This document shows, in pieces, positions 1-45,689 of a DNA stretch of 45,689 bases. How positions within the stretch are numbered: position 1 is the stretch's first letter; the number at the start of each line of letters is the position of its first letter. Origin of the DNA: a virus; the IMG/VR virus record IMGVR_UViG_3300025598_000062, positions 1 through 45,689 of that record; one strand, written 5' to 3'. The notes under the pieces are model-generated. The model was not told the DNA's origin, searched no databases, and worked only from the letters and a program-made list of their open reading frames with translations. The translations under genes and the position numbers were made by a program.

Positions 1-801
1 GCTGGTTATAGCCAAACTACATTTGGAGCCAACACTTTTATTGGTTATCAAGCTGGTTACACGCAAAACAATACTTCCTCCTATACATACAACACTTTTG
101 TTGGATATCAAGCGGGTTACGCCACAACTACCGCTGTTAAATGCACTATCCTTGGCGGCTACAACGGCAACCAAGGTGGCCTAGACATCCGCACATCCTC
201 CAACTACATTGTTCTGTCTGATGGGGATGGGAATCCACGGGGCGTATACGATGGCAGTGGAAATTACATTGTTGGCGGGACAACAGCCACCGCCCTAAGC
301 GGTTTAAATGCGTTCAAGACAATGGTCTCCAACACCACTTACAACGGTGTTGGTGTGGCTCTTGGTTCTGCATCTCAAATTGCTTTCGGTTCACAAGGCC
401 CCGGAACATCCACTTACTATTACGGCTATATGCTTAATGGTTCTGGAACTAACGTTGGCACAATTCAGGTCACCAATACCGCCACGTCGTACAACACTTC
501 TTCCGATATTCGATTAAAAACCGATTTGGGTGTAGTGACGAACACCAATGTCATTCGAGACACTGTTATCCATGATTTTGAATGGAAAACAGACGGCACA
601 AAATCTCGTGGCGTATTTGCTCAAGAAGCAATTCTTGTCAAGCCAGAAGCCGTAACAAAAGGCGTGACGGAAGAACTTAATGAAAACGGACTTCCTAAGC
701 ATGCTTGGGGTGTTGATTACAGCAAATATGTTCCAGACATCATTGTTGAACTTCAAAACCTTCGTGCAGAATTTGATGCCTACAAAGCATCTCACCCTTA
801 A
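1..801 (+). CDS. Tail fibre C-terminus with S74 self-cleaving chaperone (5' partial)
   Basis: The reading frame is open from base 1 to the stop at 801 (266 residues), so the start lies outside the window. The first part has repeated GYQAGY motifs (FIGYQAGY, FVGYQAGY), a beta-rich fibre repeat often found just before S74 domains. The C-terminal ~110 residues match the Peptidase_S74 intramolecular chaperone. SSDIRLKTDL carries the expected self-cleavage serine and is followed by FEWK, GVFAQEA and a coiled-coil-like tail (IIVELQNLRAEFDAYKA). In this family the chaperone helps the trimeric fibre fold and then cuts itself off. The frame at base 1 is in phase with the open fibre frame ending at 45689, so it is probably the end of that gene in a circular genome. 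Confidence 0.9.
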   Translation, partial: AGYSQTTFGANTFIGYQAGYTQNNTSSYTYNTFVGYQAGYATTTAVKCTILGGYNGNQGGLDIRTSSNYIVLSDGDGNPRGVYDGSGNYIVGGTTATALSGLNAFKTMVSNTTYNGVGVALGSASQIAFGSQGPGTSTYYYGYMLNGSGTNVGTIQVTNTATSYNTSSDIRLKTDLGVVTNTNVIRDTVIHDFEWKTDGTKSRGVFAQEAILVKPEAVTKGVTEELNENGLPKHAWGVDYSKYVPDIIVELQNLRAEFDAYKASHP

Positions 802-820
802 TCAACTGAAAGGAAATCTC

Positions 821-1165
821 ATGTCAACCTCATACACTTGGACAGTTACCTCTATGCAACAATGGCCTAGCGGCACAAACGCTGGCTACGTTGTGAACGT
901 CAACTGGCTGCTTACCGGAACTGATGGCACTCACACCGCATCTATTGGTGGCAACACCCAATACCCCGTTACTGACGCACAAGCTGGCTTTGAACCCTAT
1001 GCAAGCCTGACTGAAGCAACCGTTATTGGTTGGGTGCAAGAGTCTCTGGGCGCACAAGGCATCGCTAACTATGAGGCGAATGTGCAGGGTCAACTGAACA
1101 GCTTGGCTAACCCCCCTGTCAGCCCAGTAACAGAACCTCTGCCTTGGGCTACTCCTGCTGCATAA
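821..1165 (+). CDS. Small phage protein, DUF7936-like
   Basis: The product is 114 residues, starting at the ATG after AGGAAATCTC, which is a good ribosome site. A longer upstream extension would run inside the fibre gene and is not needed. The pattern TYTWTVTSM, VVNVNWLLTGTDGT and YASLTEATVIGWVQESLG resembles a small protein family (recalled as DUF7936) often encoded beside phage fibre genes. No catalytic motif or signal peptide is visible. Its place between fibre genes suggests a virion or fibre-associated role, but the function is unknown. Confidence 0.7.
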   Translation: MSTSYTWTVTSMQQWPSGTNAGYVVNVNWLLTGTDGTHTASIGGNTQYPVTDAQAGFEPYASLTEATVIGWVQESLGAQGIANYEANVQGQLNSLANPPVSPVTEPLPWATPAA

Positions 1166-1213
1166 TAGCGATGGGCAATTTCGCCCTTTCAAAAACTACC
1201 TTTGGAGCTTTTC

Positions 1214-1396
1214 ATGAACCAAACCGTTGGAATTACTGCTGAATTGTTTAACGCTATCGTCAACTACTTGGTGACCCGTCCCTACGGCGAAGTTGCCAAC
1301 ATGATTGGTGGTCTGAACCAAGCTGCTCAAGCTGTTGCCGCTCAACCCTCTAATGTGGTTGATGCAGCCCCTGCTTCTAGCGAACCACAGGCTTAA
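1214..1396 (+). CDS. Small hypothetical protein (60 aa)
   Basis: The start ATG is preceded by TTTGGAGCTTTTC (GGAG, 7-base spacing). An in-frame TTG 12 bases upstream overlaps that ribosome site and is rejected. The product begins MNQTVGITAELFNAIVNYL, predicted helical, and ends in an Ala/Pro/Ser-rich tail. I do not recognise a function. It lies in a same-strand run of fibre-associated genes and stops three bases before the next ATG, so it is probably co-translated with it. Confidence 0.65.
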   Translation: MNQTVGITAELFNAIVNYLVTRPYGEVANMIGGLNQAAQAVAAQPSNVVDAAPASSEPQA

Positions 1397-1399
1397 ACC

Positions 1400-2383
1400 A
1401 TGACAATGGTATCGACAGGGCCAATTAGCATTGGTGGCAACGTCACCAATGGTAGTTTGAACGAAAGTGCCGAACTGGAAATATACAACTACATAAATTT
1501 GTATAACAGTACTGGCACGGCCATTGGTTCCTTAAACGATACCAGCATGAGAACATTGGCCGGAATATCTTCCGGCGCAATATCTTTGGGCAATATGTAC
1601 GGTAAAACGTACCCATTGTCTGGCACGGTTTATAGCTACACATCTGCTGGCTCTACCACACTCACCATCCCAAGTGGCAAGACACAAATGTACGTCATTG
1701 TCATTGGTGGCGGTGGGGGAGGTGGGCGTTCTTACGCTTACAACTTGTCACCTAGTGGTGGCGGCGGCGGTGGCGGTGGTGGTGGTCAGGTTATTTATCC
1801 ATCAAGCGTAATAACAGTGACGCCAAGTCAAGTGATTAGCATTGTTGTTGGCGCTGGAGGAACCACCACCAACGCAGGTGGCAATTCAAGCGTAACGTAT
1901 GGCAGTACGACTTTAACCGCTTTGGGTGGAACCGCTGGTGCAAATGCGCCTTCAAATGATATACGAGGTGGTAATGGCGGTAATGCAGGGAAATATGCAA
2001 CCGCATCAACGTCTTCTGTTTATGCTGGAGGAATAATAACTTCTGGTAATTATCGTGGTGGCGGCGGCGCTGGAACCAATTCCAATGGCGGTAACGGGTC
2101 TAATAGAACTGGCGGCTCTGGCGGAGCAGGATATTCTGGTCACTTCTACGGAATACTGCTTAATTGTTCCGGTGGTGGCGGCGGCGGTGGCGGCGGTGGC
2201 ACTGGTACCGGCGGCTCAAGCAGCAACGGTGGCGGTAATGGCGGTGATGTAAGTTTTGGTATATCTGCCACTGGTATTGGTGGAGGTGGTGGTGGCGGTG
2301 GCTATAACGGCTCAACCGGCGGCGTTATCCAAAATAATGGCGGTAGTGGTCACGCTGGCGCTGTTTACATTTATGTTCCATAA
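1400..2383 (+). CDS. Glycine-rich tail adhesin-like protein
   Basis: The product is 327 residues. Residues 1-75 form an ordinary N-terminal module ending in SGAISLGNMYGKTYPL, a motif common in phage structural proteins. From about residue 100 the chain is dominated by glycine blocks (runs of 7 to 10 Gly) separated by short polar or aromatic stretches. This resembles glycine-rich phage adhesins such as the gp38 type, where polyglycine helices pack at the fibre tip. The position among fibre genes fits receptor binding or a fibre cap. The start could be ATG 1400 or the ATG two codons later. There is no sequence-level proof of adhesin function. Confidence 0.7.
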   Translation: MTMVSTGPISIGGNVTNGSLNESAELEIYNYINLYNSTGTAIGSLNDTSMRTLAGISSGAISLGNMYGKTYPLSGTVYSYTSAGSTTLTIPSGKTQMYVIVIGGGGGGGRSYAYNLSPSGGGGGGGGGGQVIYPSSVITVTPSQVISIVVGAGGTTTNAGGNSSVTYGSTTLTALGGTAGANAPSNDIRGGNGGNAGKYATASTSSVYAGGIITSGNYRGGGGAGTNSNGGNGSNRTGGSGGAGYSGHFYGILLNCSGGGGGGGGGGTGTGGSSSNGGGNGGDVSFGISATGIGGGGGGGGYNGSTGGVIQNNGGSGHAGAVYIYVP

Positions 2384-2407
2384 TTCGGCTTACAGCGAGA
2401 ACACAGC

Positions 2408-3589
2408 ATGACCCTACTTGCCTATTCAAACAACGCCTCAACCACGTTGCAAAACCCCATCACGGCCTCGTCCACGACACTGGTTTTGGCAACAGGTACG
2501 GGTGCTGAGTTCCCTTCGCCTGGAACTAATGGCGGTTTCTACATCACCCTATTAGATGCAGCCACACAACTAACTTCTGAAATCTGCCTTTGCACCAACC
2601 GCTCTGTTGACAGTTTGACTGTTCAGCGTGGTCAGCAAGGCACTGCTGCTTTGCCTTGGGCTGCTGGCGCTATTGTCAGCCAGTTGGTGACTGCTGGTGA
2701 CATGGCTAACTTCATTCAAGTTGACCAACTCCAAAGTGCTATTTATTTCACAGCTGTTGCCGGTGGTTCTGCCAACAGCATTACCGCTGCTTTGACCAGC
2801 GACCTGACTGCAATTCCCGATGGCTTGACCTTTGTGGTTGAGGCATCTGCTGCCAATACTGGCGCTTGCACCTTGACCTTGAGCTTGGGTTCAGCAATTC
2901 AACCTGCACACCCTATCGTCAAATATGGTCAAGCGCCTTTGGTTGCCAACGATATTCCTGCCCAGTATTACCCCATCTCTTTGACCTACTCAGCAGCTTG
3001 GTCGGCATTTGTGATGAACAATCCGGCCACCAGTGTGGCAAGTGCTATTGCCGGTGGTGCAGCCCAAGAAATCGTTTATCAAACTGGAACCAGTGCAACT
3101 GGCTTCCTGCCAGCGCCAACAACTACTGGTCAGATTCTGCAATACAACGGCTCTACTATTAACTGGGCCAATGTTACCAGCGCCGTGTCTTCATTCAATG
3201 GCCGAACTGGTGCTGTTGTTCCTGCAACTGGTGACTACACCCCAGCCCAAGTGGGTGCGGTTTCTCTCGCTTCGGTCACTGGTGGCAATCAAATCATTAC
3301 GACAAATGGGTATCAATACCTACCAGGCGGTCTAATCCTCCAATGGGGTCAATCAAATACCTTTAGCAGCAACCCTGTTTCGGTGACATTTCCTTTGACC
3401 TTCCCGAATGCTTGTTTGCACTTCAGCGGAAATGCCATCATTCCTTTATCGGGAAGTTCTGGTGTTGACTCGGTTGTTACCACTCAAGCTGCACCTAGCA
3501 ATTACGGCGTGAATGTCCGTATTGGTGGTCAAGGTGGTTCAAGCTTCTTGGTGAGTGCTGCTTTCCTTTGGTTTGCAATCGGGTATTGA
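2408..3589 (+). CDS. Tail fibre with gp53-like C-terminal domain
   Basis: The product is 393 residues. The N-terminal ~105 residues are a module shared with the proteins starting at 3591, 40873 and 43308 (YSNNASTTL..., then VQRGQQGTAALPWAAG and VTAGD). The middle has the fibre repeat GGAAQEIVYQTGTSATGFLP and a common fibre linker, SSFNGRTGAVVPATGDYT. The C-terminal ~100 residues (LPGGLILQWGQ, VTFPLTFPNACL and a terminal FLWFAIGY) match the gp53-like receptor-binding C-terminal domain of tail fibres. It is probably a complete alternative fibre using the shared N-terminal module for attachment. Confidence 0.85.
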   Translation: MTLLAYSNNASTTLQNPITASSTTLVLATGTGAEFPSPGTNGGFYITLLDAATQLTSEICLCTNRSVDSLTVQRGQQGTAALPWAAGAIVSQLVTAGDMANFIQVDQLQSAIYFTAVAGGSANSITAALTSDLTAIPDGLTFVVEASAANTGACTLTLSLGSAIQPAHPIVKYGQAPLVANDIPAQYYPISLTYSAAWSAFVMNNPATSVASAIAGGAAQEIVYQTGTSATGFLPAPTTTGQILQYNGSTINWANVTSAVSSFNGRTGAVVPATGDYTPAQVGAVSLASVTGGNQIITTNGYQYLPGGLILQWGQSNTFSSNPVSVTFPLTFPNACLHFSGNAIIPLSGSSGVDSVVTTQAAPSNYGVNVRIGGQGGSSFLVSAAFLWFAIGY

Positions 3590-3590
3590 T

Positions 3591-4004
3591 ATGACCACGC
3601 TTCTTTACGCCAACAACGCCCAATCAACTCTGGCCGCAGCAGTATCCAGCACGGCCACCACTGCCAATTTGGCAGCAGGTACTGGCTCCCTGTTTCCGGC
3701 TCCAGTATCTGGTCAGGCGTTTTACATGACGTTCAACGATGCGGCCACCGGCATTTTGAAAGAAATTGTTTTGGTCACCGGAATGTCTGGTGATGTGGTG
3801 ACCACAATGGTTCGGGGTCAGCAAGGAACCACGGCTCAGAACTGGTCTGCTGGTGACTTTGCAAGTCAATTCTTCACAGCTGCTGACCAAAACGCAATGA
3901 CGCAAAAAGCCAATTTGAGCATTCTGGCTACCGCATCTATTCCAACACCCACTGTTGCCAATACATCTTTGCATTGGAACGGCACGGCTTACGTTTGGTC
4001 TTAA
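3591..4004 (+). CDS. Short fibre protein: N-terminal attachment module only
   Basis: The start ATG lies one base after the preceding stop, giving 137 residues; an upstream in-frame extension would overlap the previous gene. The whole protein is essentially the shared fibre N-terminal module (LLYANNAQSTL..., MVRGQQGTTAQNWSAGDF). It then stops inside the fibre repeat at PTVANTSLHWNGTAYVWS, where the long fibre at 40873 continues. It could be a small accessory fibre or adaptor, or a truncated remnant of a longer fibre. The clean ending on the repeat boundary and the intact frame argue against recent decay. Confidence 0.75.
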   Translation: MTTLLYANNAQSTLAAAVSSTATTANLAAGTGSLFPAPVSGQAFYMTFNDAATGILKEIVLVTGMSGDVVTTMVRGQQGTTAQNWSAGDFASQFFTAADQNAMTQKANLSILATASIPTPTVANTSLHWNGTAYVWS

Positions 4005-4020
4005 TTTTTAAGGACGCATC

Positions 4021-4365
4021 ATGGCGATTACCCCTAGCAATCCCCCTACCTATATCACCAACCCTGCTGGCGCTATTCCTGTTTATATTGCCAGCAATGG
4101 TGCAACGACCAGCTTGGTGACAGGTCAGCAAACGGCCACGACTTCGGCTGTGGCTTTGGCTAGTCATGCCTTGAACGCAAGTGTTACTTTGTCAGCACCT
4201 TCCACCAATTCAGCAGTCTTGTATGTTGGCGCTACTGGTGTGACAAGCTCTACTGGTTTTGCTCTGTCTGCTGGTCAGCAAGTGACTTTGCCGGTTACCA
4301 ACACCAACCTGATTTACATTGTGGCTCCAACTGGCTCTCCAGTGGTCACTTATGTTGGTGTCTAA
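4021..4365 (+). CDS. Small beta-rich virion-associated protein
   Basis: The product is 114 residues and follows an AAGGACGCATC ribosome site. It is Ala/Thr/Val-rich and predicted all-beta, with repeated hydrophobic strands (AVLYVGATGVTSSTGF, AGQQVTLPVTNTNLIYIV). It has no signal peptide or catalytic motif. Similar small proteins accompany fibre and structural genes in tailed phages. A decoration or fibre-accessory role is inferred from composition and position only. Confidence 0.6.
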   Translation: MAITPSNPPTYITNPAGAIPVYIASNGATTSLVTGQQTATTSAVALASHALNASVTLSAPSTNSAVLYVGATGVTSSTGFALSAGQQVTLPVTNTNLIYIVAPTGSPVVTYVGV

Positions 4366-4581
4366 ATGGACGCTGTTGAAAAGCAAGTACTGACGACTGA
4401 TGCGAGGTTAAACACGCATGAGGCGATTTGTGCTGCCCGCTATCAAGCCATTCAAGAAAGGTTTGATGACGGCTCAAAGCGGATGCAAAGGATAGAGTAC
4501 ATCCTCTATCTTTTGATCGCCGTGTCATTGTTTGGCCCTAAATATCTGGAACAATTATTCAAACACCTAATGGGAGTTTGA
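4366..4581 (+). CDS. Small single-TM protein, possible holin/antiholin (XhlA-like)
   Basis: The ATG directly abuts the previous TAA. The 71-residue product has a charged N-terminal helix (EKQVLTTDARLNTHE) followed by MQRIEYILYLLIAVSLFG, a single membrane segment at about 43-58, and a short basic tail. This charged helix plus one TM layout resembles XhlA/haemolysin-like phage lysis accessories. It begins the gene run leading to the spanins and endolysin, which supports a lysis role. The holin call is tentative because the protein at 5224 is also a candidate. Confidence 0.6.
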   Translation: MDAVEKQVLTTDARLNTHEAICAARYQAIQERFDDGSKRMQRIEYILYLLIAVSLFGPKYLEQLFKHLMGV

Positions 4582-4582
4582 A

Positions 4583-5101
4583 ATGATCGACCCAATAAGC
4601 ATCGGGCTAGCATTAACAGGAATTCAAAAAGCAGTAAAGCTGGTTAAGCAAGCCAGCCAGACTGTTGACGATGTTGCGTCCCTTGGCCCAGTACTGGGCA
4701 AATACTTTACGGCCAAAGACGTTGCGGTCAAAGCTGTTACCGAGGCCAAAGCATCTGGTAATCCATCCAACATGGGTGCAGCCATTGAAATTGAGATGGC
4801 GCTTGAGCAGACACGTCAGTTTGAAGCTGAACTTCAAATGCTGTTCATGCAAGCTGGCAAAGTTGATGTCTGGAACAAGATCAAGGCTCGTGCCGGTGAG
4901 ATGGACAAGGCCGATAAGTTTGCAGAGCAAGCGGCCAAAGACAGAGCCAAGAAGCAAAAGCAAGAGCAAGAAGAGTTCTTTATTATCGCTTTGATAGTTG
5001 TTCTTGTATTAGTTTTGGGATACGTTGGTTTTCTATTCGTACAGGAGAGCGTTGACTATGCCAAAAAAAATAGCCATCCTGTGCATCATTCTAAGTATTA
5101 A
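4583..5101 (+). CDS. Tail-anchored hypothetical membrane protein
   Basis: The product is 172 residues. It has an amphipathic N-terminal half with no recognised domain, then a highly charged coiled-coil-like stretch (ADKFAEQAAKDRAKKQKQEQ) at about 111-132. A strong membrane segment follows (FIIALIVVLVLVLGYVGFLF, about 134-153), then a short polar tail. It sits inside the lysis block, so involvement in lysis or membrane association is possible but not shown. The next ORF begins inside its last 44 bases. Confidence 0.6.
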   Translation: MIDPISIGLALTGIQKAVKLVKQASQTVDDVASLGPVLGKYFTAKDVAVKAVTEAKASGNPSNMGAAIEIEMALEQTRQFEAELQMLFMQAGKVDVWNKIKARAGEMDKADKFAEQAAKDRAKKQKQEQEEFFIIALIVVLVLVLGYVGFLFVQESVDYAKKNSHPVHHSKY

Positions 5102-5237
5102 CGGTTGTCACGATCGTTATCGTTATGAATGCCAAGACCCGAAGAACTGGCAAGAAATCAAGTGCAAGCCCCCTCTTTGCGAAGTTACGGAGACTTGTCC
5201 ATCAATGCTTCAAAAGGTCAACCGTGAAGAACGGTGA
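5058..5237 (+). CDS. Small lipoprotein
   Basis: ATG at 5058 gives 59 residues: a short basic start (MPKK), a hydrophobic stretch (IAILCIILSI) and a lipobox-like NGC with the acceptor cysteine near residue 18. The mature part is Cys/Pro-rich (RYECQDPKNW, CKPPLCEVTETC). It overlaps the end of the preceding gene and the start of the next. It has a separate lipobox from the Rz1-like protein at 5791. Small lipoproteins of this type occur in phage lysis regions; the exact role is unknown. A longer in-frame start at 5025 would spoil the signal peptide. Confidence 0.6.
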   Translation: MPKKIAILCIILSINGCHDRYRYECQDPKNWQEIKCKPPLCEVTETCPSMLQKVNREER

Positions 5238-5586
5238 ACGATATACAGCGGAAGAACTAGATGCCCGACTTAGATTTATTGGCGGGTTGGTGCTTTTTGC
5301 TGTGTTTGGTTTTGCCATGCTTAGTATTCTTTACGATCTCATTTTTGTCGAGCAGCCGATGGTTGGCATGGCTCCAGCAGATAAAGCATTGGTGGAAATC
5401 CTAAAAATGATGGTCGCCTTTCTTGCTGGTGTATTGACTAGGGTATTTGATAAATCCCCCTCTGTTACGCCCTATCAACCGCCCTCTTGCCCACCTAGCG
5501 CACCAAACCCCATATCAAGTCCAATTAACCTGCAATTACGAAAACCTGACTTGCCGGTCAAGCAAAATGAAAGACCAGAACTATGA
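5224..5586 (+). CDS. Two-TM membrane protein, holin candidate
   Basis: I chose the GTG at 5224 (VKNGERYTAEELDARLRFIG...), preceded by AAAGGTCAACC, giving 120 residues. The frame is open further upstream but would then run through the lipoprotein gene. TM1 (IGGLVLFAVFGFAMLSILYD) spans about 14-33. A second hydrophobic segment (LKMMVAFLAGVLTRVF) follows near 60-75. The C-terminus is Pro-rich and soluble. Two TM segments, small size and position just before the spanins fit a class II-like holin. It overlaps the Rz start by ATGA. Confidence 0.6.
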   Translation: MKNGERYTAEELDARLRFIGGLVLFAVFGFAMLSILYDLIFVEQPMVGMAPADKALVEILKMMVAFLAGVLTRVFDKSPSVTPYQPPSCPPSAPNPISSPINLQLRKPDLPVKQNERPEL

Positions 5587-6068
5587 TGCAAAAATGGATT
5601 ATTGAACTCGTTGTTGTGCTGGCCATAATTGCCGGAACTTACTTTTACGGTCATCACAATGGCTATGCAGAAAAAGAGCAAGAGGTAGCAGCGCAGGTAG
5701 CCAAAGCCAATGAGGAAACGGCAAAGAAAGACCAAGCAACCCAATCCAAAATTAACAACTTATCAACCCAACTTGTAAAGGCCAAACAAAATGCTTCAGT
5801 TAAGTCTCAAAAACTCGATGCTGCTATTGCCACTGGCGCTTTGCGCTTGCGCATCCCAACAACCAGTAGTTGCGAATTGTCCAAGGATGCCGGAACTACC
5901 GGCGGAAGTAACCAAGGATACGCCGAACTCGACTCAACGACTGCTGGAAATCTTGTCGCCATCACCCACAGGGACGATGACGCAATCCGTAGGCTCAACA
6001 CCTGCATCGACAGCTACAACGCTGCCAAAGAAATAATCAACAAGGGGGTTCAAAATGACGGAAATTGA
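5583..6068 (+). CDS. Rz: Inner-membrane spanin, Rz-like
   Basis: The product is 161 residues. It has an N-terminal membrane anchor (IIELVVVLAIIAGTYFYG, about 5-22), then a long charged helical region rich in Glu/Lys/Gln, which is the expected periplasmic coiled coil of an i-spanin. The C-terminus (THRDDDAIRRLNTCIDSYN) resembles Rz family ends. In lambda-type systems Rz pairs with the outer-membrane lipoprotein Rz1 to fuse the two membranes after peptidoglycan is cut. The Rz1-like gene lies wholly inside this one in another frame. ATG 5583 overlaps the previous stop (ATGA); ATG 5586 is also possible. Confidence 0.85.
   Translation: MMQKWIIELVVVLAIIAGTYFYGHHNGYAEKEQEVAAQVAKANEETAKKDQATQSKINNLSTQLVKAKQNASVKSQKLDAAIATGALRLRIPTTSSCELSKDAGTTGGSNQGYAELDSTTAGNLVAITHRDDDAIRRLNTCIDSYNAAKEIINKGVQNDGN
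5791..6036 (+). CDS. Rz1: Outer-membrane spanin lipoprotein, Rz1-like, nested in Rz
   Basis: The product is 81 residues, read in a different frame and entirely inside the Rz gene. It starts with a signal-like segment (NSMLLLPLALCAC) whose lipobox LCAC puts the lipidated cysteine at about residue 20. The mature region is Pro/Ser/Thr-rich (CPRMPELPAEV), as in Rz1 o-spanins. The nested arrangement matches lambda Rz/Rz1. The signal peptide, lipobox, proline content and location together make this a real gene rather than a chance frame. Confidence 0.85.
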   Translation: MLQLSLKNSMLLLPLALCACASQQPVVANCPRMPELPAEVTKDTPNSTQRLLEILSPSPTGTMTQSVGSTPASTATTLPKK

Positions 6069-6645
6069 ATTGCAGCAGTTGGGCATCCATGAGGCATGGC
6101 TTCAGCCCTTGAACGATACATTTGATAGGTTTGAAATCAATACACCGCTTCGGCAAGCCTGTTTCATTGGGCAGTGCAGCCATGAATCAGAACATTTCCG
6201 CTTCTTAGAAGAAAATTTAAACTACAAAGCAGAAAGTCTAATGCGTGTTTGGCCTAGTCATTTCAATCATGCTATGGCACAAGAATGCGCCCACAATCCC
6301 AAAAAAATTGCCGATATTGCATACGCCCATCGTATGGGCAACGGTGGCCCTGAAACTGGCGATGGATTTGCATACCGTGGAAGGGGTCTTATCCAGCTAA
6401 CTGGTAAAAGCAACTACCATGCTTGTGGAGAAGCATTGGGCATTGACTTGATAAACAATCCAGACTATCTATCTACGCCCGAGGGCGCTTGCCTGTCTGC
6501 CGGATGGTTTTGGCATACGCATGGTTTGAATCAACTGGCTGATGCCAATGAAATAGAACACATGACCAAGAAAATTAACGGCGGCACGATTGGACTTGAA
6601 AATCGTGTGGCGCTGATGCAGCAAGCATTAGAAGTGCTGGCATAA
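6055..6645 (+). CDS. Endolysin, glycoside hydrolase family 19 type
   Basis: The product is 196 residues, cutting the glycan strands of peptidoglycan. The N-terminal CSHESEHFRFLEENLNY contains the GH19 catalytic glutamates (likely E44, with E52/E53 nearby). GDGFAYRGRGLIQLTGKSNY is the conserved GH19 substrate-cleft motif. The C-terminal helix (KINGGTIGLENRVALMQQ) is typical of phage chitinase-like lysozymes. There is no signal peptide, so release depends on a holin. It overlaps the Rz end by 14 bases, so the spanins precede the endolysin here. Confidence 0.93.
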   Translation: MTEIELQQLGIHEAWLQPLNDTFDRFEINTPLRQACFIGQCSHESEHFRFLEENLNYKAESLMRVWPSHFNHAMAQECAHNPKKIADIAYAHRMGNGGPETGDGFAYRGRGLIQLTGKSNYHACGEALGIDLINNPDYLSTPEGACLSAGWFWHTHGLNQLADANEIEHMTKKINGGTIGLENRVALMQQALEVLA

Positions 6646-6650
6646 GTTTA

Positions 6651-6680
6651 GACCGGTTTACCGTGGCCGGTCATTTTCTT
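6651..6680 (+). terminator. Probable terminator after the lysis genes
   Basis: GACCGG (6651-6656) pairs with CCGGTC (6667-6672) around a 10-base loop, followed by ATTTTCTT. It lies five bases after the endolysin stop, where the plus-strand block meets the convergent minus-strand block. The stem is only six pairs and the T tract is broken, so strength is uncertain. The rest of the gap to 6746 is AT-rich, with no clear feature. Confidence 0.5.
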
Positions 6681-6746
6681 CGCCCTTTGGAATCTTTACT
6701 AAATTTCGTGGTTTCGCCATTAACTATTGTTAAATTTTTGATTCAA

Positions 6747-6902
6747 TCATAACGGCGCATCCTCAAAATTTTCCGGATTGAACTTGGGCTTGCCAGCTTT
6801 GTCAGGCAATAGTTTAGATGGAAAAGGCCAAGTTTTTTTTGCTTTTTCCTCTAGTTCGGCAAACGCTTCATCTTCTTCGGGCGTCCATTCTGGGTCGTTC
6901 AT
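6747..6902 (-). CDS. Very small acidic protein (51 aa), last gene of the minus-strand block
   Basis: An ATG at 6902 preceded by AAGGAGAAAAACAC opens a 51-residue frame (MNDPEWTPEEDEAFAELEEK..., ending NFEDAPL). It is strongly acidic and predicted helical, with no recognised domain. Its start overlaps the previous stop as ATGA, so it is translationally coupled. The strong ribosome site and coupling support a real gene. Confidence 0.65.
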   Translation of the reverse strand: MNDPEWTPEEDEAFAELEEKAKKTWPFPSKLLPDKAGKPKFNPENFEDAPL

Positions 6903-6928
6903 GTGTTTTTCTCCTTGAGTTTGGCTTC
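6899..6928 (-). repeat. 30-bp exact direct repeat at gene junctions (copy 1; copy 2 at 7036-7065)
   Basis: The same 30 bases occur at 6899-6928 and 7036-7065. Each copy encodes the C-terminus EAKLKEKNT, the ribosome site AAGGAG and the ATGA overlap with the next gene. A shorter relative (TCATGTGTTCTTCTCCTC on the plus strand) recurs at 7311 and 7517. The repeats flank single small genes like cassette boundaries. Confidence 0.8.
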
Positions 6929-7039
6929 AATGGCTTCTTTGAGTTCGTGAATTAACCAATAAATTCCTTCTGCATCTCCGCCCATTTCAACCCAAAGATT
7001 AGCCACGGCATCAACTATTTTTCTGTCTGCGCTATTCAT
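6899..7039 (-). CDS. Very small hypothetical protein (46 aa)
   Basis: The frame runs from ATG 7039 to TGA 6899 (MNSADRKIVDAVANLWVEMG...), preceded by the same AAGGAGAAAAACAC ribosome site as its neighbour. It ends IEAKLKEKNT, identical to the end of the next upstream gene, because the coding end doubles as the ribosome site of the following gene. Function unknown; predicted helical. Overlaps both neighbours by four bases. Confidence 0.65.
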   Translation of the reverse strand: MNSADRKIVDAVANLWVEMGGDAEGIYWLIHELKEAIEAKLKEKNT

Positions 7040-7314
7040 GTGTTTTTCTCCTTGAGTTTGGCTTCGATGGATCGGGCATATTCATTCGCCCACCCTCGCG
7101 AATTTCGGTCTATGTGGTTTGTGCAAAGATAAATCTCCTCATCCGTCAGCCCTACCCATTCACGCTCTGGTTGTGCCAGTGCTTTTTTGATTGCGGTAAG
7201 GGCGTTGTCAACAAGGTGTGCATCTCGTTTTCCAAGTTCATACCCGCTGTAGTCATTGATGCACAACGCATCCAGCGCCTCAAGCGCCATGCGTAGGGCT
7301 TCGTCTTTAGTCAT
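7036..7314 (-). CDS. Small modular hypothetical protein (92 aa)
   Basis: The product is MTKDEALRMALEALDAL..., then ALTAIKKALAQPEREWVGLT and a C-terminal helix ending IEAKLKEKNT. The N-terminal MTKDEALRMALEAL and the linker ALAQPE-EWVGLTDEE are modules that recur in many small phage proteins in varied combinations. No enzyme motif is present. ATGA overlaps on both sides show coupling in the array. Function unknown. Confidence 0.75.
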   Translation of the reverse strand: MTKDEALRMALEALDALCINDYSGYELGKRDAHLVDNALTAIKKALAQPEREWVGLTDEEIYLCTNHIDRNSRGWANEYARSIEAKLKEKNT

Positions 7315-7520
7315 GTGTTCTTCTCCTCAAGTTGATTCCTCACTCCCATCCAAGGGCAGCTTAAACAGGTTGCTGGTGAATCTGCATCTTGCGTTTTCAT
7401 GCTGTGGCAATAGTGTTCGCCTGTATTGACCATGAACATCTGATGATGTTCAGTCGTCACTTGGTCGCTTCCACATTCAGGACAGTGGTATGTCGGCTCT
7501 TTGGTTTTCTTTTTAGTCAT
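7311..7520 (-). CDS. Small zinc-ribbon-like protein
   Basis: The start is placed at ATG 7520 (MTKKKTKEPTYHCPECGSD), which overlaps the upstream stop as ATGA and follows GAGGAGAAGAACAC. A longer frame upstream would cover the previous gene. The 69-residue product has paired cysteines, HCPECGSDQV near residue 12 and CLSCPWMG near residue 52, with further His/Cys between (HYCHSMK). This suggests one zinc site. It could bind nucleic acid or a host protein; nothing more specific is visible. Confidence 0.75.
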   Translation of the reverse strand: MTKKKTKEPTYHCPECGSDQVTTEHHQMFMVNTGEHYCHSMKTQDADSPATCLSCPWMGVRNQLEEKNT

Positions 7521-7657
7521 GTGTTCTTCTCCTCTTTTGCGTATTTGCCACAAGTGCATTTAAGACCATTCCAGAATCCGCAAAACAACAGCTTTTTTGC
7601 CCCGCAATCCGTTTTCCATTCGTATCTCGAAATTTTTTTCCAAACACATTCAGTCAT
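7517..7657 (-). CDS. Very small Cys-rich protein (46 aa)
   Basis: ATG 7657 opens MTECVWKKISRYEWKTDCG..., with LFCGF and KCTCGKYAKEEKNT near the C-terminus. Five cysteines in 46 residues suggest a compact metal-binding fold. It shares the EKNT ending and ATGA junction with its neighbours and overlaps the upstream gene by eight bases. Function unknown; the cysteine pattern and coupling support a real gene. Confidence 0.65.
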   Translation of the reverse strand: MTECVWKKISRYEWKTDCGAKKLLFCGFWNGLKCTCGKYAKEEKNT

Positions 7658-7811
7658 GTTTAGCCTCTCTTAATGCTTTAAGTTCATTTCTCAGGCGTGT
7701 GTAGCCTGCGTAGTGCAGGGCCATCTCGTAAGAGCCATCCTGTGCGCTCTGCCAATGTGCTTGTGCCTCTCTAATCTTTTCCATCTGGTCTAGGATCTCT
7801 TGTTCAGTCAT
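7650..7811 (-). CDS. Very small hypothetical protein (53 aa)
   Basis: ATG 7811 gives MTEQEILDQMEKIREAQAHW... ending LKALREAKHD. It is predicted to be two charged helices. It follows the GGAGGTGAAGC ribosome site that forms the end of the upstream gene, with an ATGA overlap. No family recognised. Confidence 0.65.
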   Translation of the reverse strand: MTEQEILDQMEKIREAQAHWQSAQDGSYEMALHYAGYTRLRNELKALREAKHD

Positions 7812-8065
7812 GCTTCACCTCCTTCGGGAGTCCGTTGGCCTCTTGCTCGGATTGCAGCGGCGCAATCTTTCATAGTTGCATACTCTACTTGTGCAATTTC
7901 TTTTTGGTCTTTCCATTCCAATGACATGGATTCGCACACTTTTGCACAGTCTTCACGCTCAGCTAATTCACCTGCCTCATAGCCATCTTTAAATCCTTGC
8001 TTGTATCCAACCGTAAAGTATTTAAGCAATACCTCATCTAAGGCTTTGTCAAATTTGTCAGTCAT
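7808..8065 (-). CDS. Small modular protein with CAKVC/IRARG motifs (85 aa)
   Basis: The product begins [20 protein letters not shown], then AEREDCAKVCESM and CAAAIRARGQRTPEGGEA. The EREDCAKVC plus IRARG pair is shared with the next gene at 8062-8271 and with many small phage proteins, where the spacer between the motifs varies. Function unknown. The GGAGG of its own C-terminal coding end is the ribosome site for the following gene. Confidence 0.75.
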   Translation of the reverse strand: MTDKFDKALDEVLLKYFTVGYKQGFKDGYEAGELAEREDCAKVCESMSLEWKDQKEIAQVEYATMKDCAAAIRARGQRTPEGGEA

Positions 8066-8271
8066 GCTTCACCTCTTGCTCGAATTTTTAAACTTACTAT
8101 TCCAGTCATATATCCAGGATGCTCATCACATACCTTTGCACACGCCTCACGCTCATGCTGTGCTACCAGTTTGGCAAACTTTACGGGGTCTAATTCGCCA
8201 GCGACATAGTCACCATTGTTTTCAATAATCAAGGCTTGGTCATATAGTTTTGCAATTTGTTCGTCAGTCAT
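8062..8271 (-). CDS. Small modular protein with CAKVC/IRARG motifs (69 aa)
   Basis: [16 protein letters not shown] opens the protein. [19 protein letters not shown] and IRARGEA follow, so it carries the same C-terminal module as the gene at 7808. Its N-terminal MTDEQI and FA-LVA segments are shared with the gene at 8612. It looks like a mosaic of exchangeable short modules. It overlaps both neighbours by ATGA. Function unknown. Confidence 0.75.
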
Positions 8272-8615
8272 GCTTGTCCCCTTAATTTCATGCCTCGCTC
8301 ATTCAAACACTCGATGATTTCTTTAAGGCTTTTGCGCCCTAAGTTTGGAGTTCTTAGTAAGCGTTGCTCAGTGCAATTGATTAACTGAGTTATCGTATAA
8401 ATTTCTTCTGCTTTTAAACAATGCTCAGAGCGTACGGTCAATCCAAGCTGTTCGATACCATCATCAACCACCGCTTCACGCAAAGCCCACCTATTGATAA
8501 TTTCTTGTCTCCGTTCTAACAAGTCTTCTGCAATACGATACGCATCACGAGCAGTCTGGGGGGAAGCTCTAAGAACTTCAAGTGCCAAGTGGTCAAGTAA
8601 TTCTTCTTTAGTCAT
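8268..8615 (-). CDS. RNA polymerase alpha C-terminal-domain-like protein
   Basis: The product is 115 residues. Residues 54-113 align closely with the bacterial RNA polymerase alpha [20 protein letters not shown] and [15 protein letters not shown]. Positions matching E. coli R265, C269, G296, K298, S299 and E302 are kept (here R62, C66, G93, K95, S96, E99) with identical spacing; N268 is replaced by H65. These residues contact UP-element DNA and activators. The N-terminal half is helical and replaces the alpha NTD. ATG 8615 overlaps the upstream stop; an earlier ATG at 8630 lacks that coupling. It probably binds DNA or competes with host alpha CTD. Confidence 0.85.
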
Positions 8616-8863
8616 TGGTAATCCTTGCATGAATGTTGTTTAGCGTCTTCGCTGTTTGTCCAAACACCGGTGCAACCCGTGCATTTAAATTTTTTTGCCG
8701 TAATTGAAAACTTACCTGTCAACCTTGGTTTAGGCAATTCAAGTTGTTCGGCATAGATTTTTTCTGCAACTAAATTGGCAAAAGCCAAAAGCCCATCCCT
8801 ATAAATGGGCCCGCCTAAGAGTCCAGCCTCTTTAGCCATCTCAATGATTTGTTCGTCAGTCAT
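8612..8863 (-). CDS. Small modular protein with Cys/His C-terminus (83 aa)
   Basis: The N-terminus [18 protein letters not shown] and [20 protein letters not shown] are recurrent small-phage-protein modules. The C-terminal half ([20 protein letters not shown], then SC) has a C-x2-C plus H-x-C arrangement, likely a zinc finger. Function unknown. It overlaps the alpha-CTD-like gene by ATGA and the previous gene by eight bases. Confidence 0.75.
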
Positions 8864-9062
8864 TTATTGCTCCTTGTTTATAGACAACATCAAAATTGTC
8901 CCATCGTTCGTCATGCACTCGAATGACACGAACCAATGTTTCTTTTGGCTGTGCCAAGGCCAAGGTCTTATTGATGGTGTCATCAAGTTTGTTTGATTGG
9001 TAAACCACAACACGCCAATCTTTTGCAACTGGCGTTTTGCATTGCCCAACAAAGTAGCTCAT
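8856..9062 (-). CDS. Small hypothetical protein (68 aa)
   Basis: The product is MSYFVGQCKTPVAKDWRVVV..., ending [14 protein letters not shown]. It is predicted alpha/beta with no recognised family. GGAGCAATAA at its 3' end is the ribosome site of the next gene, and the two overlap by eight bases. A competing frame at 8864-9052 is a shadow. Confidence 0.65.
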   Translation of the reverse strand: MSYFVGQCKTPVAKDWRVVVYQSNKLDDTINKTLALAQPKETLVRVIRVHDERWDNFDVVYKQGAIND

Positions 9063-9071
9063 TGAGTTGCC

Positions 9072-9311
9072 TTATTTTAATAAACAAACAATTAAAAACC
9101 CAACCACTGATAGCGCAAGAGTAATTAACCACGCCACATCAGAAGATGAATAATCTTTAAAACCTGACGTATAAATTACTACTTCGTTTTTTGCTCTAAT
9201 AAGGCTACGTTGCAATTCCTCGGCATCTTTGCTCATCGCTAGGTTAAATTGCGGTTGCTCATACATGCTGCCAATTTCAATACCTGTTTTAGTTTTGTAA
9301 ACGTGTTTCAT
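9072..9311 (-). CDS. Tail-anchored small membrane protein (79 aa)
   Basis: A soluble N-terminal part (MKHVYKTKTGIEIGSMYEQP) is followed by a C-terminal membrane segment (VAWLITLALSVVGFLIVCLL, about 59-78). It has no signal peptide, so it should be anchored with the N-terminus in the cytoplasm. It overlaps the NinX-like gene by ATGA and follows a GGAGACAGC ribosome site. Function unknown; it could act at the membrane early in infection. Confidence 0.7.
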   Translation of the reverse strand: MKHVYKTKTGIEIGSMYEQPQFNLAMSKDAEELQRSLIRAKNEVVIYTSGFKDYSSSDVAWLITLALSVVGFLIVCLLK

Positions 9312-9685
9312 GCTGTCTCCTCCGGCACTTCTATATCATCACCCAGCTTGCTTGCGACATAGCACCGCATAGCGGCAATTAGTGGTGTTGGGCCGTACTC
9401 CGTGCGCCCCGTCTTTTCAGCGCACCAAGGATGGGTACGCCCATAAAAAACATGGTCATAAGGGGAGTAGCTCAAGGTCAATTCCTCGCGCTCAATAATC
9501 GGCCCGCCTTGTGCCCATTCGGTTGAGGGTAAGTAAGACTGCGCCCAACCATAGCGCAGTGCTCGGTCTTTTCCGTCTAGCTTGACCCAGTATGTAGCCA
9601 CCGTATCAAACCAAAAATCTGTTGCTCCTTCGGCTTTCGCCACAGCCCAATCAAGGGCAGCGCCTGTTAATTCATTTGTTTTCAT
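9308..9685 (-). CDS. ninX: NinX-like protein (DUF2591)
   Basis: The product is 125 residues. The family hallmarks are present: MKTNELTGAALDWAVAKAEG at the N-terminus, PSTEWAQGGPIIEREELTLS in the middle and GPTPLIAAMRCYVASKLGDD at the C-terminus. This is the DUF2591/NinX family named for the P22/lambda nin region. Its biochemical role is unknown. It follows a TAAGGAGACAGC ribosome site and sits in an early block also containing NinB, consistent with nin-type modules. Confidence 0.9.
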   Translation of the reverse strand: MKTNELTGAALDWAVAKAEGATDFWFDTVATYWVKLDGKDRALRYGWAQSYLPSTEWAQGGPIIEREELTLSYSPYDHVFYGRTHPWCAEKTGRTEYGPTPLIAAMRCYVASKLGDDIEVPEETA

Positions 9686-9694
9686 GCTGTCTCC

Positions 9695-9844
9695 TTAATT
9701 GAACCAAAGATAAAACCCATGCAAGATGCCAATAGGAAAGAAAATTGCCCCTGCCAGTAAAAAGCCCCACATCAAATGTGCAAAGCAATAAAAAATGTGC
9801 GTAAGCCATGCTAGGACGCAAGCGCCCCCAATTAGATAACCCAT
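9695..9844 (-). CDS. Small membrane protein (49 aa)
   Basis: ATG 9844, after TAAGGAGACAAC, opens MGYLIGGACVLAWLTHIFYC..., then LMWGFLLAGAIFFPIGILHG and a short aromatic tail. There are two hydrophobic segments with almost no charge. The same short protein type recurs in other phage early regions. A longer overlapping frame at 9672-9974 has no such features and is rejected. Function unknown. Confidence 0.75.
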   Translation of the reverse strand: MGYLIGGACVLAWLTHIFYCFAHLMWGFLLAGAIFFPIGILHGFYLWFN

Positions 9845-9853
9845 GTTGTCTCC

Positions 9854-10153
9854 TTAAAATCGTTTCCAAAGTCGAATCATTCGGCCATGTGCTTTGGGAT
9901 GTATAGAGGCTTCGTAGCCTCCAGTTGGAACAATCACGCCTTGCTTGAAAGCAGCATTGAACAATGCGCCCCAAGCATTAGGGTGGTTAGGCTCGCCTAG
10001 TTTATGAACTTGGTTTGCCCAAAGACGGAAGTCGCAGGATGAGAATGGCTCATACCTTGACAGCTTTAAATAGCGAACAAACAATAAGTTAGCTTTGTTT
10101 AACCACTCTGCATTGCTTTCGCTTACTTGTTGGATTCCCTTTTCTTTACTCAT
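9854..10153 (-). CDS. Hypothetical early protein (99 aa)
   Basis: The product is MSKEKGIQQVSESNAEWLNK... with a conserved-looking centre (EPNHPNAWGALFNAAFKQGV, then TGGYEASIHPKAHGRMIRLW). This WGALFNAA plus HGR-LW layout occurs in a widespread phage family encoded near replication and recombination genes. The C-terminus is basic and could bind nucleic acid. I do not know the function. Confidence 0.75.
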   Translation of the reverse strand: MSKEKGIQQVSESNAEWLNKANLLFVRYLKLSRYEPFSSCDFRLWANQVHKLGEPNHPNAWGALFNAAFKQGVIVPTGGYEASIHPKAHGRMIRLWKRF

Positions 10154-10177
10154 AGTGCATCACTCCTATTTGTTAAG

Positions 10178-10381
10178 TTACTTTTTAACAGTTGAACTTT
10201 CTACCCATTGTTTCACTGCTGGCAAGTTAATCCAAAGATTTCCATCGCCAGCTACTTTGCAATGAATTCCGTCTATAAAATGACCTGCTTTGCGCTTGGC
10301 ATGAACACCTGATGATGTTTCGCCTGTCAGCTTGCAATAGTGGGCTAACTTAACCCATTCGATATTTGTTTCCATAGTCAT
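10178..10381 (-). CDS. Excisionase-like small DNA-binding protein
   Basis: The product is 67 residues: EWVKLAHYCKLTGETSSGVH, KRKAGHFIDGIHCKV and GNLWINLPAVKQWVES. The arrangement resembles the winged-helix excisionase-like family (DUF1233 type): a helix-turn-helix start, a basic recognition helix and a wing. No integrase is present in the window, so it more likely acts as a regulator or DNA architectural protein. The start may be Met1 or Met3; Met1 overlaps the NinB stop by ATGA. Confidence 0.7.
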   Translation of the reverse strand: MTMETNIEWVKLAHYCKLTGETSSGVHAKRKAGHFIDGIHCKVAGDGNLWINLPAVKQWVESSTVKK

Positions 10382-10773
10382 ACCATTATTTCTAAACCAA
10401 GTTCCGTAGCGGCGTATGCCTCTATTTTTGTCATGTAGTCACCAAACTCAGACACGTTTAGCGTGGTGGTAGAAATTCCTAAGATTCCACCATCAGGCAA
10501 TTCTTCTTGCCCAATGAACTTGCGTTTAAACATTTCATGCCAAGCATCAGCACTATATTGGTCGCCATTGACCCATGCCGAATCTGCAATTTCATTGAGA
10601 ATTTTCCATAGTCTTTTGTTTTGTTCCACACTTCTTTTATTTTTCCACTCTGTTACGGTAATTGCAAGGTAGCGTTTTTCGTCTGCCATTTGTTGCCAAT
10701 TGGCTTTTAAAAACGCCCATAGAGCTTTGGCTTGCGCTTCGCCACGAAGAATAAAAACTTTGTGGAGTTCCAT
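10378..10773 (-). CDS. ninB: NinB-like recombination protein
   Basis: The product is 131 residues. The NinB signature is visible: WKNKRSVEQNKRLWKILNEI, then DAWHEMFKRKFI and a C-terminal helix (GDYMTKIEAYAATELGLEI). Lambda NinB (Orf) binds single-stranded DNA and SSB and helps load recombinases. Here it follows ssb, a YqaJ-type exonuclease and Erf on the same transcript, so it probably assists phage recombination. Spacing to ssb is two bases. Confidence 0.9.
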   Translation of the reverse strand: MELHKVFILRGEAQAKALWAFLKANWQQMADEKRYLAITVTEWKNKRSVEQNKRLWKILNEIADSAWVNGDQYSADAWHEMFKRKFIGQEELPDGGILGISTTTLNVSEFGDYMTKIEAYAATELGLEIMV

Positions 10774-10775
10774 GG

Positions 10776-11144
10776 TTAGAAAGGTATGTCGCCTTCATCA
10801 TCAAAGTCCGGCTTGGGCGAGGTCAATGCAGCTTTAGGCTGACTGTTTTGACTACCGCCCTGTAAAGATAAGTCGGTAACTCTAATTTCCATCGAAGTGC
10901 GTTCGGTTCCGTTTGGGTCAATCCATTTACGTTCCGAAACGCTACCAGTTACAGTCACTTTTGACCCTTTGGTAATGTATTGAGTAAGCGATTCTGCTCG
11001 CTTGCCAAACAAAGAGCAGTTCCACCAAATGGTTTTGTCTTTAAAACTATCGGCAACAGAAAACTTGCATACCGAATCGCCTGTTTGAATTGCACGAAGT
11101 TCGGCATCTTTACCAACAATACCAGCTACGCAGATCGAGTTCAT
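10776..11144 (-). CDS. ssb: Single-stranded DNA-binding protein
   Basis: The product is 122 residues with an OB fold (MNSICVAGIVGKDAELRAIQ, VCKFSVADSF, WWNCSLFGKRAESLTQYITK, KVTVTGSVSER). A disordered linker leads to the acidic tip DDEGDIPF, the standard SSB partner-binding tail. It should coat single-stranded DNA and recruit recombination proteins. It overlaps the exonuclease gene by ATGA and lies next to ninB. Confidence 0.95.
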   Translation of the reverse strand: MNSICVAGIVGKDAELRAIQTGDSVCKFSVADSFKDKTIWWNCSLFGKRAESLTQYITKGSKVTVTGSVSERKWIDPNGTERTSMEIRVTDLSLQGGSQNSQPKAALTSPKPDFDDEGDIPF

Positions 11145-11758
11145 AATTGGCCTCCTAAAGCCTTCAGTTTGGAAAGTTTTTCTTGAATTTCACCGTTAAA
11201 CACGATGATTTCATGCTCAAGTAAGTTAATGTATTGAGCGTCACGATCAATTCGTTTGACGAACAAACGTAAATGTTCGGGCAACCGTGGGTCATAACTA
11301 ACAAAGTCGCACCACTCTTTGCCAGTACAAGCCATTTGCCATTGCATCTGGTCATTGTATTTTTTGGGGACTGTTTGGCTCAAAAGAGTATCAATGTGCG
11401 TTGACGTATTAGGGCACTTAATTTCAATTAACCCATCATCGCCAACAAGCCCATCGGGACTAGCCCCAGACCACAAAATGCGGGGATGGTCAATAAAACC
11501 AACTTCGTTAACAAAGTAGTTGGCGTAGATTTCGTAAGCTGCTCGGGCAAGGGGCTCAGTTTGTGTGCCCCAATCCATAGCAGCGTTAGAAAAACTCTCT
11601 GTGGGTTTATTAGTCAATCTTTCGCAAACCAACTGCGCCATGTAGTTATCACGAGAAGCCGAGTAGCCGGACTTAGTTTTAGCAACCACGTCTGAAACTC
11701 TGCTGGCTGTAACTTTGCCAAGTCTTGCGCTGAACCATTCATCTGTTCTTTGTTCCAT
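11141..11758 (-). CDS. YqaJ-type viral recombinase/exonuclease (lambda Exo fold)
   Basis: The product is 205 residues. The N-terminus MEQRTDEWFSARLGKVTASR and the active site SGASPDGLVGDDGLIEIKCP are diagnostic. Likely metal and catalytic residues are D102, E112 and K114. These 5'-3' exonucleases resect double-strand ends to create single strands for an annealing protein, here the Erf-type protein encoded just upstream. The pair forms a two-component recombination system. It overlaps ssb by ATGA. Confidence 0.95.
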   Translation of the reverse strand: MEQRTDEWFSARLGKVTASRVSDVVAKTKSGYSASRDNYMAQLVCERLTNKPTESFSNAAMDWGTQTEPLARAAYEIYANYFVNEVGFIDHPRILWSGASPDGLVGDDGLIEIKCPNTSTHIDTLLSQTVPKKYNDQMQWQMACTGKEWCDFVSYDPRLPEHLRLFVKRIDRDAQYINLLEHEIIVFNGEIQEKLSKLKALGGQL

Positions 11759-12307
11759 TTAGAGTGCCGCCTTTCTTGCGTTCTTGGCGGCAATAATTTG
11801 TTTCTGTGCTTCGGGGTCTGATTGGGTGTCTTTGAAAGCTTCGGTGTAAATTTTCTTCAGCTCATCTTCGTTAGCGGCAGCACCAATAGCGGCTAACCAA
11901 TCAGCTACACGGCTAGGGTCAACGCTTTGAACCCTGCGACTAGCGGCATTACCATCATCATCTTCTGGTGCTATACCGCAAGCTGCCATAAGGCTATAAC
12001 GCCTTGCGTATGTCAAAGCTGAACCATAGCCTTGTGGGTCTTGTTTACTAGCCGGAACGTGCAACTTGCCACATTCCAATGTCTCGCCAGATTCGTGGAT
12101 AAAAAGCGTTTCTACGGTTACACCAGTAGTGTCTTCGTAGTTACGCTGAATAAGGGCAATGCCATTGTTATTGAGGGCATCTATGACCGCTTCAACGCAA
12201 GCGGCTAAGTCTGCGTAACGGCTTTTAAAGTGCGGGTTTGTTGATGATTTGAGAGCAGGTCCAAATGCCTTTTGTGCTTTGACCAATGCTGTTGCGATGT
12301 TTTTCAT
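11759..12307 (-). CDS. erf: Erf-family single-strand annealing protein
   Basis: The product is 182 residues. The conserved ERF segment is clear: FKSRYADLAACVEAVIDALN, then GIALIQRNYED, LHVPASKQDPQGYGSALTYA and RRYSLMAACGIAPEDDDGNA. The family anneals complementary single strands during recombination and genome circularisation. The C-terminal third is a charged helical tail. It is preceded by TTAGGAGCTATAA and its stop lies next to the exonuclease start. Confidence 0.95.
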   Translation of the reverse strand: MKNIATALVKAQKAFGPALKSSTNPHFKSRYADLAACVEAVIDALNNNGIALIQRNYEDTTGVTVETLFIHESGETLECGKLHVPASKQDPQGYGSALTYARRYSLMAACGIAPEDDDGNAASRRVQSVDPSRVADWLAAIGAAANEDELKKIYTEAFKDTQSDPEAQKQIIAAKNARKAAL

Positions 12308-12316
12308 TTATAGCTC

Positions 12317-12799
12317 CTAAGGTTGTAAAGCGTCACGACCAACGCCAAAATCATTATATGATATGTTTTCATGCGTTTTGATGTTTTTTAATGGTGATAC
12401 GTAAATTATTATTTCCTCCTGTTCTGCGTACTGTTTGATGATGAGTGCTTGAACAATCTGGGCATCATCGGTATAGGCTATGCCGTTCAAAGCGTCTGTA
12501 ACTGACTTTGCAAGATTGTCCCAATCGGGTTTTTTGGTGGGCATTTCGTCACCACTAAGGCACGCAGCACGGCGTTTTTTTGAGTAACTGGATGGAATGT
12601 TTAGGTTGAAGAAAATAACAACGCAGACCGCTGATCTGAGGGGTTCTTGACCTGCCATAGCTTGTTTGGCTAGATAGGCAACTTTCCCCTCAAAATTTTC
12701 AGTCGCTTTATCGGTGTAAGTGCTGACAAAGTTACCTCTGCGAACGAACCGAGGTCTGCCTTTGGGTGTTGCTTTGCCGGGGATAGTTATTTGTATCAT
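12317..12799 (-). CDS. rusA: RusA-type Holliday junction resolvase
   Basis: The product is 160 residues. The N-terminal ITIPGKATPKGRPRFVRRG is the family's DNA-binding start. KPDWDNLAKSVTDALNG and YTDDAQIV carry the catalytic aspartates (D92, D94 and D111 or D112), matching RusA Asp70, Asp72 and Asp91 in spacing. It resolves four-way junctions made during recombination. The C-terminal ~25 residues extend beyond the core. It overlaps the YbcO-like gene by ATGA. Confidence 0.94.
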   Translation of the reverse strand: MIQITIPGKATPKGRPRFVRRGNFVSTYTDKATENFEGKVAYLAKQAMAGQEPLRSAVCVVIFFNLNIPSSYSKKRRAACLSGDEMPTKKPDWDNLAKSVTDALNGIAYTDDAQIVQALIIKQYAEQEEIIIYVSPLKNIKTHENISYNDFGVGRDALQP

Positions 12800-13125
12800 T
12801 CGATGCTTTCATATTTAATACCTTTGGGGTATAAGTCATGACGCAACAATTCGTTTACGGTTGCCGCATGAGCAATGTTCCATAAGTCACGTTTTTCGTC
12901 TTCGTTGTAAAACGTGCCTTGATCGATTGTGTGATGACATTTATGGCAAAGGCTGGCGCAATAAATGTCGCTGGCTTTAATCCCCCGCCCTTTGCCATGC
13001 TTGGATTGATTGGAGTGCGCCCCGACCACTGTCCCATCGTTGACGCCACAAATCTGGCATGGAATCTGGCGGTAAGCAGACATAAGTTTTCTGCTTCGTA
13101 TGTAATTCATCTTCGGGTACTGCAC
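12796..13125 (-). CDS. YbcO-type nuclease (DUF1364)
   Basis: I take the GTG at 13125, preceded by GGAGATTTAA, giving 109 residues; an ATG 15 bases later lacks a ribosome site. The DUF1364 pattern is clear: RQIPCQICGVNDGTVVGAHS, then HGKGRGIKASD and SLCHKCHHTIDQG. The cysteine/histidine pairs form the zinc site of an HNH-like nuclease, as in YbcO of prophage DLP12. It sits upstream of rusA, a common phage pairing. Its 5' part overlaps another frame by 149 bases. Confidence 0.87.
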   Translation of the reverse strand: MQYPKMNYIRSRKLMSAYRQIPCQICGVNDGTVVGAHSNQSKHGKGRGIKASDIYCASLCHKCHHTIDQGTFYNEDEKRDLWNIAHAATVNELLRHDLYPKGIKYESIE

Positions 13126-13228
13126 TTAAATCTCCAGTTGTTTGCAATGCTTGGTCAACAATGTAAGCAGGGTAAGAAGTTCCAGCTTTGATTTTGTTAA
13201 GAATTTCATTTGCTTGGTCTAACGTCAT
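12977..13228 (-). CDS. Small hypothetical protein with a long overlap into the YbcO-like gene
   Basis: ATG 13228 overlaps the previous stop (ATGA), so the start is well supported. Residues 1-35 (MTLDQANEILNKIKAGTSYP...) look like a genuine small helical phage protein and lie outside the next gene. The remaining ~48 residues are read out of frame from the YbcO-like gene and end in low-quality sequence (RQRWDSGRGALQSIQAWQRA). The natural protein may once have ended near residue 40. Function unknown. Confidence 0.5.
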   Translation of the reverse strand: MTLDQANEILNKIKAGTSYPAYIVDQALQTTGDLSAVPEDELHTKQKTYVCLPPDSMPDLWRQRWDSGRGALQSIQAWQRAGD

Positions 13229-13578
13229 TTGCGTAATTCTTGCAAGCGTTTACGAATGTGGTCTGGCATTGGTACTGCCTTGGCTCTTTCTTGGGCAATG
13301 ACCTTCAATGTGCTGACTTGTTCTTTGACTTCTGGTATCTCCGCTCCATCCCATCGTTGTTGGTTTAAATACACCAAGGGTGCTGGAATAAAAGCGCCGT
13401 TGTCTTTTTTCCAATCGCCTGTGGTTTTCATCCACTCAACGTGTTTGATAATTTGATCGGATTGTGTTTCGTAGTAACCTTTATTCCACTTTGCTAGGCA
13501 AGCTGCCTTTGCGCCTTTTCTTGGATTCTTAGGCCATGCTTTCCAAAAGAGGTCGAACCCTGATTCAAATAATTCCAT
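13225..13578 (-). CDS. Replisome-organiser C-terminal-like protein
   Basis: The product is 117 residues: FDLFWKAWPKNPRKGAKAAC, IIKHVEWMKTTGDWKKDNGA, FIPAPLVYLNQQRWDGAEIP. This segment is the conserved C-terminal part of many phage O-like replication initiators, which normally carry a DNA-binding domain in front. Here it stands alone. It could be a helicase-loading factor or the remaining half of a split initiator. It is the first clear gene of the replication/recombination run; no helicase, primase or polymerase accompanies it. Confidence 0.75.
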   Translation of the reverse strand: MELFESGFDLFWKAWPKNPRKGAKAACLAKWNKGYYETQSDQIIKHVEWMKTTGDWKKDNGAFIPAPLVYLNQQRWDGAEIPEVKEQVSTLKVIAQERAKAVPMPDHIRKRLQELRK

Positions 13579-13587
13579 TACTTTCCT

Positions 13588-14016
13588 TTAGACAATAGTT
13601 TCCCTAGGGTGGATAAGACTGACTTCTTTCCTTCCCTCTCCAAGGCTTAAGTTGTTGTAAACACAAAAGCCCCCAAGTGCGCTTGACGGGTTTATTCGCT
13701 TATACATTAGGCCTAGTTTTCCACCTGAGTTACCCAATGCTTTACCAGTCGCTAAACCAACGCTGGTCGCCTTTTGCCTCGGGGTGTGACGAGGTGCGGT
13801 GTTTTTTGGGTTCAGTCCATGCAGACCATCAGCTAACGCGCCCTGACGGTTGATGTGAAATCGGAAATAAAAAAAGCCGTTTACAACTGCGCTCTGGTGA
13901 CAAGTCTTGCTTAAATTCTTTTTACGGAAACTTAGGCAAAACAGAGCGCATGTATAAACGGCTTCAATTTCGTTGCTTGTCACGACAACGTTGAAAATTA
14001 TAAAGCCGTTTTTCAT
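13588..14016 (-). CDS. Doubtful 142-codon ORF or non-coding region with a long inverted repeat
   Basis: A frame runs from ATG 14016 to TAA 13588 but has no convincing ribosome site, and codon use is unlike its neighbours (frequent CTA, AGG, GGA, CGA). The predicted protein (SKTCHQSAVVNGFFYFRFHI..., LSLGEGRKEVSLIHPRETIV) has no recognised domain. The N-terminal third is made of a 23-bp inverted repeat. The stretch may instead be an untranslated leader, an origin or a structured RNA. I keep it as a low-confidence ORF so that the region is described. Confidence 0.3.
   Translation of the reverse strand: MKNGFIIFNVVVTSNEIEAVYTCALFCLSFRKKNLSKTCHQSAVVNGFFYFRFHINRQGALADGLHGLNPKNTAPRHTPRQKATSVGLATGKALGNSGGKLGLMYKRINPSSALGGFCVYNNLSLGEGRKEVSLIHPRETIV
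13874..13964. repeat. Long inverted repeat, 23-bp arms, 45-base spacer
   Basis: Left arm 13874-13896 and right arm 13942-13964 are reverse complements at 20 of 23 positions; both contain AAGCCGTTTA and TGCGCTCTG. A further AAAGCCGTTTTTCAT lies at about 14000. A second, shorter complementary pair (GTGACAAG near 13897, CTTGTCAC near 13975) partly interlocks with it. The element is upstream of the replication-protein-like gene, so an origin or regulatory RNA is plausible. Confidence 0.7.
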
Positions 14017-14041
14017 GGTTGGTGCAAATTGTTGAAAATTT

Positions 14042-14410
14042 TTAGAAGGGCACGTCTTCTAACTTGTTTTCTATTGCTAACAAAGTCTGGAGACGTTGTT
14101 TGATCTCGTCTATTTTGCGTTTGTATTCATCGTTCAAGCGGTCAACCTCTCTGTTAAGAGTTTCTACTTGTCGGGCTACGCTATTGAAACCCTCGGGCAG
14201 CAAATAGTCAAACTTGGCGTACTCGATAGGCGTATAGGTATGCCACTTGTCAGACATATCAGACATATCTGTTGGAAAAAGCGTATAACGCATGGCGTTG
14301 GTGCTATGCGTCCGCACCTCATGAACAATGCCTTCGATAGAAATCAATCGTTGGTCATGGTCAATTTGAGCAGTCGCTACTGCGTCATCGTGGGATTGTT
14401 GCAAGTTCAT
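14042..14410 (-). CDS. Coiled-coil hypothetical protein (122 aa)
   Basis: The start is at ATG 14410 (MNLQQSHDDAVATAQIDHDQ) after TTAGGAGCTTAAAA; a longer in-frame start would cover the small membrane ORF upstream. The C-terminal half (ARQVETLNREVDRLNDEYKR...) is a clear heptad-type coiled coil. A Met/Ser/Asp patch (TDMSDMSDKWH) sits mid-protein. No family recognised. Confidence 0.75.
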   Translation of the reverse strand: MNLQQSHDDAVATAQIDHDQRLISIEGIVHEVRTHSTNAMRYTLFPTDMSDMSDKWHTYTPIEYAKFDYLLPEGFNSVARQVETLNREVDRLNDEYKRKIDEIKQRLQTLLAIENKLEDVPF

Positions 14411-14412
14411 TT

Positions 14413-14508
14413 TTAAGCTCCTAAGTTGATGAAATAGACGATGGCTGCGCCAAAAGCCACCAAAACAAAAATACCGGCGCACATCAGGTCATAAAAAAAC
14501 GTCTTCAT
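14413..14508 (-). CDS. Very small single-TM protein (31 aa)
   Basis: ATG 14508 after TTAGGAGCAAGCA opens MKTFFYDLMCAGIFVLVAFG... ending YFINLGA. A single hydrophobic segment fills most of the chain. The last codons (TTAGGAGCT) double as the ribosome site for the next gene, a coupling also seen elsewhere in this block. Too short for confident homology, but start, spacing and hydrophobicity support it. Confidence 0.55.
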   Translation of the reverse strand: MKTFFYDLMCAGIFVLVAFGAAIVYFINLGA

Positions 14509-14552
14509 TGCTTGCTCCTAAGGGGGACTAAGCCCCCTGTTGTTATTGAAAA

Positions 14553-14783
14553 TTAGAACAATGACTTTTCTTCGTAGCAGTAATTCAACTGCTCTTTGCT
14601 AGCCATTTCTAGCAGGGTGTAGTCAACCCATTGTTTGCATTTGTGCATACCCTCTAACCAAGAGATCAAAATTTCAAAACTGTCGGCTGGGATTGCTTCA
14701 ACGGTGCGGATAGTGGCATCAATACAAGAGTTGCAAACAACTTTGTCGCCAACTTTCAATTTTAAAAATTCACGTTTGTTCAT
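14553..14783 (-). CDS. Hypothetical early protein (76 aa)
   Basis: ATG 14783 after TAGGAGTAAGAC gives MNKREFLKLKVGDKVVCNSC..., with KLKVGDKV resembling the start of a small SH3-like beta barrel and four cysteines (CNSC, HKC, YC). It is the first gene after promoter module 1, so it is likely among the earliest expressed on this strand. Function unknown. Confidence 0.7.
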   Translation of the reverse strand: MNKREFLKLKVGDKVVCNSCIDATIRTVEAIPADSFEILISWLEGMHKCKQWVDYTLLEMASKEQLNYCYEEKSLF

Positions 14784-14799
14784 GTCTTACTCCTAAACC

Positions 14800-14864
14800 G
14801 CCATTTGCGAAATTGCTTGGCGTAAATAAATTATAGTCTAGAAACACATCAAACAATATCAAAA
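14800..14864 (-). promoter_or_regulatory. Promoter and leader hairpin module 1
   Basis: Read on the minus strand: TTGTTT (14856-14851), 15-base spacer, perfect TATAAT (14835-14830), then ATTTACGCCAAGCAATTTCG. The leader can form a short hairpin (CGCCA...TGGCG). The whole segment is nearly repeated at 16288-16354. It lies directly upstream of the gene ending at 14553. The 15-base spacer is short for sigma-70, so an activator or an extended contact may be used. Confidence 0.65.
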
Positions 14865-14870
14865 ATGACG

Positions 14871-14909
14871 AAAACTCATAGAATACACGAATATATTTCT
14901 ATGAGTTTT
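14871..14909. terminator. Perfect 13-bp inverted repeat; terminator or operator
   Basis: AAAACTCATAGAA (14871-14883) and TTCTATGAGTTTT (14897-14909) are exact reverse complements around a 13-base AT-rich loop. It lies just after the DUF932 gene and just upstream of promoter module 1. It could end DUF932 transcription or be an operator for that promoter. The T run follows on the plus-strand side only (GAGTTTTTGAGG), so a minus-strand terminator role is uncertain. Confidence 0.55.
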
Positions 14910-14929
14910 TGAGGTTATATAGTATTAAA

Positions 14930-15910
14930 CTATGCTGAAAGAGCTAGTTCGAGAGCTCTGGTTTTCAACTTGTCGCCGGTTCCGAACCATGCTTCGTTTA
15001 ATCGTGCATCGGCGCTACGTTTAAAAGAATGGTGGTCAATAAATTCAGTCACCGCATTGACCATGCCCCAGTAAGTGCCCCGAGAGCCGTTAAGTTGTGA
15101 ACCCATGCCAGCGCCATGAAAAAGATCAAGGACGCTTTTGTAAGCACGGCTGTCTTCAATCTTAAAGTTGGCATCGGTCTTGAGGCGGTATGATGTAGGC
15201 TCAAACAAAGCTTTGAGATATTGGTCAGGTTTAGTGCCGTAACATTCTTTGGTGGCAAGGTATCGGGCATCGCCAATAAAGCGTTCCCATTGGCTCACTT
15301 GCACGCCCAACTCATCTTTGACTTTGGTTGCGTCAAACTTAGTGTTATGACGAACAAAGATCGAATTTGCCATTTCACGTTCAGCGATTGCCAAAGTATT
15401 GGCGCAAACCACACGAATAGACGTAAATCGTGCGGATGTTGCCATGCCTCTATCGCAGCTGGTAGCAAGCAACAAAAAGCCGCCAATTCCATCATCTGGC
15501 GTAATTTCCGCAGCTTTGTTCGTTTCAGCCAATGCCCAGATGCGGCGACCGCCTTTGAGAGTGCCAGCGGTATGCAACTTATAGCCTTGGGTATCAACTA
15601 AATCCCGAAAAAACTCAAGCACTTGCGCTGGTTGCACTTCGTGGTAGCGTTCGCTGACAATGCTTAATGGTTCACCATTATCGCTACGGAATAAAACTTC
15701 TTGTCCAGTAAAAGTAGATACTGCGGATTCATTGGGTTGCTTATACAAAACAGATGACCGCTGAATAGACCAATCAAGACCAGCGGCTTTGCGCCAATCG
15801 TCAATGCCAGCGTTGGGGTCAAGTTGCTGACCAAGGCCGTGCCAAGGGGTTTCGCCAACATAAGCCATTTCAGCTTTGCCGTCTAAACGGATAGTAAGTT
15901 CGTGTGCCAT
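14930..15910 (-). CDS. DUF932 phage/plasmid-like protein
   Basis: The product is 326 residues: MAHELTIRLDGKAEMAYVGE, TPWHGLGQQLDP, VSERYHEVQPAQVLEFFRDL, FTSIRVVCANTLAIAERE and a C-terminal NGSRGTYWGMVNAVTEFIDH. This is the DUF932 family (phage/plasmid-like protein), common in early regions and of unknown molecular function. Length is normal for the family. It is preceded by ACTTAGGAGCAG and by tandem hairpins, and followed by a perfect inverted repeat, so it may have its own expression control. Confidence 0.9.
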   Translation of the reverse strand: MAHELTIRLDGKAEMAYVGETPWHGLGQQLDPNAGIDDWRKAAGLDWSIQRSSVLYKQPNESAVSTFTGQEVLFRSDNGEPLSIVSERYHEVQPAQVLEFFRDLVDTQGYKLHTAGTLKGGRRIWALAETNKAAEITPDDGIGGFLLLATSCDRGMATSARFTSIRVVCANTLAIAEREMANSIFVRHNTKFDATKVKDELGVQVSQWERFIGDARYLATKECYGTKPDQYLKALFEPTSYRLKTDANFKIEDSRAYKSVLDLFHGAGMGSQLNGSRGTYWGMVNAVTEFIDHHSFKRSADARLNEAWFGTGDKLKTRALELALSA

Positions 15911-15930
15911 TTTTCTGCTCCTAAGTAAAA

Positions 15931-15974
15931 GATCGTAAAAACACGATCCGCAAACCCTCTGTCACAGGGCTTGC
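15931..15974 (-). terminator. Tandem hairpins upstream of the DUF932 gene (attenuator-like)
   Basis: On the minus strand, GCAAGCCCT/AGGGTTTGC (15974-15966 with 15958-15950) forms the first stem, with one mismatch. GATCGT/ACGATC (15948-15943 with 15936-15931) forms the second, followed by TTTTAC and the ribosome site of the DUF932 gene. This could partly terminate the upstream transcript or adjust DUF932 translation. Strength cannot be judged by eye. Confidence 0.45.
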
Positions 15975-15983
15975 AGTCTTGTT

Positions 15984-16271
15984 TTAGTATGTAAAGAAAC
16001 CTTGAATTGCGCCAACGTAACCGCCTGTGGCTGTCTTGCGTTTAAACAACTCGGTGTAATCCATTGCTCCAACCCAGCGGTTCCATGCTGGGTTAAAAAA
16101 CACGATGTAGTTGGCTGGCTTGCCTTCAAGGTCAAAGTATTTGCCAGCGGTTTCAGAAGCTTTGATTAGAGCTTTTTCGGCAGCTTCTTGGCTGGCGTAA
16201 TTTTTGCAAGGCTGTTTGTTGGTCGAACGATATTCTTCGATGCGGGCAATCAAGCTAGTGACGATGTTCAT
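15984..16271 (-). CDS. Hypothetical protein (95 aa), first gene of the minus-strand block
   Basis: The start is at ATG 16271 (MNIVTSLIARIEEYRSTNKQ) after AAGGAAAACATT; a longer frame would pass through the promoter and is rejected. The rest reads NYASQEAAEKALIKASETAG, GKPANYIVFFNPAWNRWVGA and ends GGYVGAIQGFFTY. It has a helical start and an aromatic C-terminus. Short proteins of this type are common next to DUF932 genes in phages. Function unknown. Confidence 0.75.
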   Translation of the reverse strand: MNIVTSLIARIEEYRSTNKQPCKNYASQEAAEKALIKASETAGKYFDLEGKPANYIVFFNPAWNRWVGAMDYTELFKRKTATGGYVGAIQGFFTY

Positions 16272-16287
16272 AATGTTTTCCTTAATA

Positions 16288-16354
16288 GCCCGTCTGCGAT
16301 ATTGCTTGGGCGTAAGTAAATTATAGTATCGAAAACAACGAAACAATATGAAAC
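16288..16354 (-). promoter_or_regulatory. Promoter and leader hairpin module 2
   Basis: Minus-strand TTGTTT (16346-16341), 15-base spacer and TATAAT (16325-16320), followed by TTACTTACGCCCAAGCAATA. It matches module 1 at most positions, including outside the -10 and -35. Its leader can form GCCC...GGGC where module 1 has GCCA...TGGC, so one base pair changes on both sides. It should drive the 95-aa gene and DUF932. Confidence 0.7.
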
Positions 16355-16384
16355 AACAAAAGAATCAAAAAAATTTAAAGATTT

Positions 16385-16414
16385 TTGAAAAAAATTGCAA
16401 AAATCGGGTAGGAT
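16385..16414 (+). promoter_or_regulatory. Putative plus-strand promoter for the DNA-modification operon
   Basis: TTGAAA (16385-16390), 18-base spacer and TAGGAT (16409-16414), in a very A-rich region, about 30 bases upstream of the ParB-like start. It is divergent from promoter module 2. The -10 is imperfect. No other plausible promoter precedes the plus-strand operon. Confidence 0.5.
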
Positions 16415-16443
16415 GACCAGAAGTTCTATTTCAAACCGCAGAA

Positions 16444-17010
16444 ATGACCATGAAAAACCTCGAAATTCACTACATTGCGATTGAAGATTTGATTCCCTAC
16501 GCCCGAAACGCTCGGACGCACAACGATGAGCAGGTAGCGCAGATTGCGGGGTCTATTAAAGAATTTGGTTTCACTAACCCTGTTTTGCTGAACCCAGATA
16601 AAACAATCATTGCTGGTCATGGTCGGGTAATGGCCGCTCGTAAGCTGGGCTTGGAAAAAGTGCCCACGATTACGTTGCATGATTTAACAGACGCCCAACG
16701 CAGGGCATACGTTCTAGCTGATAACAAACTTGCATTGAATGCCGGTTGGGACGAAGAAATGCTTAAGAATGAACTCCAAGACTTGGAACTTCATTTGCAG
16801 CACTTGGCAGGTTTCAATGAAATGGAACTTAATCTTTTGTTTAATGGTTGGGATTCTGACATTGAAAAAATGGAAGCCATTGAGCCAAAAGACAGCGTAG
16901 CCCAAGAGCGCATCACCATAACTTGCAATCCAGAATTAAAACAAGAGCTTTGGGAAGCCATTACCAACTTGGTAGATTCGTTAGGATTAGATGATGTTGA
17001 AGTCTCCTAA
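16444..17010 (+). CDS. ParB/Srx-fold protein
   Basis: The product is 188 residues. The N-terminal ~95 residues are a ParB-like domain: EDLIPYARNARTHNDEQVAQ, GFTNPVLLNPDKTIIAGHGR, VMAARKLGLEKVPTITLHDL. The GHGR takes the place of the ParB GERR box. The C-terminal half is helical with no HTH I can identify. In phages and islands such proteins often sit beside DNA-modification enzymes; here it overlaps dpdA by 20 bases. The ribosome site is weak, and ATG 16450 is an alternative start. A role in guiding modification or acting on ends is only inference. Confidence 0.85.
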   Translation: MTMKNLEIHYIAIEDLIPYARNARTHNDEQVAQIAGSIKEFGFTNPVLLNPDKTIIAGHGRVMAARKLGLEKVPTITLHDLTDAQRRAYVLADNKLALNAGWDEEMLKNELQDLELHLQHLAGFNEMELNLLFNGWDSDIEKMEAIEPKDSVAQERITITCNPELKQELWEAITNLVDSLGLDDVEVS

Positions 17011-17875
17011 ACTCAACATACTGATTGCTTTTCCTTATTTTAGTCAGGCTAACTATGCCAACCTGATGGCTAGAGACCCATCATCTTTTCGTTTGATTGT
17101 TGATTCCGGCGCATTTACCGCTTGGAATACTGGTAAAAAAATTTTGATGGAGGACTATTGCAAGTTCCTCAAGACCGTTCCAAGCCATTGGGATTACAAA
17201 GCTGTTCAATTTGATGTTTACGGCGACCCAGAAAAGACTTACACCAACTATTACAAGATGTTAGATATGGGGTTCACCGATGTGATGCCGGTGTTCACCA
17301 GAGGTGATACTGTCGAGCGTTTAGATGAGTTCTATACGCATACAAATTACATCATGTTTGGCGGTATCGCCATTGGCGGGTCAAACCGAAACTACGTTAA
17401 GTGGTTCAATCAAGTAAACAAAGGCAGGGACACCCACTGGCTAGGGTTCGTCAACATGCCATTTATCAAGCATTACAAACCCTATTCCGTAGATAGTAGT
17501 AGTCTGTTTTCAGCGGCTAGGTTTGGCAATTTGCAGTATTACGTTGGACAGGGTAATTTAAAGTCAGTCCATCGTACGGATTTCGTCAAAAAGCCCGATA
17601 GGGTAGTCATTGATAGCCTAGTCAAGACAGGATTTACTCATCAAGAAATTGCGCTGTTAGCTAACCAAGACGCTTGGGAAGGCTCATCAGCGCCTTATGA
17701 CGGTGTAAACATTAGAGGTTTGGCGTCTTTTATGACCATTACCAGCCATGTAAAGAGGGCGGTGGAAATAGAACGCAACATAGGCACAAAAGTCTATCTA
17801 GCTGTTGGCAACAAAGAGCAGATTAACTGTGTATTTCAATCGTTAGAGCTTCTTAAATCCAAAAAACTTATCTGA
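16991..17875 (+). CDS. dpdA: DpdA, DNA guanine transglycosylase (7-deazaguanine insertion)
   Basis: The product is 294 residues with a TGT-like barrel. The N-terminal LIVDSGAFTAWNTGKKI includes the catalytic-type aspartate D38. AVQFDVYGDP, DVMPVFTRGD and YIMFGGIAIGGSNRNY follow the barrel strands of phage DpdA. These enzymes replace guanine in DNA with a 7-deazaguanine base. The clustering with queF, queC, folE, queD and queE strongly supports this over tRNA TGT. The start may be 16991 or 16994; AGGA at 16983-16986 fits the second slightly better. Confidence 0.88.
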   Translation: MMLKSPKLNILIAFPYFSQANYANLMARDPSSFRLIVDSGAFTAWNTGKKILMEDYCKFLKTVPSHWDYKAVQFDVYGDPEKTYTNYYKMLDMGFTDVMPVFTRGDTVERLDEFYTHTNYIMFGGIAIGGSNRNYVKWFNQVNKGRDTHWLGFVNMPFIKHYKPYSVDSSSLFSAARFGNLQYYVGQGNLKSVHRTDFVKKPDRVVIDSLVKTGFTHQEIALLANQDAWEGSSAPYDGVNIRGLASFMTITSHVKRAVEIERNIGTKVYLAVGNKEQINCVFQSLELLKSKKLI

Positions 17876-17884
17876 AAGGTCAAT

Positions 17885-18289
17885 ATGAGCGACACTAAAA
17901 CACTAACCCTTCTCGGGGCAAATACCACCGATTACGGGGCTAGCTACAACCCTGCTATCTTGGAAAGTTTCGAGAACCAATTTCCAGCAAACAATTACGT
18001 TGTTGAGCTGGAATGCCCAGAATTTACGCACATTTGCCCAAAAACTGGGCAACCTGACTTCGCAAACATCACCATTCGTTATTCGCCCGATCAAAAATTG
18101 GTCGAATCTAAGTCTTTAAAACTCTATTTGTTCGGATTCCGTACTCATGGAAGCTTTCACGAAGATTGCGTAAACACTATTGCCAATGACTTGGTAGCTT
18201 TGATGAGCCCTAAGTGGATTGAAGTGCGAGGCGACTTCATGCCTCGTGGCGGTATCAGTATCAATCCTTCGGTGCGTATCGAAAAATGA
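17885..18289 (+). CDS. queF: QueF, NADPH-dependent preQ0 reductase
   Basis: The product is 134 residues, the short (type I) form. [20 protein letters not shown] carries the nucleophile C51 and D58, with the same spacing as Bacillus QueF C55 and D62. [14 protein letters not shown] is the QueF signature, and FHEDCVN follows. The enzyme reduces the nitrile of preQ0 to the aminomethyl group of preQ1. Its presence predicts preQ1, rather than preQ0, as the DpdA substrate. It lies nine bases after dpdA with an AAAGGTCAAT ribosome site. Confidence 0.93.
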
Positions 18290-18735
18290 TAGTCATAACA
18301 GCCAACCCTAACTCGATTGAGTTTGAAGATCAACTAAATCAGCTTCTTAAGCTGACAAAACTGATGCTCAATGAAATCGGCTACGTGGTGGCTGTTTTTT
18401 ATCGTCAACAAGCAAAACAAGGAAAGTTGTTTTTGCTTGTGTCGGGCAAAGTCGTTGTGGGCTTTTGTAGCTTTAACGTCCGCAAGCGTGATGGTGTTGG
18501 GGTAATTTATGAGGTCGGAACTCACCCTGTCATAAGAGGCAAAGGTGGGGGCAAAATGCTTATAGAAGCCGTGCTGACTAAGTGCAACATCATTACGCTG
18601 AAATGCCCTGTTGATAACAAATCAAACAACTTCTATCAAAAAATAGGCAAACGAATTGGCGTAGAAGCTGGCAAAAAACGTCAGCTAAACGTCTGGGAAA
18701 TCAATCATTCAACATTGAGAGGTCAAAATGAGTAA
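18286..18735 (+). CDS. GNAT-family acyltransferase inside the preQ1 cluster
   Basis: The product is 149 residues. The acyl-CoA binding motif is seen at R84-x-x-G87-x-G89 ([15 protein letters not shown]), preceded by the beta strands [15 protein letters not shown] and [10 protein letters not shown] and followed by [19 protein letters not shown]. This is a standard GNAT fold. It overlaps queF (ATGA) and queC (8 bases), so it is translationally embedded in the pathway. It may acylate the aminomethyl group of preQ1 free or in DNA; that is inferred from position. A host-protein acetyltransferase is the main alternative. Confidence 0.83.
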
Positions 18736-19423
18736 AGTAATGGTAGTTCTTTCTGGTGGGCAAGACAGTACGACTTGCTTGTTTTGGGCAATCAATAACT
18801 TTAATGAAGTCCATGCAATCAGTTTTGACTATGGCCAAAAACATAGCGTAGAGCTAAAAAGCGCCAAAAGAGTAGCAAAACTAGCCAAAGTCGATTCACA
18901 TCAAATCGTAAATGTAAAAGGGTTACTGAAAAGCCGTAGCCCTTTGGTAGACCTTAACGCCACGTTAGAGACCTACAAAAACTACAAAGAGATGGACAAA
19001 ATTATTGGCGACCGTATTGAACTTACATTCGTTCCCATGCGTAACGCATTGTTTTTAAACATTGCAGCCAATTACGCTCTTGCCTTAGACACATACGACT
19101 TGGTAACTGGCGTTTGCCAAATGGATAACGCAAACTATCCAGATTGCCGAGACGAATTTATTAAAACGCAAGAAAAAACAATTAACCTTGCGCTTGGCAT
19201 CGAAAACTTTAAAATCCACACCCCGCTGATGGACTTATCAAAGTCTGAAACCGTGGAGTTGGCACAAGAATTGCCCGGGTGTATGAGGGCTATGGCTTAT
19301 TCGCATACTTGCTACGCAGGTGAAGTGCCCCCATGTGGTAAATGCCATTCCTGTGTGCTGAGAGCGCACGGTTTCAAACAAGCGGGTGTTAAAGACCCAT
19401 TGGTCGAAAGGTTCAAAGAATGA
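18728..19423 (+). CDS. queC: QueC, preQ0 synthase
   Basis: The product is 231 residues. The PP-loop SGGQDSTT (residues 9-16) binds ATP. The C-terminal zinc site uses four cysteines (CYAGEVPPCGKCHSC, about C195, C203, C206, C209). QueC converts 7-carboxy-7-deazaguanine to preQ0 using ATP and ammonia. Length is normal; there is no Gat-QueC fusion of the kind used for archaeosine-type DNA bases. It overlaps folE by ATGA. Confidence 0.96.
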   Translation: MSKVMVVLSGGQDSTTCLFWAINNFNEVHAISFDYGQKHSVELKSAKRVAKLAKVDSHQIVNVKGLLKSRSPLVDLNATLETYKNYKEMDKIIGDRIELTFVPMRNALFLNIAANYALALDTYDLVTGVCQMDNANYPDCRDEFIKTQEKTINLALGIENFKIHTPLMDLSKSETVELAQELPGCMRAMAYSHTCYAGEVPPCGKCHSCVLRAHGFKQAGVKDPLVERFKE

Positions 19424-20082
19424 AAACTTCCGAAATTATCCGCCAACGTTTAAAAAGCCGTGGCATTCCATTCCATGCCAACGACAACATTGGTGATTGG
19501 ATTATGGATGGTGAGCTGATGGCGCTACAAAAAGAGGTTGAAGCTGACTTAGAGCGAATGCTTCAGTCTTTGGTCATTGATACTGAAAACGACCATAACA
19601 CGCAAGAAACAGCGAAGCGTGTGGCAAAGATGTATTTGAAAGAGGTTTTCAAAGGCCGTTACGAACGTATGCCTACGATAACCGATTTCCCCAATGCCAA
19701 AAATTTAGACCAGATTTACACCATAGGTCCAATTACTGTTCGTAGTGCTTGTAGCCACCATCTAGTCCCAATTATGGGTAAGGCTTGGATTGGTGTCTTG
19801 CCTAGCGATAGGGTCATTGGTATAAGTAAGTTCGTTCGTTTAGTTGAATGGATTATGGCTCGTCCACAAATTCAAGAGGAAAGCACCGTGCAAGTTGCTG
19901 ACCTTGTTGAAAGCCTTATCGAACCCCGCGGTCTGGCGGTCATTGTTGAAGCCCAACATGAATGTATGACTTGGCGTGGTGTGCGAGAAACAGAAACCAA
20001 GATGACTACCAGCATCATGAGAGGCGTCTTTTTAAATGATGCGTCAGCTAAAAATGAATTTTTAAGGCTGATTGGCAAATGA
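19420..20082 (+). CDS. folE: GTP cyclohydrolase I
   Basis: The product is 220 residues. Zinc ligands are visible in SACSHHLVPIMGKAWIG (C111, H114) and AQHECMTWRGVR (C182), and GISKFVRLVEWIMARPQIQE is the conserved central motif. It opens the GTP imidazole ring to give dihydroneopterin triphosphate, the first step toward preQ0. Phage copies raise flux when many guanines are to be replaced. It overlaps both neighbours by four bases. Confidence 0.96.
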   Translation: MKTSEIIRQRLKSRGIPFHANDNIGDWIMDGELMALQKEVEADLERMLQSLVIDTENDHNTQETAKRVAKMYLKEVFKGRYERMPTITDFPNAKNLDQIYTIGPITVRSACSHHLVPIMGKAWIGVLPSDRVIGISKFVRLVEWIMARPQIQEESTVQVADLVESLIEPRGLAVIVEAQHECMTWRGVRETETKMTTSIMRGVFLNDASAKNEFLRLIGK

Positions 20083-20525
20083 CCTACTACTCAAGCAAAA
20101 CATTTGGGCATGACGTTGGACTAAGTTGCGCTTTCCGTCAATGGAGAGCGGATTCCCATTGTCACTTTGTGCATGGATATGCCATTTCAGTTCGCTTGGA
20201 CTTTGAAGCCACTGAGCTTGACCATCGTAATTGGGTCATAGACTTTGGTGGCCTCAAAGACTTTAAAGAGATATTGAAAAAAACGTTCGACCATAAAACT
20301 GTGGTAGCTAAAGATGACCCTTTCCTTCATTGGTTTTTGCATGGTCGTACACTGGGCGTTATCGACTTAGTAGTTGTAGAGCGGGTTGGATGCGAAGCGT
20401 TTGCCGAATTGGTATACGAAATGGCTAAACAATGGCTAGAAGACCAAGGACACGCCGATAGGGTCAAAATGGTAAACGTGACCATTGCAGAGCATGGAGC
20501 CAACAGCGCTTCTTATGGAGTATAA
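20079..20525 (+). CDS. queD: QueD, 6-carboxytetrahydropterin synthase
   Basis: The product is 148 residues. It follows the branch of the family with LSCAFRQWRADSHCHFVHGY in place of the classic AAH...HGH pattern; RNWVIDFGGLKDFKEILK and FDHKTVVAKDDP follow, then TIAEHGANSASYG. The zinc and catalytic Cys/His set is therefore a variant one. It makes carboxytetrahydropterin for QueE. It overlaps folE by ATGA. Confidence 0.92.
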   Translation: MTYYSSKTFGHDVGLSCAFRQWRADSHCHFVHGYAISVRLDFEATELDHRNWVIDFGGLKDFKEILKKTFDHKTVVAKDDPFLHWFLHGRTLGVIDLVVVERVGCEAFAELVYEMAKQWLEDQGHADRVKMVNVTIAEHGANSASYGV

Positions 20526-20527
20526 AA

Positions 20528-21166
20528 ATGTATAAAGTAAACGAAATTTTCGCCACCATTCAAGGGGAAGCTAAATTTACCGGCACTCCCTCGGTCTTTG
20601 TCCGTATGCAGTTTTGTGATGTTGGTTGCTCATGGTGCGACACTAAACACACATGGGACTTAGAAGGTAACGAAATTTTGGTTACTGACATGCTTGATAA
20701 AGAAATTGATTCAAGCGATTACACAGAGTTATCAGCCAAAGACCTCACAGAGCTTCTATGCGCCTACAAGATTGACCACATTGTCATTACCGGCGGCGAA
20801 CCATGCGCCTATGACCTCAATCCACTTACAGATGCCCTAATCGCAGCAGGTAAGTCTGTTCAAATAGAAACCAGCGGCACATATCCAATCATGTGTCATG
20901 AAGACGTATGGGTGACGGTAAGCCCAAAGATAGGAATGAACCGCAAAGTCTTGCCAAGCAGCTTGCATAGAGCAAATGAGATCAAACACCCAGTAGGTAA
21001 ACAAAAAGACATTCAAAACTTGCGTGATTTAGAGCTAAAAGACAAAGTAATCTGGCTCCAACCCCTATCCGCAAGCAAAAAAGCCACCAATCTGTGTATA
21101 GAAACAGCCATCGAAAATAACTGGAATGTTTCGATACAGACCCATAAATTCGTTGGAATCCGGTAA
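20528..21166 (+). CDS. queE: QueE, 7-carboxy-7-deazaguanine synthase (radical SAM)
   Basis: The product is 212 residues. FCDVGCSWCDTKHTWD supplies the cluster cysteines C30, C34 and C37, and VNEIFATIQGEAKFTGTPSV is the typical start. IVITGGEPCAYDLNPL is the SAM-binding GGE motif. It performs the ring contraction to 7-carboxy-7-deazaguanine. It is last in the modification cluster, 33 bases before the packaging genes, with no terminator between, so late genes may share read-through transcription. Confidence 0.95.
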   Translation: MYKVNEIFATIQGEAKFTGTPSVFVRMQFCDVGCSWCDTKHTWDLEGNEILVTDMLDKEIDSSDYTELSAKDLTELLCAYKIDHIVITGGEPCAYDLNPLTDALIAAGKSVQIETSGTYPIMCHEDVWVTVSPKIGMNRKVLPSSLHRANEIKHPVGKQKDIQNLRDLELKDKVIWLQPLSASKKATNLCIETAIENNWNVSIQTHKFVGIR

Positions 21167-21198
21167 TTTTTACCGCCTTTTAACGAGAGAATAAGAAA

Positions 21199-21552
21199 AT
21201 GGCTGGACGACCACCCTATGTGCCCGATGAAAAGACCCGCTTCAGAGTAGGAATAGAAGCGGCCTGTGGATTACCGCATGAACAAATTGCAGAGCGGGTA
21301 ATCAACCCTCAGACCAAAGCGCCCATAACTGCTAAGACCCTCCGCAAAGCCTTTGCCCAAGAGTTAGCGCAAGGAACAGCAACCGCAAACGCTATGGTGG
21401 CTCAAAACTTATTTAAGTTTGCTACCGGCAAAGGACCCCAAGCCGTCAATGCAGCTAAGTTTTGGCTCCAAACCAAGGGCGGCTGGAAAATAGCCAAAGA
21501 CGAGATAGAAAATGGCGAACTGGTTGTGCGTGTGCATAACATGCTCGAATAA
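21199..21552 (+). CDS. terS: Terminase small subunit-like protein
   Basis: The product is 117 residues: RPPYVPDEKTRFRVGIEAAC, GLPHEQIAERVI, ITAKTLRKAFAQELAQGTAT. This is a helix-turn-helix start followed by a helical oligomerisation region (ANAMVAQNLFKFATGKGPQA, VNAAKFWLQTKGGW), common in small terminases. It abuts the large terminase, with its last base being that gene's first. It should recognise the packaging site. Confidence 0.85.
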   Translation: MAGRPPYVPDEKTRFRVGIEAACGLPHEQIAERVINPQTKAPITAKTLRKAFAQELAQGTATANAMVAQNLFKFATGKGPQAVNAAKFWLQTKGGWKIAKDEIENGELVVRVHNMLE

Positions 21553-22829
21553 TGGCAGACATTCTTATACCGAAGTTGCACTCTGGGCAGCAAGAAATAT
21601 GGGATAACCGCTCGCAGTTCAACATCGTGTGCTGTGGGCGGCGGTTCGGTAAAACCAAACTAATGGTGGCAATAAGCGCCAGCGCCAGCACTAAAGGGTT
21701 AAAAACAGGACTTTTTACGCCCGAACACAAACAGTTGGCTGAACCTTACTCAGAACTGGAAGAAATCCTCAATCCAATCATTAAGCGTAGTAGCAAGACC
21801 GCAGGGGAAATACGTTTAAAGACCAGAGGTTTATTAGACTTTTGGGCGGTAAACGATAACGAACTTGCTGGTCGTGGTCGTGAATATCACGTGGGAAGCA
21901 TGGATGAAGCGGCTTTCGGCAAAGATAAACAGCTCTTGGAAATCTGGCGGCGTTCAATTAAGCCCACATTGCTGACCACCAGAGGGTCTTTTTGGCTATT
22001 TAGCACACCTAACGGCATTAACCAAGACAATTTTTTCTACCAAGCGTGGCATGACCCAGAACTTGGATTCAAGCAGTTTCATGCCCCAACAGCTAACAAC
22101 CCATACGTCCCGCTGGATGAATTAGAAAAAGAACGGCTTACCGCTCACCCGCTTGTTTGGAAGCAAGAATTTTTAGCTGAGTTCGTAAGTTGGGATTCCG
22201 CTACGTTCTTTAAACTGGATTATTTCCTTGACAATGGATTGCCGGTTGGCTACCCAACAAAGTGCGATGCGGTGTTTGCGGTATTGGATTGCGCCGCCAA
22301 ATCAGGAACAAACAATGATGCAACAGGCGTTGTTTACTTTGCTGTAAGCCTTTTTCATGGTTTTGCACTGACCATTCTCGATTACGAAATGCACAGTATC
22401 GATGCGGCAATGCTTGAATACTTAGCCCCTGTGGTCTTAGAAAAGTGCGAATCTTTAGCCAAAGAGTGCAACGCCCGTAATGGCAGTATGGGTGCGATGG
22501 TAGAAGACGCTGCTGGCGGCATTGTTCTCCTTCAGCAAGCTCGGGCAAAGGGATGGGATATGAGGGCTATTCCATCCGCTCTTATGGCTAAAGGCAAGGA
22601 TGAAAGAGCGATGATTGCAGGTGGTCCCGCTTACCAAGGCCTGTGCAAATTAAGCAGACACGCATTTGACAAGACAGTAGAATGGAAAGGTCGCACCCAA
22701 AATCACTTGATTCATCAATTAACCACGTTCAGAATCGGGGATAAGGAAGCGTACCGCAGGGCTGACGATTTGTTAGATTGCGTAACTTATGGAATCGCCT
22801 TAACCCTTTCCGATCAACGTGCTTTATAA
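21552..22829 (+). CDS. terL: Terminase large subunit
   Basis: The product is 425 residues. The ATPase Walker A motif is CCGRRFGKTK (about 27-36) and the Walker B region is HVGSMDEAAF (D118, E119). FWLFSTPNGINQDNF is the coupling motif. The C-terminal RNase H-like nuclease starts at FAVLDCAAKSGTNNDATG with an acidic residue near D246; VEDAAGGIVLLQQ and ADDLLDCVTYG give later acidic residues. It translocates and cuts DNA during packaging. Confidence 0.96.
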   Translation: MADILIPKLHSGQQEIWDNRSQFNIVCCGRRFGKTKLMVAISASASTKGLKTGLFTPEHKQLAEPYSELEEILNPIIKRSSKTAGEIRLKTRGLLDFWAVNDNELAGRGREYHVGSMDEAAFGKDKQLLEIWRRSIKPTLLTTRGSFWLFSTPNGINQDNFFYQAWHDPELGFKQFHAPTANNPYVPLDELEKERLTAHPLVWKQEFLAEFVSWDSATFFKLDYFLDNGLPVGYPTKCDAVFAVLDCAAKSGTNNDATGVVYFAVSLFHGFALTILDYEMHSIDAAMLEYLAPVVLEKCESLAKECNARNGSMGAMVEDAAGGIVLLQQARAKGWDMRAIPSALMAKGKDERAMIAGGPAYQGLCKLSRHAFDKTVEWKGRTQNHLIHQLTTFRIGDKEAYRRADDLLDCVTYGIALTLSDQRAL

Positions 22830-22841
22830 GACAATCACGCC

Positions 22842-24257
22842 ATGAGCTACATATCAATCAACGCCACAGGTCTTACCAACCCTTTGCAAGAAATTTTGAT
22901 GGCTGATAATGTCCAAGCCGGTGACAGTATCAGCTACGAACTTTGCAAGCTGCTATGGGAATATCACCCTCTGGCAGGAAAGATCATTGAAAAGCCTATT
23001 CGCTTGGCTCTTTCCAAAGAACGCACAATTACCATTGACAGCGCAATTGAGGAAGAAGTCGTCAAAGCGTTCAAGTCAGAATGGAATAATTTAGGCGTAA
23101 CCAACCACATTCGTGATGTAATGTTTTTGTCTCGGGTGTATGGGGCGGCAAGTATCGTTTACGGTGCACCTGACATTCCAACTGACCAGCCCATTGACCC
23201 TTGGGTGCTAGCAGAACTGCCTAACCTCTATTTTAATCAATTAGACCCGCTTAACTTGGCTGGCTCTATTGTCACCAATCAAAACCCTAATTCGCCTGAC
23301 TTTCAAAAACCTTTGCCGTTTCCAACTGCGGCAGGTCAGCCTTACCACCCAAGTAGGGCTTGCACCATTTTCTGCGGCACGCCAATTTATCTGAGCTTTC
23401 AAAGTTCATCATTTAGCTTTTCTGGTCGTAGCTTATTCCTCCGTGCCCTTTATCCGCTTAAGTCATTTATCCAAACAATGACTGTGGATGACTTGGTAAG
23501 CCTTAAAGCCGGGGTAGTCATTGCCAAAATTCAACAGCCCGGAAGCGTGTTGACAAATCTGATGAGCAAAGCAGCTGGTATCAAACGCCAACTGTTACAG
23601 GAAGCCCAAACAGGCAACGTCTTGTCAATTCAGCTGGATGAAGAAATTTCATCAATTGATCTGAATAACACCGACAAAGCAATGACGGTAGCTCGGGATA
23701 ACATCATTGCCAACATTGCTGCCGCAACAGATGTCCCTGCTTTGATGCTTAAAGATGAAGCATTTACCAAAGGATTCGGTGAAGGCACAGAAGACACCAA
23801 GGCTGTGGTGCAATACATTGATGGTTTGCGTCAAGACATGGATCCGCTTTTCCGATATTTTGACAAAATTGTCATGCACCGAGCATGGAATAAGTCGTTT
23901 TACGAAGGCATGGTTGCCAAGTATCCCGAAGCATTTGAAGGCAAAAATTACAATGCTTTCTTCTACGAATTGACAGAGAGTTTTCAAGCCGATTGGCCTA
24001 GCTTAATGGAAGAACCAGCCAGCGAGCGGGTTAAAACAGACGAAGTTAAGCTAAGAGGCATTACTGAAATTCTCCGCACATTCTTGCCGGTCATTGACCC
24101 CGAAAACAGGGCTCGTATGCTCAAATGGGCAGAAGATAATTTGAACCAAATGCCAGACACATTCCAAAGCGAATTGATGTTGGATATGGAAGCCATTGCA
24201 GAATTTGAGCCTCCAGTGCCATTGGAACAACCTCAAGAGCCGAAACCTCGTGGCTAA
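22842..24257 (+). CDS. Portal protein (DUF1073 type)
   Basis: The product is 471 residues. ADNVQAGDSISYELCKLLWE, HPLAGKIIEKPIRLALSK, FLSRVYGAASIVYGAP and TDVPALMLKDEAFTKGFGEG follow the DUF1073 portal layout. It forms the twelve-subunit ring through which DNA enters and leaves the head. Position after the large terminase is standard. It overlaps the next gene by eight bases. Confidence 0.93.
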   Translation: MSYISINATGLTNPLQEILMADNVQAGDSISYELCKLLWEYHPLAGKIIEKPIRLALSKERTITIDSAIEEEVVKAFKSEWNNLGVTNHIRDVMFLSRVYGAASIVYGAPDIPTDQPIDPWVLAELPNLYFNQLDPLNLAGSIVTNQNPNSPDFQKPLPFPTAAGQPYHPSRACTIFCGTPIYLSFQSSSFSFSGRSLFLRALYPLKSFIQTMTVDDLVSLKAGVVIAKIQQPGSVLTNLMSKAAGIKRQLLQEAQTGNVLSIQLDEEISSIDLNNTDKAMTVARDNIIANIAAATDVPALMLKDEAFTKGFGEGTEDTKAVVQYIDGLRQDMDPLFRYFDKIVMHRAWNKSFYEGMVAKYPEAFEGKNYNAFFYELTESFQADWPSLMEEPASERVKTDEVKLRGITEILRTFLPVIDPENRARMLKWAEDNLNQMPDTFQSELMLDMEAIAEFEPPVPLEQPQEPKPRG

Positions 24258-25068
24258 AAAGCGTTCATTCTTTGAGGTGTTAACCGAAGCGGTAAACTTC
24301 TTTGCCGAAAACGGCTATACCTCTCAAAAAGCGTTGGACTATTGGGTCAACGAAATACGCATTGCTGCTTTGTTAAGCCTTCGGACGCCTGAGCAAACTG
24401 AAAAAGATATTCGTAAAGCGTTTGGTGGTGTCTTTACCCGCTTGGTGACCAAAAAAGGCGTTCTATCTAAACAGCCAAGTGTTAGCGCCTATACGCTGGA
24501 AAAACTAAAGCCAAAACTTCGCATGGAGTTACAGCGGCGCATTCTTGCTAGCGTAAACCTTATCAAATTGAATCGGGAAGAAGCGGTCAGCACTACTTTG
24601 CGGCGTTTCCAAGGCTGGGCAACAGCACAACCCATTGGCGGCAGTAAAGTCGTAGATAAAGTTGCCGAAAAAGAAAATATCCGTAAATCTCTTGCCGCTA
24701 TGGACTTTAACGAGCGAAGGGTAGCGATTGACCAAACGCATAAACTTACATCAGCCATTAACGATATTGTGGCGTTGGAAGGCGGGGCGATAGCTGCTAA
24801 ATGGCGAAGCCGTTGGAGGCAACCACATTACGACTATCGTGAAGACCACAAAGAGCGGGATGAAAAGATTTACGCCATTAGGGGCAATTGGGCGCAAAAA
24901 AAAGGCTTAATGAAAGCTGGCGCTGATGGATACACGGATGACATTACTCAACCCGGAGAAGAAGTGTTTTGCCGATGCAATTACACCTACATTTTTAGCC
25001 TCAATCGTTTGCCGGAAGAAATGTTGACCGCTAAAGGCAGGGAATCACTTGCCCAGAGTATCAAATAA
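24250..25068 (+). CDS. Phage head morphogenesis protein (minor head protein)
   Basis: I choose GTG 24250 (VAKKRSFFEVLTEAVNFFAE), which overlaps the portal stop; an ATG further upstream would lie deep inside the portal gene. The product is 272 residues. The C-terminal IAAKWRSRWRQPHYDYREDH, ERDEKIYAIRGNWAQ and GEEVFCRCNYTYIFS match the SPP1 gp7-like/Mu F-like head morphogenesis domain, including the final Cys-x-Cys. It is probably an internal or portal-associated head protein. Confidence 0.87.
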   Translation: MAKKRSFFEVLTEAVNFFAENGYTSQKALDYWVNEIRIAALLSLRTPEQTEKDIRKAFGGVFTRLVTKKGVLSKQPSVSAYTLEKLKPKLRMELQRRILASVNLIKLNREEAVSTTLRRFQGWATAQPIGGSKVVDKVAEKENIRKSLAAMDFNERRVAIDQTHKLTSAINDIVALEGGAIAAKWRSRWRQPHYDYREDHKERDEKIYAIRGNWAQKKGLMKAGADGYTDDITQPGEEVFCRCNYTYIFSLNRLPEEMLTAKGRESLAQSIK

Positions 25069-25085
25069 CTTTTACAATCCGCACC

Positions 25086-27215
25086 ATGCCATTTGAATCC
25101 GAAGCCCAACGCAAAGCCATGTACGCCGCTGCATCAGGCCACGGCAACATTGGTATCCCCGAAAAAGTGGCTAAAGAATTTATCCAGCACTCCAAAACCG
25201 ATGAAGTGCCGGAAATTACAGATGACCCAATACACGCATTGGCGCATCCAGACCAAGGCAACGTAAAAAGCCAATTACAACTTTTATCGGCAGAAATCTC
25301 AAAGCTTGCTCGTTTAGTATCTAACGCTAAAGATGACGCCAAGCAAGACGAAGACCCATGCTGGAAAGGCTACAAACAAATGGGAATGAAAGAAAAAGAC
25401 GGAAAGTCCGTCCCTAATTGCATTCCTGATGCTGAAGCCCCTTTGCCAGAAACGGAACGCTTCCCCATCGACCCTCAAGGCGGTCCATTTACTCGAGCCG
25501 CTGGCATTATGTTTACCACGAATGATGGTGAAACGCTTTTCATTCGCCGAGGCAATGGTGGAGACTTTCCCGGCACTTGGTGCGTTCCCGGAGGTCATTT
25601 AGCTGAAGGTGAATCGGATGAAGAAGCCGCAAGACGAGAGTGCAAAGAGGAAACGGGTATCGACTTCCAAGGCGCTTTGGAGCGACTGCACGATGACGGG
25701 CAATTTGTCACTTTTCTTGCGAGAGGCGTGGAGAAGTTCCCAGTCACCCTCAATTACGAGTCGACAGGATTCGATTGGGCAAAGCCCGAACAAGCCCCGC
25801 AGCCCCTGCACCCCGGACTTGAAGTAGCGTTTAAAGTTGCTGGCGCTGGAACTGAGCTTGATATTGCTCACCTGATGCGGGACAACATTCTTCCAAGCCC
25901 ACAGCCTTACGGCAACATGCACCTGCTGAACATCCGCATAACAGGCACTGGCCTTGCTTATCGCAGCAAAATTGGTGAACACGTTTGGCGTGATGCAAGT
26001 TTGTATTTAAATCAAGAATTCGTTGACCGCTGTAATGGTTTGATGGTCATAATGGACCATCCCGATGGGGCTGTGCTTGATACGAAAGAATTTAAAGATC
26101 GAGCAATCGGTTCCATTATGTTGCCTTACATTAAGGGCGATGAAGTTTGGGGCATTGCAAAGATTTATGACGACAAAGCAATGGCCGAGATTTGCGAAGG
26201 CGACATCTCGACTAGCCCAGCGGTAGTATTTGACGAATTCAGTGGAAATACTACACTACGCACTGAGGCGGGAGAGCCATTGCTTATAGAAGGTACTCCA
26301 TTTCTTTTAGACCACATTGCGATTGTCACAAAATCGCATGGTTCAAAGGGAGTGTGGGACAAAGGTGGCGAACCAGCCGGAGTTTTATTAACCAACCCTG
26401 AGGTGTCTGATATGACAGAGAAACTTGAGCCGAAGGCAGATGCCGCAGGCGATGCTTTGAGCACCATCTTGTCCGAACTGAAGAAAATTTCAGCTCGGGT
26501 AGATGCTATGGAAAATATGCCAGCTCCCCCGCTGGTGTCTGCCGCTGATAAAAAGCGTAAAGACGATGACGATTCCAAAATGGATGATGAATCCATGAAG
26601 GATGATGACGATGAAGAAGATATGAAAAAAGACGATGCGATGGAACATAAATATGTTGCTCGCAAAGGCGATGATGCCAAGAAGAAGCGTAAAGACGCTG
26701 AAGGCTCAAACCCTGTCGTTCATGGTCCTGCTGGCGAAATTAAGCCCGACGACGATGATGACATGAAAATGGACGATGATGAAGAAAAAGCAATGAAGGC
26801 TGACGAAGAGGAAGAAGCCAAAATGGCTGATGCCCAAGCCCATTGCGATAGCGTCATGGCCGCATTTGGCAAATCAGCTAGCCGCCCTTTGAAAGGCGAA
26901 AACCTGATGGCTTACCGTAAACGCCTGTTGCGTGGTTTGCAATCTTATTCTGATAGCTGGAAGTCTGTTGACCTCAAAGCAATCAAAGACAACGCCATGT
27001 TGGCTATTGCTGAAAAGCAAATCTTTGCTGACGCATTGGCCGCAAGCCGTAACCCCGGCGCTTACGCTGATGGTCAATTGATCGAACTGACTGAGCGTGA
27101 CCGTTCTGGCCGCACCATTACCAAGTTTAAGGGCGATATGTCCGCATGGCTGAATGACTTTAAGTTGCCAGCAATGCGTGTTACCGCTTTCAACCTGCCT
27201 AACAACCAACGATAA
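25086..27215 (+). CDS. Nudix / DUF2213 / acidic-scaffold fusion protein
   Basis: The product is 709 residues. A short start module (MPFESEAQRKAMYAAASGHG) and DPCWKGYKQMGMKEKDGKSV precede a Nudix hydrolase domain at about 135-250; the box GGHLAEGESDEEAARRECKE, then ETG, is complete. Residues ~275-430 match DUF2213 (GNMHLLNIRITGTGLAYRSK, MDHPDGAVLDTKEFKDRAIG, ISTSPAVVFD), a head-maturation protease-like family. A very acidic Asp/Lys tract (~489-580) looks like a scaffold. The conserved end region follows. It sits where the protease-scaffold gene is expected. Confidence 0.9.
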   Translation: MPFESEAQRKAMYAAASGHGNIGIPEKVAKEFIQHSKTDEVPEITDDPIHALAHPDQGNVKSQLQLLSAEISKLARLVSNAKDDAKQDEDPCWKGYKQMGMKEKDGKSVPNCIPDAEAPLPETERFPIDPQGGPFTRAAGIMFTTNDGETLFIRRGNGGDFPGTWCVPGGHLAEGESDEEAARRECKEETGIDFQGALERLHDDGQFVTFLARGVEKFPVTLNYESTGFDWAKPEQAPQPLHPGLEVAFKVAGAGTELDIAHLMRDNILPSPQPYGNMHLLNIRITGTGLAYRSKIGEHVWRDASLYLNQEFVDRCNGLMVIMDHPDGAVLDTKEFKDRAIGSIMLPYIKGDEVWGIAKIYDDKAMAEICEGDISTSPAVVFDEFSGNTTLRTEAGEPLLIEGTPFLLDHIAIVTKSHGSKGVWDKGGEPAGVLLTNPEVSDMTEKLEPKADAAGDALSTILSELKKISARVDAMENMPAPPLVSAADKKRKDDDDSKMDDESMKDDDDEEDMKKDDAMEHKYVARKGDDAKKKRKDAEGSNPVVHGPAGEIKPDDDDDMKMDDDEEKAMKADEEEEAKMADAQAHCDSVMAAFGKSASRPLKGENLMAYRKRLLRGLQSYSDSWKSVDLKAIKDNAMLAIAEKQIFADALAASRNPGAYADGQLIELTERDRSGRTITKFKGDMSAWLNDFKLPAMRVTAFNLPNNQR

Positions 27216-27225
27216 GAGGTAAACC

Positions 27226-27840
27226 ATGAGCGGTTCTATTGCTTTCAATCCAATGTTGACGACCAACGCTTCTGGTCTGTTCAACACCAACTCGGCTGGC
27301 TACACTCAAGGTGATGCCCTCGATGACCCCGCAGTCAAGTTTGCTCTGGCTGGCGGTATCGTTTCATCTGCGGCTACTACTCCTTTGTGGGGCGGTCAAC
27401 CAATTTCGGAAGATATCCCTGCCGCAGCTACGCAGCCCGGCACTAACACTTTGGGCTCTACCATTTTGTTAGCTACTAGCTTGGCTAACACCACTGGTAT
27501 TACCGTGTTTAACCAAGCCTACGGCGGCGTTACCACTCCTACCAGCACTTGCCCTCAGTTTGCTGCTGGTTCTAGCGTTAACTTCTATCGTTTCGGCTCC
27601 GGCGCTCGTATTCCTCTGCGTATTAACCCCGCATTGGTTTCGTTGGATGGTGGCTTGATTACTCAGCAAGTTACTTGGGATTATTCTGCCCAATGGCTCA
27701 CCACTTACGACAGCACCAACGCATTTCCTGTGCGTATCCTGTCCATCAGCACAACCGGCAATAAGACTGCCAGCTACAACAGTGGCACTGGCGCTTTGAA
27801 CTGGATTTACACAGAAGCCTTGGCTGTGTGCCTGATCTAA
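27226..27840 (+). CDS. Head decoration-like structural protein
   Basis: The product is 204 residues, directly upstream of the capsid gene with an AAGAGGTAAACC ribosome site. It is Ala/Thr/Gly-rich and predicted beta-rich (ARIPLRINPALVSLDGGLIT, QQVTWDYSAQWLTTYDS). Proteins at this position in related genomes are head decoration or stabilising proteins. No specific family is certain. Confidence 0.7.
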   Translation: MSGSIAFNPMLTTNASGLFNTNSAGYTQGDALDDPAVKFALAGGIVSSAATTPLWGGQPISEDIPAAATQPGTNTLGSTILLATSLANTTGITVFNQAYGGVTTPTSTCPQFAAGSSVNFYRFGSGARIPLRINPALVSLDGGLITQQVTWDYSAQWLTTYDSTNAFPVRILSISTTGNKTASYNSGTGALNWIYTEALAVCLI

Positions 27841-27863
27841 CCAACTAAAAAAGGAACACAATC

Positions 27864-28889
27864 ATGTCCGCTTTTGCACCGTCATTCATTACCGCTAACC
27901 CCCACTTCATGATGCCTGAACTCATCATGCAGTACAGCTTGGCTTCTGGCGCTTTCACCACTTTGGCTGGTGAAAACCCAATGCCTCGCTTGGGCGAAAG
28001 CGATCTGTATGTTTATGCGAAAAAGATTCAGCTGACTACCCAAGTCCAAGCTAATCAATCGCAAGTTAACCAACTGCCCAGCGCATCGGTCATTCCTTCG
28101 ATGATTAGCACCGCTACTTATCGTATGCAAACCCGTGCTCAGTACGATGGTTTCGATGAAGCTGCTACCTCGCACTGGGGTTATGCTTTGCCCGAAGCTA
28201 TGCGTCTGGCCGCTCGTCAAGGTATCGCCCAACAACTGCGTAATGCTTTGTTGTACGGCTTTAACCCTGCCAACGGCGAAGGCTTGGTAAATACTTCCGG
28301 CGCTACTGCCGTTTCTTTGGGCGCTGACTCCAATGGCAACACTGGTTACAGCACTTGGGATTCCGGCCAACTGGCTCAGTTCTTGTTGAACTTGATCGGT
28401 TCTTTGAAGGTTCGCACCTTGCAAATCGGTCTGCCTCTGCGCTTGGTGTTCTTGGCTCCCCAACGCTTCATCAGCCAAATCTCCTACTCTGGCGTGGTTT
28501 CTTTGACCCAATTCCAACGTGTTGGTGCTGGTGTTGAAACCGCTGCTGGCTTGGTGGAAACCGTGGCTAAATGGGCGGGTGGTGATGACGTTAGCTTCGC
28601 TGCTGACGACACCCTGATCGGCCAAGGTTCTGGTGGCGCTGACGCTATCTTGTTGATTGCTCCTGAACTCAAGATTCCTAAGGCTAACGCTAAGATTAAC
28701 ACCAACGTGTTTGCTCAATTGACGCCTAACCAAACTGCTACCTCTTTGATGTTGACGGACGTTTCGGCTCCCACCGAAATTCCTACCCCCATCCCTGATG
28801 GCGGCATCACCACTCTGTACACCATGCGTTCGACTTCTGGCTGGGGTATCCGTCCAGAAGCACTGACCGTGTTGTCTGCTGCTTATTGA
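27864..28889 (+). CDS. Major capsid protein (DUF2184 type, HK97 fold)
   Basis: The product is 341 residues. ELIMQYSLASGAFTTLAGEN, YVYAKKIQLTTQVQANQ, QYDGFDEAATSHWGYALPEA and IRPEALTVLSAAY at the end match the DUF2184 major capsid family. The gene has a strong ribosome site (AAAAAAGGAACACAATC) and is followed at once by a strong terminator, as expected for the most abundant protein. Codon use is more G/C-biased than in the early genes. Confidence 0.93.
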   Translation: MSAFAPSFITANPHFMMPELIMQYSLASGAFTTLAGENPMPRLGESDLYVYAKKIQLTTQVQANQSQVNQLPSASVIPSMISTATYRMQTRAQYDGFDEAATSHWGYALPEAMRLAARQGIAQQLRNALLYGFNPANGEGLVNTSGATAVSLGADSNGNTGYSTWDSGQLAQFLLNLIGSLKVRTLQIGLPLRLVFLAPQRFISQISYSGVVSLTQFQRVGAGVETAAGLVETVAKWAGGDDVSFAADDTLIGQGSGGADAILLIAPELKIPKANAKINTNVFAQLTPNQTATSLMLTDVSAPTEIPTPIPDGGITTLYTMRSTSGWGIRPEALTVLSAAY

Positions 28890-28909
28890 TTTTTAGTCAA
28901 TGCCAAGAG

Positions 28910-28932
28910 AGCCCACTTCGGTGGGCTTTTTT
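28910..28932 (+). terminator. Strong rho-independent terminator after the capsid gene
   Basis: AGCCCAC/GTGGGCT with a TTCG tetraloop (28910-28927), followed by a T-rich tail TTTTTTGCG. It lies 20 bases after the capsid stop. The UUCG-type loop makes it very stable. The downstream tail genes are in the same direction, so it should lower their expression relative to capsid. Confidence 0.9.
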
Positions 28933-28978
28933 GCGTCATAATATATTTTGCTCAAGTGATGCTGAGTGCATTTTTATG

Positions 28979-29026
28979 AGGGTCAGGGGCCAATCTTAAA
29001 AAGGTTGGCGCATCACCCCTGACCTT
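28979..29026 (+). other. Nested hairpin in the leader of the next gene
   Basis: AGGGTCAGGGG (28979-28989) pairs with CCCCTGACCTT (29016-29026) at 10 of 11 positions. Inside it CCAATC (28990-28995) can pair with GGTTGG (29003-29008) around a short A-rich loop. There is no T tract, so it is not a simple terminator. It lies 20 bases before the next start and could control RNA stability, processing or translation. I see no clear promoter nearby. Confidence 0.6.
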
Positions 29027-29045
29027 CACCCTAAAGGGAAAATCC

Positions 29046-29558
29046 ATGTCAAAACTTTATATCGCAAATTGCTCTAAGCAAGAGTTCGATTTCACCTACA
29101 TGCTGCCCGAAAATGTGCGCCCTTTCATGCACAAAATTCGTGCTGGTAGCCAGATTGAACTTAACCACAACCAAGACGAAACTGATCGAATCATTCAACA
29201 GCATTCGCTGTATGGAATGATGGAAGTTGGTAAAATAAAAAAAGGCTTTGGCGGTCTTTGCTATCGTTTGGATAAGCCGATTAGTGTCGAAGCAATCCAA
29301 AATGGTTTTACACAAACTGAACAAGAACAGATTGATCGTGCTTTGCAAGCCCGCACCGTCACCGCTGTGGTGCAAGACCAAAAGTTTAGCGAACTTGCCC
29401 AACAACGTGGTCTTACGCAAAAAGGCGCATTAGAAATTGAAGTAGTCGAAGAACCTCGTGGTCCCGCCGATACTTCTGAAGGTAAATTTAACGAAACGAT
29501 TACTGTTGTGAAAGATGGTGGTCCCGCACCTCGCCGTGGTCGTGCCCGAAAGGTATAA
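29046..29558 (+). CDS. Hypothetical virion-region protein (170 aa)
   Basis: The product is MSKLYIANCSKQEFDFTYML..., with RAGSQIELNHNQDETDRIIQ and a long central helix rich in Gln/Glu. The tail is basic and Pro/Gly-rich (PAPRRGRARKV). The ribosome site is AAAGGGAAAATCC. It lies between hairpins in the connector region; a head-completion or host-interaction role is possible but not shown. Confidence 0.7.
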   Translation: MSKLYIANCSKQEFDFTYMLPENVRPFMHKIRAGSQIELNHNQDETDRIIQQHSLYGMMEVGKIKKGFGGLCYRLDKPISVEAIQNGFTQTEQEQIDRALQARTVTAVVQDQKFSELAQQRGLTQKGALEIEVVEEPRGPADTSEGKFNETITVVKDGGPAPRRGRARKV

Positions 29559-29611
29559 TCCGTAGTGCAAATGTTCATTTGCTCCTAAGGGTGATTCGCA
29601 GTTGCCCCTTT

Positions 29612-29640
29612 AGCCCCGTAACTGGGGCTTTCTTTTTTTT
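29612..29640 (+). terminator. Strong rho-independent terminator
   Basis: AGCCCC/GGGGCT with a six-base loop (29612-29629), followed by TTTCTTTTTTTT. An upstream AAGGG...CCCTT pairing may extend the structure. It separates the 170-aa gene from the connector and tail operon. Confidence 0.88.
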
Positions 29641-29663
29641 GGTTTGTGCCTACAATATGCGCC

Positions 29664-30113
29664 ATGCCAGATACAACGCCAACACTTGCTGGGTTTACGA
29701 CTTGGGTTTATGCCGTGATGGGCATTCCCCTTGCGGCGCTTCCTAATAATGACCCCGGCATCGCTACGGCATATGATTTTGCTATTGAGATGATTCCACC
29801 TTGGATGTCCAATCTCAGCCCTGTTATCTATACAGCAACCGTATATAACTGGGGCGGCAGCCAGCTCTTGCAGTGGCAACAAGACCAATCTGGTCAAACT
29901 TATTTTGCTACCGCACGGCAAGCCTATGGCATCAATAACTTTGTTGCTGGCGTAGTATCCTCTGCCTCTGATTCAAGCACCAGCGAATCGTTGCAAATCG
30001 GTGATGGCTTATCTAACTTGGATTTGGTCAGCCTTCAGCGTATCAAAGACCCTTATGGTCGCCAAGCGATTGCATATTTGCAGCAACTTGGCACGGTTTG
30101 GGGGCTTACTTGA
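29664..30113 (+). CDS. Head-tail connector-region protein (149 aa)
   Basis: The start is placed at ATG 29664 (MPDTTPTLAGFTTWVYAVMG); an upstream in-frame start would lie between the terminator and a TACAAT box. Segments AIEMIPPWMSNLSPVIYTAT, VYNWGGSQLLQWQQDQSGQT and DPYGRQAIAYLQQLGTVWGL are strongly patterned, as in a conserved structural family at this position. It probably belongs to the neck or adaptor; the exact role is unknown. Confidence 0.72.
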   Translation: MPDTTPTLAGFTTWVYAVMGIPLAALPNNDPGIATAYDFAIEMIPPWMSNLSPVIYTATVYNWGGSQLLQWQQDQSGQTYFATARQAYGINNFVAGVVSSASDSSTSESLQIGDGLSNLDLVSLQRIKDPYGRQAIAYLQQLGTVWGLT

Positions 30114-30520
30114 AAATCCACCTTGGCGTTATCGATGTGCCAGAACCCAATGGGGTATCGTCATTTGATGTTGCCAACATTTTGGAAGATAAATATGGGT
30201 TATTTAGCAACTTTGTTGAATACGGTCTTGACGATCTGGACAAAATTCTGGCAAAAAGTGCAGACGATGCCTTGGCTAGCCTCATGGCAGGTGCGCCCAA
30301 TGTTGACCCGTTTGCGGACGCAATGCAAGACATTGAGCACTTATTTAAAGAAGATTACCTCTCGCAACAAGGCGTAGAGCGTATTGGTATTAAAGGCGTA
30401 CCTACTAAAGCTGCGCTAGAGGGCATGAGCCTTCGATTCAAACAGAAAAAAGGACCACGCCGCCCTTCTTTTATTGATTCCGGCGTTTTGCAATCCAGCT
30501 TCAAGGCTTGGACTGAATAA
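30110..30520 (+). CDS. Tail-completion/neck-like protein
   Basis: I prefer the TTG at 30110 (LKIHLGVIDVPEPNGVSSFD), overlapping the previous stop; a TTG at 30098 is also in frame and no ATG is available. It gives about 136 residues. The C-terminal LRFKQKKGPRRPSFIDSGVL and SSFKAWTE resemble tail-completion or virion-morphogenesis proteins. Position between adaptor and sheath genes supports this. Confidence 0.65.
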   Translation: MKIHLGVIDVPEPNGVSSFDVANILEDKYGLFSNFVEYGLDDLDKILAKSADDALASLMAGAPNVDPFADAMQDIEHLFKEDYLSQQGVERIGIKGVPTKAALEGMSLRFKQKKGPRRPSFIDSGVLQSSFKAWTE

Positions 30521-31527
30521 TGGCAACAGTATCCGAAACCACTGGTGCACCGCAAGAGCTGGCTTCGGGCTTACAGCTTGGCACGACCACAATCAGCGCC
30601 AATCAAACGCTGACTTTTGTGCTTTACAAAAGACTGGTTCTGCCAATTGACGGTTATGTGTTTTGGGTCAATGCTAAATCTCTTGCCAAGAAGTCAGCGC
30701 AATACGATCTTTCTTCGTTTGACACCACCCCATTGAATGCGCCAACCCCCAAAGGGATAGCGCCTCAAACCTTCAACCAACTTGGCAGCTTGCATTATTC
30801 GCAAGAAATATACCAAGAAGAAGACAGCACTTATACAAAGCAATCGGCTCTGTTCACTTCGCTGAATCAGGTAACGCAATTTGCCGCTCTAGCGCCAAGT
30901 GAGATGTATATCACCACTTTGCCAAACGGAACATTGATTGCTTTCAATGGGCAGTCTGGCCGTTATACGCAAGCTGGTCTTTGGCATTACAACGGCAGAG
31001 CTTTGTATAGCACCGAATTTACTCAGGTCATACAAAGTCCGCAGCAAATCAATCCACAGCTGCAAATCGTCAGCAATAGCTTGCCAATCTGGTTATCCAT
31101 GAGCAGCAGCAACTTGCCCATTTATCCGAGCTTCTTGTCTGCGCTTAACATTTACCCGCCTTATGTAACCGTAGACATTACGGAGACTTCGGCGATTGGA
31201 CAATCGCCGTTTTATGGCCCATCGTCAAGCCAAAGTCAATTGGTGTCCGAGAAAGTCAAATTTACTTTTTACGGCACAAACAATGATGCGGTGCTGGACT
31301 TCCAGACAATGCTATTGAACAACTCATTGCCCGATGATTCGGCTTACGGCATCCAAAACATGCCTGTGCCAATTGACGATAAAAAAGTTCAATCAGAGTT
31401 CCAAATCATTGCTCAGAAAAAGACGATGATTTTGCAGGTCAATTACTATCAAGCAAGATCAAGAAACATTGCTCGACAGCTAATTGAACATGCAGGAATC
31501 ACTATTACGCCGGAGTCTTTGACATAA
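30520..31527 (+). CDS. Structural protein of unknown role (335 aa)
   Basis: The product is 335 residues: SANQTLTFVLYKRLVLPIDG, YVFWVNAKSLAKK, LGSLHYSQEIYQEEDSTYTK, GTLIAFNGQSGRYTQAGLWH. It is beta-rich with regular strands. The same layout occurs in myovirus genomes just before the sheath. No fold can be named with confidence; a neck or tail-terminator component is likely from position. Its start overlaps the previous stop by one base. Confidence 0.72.
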   Translation: MATVSETTGAPQELASGLQLGTTTISANQTLTFVLYKRLVLPIDGYVFWVNAKSLAKKSAQYDLSSFDTTPLNAPTPKGIAPQTFNQLGSLHYSQEIYQEEDSTYTKQSALFTSLNQVTQFAALAPSEMYITTLPNGTLIAFNGQSGRYTQAGLWHYNGRALYSTEFTQVIQSPQQINPQLQIVSNSLPIWLSMSSSNLPIYPSFLSALNIYPPYVTVDITETSAIGQSPFYGPSSSQSQLVSEKVKFTFYGTNNDAVLDFQTMLLNNSLPDDSAYGIQNMPVPIDDKKVQSEFQIIAQKKTMILQVNYYQARSRNIARQLIEHAGITITPESLT

Positions 31528-31578
31528 GCGTAATAAGCCCTAAAATCCCTATACCTAACCCTCAACTGGAGTTCAATC

Positions 31579-31947
31579 ATGTCCCAAGGCCCACTCGCAG
31601 CAACAGTAGCCGTTTATAACAACGGCACAGCTTCCGTTCAAAAACCCGCACAACTTGACGTTGCAAGCAATCTGATCGTTGGTAAAGGTCTGAAGACCGC
31701 CAAGAATCTGAGCGCCAGCACTGTGGTTAAAGCTACCGCTGGCCGTGTTGCCCGTGTGAGCGTAATTGTTGCTGGTAGCGGCGCTGGCACTATCAATGAT
31801 GTTGCCACTACTGGCGGCGCAGCTACTGCCAACGAAATCGCCTCTATTCCTAACACTCTCGGCGTTTACGACATTGATATGCCCTGCACTACCGGCATCG
31901 TGTTTGTGCCCGGCTCTGGCATGACAGCTGTCGTGTCTTACTCGTAA
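31579..31947 (+). CDS. Small beta-rich virion protein (122 aa)
   Basis: The product is NLIVGKGLKTAKNLSASTVV, KATAGRVARVSVIVAGSGAG and a C-terminal PNTLGVYDIDMPCTTGIVF. The regular strands suggest a small jelly-roll or decoration-like protein. It resembles the protein at 4021 in composition but not in detailed sequence. Ribosome site AACTGGAGTTCAATC. Role unknown; probably in the particle. Confidence 0.65.
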   Translation: MSQGPLAATVAVYNNGTASVQKPAQLDVASNLIVGKGLKTAKNLSASTVVKATAGRVARVSVIVAGSGAGTINDVATTGGAATANEIASIPNTLGVYDIDMPCTTGIVFVPGSGMTAVVSYS

Positions 31948-31966
31948 TTTTTACTAGGGGGCTTTC

Positions 31967-33262
31967 ATGCCAAATATCGTCACTGTATCGGTGAGCCAAC
32001 AGGTGGCATCTGCCCCTTCAACTCTCCAACGAACTGGCGCTTTGATTTCTCAAGGCGCTACTACGTTATCCGTAGATGGAACGCAATTACTGACGCAAGC
32101 CAGTGATTTGGCTACCATCATCAAAACTCCAATCGCAATTACTGGTTTAAGCTGGAGCGGCGGCACTGTTACTGTTACCACTGCTTCTGCTCACACTATT
32201 CCTGCCGGTGACACTGTGCTTGGCGTGATTGCTGGCGCTTCGCCAACAAACTACGATGGCACTTTTGCTTGCACTTATGTAAGCCCTACTTCGTTTACAT
32301 ATCCTCTGGCATCAAACCCTGGCACTGAAACAACTCTGGGCACGTTTGAACTTTATTCTGTGGCCGAATTGCAAGCAATGGTTAACACCTTCTTTGCTCA
32401 AGGTTCAAGCCAAAGCGTGTATGTGCTTGAGTTGGGCACTGGTACTGCTGCTCAAGGCGTTACAGCTTTGACCAGCTATTTAACCAACCCCACCATTAAG
32501 TTTTACTCTTACTTGTTTCCCAAAGTTTGGGATGTCGAATCGACCGCTGCCAACTTGGTTAGTCAATATGATTCAACTACGGCTCAAACGTATTTCTTTG
32601 TTACTACTACAACTTCGACTTATACGAGTTGGACTAACAAGAAAAGCGTGTTTGCAATGTTGCAAAGTCCTAGCGCACCTTCTACGGAATTTAGCGCAGC
32701 GGCTGTGTTTCATGCCACTTTGTCCTATAACCCTAGCTCCTCCAATTTGGCATCGCCCTTGGCGTTTACCTACTTGTATGGTGTAACTCCTTATGTTTTG
32801 AGCAATGCAGTTCAAACCACCATGAAAACTAATGGTGTGAACTGGGTTTCTACTGGCGCACAAGGCGGCATTAACCTTGAGTTGGTTGTTTGGGGCACGA
32901 CAATGGATTTGAATCCTTGGAATTATTGGTATTCCGTGGATTGGATTTCCATCAATGTGGCTCTCTATTTGTCTGGCGCAGTTATCAATGGCTCTAACAA
33001 TCCGACCAACCCCCTGTATTACAACCAAGCCGGTATCAACACGTTGCAGAAAGTGGCTCAAGCCACCGTCAACAACGGTATCAGTTTTGGCTTGATTTTG
33101 TCGCCCGCTACTGTGAATGCTGTTCCTTTTAGCACTTATGTGCAGCAAAACCCAAGCGACTACTCAACCGGAACATACAACGGTTTGTCTTGCACTTTTG
33201 TTCCGTTGCGTGGGTTCGAGTCGATCACGATTTACCTTACCGCCTCGAACATTCCCACCTAA
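31967..33262 (+). CDS. Tail sheath protein
   Basis: The product is 431 residues. The N-terminal region starts PNIVTVSVSQQVASAPSTLQ and contains an inserted beta-sandwich-like section (GLSWSGGTVTVTTASAHTIP). The C-terminal half has the sheath-like NGVNWVSTGAQGGINLELVV, WGTTMDLNPWNYWYSVDWIS and LRGFESITIYLTASN. This matches sheath subunits of Mu-like contractile tails. The following tube gene confirms the assignment. Confidence 0.85.
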   Translation: MPNIVTVSVSQQVASAPSTLQRTGALISQGATTLSVDGTQLLTQASDLATIIKTPIAITGLSWSGGTVTVTTASAHTIPAGDTVLGVIAGASPTNYDGTFACTYVSPTSFTYPLASNPGTETTLGTFELYSVAELQAMVNTFFAQGSSQSVYVLELGTGTAAQGVTALTSYLTNPTIKFYSYLFPKVWDVESTAANLVSQYDSTTAQTYFFVTTTTSTYTSWTNKKSVFAMLQSPSAPSTEFSAAAVFHATLSYNPSSSNLASPLAFTYLYGVTPYVLSNAVQTTMKTNGVNWVSTGAQGGINLELVVWGTTMDLNPWNYWYSVDWISINVALYLSGAVINGSNNPTNPLYYNQAGINTLQKVAQATVNNGISFGLILSPATVNAVPFSTYVQQNPSDYSTGTYNGLSCTFVPLRGFESITIYLTASNIPT

Positions 33263-33274
33263 GGAGAAGAATAA

Positions 33275-33721
33275 ATGGCTTCAAATCCTCAAATCTTTCA
33301 AGGCACACTCAACCGGCTCCGTGGGTCGGTGGTGTTTGCCGATTACCCACAGCTGCAAGTCACTTCGTCCTATTTGGCAAAAGAAGCTATTTCCATCGCA
33401 TTCGATGGTGATACCTCTTTGTTGATTGGCACATTGACCGGCGCTGTGACTTCGCCCGAACCCTACACCTACGGCACTGTGACCATTCACTTGCTGCGGA
33501 CGCAGATTCTGGCAGACCTGTTCAAGCAACAAATTGAAACCGATACCACTATGGGTTCTGTGAACATCATTGGTGATTCGGCCACTTTGAGCAACTTCCA
33601 ACTTGAGAACTGTATTCTCATGTCGTTGCAAGAAATTACGTTTGATGGCAATCAGGCTGGTCTGATTGTCCGTCTGCGTGGTGTCTACAACATCAATGCT
33701 ACTTTGTTTGCTGCCGCTTAA
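33275..33721 (+). CDS. Tail tube protein (DUF3277-like)
   Basis: The product is 148 residues: LRGSVVFADYPQLQVTSSYL, AKEAISIAFDGDTSLLIGTL, TYGTVTIHLLRTQILADLFK. The compact beta fold with a helix matches tube subunits encoded directly after the sheath. AAGGAGAAGAATAA supplies a strong ribosome site. A terminator follows, as expected for a highly expressed protein. Confidence 0.87.
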   Translation: MASNPQIFQGTLNRLRGSVVFADYPQLQVTSSYLAKEAISIAFDGDTSLLIGTLTGAVTSPEPYTYGTVTIHLLRTQILADLFKQQIETDTTMGSVNIIGDSATLSNFQLENCILMSLQEITFDGNQAGLIVRLRGVYNINATLFAAA

Positions 33722-33743
33722 TATCATTCAGCGGTAAACTATA

Positions 33744-33775
33744 AGCCTCAAGGGAATTCTCTCTTGGGGCTTTTT
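33744..33775 (+). terminator. Rho-independent terminator after the tube gene
   Basis: AGCCTCAAG (33744-33752) pairs with CTTGGGGCT (33763-33771; one G-T pair), followed by TTTTT. It separates the abundant sheath/tube genes from the chaperone and tape measure. Confidence 0.87.
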
Positions 33776-33792
33776 AACTGGAGTGATGCCCA

Positions 33793-34377
33793 ATGCGTAT
33801 CGACAAGAATTTAAACTTTACTTTTCCTATCGAAACGAGCAGCGGGGTGCTGCACGTTTACTCAATTCCAATTAGCCGGAACGTATTTGAACAATACTAT
33901 GCCGAGTTGGGTGCGGTGTTTACCAAATGCTTTGCTGGTGATGATGCCAAGCACATTGCCTTGACTGCACCGCAGCTTGCCTATCCAGCCCTAAAGAAAG
34001 CAAGCCTAGACGCTGGCACTTGGGATACACCAAGTGGTGTTAAAAATGGATTGGTGCAAGAGATAATCCGATTGACTTCTGTGGCCTATGTGACCGACAA
34101 AGGATGGGAAACCATCCCTATGGATATTGCCCTCAAACGCAACCTACTGGATGAAGACGCCGAAGCGGAGGTGTTAAGTAACCTAGTTTTCACCTGTGCC
34201 ATTTCCAAGGTGGCTCCCAAAGCTCTAGCGGGGACATTTTTGGAAATGGCTTCTTCCCTGCGAAGCTGGCAATTTACGTCCTCGGCCTTTACGGAATATC
34301 TAAATTCTTTGAAGACATCGACAGAAATAGAACCTACGAAGAAGAAAACATCACGGGTTGTTTCCTCTCCTACCTAG
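33793..34377 (+). CDS. Tail assembly chaperone, zero-frame product
   Basis: The product is 194 residues: LNFTFPIETSSGVLHVYSIP, SRNVFEQYYAELGAVFTKCF, IRLTSVAYVTDKGWETIPMD. Its position between the tube and tape-measure genes is that of the lambda G / P2 E-type chaperone. The zero-frame end (KTSTEIEPTKKKTSRVVSSP) looks like a non-conserved tail, while the -1 frame stays open past it, suggesting programmed frameshifting. Confidence 0.82.
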   Translation: MRIDKNLNFTFPIETSSGVLHVYSIPISRNVFEQYYAELGAVFTKCFAGDDAKHIALTAPQLAYPALKKASLDAGTWDTPSGVKNGLVQEIIRLTSVAYVTDKGWETIPMDIALKRNLLDEDAEAEVLSNLVFTCAISKVAPKALAGTFLEMASSLRSWQFTSSAFTEYLNSLKTSTEIEPTKKKTSRVVSSPT

Positions 34378-34490
34378 CAGGTGCGGGGTTCGGGGCGCTG
34401 ATGAAGGAACATGAAGGGCCATACAAAGACTCTCAAGAATTCAAGCAGCGCCATATACTGATGGCTTTGCGTTCGGGTCGCTTTTTTTAG
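34182..34490 (+). CDS. Tail assembly chaperone, -1 frame extension
   Basis: The frame one base back is open from 34182 to the TAG at 34490 and has no good start of its own. From about 34263 it reads KLAIYVLGLYGISKFFEDID, RNRTYEEENITGCFLSYLAG and HILMALRSGRFF, clearly protein-like. This is the usual second half of a frameshifted tail chaperone (GT type). A possible slip site is CATTTTTGG near 34235-34243, where the zero frame reads TTT TTG; it is not a perfect X-XXY-YYZ heptamer. Product boundaries are therefore approximate. Confidence 0.72.
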   Translation, partial: PSFHLCHFQGGSQSSSGDIFGNGFFPAKLAIYVLGLYGISKFFEDIDRNRTYEEENITGCFLSYLAGAGFGALMKEHEGPYKDSQEFKQRHILMALRSGRFF

Positions 34491-34512
34491 TCAAAGGTGA
34501 GAGAATCACGAC

Positions 34513-36195
34513 ATGGCAACAGCAAAATCAGTCCTAACGATAGACGTTGAAGACGCTAGTTTTAAGCGTTTTGCTGAATCGTTCAAAAAATTCCAAGACA
34601 GCGTTAGCGCCGCCACCAAGGGTGTCAAAGACTTGGGCAGCGAGGGCGCTAAATCTGCACAAAAAGCCAATGTCGCTTGGGAGAAATTCACCAAGGCAAT
34701 GAAGGACTTGAAGAATAATCTTCACGACAATATCGAAGCCATGAAAGAAATGGCTAGGTGGTCGGGTCAAGTTGCCAGCAATTTCACCAACATTGCTTTC
34801 AACGCAGCCAAATGGGTTGCTTTTGGCGCTATTGGCGGTGGTTTTGGATTGGGGGCTTTTGCTGAATCAGTAAGCAGCCGAAGAAAAGAAGCACAAGGTC
34901 TTAACGTCACTACCGGCGAACTAAGAGCCGCTGAAGTCAGCTTCAACCGTTATTTTGATACCAAAGCAGTATTGAATAGCTTGGCTAATCTGGCCACCGA
35001 CAGAAGCAAGGCATACGCTTTTGCTCAGTTTGGATTAACGGGTTATGGCAAGTCTCCGGCAGACCTGCTACCTCAGCTGCTGCCTAAAATCATCGCTGAA
35101 TTCCAAAAACGTGGCGCAAATCAAGCTGCTTATCAATCTTTGAACCTGCAAGAGTTTGGATTGTCGCCAAATGACATGCGTGTTCTTTTGAAGGATTCGG
35201 GCAAAGAGCTTAACGAGGCAATGAAAAAGTTTGCCCAAAACATCGTTAAGTACACGACCTTAGACCAAGAAGATAAAGTAATTCAAGACTTTATGGTCGC
35301 TTTGCACGATGCCGGTCAGGTCATTGAAACGGCTCTTGTCAAGGGCTTGCAGCCCATTATGTTACGTTTGCCAGCTTTGTCGGCAGCTGTGGCTGATTTC
35401 TTTAAAACGCTGCTCGAAAGCGATGAATTCAAAAAATGGATGGATGAACTGGCCGACAAGATCAGGGATTTCGCCAAATATTTATCGTCCACAGAATTTA
35501 AAGAAGACATACAAGCATTCCTAAATGGCGTCAAAAAGATTACCAACGCCATGCTTTGGATTGCAGACCATGTTCCGACCAAAGAAAACTTAAGCCGTAA
35601 AGACATAGAGGTTTCGCCTTGGCTCGATTGGTTCATAAAAAAGAACAATCAGCTTTGGGGCGCTGACGAAACCAAACCCGATAAAAACGAACCTGCCGCA
35701 AAGAAAGTCTCTTTCAATGCAGACCAAAGCAGAAAAATAGAAACAGCTCTTGGCTTTTTCCAGCAGCAAGGTTTAACACGCAATCAAGCTATCGGGATTG
35801 TTGCCAATCTTCAGCGTGAAAGCGGCCTAAATCCTACCGCTCAAGGCGACCTTAACAAAAAGACCGGCGAATACGAAGCCTACGGTATCGCTCAATGGCA
35901 CAAAGACAGGCAAGAGGACTTTGCCAAAGCATTTGGTCATTCAATCAAGCAATCAACGATTGAAGAACAAATGAAGTTCGTGCTGTACGAGTTGCAAAAC
36001 AAAGAAATTAGATACGGAGAAATGCTCAAGAGTGCTGTATCGCCAACACAGGCAACAGCCGCTTATTTGGCCTCTGAACGTCCGCAAGATAGAACTGGTG
36101 AGCTTGCACAACGCAACGCTATTGCCATTTCCATCAACAACAATACTGGTGGCAGCGCAGTTGTTTCTGCCTCTCAACTTGGGACAGCGCAATGA
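34513..36195 (+). CDS. Tape measure protein with C-terminal tail lysozyme
   Basis: The product is 560 residues. The N-terminal part is helical (SFKRFAESFKKFQDSVSAAT, KVIQDFMVALHDAGQVIETA) with one hydrophobic glycine-rich stretch at about 95-118. The C-terminal ~130 residues match the phage tail lysozyme domain: AIGIVANLQRESGLNPTAQG with catalytic E436, then YGIAQWHKDRQEDFAKAFGH and STIEEQMKFVLYELQ. The tape sets tail length, here short; the lysozyme would open peptidoglycan during entry. Confidence 0.9.
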   Translation: MATAKSVLTIDVEDASFKRFAESFKKFQDSVSAATKGVKDLGSEGAKSAQKANVAWEKFTKAMKDLKNNLHDNIEAMKEMARWSGQVASNFTNIAFNAAKWVAFGAIGGGFGLGAFAESVSSRRKEAQGLNVTTGELRAAEVSFNRYFDTKAVLNSLANLATDRSKAYAFAQFGLTGYGKSPADLLPQLLPKIIAEFQKRGANQAAYQSLNLQEFGLSPNDMRVLLKDSGKELNEAMKKFAQNIVKYTTLDQEDKVIQDFMVALHDAGQVIETALVKGLQPIMLRLPALSAAVADFFKTLLESDEFKKWMDELADKIRDFAKYLSSTEFKEDIQAFLNGVKKITNAMLWIADHVPTKENLSRKDIEVSPWLDWFIKKNNQLWGADETKPDKNEPAAKKVSFNADQSRKIETALGFFQQQGLTRNQAIGIVANLQRESGLNPTAQGDLNKKTGEYEAYGIAQWHKDRQEDFAKAFGHSIKQSTIEEQMKFVLYELQNKEIRYGEMLKSAVSPTQATAAYLASERPQDRTGELAQRNAIAISINNNTGGSAVVSASQLGTAQ

Positions 36196-36809
36196 TCTCA
36201 TCTGGACTTGCACAATTTCAGCAAAACTACGAACTTTGCCCAATCTTTCTGATTAACGGCATAGCTCAAAGTGGCGGTCGTGCGCCCATTACTGACTACA
36301 CCCAAAATGGGAATACACCAGCTAACGCCAATGATTACTTTGCTCGGTTTCGGCCAATGCCCGGAAGCACATTGGAATCTTGGGGTGTCGCAGAATATCC
36401 GCTTGCCGCTTTGACTGTTGCAGCCAACGCTACGGTGCAACAGCCGCTCAACATCAGCCTCATGATGCAATGCCCAGCGCAGACTACTTTTGGAAATACT
36501 TATTCCAATAAGTTAAACATCATGACATCGCTGAAAAACACTTTGGACAACCACATCCTTCAAGGCGGGTGGTTTGAGGTGCATACTCCAGCTTATGTGT
36601 ATCAAGGATGCTTGCTTACATCGCTCAAAGACATTACTGGCTCTGACACCAAACAAGTCCAAAGCATTTATCAATGGGACTTTTATGTTCCATTGATTAC
36701 TCAAGCGCAGTCGCAAAGCATTCAAACATCGGCCATGTCTCGATGGACAAAGCAGTTGCCAGTTACTGGACAGCCAAACTACAACACCAGCGTGTATGCG
36801 CCTAGCTGA
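36192..36809 (+). CDS. Tail/baseplate-region protein (205 aa)
   Basis: The product is LCPIFLINGIAQSGGRAPIT, STLESWGVAEYPLAALTVAA, VQSIYQWDFYVPLITQAQSQ. It is beta-rich and follows the tape measure with an ATGA overlap. This is the place of the gp43/gpU-like proteins at the tail-baseplate junction in Mu-type phages. The specific role is inferred from order only. Confidence 0.7.
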   Translation: MISSGLAQFQQNYELCPIFLINGIAQSGGRAPITDYTQNGNTPANANDYFARFRPMPGSTLESWGVAEYPLAALTVAANATVQQPLNISLMMQCPAQTTFGNTYSNKLNIMTSLKNTLDNHILQGGWFEVHTPAYVYQGCLLTSLKDITGSDTKQVQSIYQWDFYVPLITQAQSQSIQTSAMSRWTKQLPVTGQPNYNTSVYAPS

Positions 36810-36811
36810 AC

Positions 36812-37078
36812 ATGACGACTTACATTAAATTCCAACCCTCTAACACAGCAAATTTTCAATTCAACGCCGTGTTGGATGGTGTCACCTATGCTTTAACGGT
36901 GAACTGGAATTTGTTTGGTCAAAGATACTATTTGTATTGCACCGATTTGGTGGGTAACGTCAAATTCAATGTTCCGTTTATTGCATCTCCTGTTGGCTAT
37001 GACATCAATTTGGCCGCAGGATACTTTAAAACACCAATTATTTATCGAGCCAGCACCCAGTTTATTGAGGTGGGCTAA
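36812..37078 (+). CDS. Baseplate plug-like small protein (Pam3 gp18 type)
   Basis: The product is 88 residues: TANFQFNAVLDGVTYALTVN, WNLFGQRYYLYCTDLVGNVK, IASPVGYDINLAAGYFKTP. The two-layer beta pattern resembles the small plug protein in cyanophage Pam3-type baseplates. It sits between the tape-measure region and the hub gene, as expected. Family assignment is moderate. Confidence 0.65.
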   Translation: MTTYIKFQPSNTANFQFNAVLDGVTYALTVNWNLFGQRYYLYCTDLVGNVKFNVPFIASPVGYDINLAAGYFKTPIIYRASTQFIEVG

Positions 37079-38067
37079 TGCGGTATTACGACTTAAAAAT
37101 TGTCGATATAAACCCTGATGGTTCAGGTTCGGGCAAAGTTCTTCAGCAATACACCAGCACTGTTGATGGAACCGTCAACGGCATAAACAACGGCGCTGCG
37201 CTCAAGATTGAGTTCGACATACCTGTTGCTTCCTACAATTCACCTATGGGCGGCACATACATAAAAGTATGGGGCGTTAACTTTTCTGACATTTCGGCCA
37301 CCAAGAATTGGACAAATAAACAGATTCAATTTTCGGCTGGATTGAACAAAGGCCTACCCCTTGCAAACGCAAGCCAAGCAGGTTTGATGTTTGTGGGCAG
37401 CGTCCTGCAAGCGTTTGGCAATTGGCAGGGAACGCAACTTAGCCTAGATATTCTGGTTTACGCTGGTGGCGGCACACCTAATGCGCCGTTGAACTTAAGC
37501 TGGAATTGGATTAAGGGACAAACAATGGAGGCCGCACTTAACCAAGTGCTGACCCTTGTTTTTAAGAAATCGCCAACAATCAACATTAGCCCTGATCTTG
37601 TTTTTACCGAAAACCAACCAGGGTTTTACATAGACTTAAATTCTTTGGGTAAGTACGTTTACGCTCAGTCGCTCAAAATTATCAACAATCCGTCCTACAA
37701 CGGTGTCCAGATAGTCAATAACCAAGGCAACATTGCTGTTTTTGACAACACCAAAAACGTAAACGAAGCCACGCAAATAGATTTGAACGACTTTGTATCT
37801 CAACCAACTTGGATACAACAAAACGAAATTCAAATGGATTTGGTTTTAAGGGCTGACTTACAGGTGGGCGACTTCCTTACTTTGCCTCCCTATACAAACC
37901 CAATCAATACGGCTCAAAGTTACTCCATCTACCGCAACGATTCGGCTTTTGATAGCACCACATCTTTGCAAATTCAACGCATCAGGCATCTTGGCAACTC
38001 ACGCCAGCTTGACGGAAATAGTTGGAAAACGGTGGTCAATTGCACTTACATAAGTACGGGGTCATAA
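37078..38067 (+). CDS. Baseplate hub protein (gpD/gp44-like)
   Basis: The product is 329 residues. An N-terminal beta domain (LKIEFDIPVASYNSPMGGTY) is followed by a helix-rich segment (KGQTMEAALNQVLTLVFKKS) and a C-terminal beta domain (LRADLQVGDFLTLPPY). This is the arrangement of Mu gp44/P2 gpD hub proteins. It is directly followed by the spike gene, supporting the hub role. Its first base is the last base of the previous stop. Confidence 0.78.
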   Translation: MRYYDLKIVDINPDGSGSGKVLQQYTSTVDGTVNGINNGAALKIEFDIPVASYNSPMGGTYIKVWGVNFSDISATKNWTNKQIQFSAGLNKGLPLANASQAGLMFVGSVLQAFGNWQGTQLSLDILVYAGGGTPNAPLNLSWNWIKGQTMEAALNQVLTLVFKKSPTINISPDLVFTENQPGFYIDLNSLGKYVYAQSLKIINNPSYNGVQIVNNQGNIAVFDNTKNVNEATQIDLNDFVSQPTWIQQNEIQMDLVLRADLQVGDFLTLPPYTNPINTAQSYSIYRNDSAFDSTTSLQIQRIRHLGNSRQLDGNSWKTVVNCTYISTGS

Positions 38068-38661
38068 ATGTCAGGCAACGTAACAAAAACCCCATTTGGT
38101 CAAACAATCAATGCGTTTACGCAAAGAACGATTGACGAAAACTACAACATCCAAGGGCAAAGTCTGCCTTGCTCAGTTGTTGCCGTAGATAAAAACATTG
38201 TCACTGTCAACTTTGAGGTAGTGCAAAACAGCGGGTTCACTATTCCGCAAGTTACCATGCCCATAGCCGAAAGTTTGTATGCACAGATGCCGGTTCAAGT
38301 AGGCGACAAAGGTGTGGCTGTATCAGCTTCAGTCCGTCTGGGGGGCATTAGCGGCCTCGGGACAGGTCAAGCACCATTGACACCGCCAAGCAATTTAGGC
38401 GCATTGTTTTTCGTTCCAATTAGCAATTCTGAATGGACTGTTGACGATACGACTGCCTACCGGCTGCGCTCGGCAAACGGCAATGCAAAAGTGACAATAG
38501 GCAATTCATTGATTACGCTGTCTCTTGGCGGCACTTCAATCACCCTAGACGGAACAAACGTAAACATTAACGGAACTTTAATTATTAACGGAAAAGCCTA
38601 CCTTGCACACAAACATAGCGGTGTTAAGGCTGGTTCTGACGTTAGTGGAGGTGTAGCATGA
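38068..38661 (+). CDS. Baseplate central spike protein (gp45/gpV-like)
   Basis: The product is 197 residues. An OB-like domain (LPCSVVAVDKNIVTVNFEVV) is followed by a repetitive beta-helix (VTIGNSLITLSLGGTSITLD, GTNVNINGTLIINGKAY). The tip has the H-x-H iron-binding motif AHKHSGV (H181, H183). These are the features of membrane-piercing spikes of contractile tails. The next gene overlaps its stop by ATGA. Confidence 0.9.
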   Translation: MSGNVTKTPFGQTINAFTQRTIDENYNIQGQSLPCSVVAVDKNIVTVNFEVVQNSGFTIPQVTMPIAESLYAQMPVQVGDKGVAVSASVRLGGISGLGTGQAPLTPPSNLGALFFVPISNSEWTVDDTTAYRLRSANGNAKVTIGNSLITLSLGGTSITLDGTNVNINGTLIINGKAYLAHKHSGVKAGSDVSGGVA

Positions 38662-38993
38662 GAACTTACGGCACAGATGCCGATGGAAATTGGGTCGAGG
38701 TTCAAACTGACGCCAATGGCGAGAATGGCTACGTCTGGCTTACAGAGCTGGTCGAAACTTTGCTCCTCAATCAAGGCGAAAACCCTTTTTACGCCAATAG
38801 AGGAATTCCAGCTATTCAATCTGTTCAAACACAAATTGCGCCTGATTCAGCTATGGCATTGACGCAAAGTCAGTTCTCTCAGTATTTCGCCAATTTGGTG
38901 ATTACGAGAATACCCAGCACTTTAAACCCAAAGTACCAAGTTAACGCAATTTTGTTGTCTGGCACTATCTATCAAGCCACAATAGCAACCTGA
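38658..38993 (+). CDS. Baseplate wedge protein (gpW/gp25/Mu gp46-like)
   Basis: The product is 111 residues: NGENGYVWLTELVETLLLNQ, GENPFYANRGIPAIQSVQTQ, SQYFANLVITRIPSTLNPKY. The ENPFY-RGIP motif and short length fit the gp46-like wedge family that joins sheath to baseplate. It lies between spike and baseplate J, the canonical order. Confidence 0.83.
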   Translation: MRTYGTDADGNWVEVQTDANGENGYVWLTELVETLLLNQGENPFYANRGIPAIQSVQTQIAPDSAMALTQSQFSQYFANLVITRIPSTLNPKYQVNAILLSGTIYQATIAT

Positions 38994-39003
38994 GGTAAAA
39001 GTC

Positions 39004-40182
39004 ATGACCATTGAACTTACAAACCCTTACACAGTCACGCCACCGGCAACTTTGGCAGCAGAAGCATTTGCTATTGCAGAGTCTTTGTCTCCCGGCATCA
39101 CAAGCCTACCTGCTAATCTTATTGGAGACATGAACGCCACTTCCGCTGGCTCTCTAGCGGTTGCACAATCAGCGTTGGTTGATCTTGTTAACTCTGTAAG
39201 CCCCTATACGGCAAACGCACCAATTCTCTATCAACTTGGCAACGTGTACGGCGTGCAACAAGGCATTGGCAGCAATACTTCGGTTTACGTTGTTTTTTCT
39301 GGAACGCCCGGATTTGTTATCAATGTTGGTTTTACGGTATCTGATGGCACTTATCAATACACTGTGCAAGACGGTGGCATCATCAATGAATTTGGAGTGA
39401 CGCCAGCTTTGTATTGCTTGGCTACTGTGTCCGGCTCTTGGGCAATTACGGCAAATTCTGTCCAACAACTAATTACATCCGTTCCATTCGGAATTAACGT
39501 AACTTGCACCAATCCCAATACAGGCATTCCGGGCGCTGCCGCTCAATCTTTGGCTGATTATCAAGCTCAAGTTATTCAAGCTGGTCAAGCCGTTTCTACT
39601 GGCATTGGCACTCTGGTTCGGACTGCTTTGCAAAATGTTACCGGCGTTCAAGCCCGATTGATTTCGTTTAGGCAAGTTTCTGCTGGCTGGCAAATTTTGG
39701 TAGGTGGTGGTGACCCCTATGCAGTGGCAAATGCCATATATCAATCAATGTTCAACATTCTTGATTTGCAAGGTGCGGCCAGCATTGGCTCCACAGAAAC
39801 TATCACAATCAATGACTATCCTGATGCCTACACCATTAAGTATGTGATTCCTACGGCTCAGAATGTCACTATGACGGTCAACTGGACTACCATTGCTGGC
39901 TCAAACTTTGTGGCAAATTCTGTGGTCACAGCTGCGGCTCAACCGGCTATTGCGGCTTATGTAAACAGCATTTATGTTGGCAAGACCATGAGCTTGCTGG
40001 AACTGCAACAGACTTTTATAGAAGCAACTGCAAGCATCTTAGACCCTACGACTTTGGCAAATTTAACCTTTACCGTGCAAATTAACGGTATGGGTGTTGA
40101 ACCCTCTGGCGTTTTGTTTGCTGGCGACCCAGAAGGCTTTTTCTTGGCTCAATCAAGCGGCATAACTGTGGTTCAAGGCTAA
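39004..40182 (+). CDS. Baseplate J-like protein
   Basis: The product is 392 residues. The segments GSLAVAQSALVDLVNSVSPY, LYQLGNVYGVQQGIGSNTSV, YVVFSGTPGFVINVGFTVSD and SLADYQAQVIQAGQAVSTGI match the baseplate J/Mu gp47 family of wedge proteins. Length is normal. It forms the arms that carry the fibres together with the next protein. Ribosome site TGAGGTAAAAGTC. Confidence 0.92.
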   Translation: MTIELTNPYTVTPPATLAAEAFAIAESLSPGITSLPANLIGDMNATSAGSLAVAQSALVDLVNSVSPYTANAPILYQLGNVYGVQQGIGSNTSVYVVFSGTPGFVINVGFTVSDGTYQYTVQDGGIINEFGVTPALYCLATVSGSWAITANSVQQLITSVPFGINVTCTNPNTGIPGAAAQSLADYQAQVIQAGQAVSTGIGTLVRTALQNVTGVQARLISFRQVSAGWQILVGGGDPYAVANAIYQSMFNILDLQGAASIGSTETITINDYPDAYTIKYVIPTAQNVTMTVNWTTIAGSNFVANSVVTAAAQPAIAAYVNSIYVGKTMSLLELQQTFIEATASILDPTTLANLTFTVQINGMGVEPSGVLFAGDPEGFFLAQSSGITVVQG

Positions 40183-40183
40183 T

Positions 40184-40876
40184 ATGTTAACGCAACAGAT
40201 ACCCGCCTATCCTTATCAGCAATATGCGTCTGATGAAAACATCAACGCATTCTTTGAGGCATATAACCAGCTAAGTCAGCAAAATTTGGACGCCATAAAC
40301 AGCGTTCAATTGCCTATTTTTTTGAATCAAAACGGCGACTTATTGGATTGGTGTGCGGCAGGTATTTACGGTGTTTTTCGTCAACCGCTTTCTAGCGGCA
40401 CTTTTAGACCTGTTGGCCCTTACAACACTTATGGCATGAATGTCCAGCGGCTTGAAGAATACAAGCTAATTGAAAATGCCAAGACATTTAACCCAACTGA
40501 TATTATTTTTCAACGCATTGTGCAATGGAACACGTTTAAGGGTGACGGTTACCAATTCACAATTCGTTGGCTAAAACGCCGTGTTGAACGGTTTTTAAGT
40601 GGTCAAATTTTCCCTGACCAAACTTATCAAATCAGTATTCAATTTCCCAGCCAATACGTTTGCAACATTGTTTTAAGTAGCGCCGTTAGAACGGTTCTTG
40701 AATCAGCCGACTATAACGTGCCCAATTACAACCAGTTAGGGGCAGCATTTAACTACGTTAAGACCGAATCATCCAACCCTACGCCAATGGCTTACGCAGC
40801 CGACCTTCAAGCTGCTGTTGCTTCTGGTATTTTGTTGCTGCCTTTTCAATACACATTTAACGTGGTGATCTTATGA
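40184..40876 (+). CDS. Baseplate-to-fibre connector protein (gp48/gpI-like)
   Basis: The product is 230 residues: YASDENINAFFEAYNQLSQQ, NLDAINSVQLPIFLNQNGDL, LLDWCAAGIYGVFRQPL, TIRWLKRRVERFLSG. It follows baseplate J and directly precedes a fibre with an ATGA overlap, which is the position of Mu gp48/P2 gpI proteins. Tentative family, solid context. Confidence 0.8.
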   Translation: MLTQQIPAYPYQQYASDENINAFFEAYNQLSQQNLDAINSVQLPIFLNQNGDLLDWCAAGIYGVFRQPLSSGTFRPVGPYNTYGMNVQRLEEYKLIENAKTFNPTDIIFQRIVQWNTFKGDGYQFTIRWLKRRVERFLSGQIFPDQTYQISIQFPSQYVCNIVLSSAVRTVLESADYNVPNYNQLGAAFNYVKTESSNPTPMAYAADLQAAVASGILLLPFQYTFNVVIL

Positions 40877-43311
40877 ATTCACAGTTTTTATTCGCCAACA
40901 ATGCCAGCACCACGTTGGCTGCGCCTATCACTTCTTCGGCAGTTCAATTTACTGTTTATCCGGGTCAAGGACAGCTGTTCCCAAGCCCTCAAAACGGCCA
41001 AGTATTTACGGTCACGATTACATCCGCTTCTACACCGAACTTGATGGAGATCATGTATTGCACCGCCAGATATGGCGATCAATTCACGGTTATTCGGGGT
41101 CAAGAAGGAACCACGGCTCAATCTTGGAGCGGCGGCGATTACGTCAACAACTTTATTACTGCTGGCACGGCTGCGACTTTTGTTCAAAGCCCCAATACTT
41201 TGACGCCCGGCACTTATGGCTCCTCGGTTCAAGTTCCTGTCATCACCATCAACTCTACCGGCGGTATTACAGCCATTTCTCAGGCCAATACCACCACCAA
41301 TACCTGTCAAGGTGGCTGGAACGCCTCGACCAACACGCCAACTTTGACTTCTAGTGTTGGCACAGTTGGTTACTATTATTTTGTGACTGTCGCTGGCAAT
41401 ACCAACCTGAACGGCATTTCCACTTGGAATGTGGGCGATCAGGCCATTTTTGCCAATGGTCAATGGTTCCGATTGATTGGCAACACCACCAATGTGTTTG
41501 GCAGCTTGACCGTGACCGGATTGAGCGGCTTGATGTATGCCAACGGTACATCGCCCATTTCTAATGCCACTGGCGGTCAAATTGTCACCGCTATCGGCAA
41601 CACGCCTATCGCCAAGGCAACGTCAATTGATGGCGGTGCGGCCAACCAAATTGCGGTTCAGTCTGGCACTGGGGCAACTACATTTATTCCAGCGCCAACA
41701 ATTGCCAACACTTACCTCTATTGGGGTGGGGCTAGTTTCCTTTGGGGTTCTGTGGGCACAGGGCCAGGGACTACCGGTCAGTACATCACTTTCAACAATA
41801 CAGGGTCTGGCGCTGGCTCTGGCGTGATATTTAACGGTGGTACAGCCCAAACCATCAGCTACAACACAATCGGCGCTCCTAGCACCGCTGGTGTTGGTGC
41901 AACCGGCACTTGGGGTATCAGCATTTCTGGCAATGCCCTGACCTCATCAAAAGCCAATAACGTGGCCGCTGGTGTTGCCAATCAAATCGTTTATCAAACC
42001 GGCTCCAACAGCACAGGGTTTATCCCTGCTCCCACAACGTCTGGCACATTCTTAGAGTGGAATGGCTCTGGATTCGTTTGGGCAGCAGCTGGCGGTGGCG
42101 GTGGCGGCATTACCCAATACGCCTTGACCATGAACAATTCGGGCACTGGTGTTACTTCCGGCTCGTCTTTTAATGGTTCAGTGGCTCAAACTTTGAGCTA
42201 CAACACAATCGGCGCACCTAGCGTCACCGGAACCAATGCCACTGGCACTTGGGCCATCTCGGTGACAGGTAGTGCGGCCACCGCCACGACTGCGAACAAT
42301 GTGGCTGGCGGTGCAGCTTCTCAGTTGCTATATCAAAGCTCGGCTGGTTCAACCGCTTTTGTGTCTTCGCCCACCATTAACGGCACAGTTTTGACTTGGA
42401 ATGGCTCCACATTTGTTTGGACATCTCCAAGCGGAACAGTTGCCAATTCCATTACTTTTAACAATGGCGGCACTGGTGCAACCAGCGGTTCATCGTTCAA
42501 CGGCTCAACACCTTTGACGATTAGCTACAACACAGTCGGTGCGCCCAGTGCTTCTGGAGCCAATGCCTCTGGTACTTGGGGCATCTCTATTTCTGGCAAT
42601 GCAGCCACGGCCACTTCTGCCTCGACTGCGGCCACCGCAACATCTGCAACGACTGCCACCACAGCCACGACTGCCTCCAACATTGCTGGCGGTGTGAACA
42701 ATGAAATTGTGGTGCAGACCGGCGCTGGCACAACATCGTTTATTGTTGCCCCCACCACGGCCAGCACCTATTTGGAGTGGAACGGCACGACATTTGTTTG
42801 GGCCACTGTTTCCAGCGGCTCAGTTGCCAACCCTGTTACTTTCAATAATTCGGGTACTGGAGCCACTTCTGGAACGACTTTTAACGGTTCATCTGCTGTT
42901 ACTGTCAGCTACAACACTTTGGGCGCTCCAAGCATCACAGGTGTGAATGCTACTGGCACATGGTCTATCAGCATCTTGGGAACAGCGGCCACGGCCAACA
43001 ATATCGCTGCCGGAACTGCTGGTGCGGTGCTTTATCAAAGCTCGGCAGGAACCACTGCGTTTTCTTCTGTTGGCACAACTGGGCAGCTTTTCACCTCCAA
43101 TGGTTCTGCCACCCCAGCATGGACATCGCCTTCTACGCTGACAGTTGGCACAGCATCAGTTTCTAATGCAATTTCTAACTCTGGCGGCTGGTCAGTTACG
43201 CCATCTGGGACTAAACTCTACTTTAGCTACAACGGCACGAATGTGGCCTCTTTGGATTCATCGGGCAACTTCATCGCTCTCGCTAACGTCACTGCATACG
43301 GAACACCATGA
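40873..43311 (+). CDS. Long tail fibre with internal repeats
   Basis: The product is 812 residues. Residues 1-105 are the shared attachment module (FLFANNASTTLAAPITSSAV, VIRGQEGTTAQSWSGGDYVN). Residues ~110-245 resemble a domain also present in the fibre at 43308 (CQGGWNASTNTPTLTSSVGT). Four full copies and a partial copy of a 107-127 residue repeat follow (VYQTG-FIPAPT, LEWNGSGFVW, FNGS, SYNT-GAPS, ATGTW-ISI-G). The end (SGTKLYFSYNGTNVASLDSS) has no S74 domain. It overlaps the next fibre by ATGA. Confidence 0.9.
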   Translation: MNSQFLFANNASTTLAAPITSSAVQFTVYPGQGQLFPSPQNGQVFTVTITSASTPNLMEIMYCTARYGDQFTVIRGQEGTTAQSWSGGDYVNNFITAGTAATFVQSPNTLTPGTYGSSVQVPVITINSTGGITAISQANTTTNTCQGGWNASTNTPTLTSSVGTVGYYYFVTVAGNTNLNGISTWNVGDQAIFANGQWFRLIGNTTNVFGSLTVTGLSGLMYANGTSPISNATGGQIVTAIGNTPIAKATSIDGGAANQIAVQSGTGATTFIPAPTIANTYLYWGGASFLWGSVGTGPGTTGQYITFNNTGSGAGSGVIFNGGTAQTISYNTIGAPSTAGVGATGTWGISISGNALTSSKANNVAAGVANQIVYQTGSNSTGFIPAPTTSGTFLEWNGSGFVWAAAGGGGGGITQYALTMNNSGTGVTSGSSFNGSVAQTLSYNTIGAPSVTGTNATGTWAISVTGSAATATTANNVAGGAASQLLYQSSAGSTAFVSSPTINGTVLTWNGSTFVWTSPSGTVANSITFNNGGTGATSGSSFNGSTPLTISYNTVGAPSASGANASGTWGISISGNAATATSASTAATATSATTATTATTASNIAGGVNNEIVVQTGAGTTSFIVAPTTASTYLEWNGTTFVWATVSSGSVANPVTFNNSGTGATSGTTFNGSSAVTVSYNTLGAPSITGVNATGTWSISILGTAATANNIAAGTAGAVLYQSSAGTTAFSSVGTTGQLFTSNGSATPAWTSPSTLTVGTASVSNAISNSGGWSVTPSGTKLYFSYNGTNVASLDSSGNFIALANVTAYGTP
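41620..43030 (+). repeat. Four tandem coding repeats of about 320-380 bp plus a partial fifth
   Basis: Units begin near 41620, 41950, 42290, 42670 and 42990, each opening with AANNVAGG-like codons, then VYQTG, FIPAPT, LEWNG-FVW, FNGS, SYNT-GAPS and GTW-ISI-G. Unit 3 is extended by an Ala/Thr/Ser stretch (TSASTAATATSATTATTATT). The copies are diverged at DNA level but clearly homologous. The fibre at 43308 has one related unit. Confidence 0.8.
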
Positions 43312-45689
43312 GCATTCAATACCTATTTGCCAATAACGCCTCTACCACCCTAGCTTCACCAATCAGCGCATCGTCTACGACGATTTCGGTGTACCCAGGC
43401 CAAGGGGCATTGTTTCCTAGCCCCACCTCGGGTCAAGGTTTTACTGTCACTCTGACAGATGCGGCAACAGGTAAATTGACTGAAATCATGCTGTGTACCA
43501 ACCGTACCGGCGACACCTTTACTGTTACTCGGGCGCAAGAGGGAACCAATGCTTTGGCTTGGGGCGCTGGCGATTTTGTCAACAACTTCGTGACTGCTGG
43601 CTCTGCGACCAACTGGATTCAGTCTTCTGCTTTTGGCAGTCCTCCCGGCACTTATGGCACGGCCACCCAAATCCCAGTTCTGACAGTGAATGCCAGCGGC
43701 CAATTGACCGCCATTTCGACTGTGACCACCACTGCCAACTATTGCGCTGGTGGCTGGAACGCTGCAACCAACACCCCGACTTTGGTGTCTAGCATTGGTC
43801 AAAACGGCCAATACTATGTGGTGACGGTTGCTGGAACGACCAATTTGAACGGGTATGACAACTGGCAAATTGGTGACCAAGCCCTGTTCGCTAATGGTGC
43901 ATGGCTTCGTGTTGCCGGTTCAGAATCGGCTGCTTTCCACGACATTACTGTCTCTAGCCTGACAGGTTATATGTATGCCAATGGCTCGTCATTGGTGACT
44001 GCTTCGCCAACAATCCCCAATTCTGGTTTGGCTCATAGCACCATTACGGTGAATGGCACGACTTTGACTTTGGGGGATGTGGGTGACACCATTACGGCCA
44101 ATACGCCCAATGCGGTTACTTTTAACAACTCTGGCTCTGGCACATCGTCAGGAAACAGTTTTAATGGTGGCACGGCCATTACAGTGAGCTACAACACCAT
44201 TGGAGCGCCAAGCGTTACAGGTACAGGCGCTTCTGGCACTTGGGGCATTGGCATCACTGGCAATGCTGCCAGCGCCACAGTTGCCACCAATTTGCAGGGC
44301 GGCTCTGCCTATGCTTTGCCTTATCAGTCTGCTGCTGGCACGACTGCTTACTTGTCGGCTGGCACGGCTGGTTATGTTTTGACCACCAACGGCACAGGCT
44401 CGGCTCCAACTTGGACTTCTGTGGGCAGTGCTGCTGTGACCACATTTAATGCTGGCACAACTGGATTTACGCCAAGCACGGCCACTTCTGGTGCTATCAC
44501 CTTGGCTGGCACTTTGAATGCAGCACATGGCGGCACAGGTGCGACCTCGTTGACAGGCTATGTCTATGGCAATGGCACTGGCACAATGACTGCCAGCGCA
44601 ACCATACCTACAACGGCACTCAGTGGCACGATCACCAATTCCCAGTTGGCGAACTCTAGCATTACGGTCAATGGTACTAGCATTGCTTTGGGTGGCAGCG
44701 GAACGATTACTGCCGCAAATCCCAACGCCCTTACTATTGGTGCTGGACTTTCTGGCGGCTCATATGACGGCTCCAGCGCAGTAACAATTGCAAATACTGG
44801 TGTATTAACTTTTTCTGGCGGCACAACTGGCCTAACCCCATCAAGCGCCACTAATGGTGCTGTGACACTCGCTGGAACACTTAACGTGGCAAACGGCGGT
44901 ACAGGTTTGACCTCGTTGACTGCTGGGTATATTCCTTACGGCAATGGAACTGGTGCATTTGCCTCCAATTCTGGTTTCACCTTTATTGGCACTACTTTGA
45001 CTTCTCCGGTTTTGGTTGTTAATTCAACAACCAGCACCACGCCAAATTTGACTTTTAATGCCAGCAACTCCGGCATTACATCTGGCGCAACAATTGCAAA
45101 CAATTATTTGCAAACGGTCATTCAAAACAAATCCGGTACTTCTGGCGCATCGACCAACTACGTTTTGTCTAATGATTTGGGTACTGATTCGTCTTATTAC
45201 GGCGAATTTGGTATGAATTCTTCTGGTTTTACGGCCAGCGGAACCATTCCTGATTTTTACTCAATTAACAACGGCGTGTATTTTTCAGGCCATGATGGTG
45301 ACATTTCTGTTGGCTCGGGCAATGGGTATAAGTTGTATTTCCCTTGGGGGTCTACTGGCGCATCGGCTCACGTTATCAATGCGTCCGGCGCTTTGGGATT
45401 TAGCACCAATCGAGGAACAAGTGCGGCAACCTCTGGAACCACAGGTTATGGCACATCTGGTCAGGCTTTGGTGTCTGGCGGCTCAAGTGCTGCACCATCT
45501 TGGCAAACTTTGCCTACCAGCGGTGGCGGTACTGGGATTTCAAGCTATACAGCCAACCAAGTTTTATATGCATCAAGTACAACCACTTTAGCTCAGTCTG
45601 CCAATTTGCAGTTCAATGGTACGACTTTAACTGTTGCCAATGACGCCTCTATCCACGGACTGACTGTGGGTCTGGGGGGAGGTAGTGTT
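43308..45689 (+). CDS. Long tail fibre (3' partial, runs off the window)
   Basis: ATG 43308 overlaps the previous stop, and the frame stays open for 794 codons to the last base. The shared attachment module comes first (YLFANNASTTLASPISASST, TRAQEGTNALAWGAGDFVNN), then a CAGGWNAATNTPTLVSSIG domain, one copy of the FNGG/SYNTIGAPS repeat and several GGTG-SLTGY beta repeats. The last residues, DASIHGLTVGLGGGSV, are the typical lead-in to an S74 chaperone, which is what base 1 encodes. If joined, the fibre is 1060 residues. Confidence 0.93.
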   Translation, partial: MSIQYLFANNASTTLASPISASSTTISVYPGQGALFPSPTSGQGFTVTLTDAATGKLTEIMLCTNRTGDTFTVTRAQEGTNALAWGAGDFVNNFVTAGSATNWIQSSAFGSPPGTYGTATQIPVLTVNASGQLTAISTVTTTANYCAGGWNAATNTPTLVSSIGQNGQYYVVTVAGTTNLNGYDNWQIGDQALFANGAWLRVAGSESAAFHDITVSSLTGYMYANGSSLVTASPTIPNSGLAHSTITVNGTTLTLGDVGDTITANTPNAVTFNNSGSGTSSGNSFNGGTAITVSYNTIGAPSVTGTGASGTWGIGITGNAASATVATNLQGGSAYALPYQSAAGTTAYLSAGTAGYVLTTNGTGSAPTWTSVGSAAVTTFNAGTTGFTPSTATSGAITLAGTLNAAHGGTGATSLTGYVYGNGTGTMTASATIPTTALSGTITNSQLANSSITVNGTSIALGGSGTITAANPNALTIGAGLSGGSYDGSSAVTIANTGVLTFSGGTTGLTPSSATNGAVTLAGTLNVANGGTGLTSLTAGYIPYGNGTGAFASNSGFTFIGTTLTSPVLVVNSTTSTTPNLTFNASNSGITSGATIANNYLQTVIQNKSGTSGASTNYVLSNDLGTDSSYYGEFGMNSSGFTASGTIPDFYSINNGVYFSGHDGDISVGSGNGYKLYFPWGSTGASAHVINASGALGFSTNRGTSAATSGTTGYGTSGQALVSGGSSAAPSWQTLPTSGGGTGISSYTANQVLYASSTTTLAQSANLQFNGTTLTVANDASIHGLTVGLGGGSV

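Follow-up and report, generated by a model that had tools for sequence, protein, structure and literature searches.

A freshwater phage with four tail fiber genes that begin with one docking domain and differ in their exchangeable ends

Why does one phage genome hold four fiber genes that begin alike, and do their products dock at one site on the virion or at several? This question is raised by a viral DNA of 45,689 nucleotides (IMG/VR record IMGVR_UViG_3300025598_000062, positions 1 to 45,689; referred to here as the window). A first-pass annotation had noted that the genes starting at 2408, 3591, 40873, and 43308 open with the same module and then diverge, and it had proposed alternative or branched fibers plugged into one socket as a multi-receptor design.

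The first ~105 residues of the four products are homologous. Six pairwise alignments of the modules gave 44 to 67 identities over 98 to 106 aligned residues, with local scores of 210 to 357 against means of 32 to 35 for shuffled sequences (highest shuffle, 67), corresponding to z values of 32 to 54, and the common module of the first-pass annotation is thereby borne out. The closest pair is 40873/43308, with 67 of 106 residues identical. The alignment of the module that had been suggested as a check left 31 columns invariant across all four genes, and N8, G30, P36, E58, R75, T80, and T96 are invariant in an alignment of 71 module sequences. A low-complexity or chance match is ruled out by the shuffles, by the conservation over the 71 sequences, and by a structure match (see below); the predicted fold is confident.

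A sequence search of the PDB matched the module to residues 1 to 100 of 8JOV chain 1 (E value, 9.2e-17; 1.2e-15 with the 43308 module alone), which was the sole clear relative of the module among solved structures. This chain is a tail fiber of 439 aa that is present in 18 copies, with 116 of the 439 residues resolved; the structure, the tail of Ralstonia phage GP4, is credited to Zheng et al. (2023, J Mol Biol 435:168258) in a citation in PMC11784390. For the 3591 product, an AlphaFold2 model built with 62 relatives (pLDDT, 88; 91 to 98 over the module) was matched by Foldseek to 8jov_1, "Portal-tail complex of phage GP4" (E value, 4.9e-6; TM scores, 0.66/0.77; rmsd, 1.3 A), the only match below 0.001. 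The 116 resolved residues of the GP4 fiber fit an ordered anchor on a flexible fiber, and the 18 copies fit what would be six trimers.

The module lies at or near the start codon in all four window genes and in the fiber ORFs of relatives. PHROGs 6427, 8469, 25419, and 30299 bear it N-terminally, and 63 of 63 modules match all four; phrog_11439, phrog_25788, and phrog_1101 match it internally, not N-terminally, and the module fold is thus not used only as an anchor. We found no structure in which a contractile baseplate bears the module. Most likely, the module is the N-terminal virion anchor of tail fibers: the idea of an attachment module at the N terminus, joined to distal parts that vary, is well supported by the match to the GP4 anchor, by the N-terminal placement, and by the swapping of tips described below.

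The four genes, all on the plus strand, make up a single region. The ORF at 43308..45689 stops on a complete codon at the end of the window and reads on in frame from base 1 to a stop at 801, and the joined product (fiber B) is 1060 aa long with one stop. A relative, L004, encodes an unbroken 1183-aa homolog of fiber B between the same flanks; its DNA is 92.9 to 96.5% identical to that of the window within aligned blocks. In L111, a protein is continuous across the equivalent of the join (ANDASISGLTVGKGGGSV, then the tip). Given the in-frame join, the intact homolog, and the L111 alignment, the window is circularly permuted and was cut inside a fiber gene, and the gene order is 40873, 43308, 2408, 3591, as in L004, which has all four module genes. 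The same three observations rule out a 43308 fiber that terminates at the contig edge, and the gene end that had been placed at 45689 is superseded by the continuation into 1 to 801. A direct end repeat of 12 to 199 bases was looked for at the window ends (45689/1) and was absent. An exact 42-mer spanning the join had no match in IMG/VR, which means only that the database holds no near-identical contig across the join.

Fiber gene A (40873..43311) encodes 812 aa, comprising the anchor module (40873..41190), a second domain (41206..41592), and repeated shaft units. This second domain (residues ~112 to 240), a further domain of ~130 residues, is also found in fiber B, and the two products are closely alike over it. 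Fiber gene B has the first 794 of its 1060 codons at 43308..45689, with the anchor module at 43308..43625 (like that of fiber A, supported by the alignments and the 8JOV match). The C-terminal 266 aa of fiber B (1..801) form an exchangeable tip ending in Peptidase_S74, an intramolecular chaperone (Pfam, 26.2 bits; curated cut-off, 22). Fiber gene C (2408..3589; 393 aa) consists of the module (2408..2722, from the alignments), one shaft motif, and a Gp53-like_C domain (Pfam, 61.3 bits; curated cut-off, 24.9). The gp53-like and S74-type C termini of the first-pass annotation are both above the Pfam cut-offs. Gene D (3591..4004; 137 aa) is a stub fiber, in which the anchor module (3591..3905, from the Foldseek match to 8jov_1) is followed by one shaft motif as its C terminus (PTPTVANTSLHWNGTAYVWS). 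An adhesin-like gene without the module (1400..2383; Gly_rich_2, Pfam 59.6 bits) lies between the module fibers.

Fiber A has four copies of the shaft motif, P-PT..T-L-WNG..F-W (residues 273, 385, 500, and 626), and fiber C has one. Because fibers A and B have the second domain in common and the shaft motif of fiber A recurs in fiber C and gene D, the distal parts do not "diverge completely" and gene 3591 is not "module only," as had been stated; a bare module is ruled out for 3591 by the motif at its C terminus. Over 71 module proteins, the distal parts include Collagen (9 proteins), Gp53-like_C (8), S74 (5), and Collar (4).

To have several copies in one genome is usual. Among 77 related IMG/VR loci with the module (L004 to L080), many of which are short contigs, 59 carry at least two copies (51 with two, 7 with three, and 1 with four). 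In cultured phages, there are four module genes in BcepIL02 (gp58, gp59, gp61, and gp62, all of which begin with the module), three in JC1, two adjacent ones in PdC23, and two in RothD. Short module proteins, with ~51 to 108 residues past the module and unrelated C termini, are encoded in L006, L010, L011, L013, L014, L029, L069, L074, and L076. A search of genome contigs, directed at the host, gave eight matches, in mixed metagenome-assembled genomes.

Comparison with L004 reveals how the fibers change. Fiber B is ~98% identical between the two genomes up to residue ~750 and unrelated beyond it; both versions have S74-like ends (assigned by Pfam in the window and by eye in L004). Relatives of the window tip were found in 81 ORFs on other contigs, 62 of which are uncut at the 5' end, and none of these carries the module. 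Anchors and tips thus recombine, and the swapping for which related genomes were to be searched is seen in the exchanged tip of the 43308 fiber. Fibers A and C are 99.1% and 99.0% identical to their L004 counterparts (dN/dS, 0.04 and 0.03), and gene D is intact there and 97.8% identical (dN/dS, 0.09 on few sites). The DUF2612 gene upstream of fiber A (see below), aligned to L004 positions 516 to 1211, has a dS of ~1.5, compared with 0.10 to 0.21 for fibers A and C and the stub and 0.01 for the glycine-rich gene. Judged from these sequence distances, the fiber cluster may have been transferred as one unit among phages that are otherwise more distantly related.

A tree of 76 modules sorts the copies by gene position, not by genome. 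A first-position clade holds 12 modules (support, 100/98), and a second clade holds 16, mostly second-position copies (99/81); the 3591-type and 2408-type clades have supports of 100/97 and 92/83, respectively. The 40873 and 43308 modules are mutually nearest (100/95), and their split is, on the evidence of the tree, a later duplication. For 62 of 68 modules, the nearest module lies in another genome and not in their own. Forcing the modules of the window, L004, and L005 into one clade was 46 log units worse, with an AU P value of 0.051, which is not a formal rejection.

On balance, we think it probable that the four genes carry GP4-type anchors that arose by old duplications, bear exchanged shafts and tips, and dock as homotrimers at the baseplate periphery, each with its own position or partner. 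The old duplications gave rise to several paralogous fiber genes per genome, and each paralog keeps a conserved anchor, whereas its shaft and tip are traded among phages. Each fiber would form a homotrimer with its anchor probably on the baseplate periphery, and the paralogs would most likely use positions or partners of their own and not compete for one interchangeable socket. The docking partner would most likely be the DUF2612/gpJ wedge encoded directly upstream.

The gene for this candidate partner, a DUF2612-type baseplate protein (40184..40876; phrog_8212, E value 8.6e-47), overlaps the start of fiber A by ATGA and stands beside the gene for a baseplate J/wedge protein (39004..40182; phrog_6, E value 4.3e-27). 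Its homolog in PdC23 is annotated as DUF2612. Of the 69 sequences in which the DUF2612 gene was found, the window among them, 53 have a module gene that starts within 400 bp downstream of it. A sequence search of solved structures with the DUF2612 protein returned nothing relevant, and its model (pLDDT, 75) gave weak matches only, the first four of which are the baseplates of Pam3, PhiTE, phiCD508, and Mu. Elsewhere in the window (34513..36195), a 560-aa protein in the putative tape-measure position has a Phage_lysozyme2 tail-lysozyme domain at residues 411 to 541.

The module fibers might instead be competitors for one set of baseplate sites, in which case individual virions would not be alike and it is the population, taken together, that would have several receptors; we regard this as unlikely, though worth serious consideration. 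The same invariant residues are present in all modules, and a mixed population has been proposed for multi-fiber Lessievirus phages in a passage of PMC10269572 that cites Gill et al. Virion proteomics of JC1 also points this way, since only gp56 is listed among its module fibers gp56, gp57, and gp59 (PMC9144972). This one in three comes close to the finding that the first-pass annotation had named as contrary to its proposal, a single one of the four fibers in virions, but JC1 is a relative and the result is one of non-detection. Against competition for one set of sites, the modules keep separate position-wise identities and are not homogenized inside genomes. Moreover, equivalent fibers would be expected to be lost or interchanged, yet each of the four window genes shows purifying selection (dN/dS, 0.03 to 0.09 outside the swapped tip). 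Given the position-wise clustering of modules, including the 62 of 68 nearest to a module of another genome, the single socket proposed earlier is not supported, although the same clustering can also be explained by drift of paralogs at one socket.

More than one fiber may be displayed per particle, although the JC1 proteomics speaks against this. In the Anabaena myophage A-1(L), a single contractile baseplate bears two fiber types, each with its own receptor (PMC10966104); by this analogy, co-display of several module fibers is mechanically possible. The short and long tail fibers of A-1(L), with different sites and receptors on one baseplate, resemble the window fibers in function; the module, searched against PDB sequences, matched no A-1(L) chain, and the likeness is one of analogy and not homology. 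A multi-receptor design is plausible. We consider it doubtful that the anchors are position specific and hold a fixed set of several fibers in which the 137-aa stub serves as a cap or spacer without a receptor tip.

It is very improbable that gene 3591 is the decaying remnant of a long fiber and that only three fibers work: the 3591-type anchor, which has a 32-residue tail in the window, does head ORFs of 490 to 1220 aa in L011, L017, and L009, but the stub is intact in L004 under the constraint given above, and roughly a dozen other viruses also encode short module proteins. We give as little credence to a branched complex, with one fiber on the tail and the others hung from it like the tail spikes of Ackermannviridae: several fiber genes do lie in one cluster, and the extra second domain of 40873 and 43308 could pair them, but in the known complex the virion anchor is confined to TSP4, with linkage through gp10-like XD domains (PMC11414711), whereas all four window proteins have the anchor and Pfam and PHROG searches matched no gp10-like XD linking domain in them, so that the "branched" fibers proposed earlier are not supported.

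The window comes from a freshwater phage with four fiber genes, one docking domain, and exchangeable ends, and as an example it is clear but ordinary, since the same arrangement already exists in cultured phages such as BcepIL02. Among phages with contractile-type baseplate genes, a fiber anchor whose structure was solved in a podophage is widespread, and their genomes usually have more than one copy of it. The descent of the anchors by position offers a testable alternative to the published mixed-virion idea and bears on multi-receptor host range; only this descent and the conserved 137-aa stub are potentially surprising to specialists.

Among known systems, the GP4 fiber has ~100 N-terminal residues that are homologous to the window module and have the same fold, but GP4 is a podophage, its fiber docks on a different tail, and its solved particle has one module-bearing sequence. 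Ackermannviridae have four receptor-binding proteins whose N-terminal parts are conserved and whose tips vary, as in the window, but neither the single-member anchor nor the XD linkage of that family is seen here. PdC23 (Certevirus, Pantoea) and the Klebsiella phages RothC, RothD, and Chronis have gpJ, DUF2612, and module fibers in the same order as the window, with two module genes compared with its four. Lessievirus phages have multiple fiber genes with core homology (PMC10269572). BcepIL02 and other Lessievirus (Bcep22-like) phages differ from the window in their podophage gene order, in modules that are only ~35 to 45% identical, and in lacking a stub gene, but their clustered fiber genes are all headed by the module and differ in their distal parts, and compared with BcepIL02 and JC1, the window has this same kind of multi-fiber arrangement.
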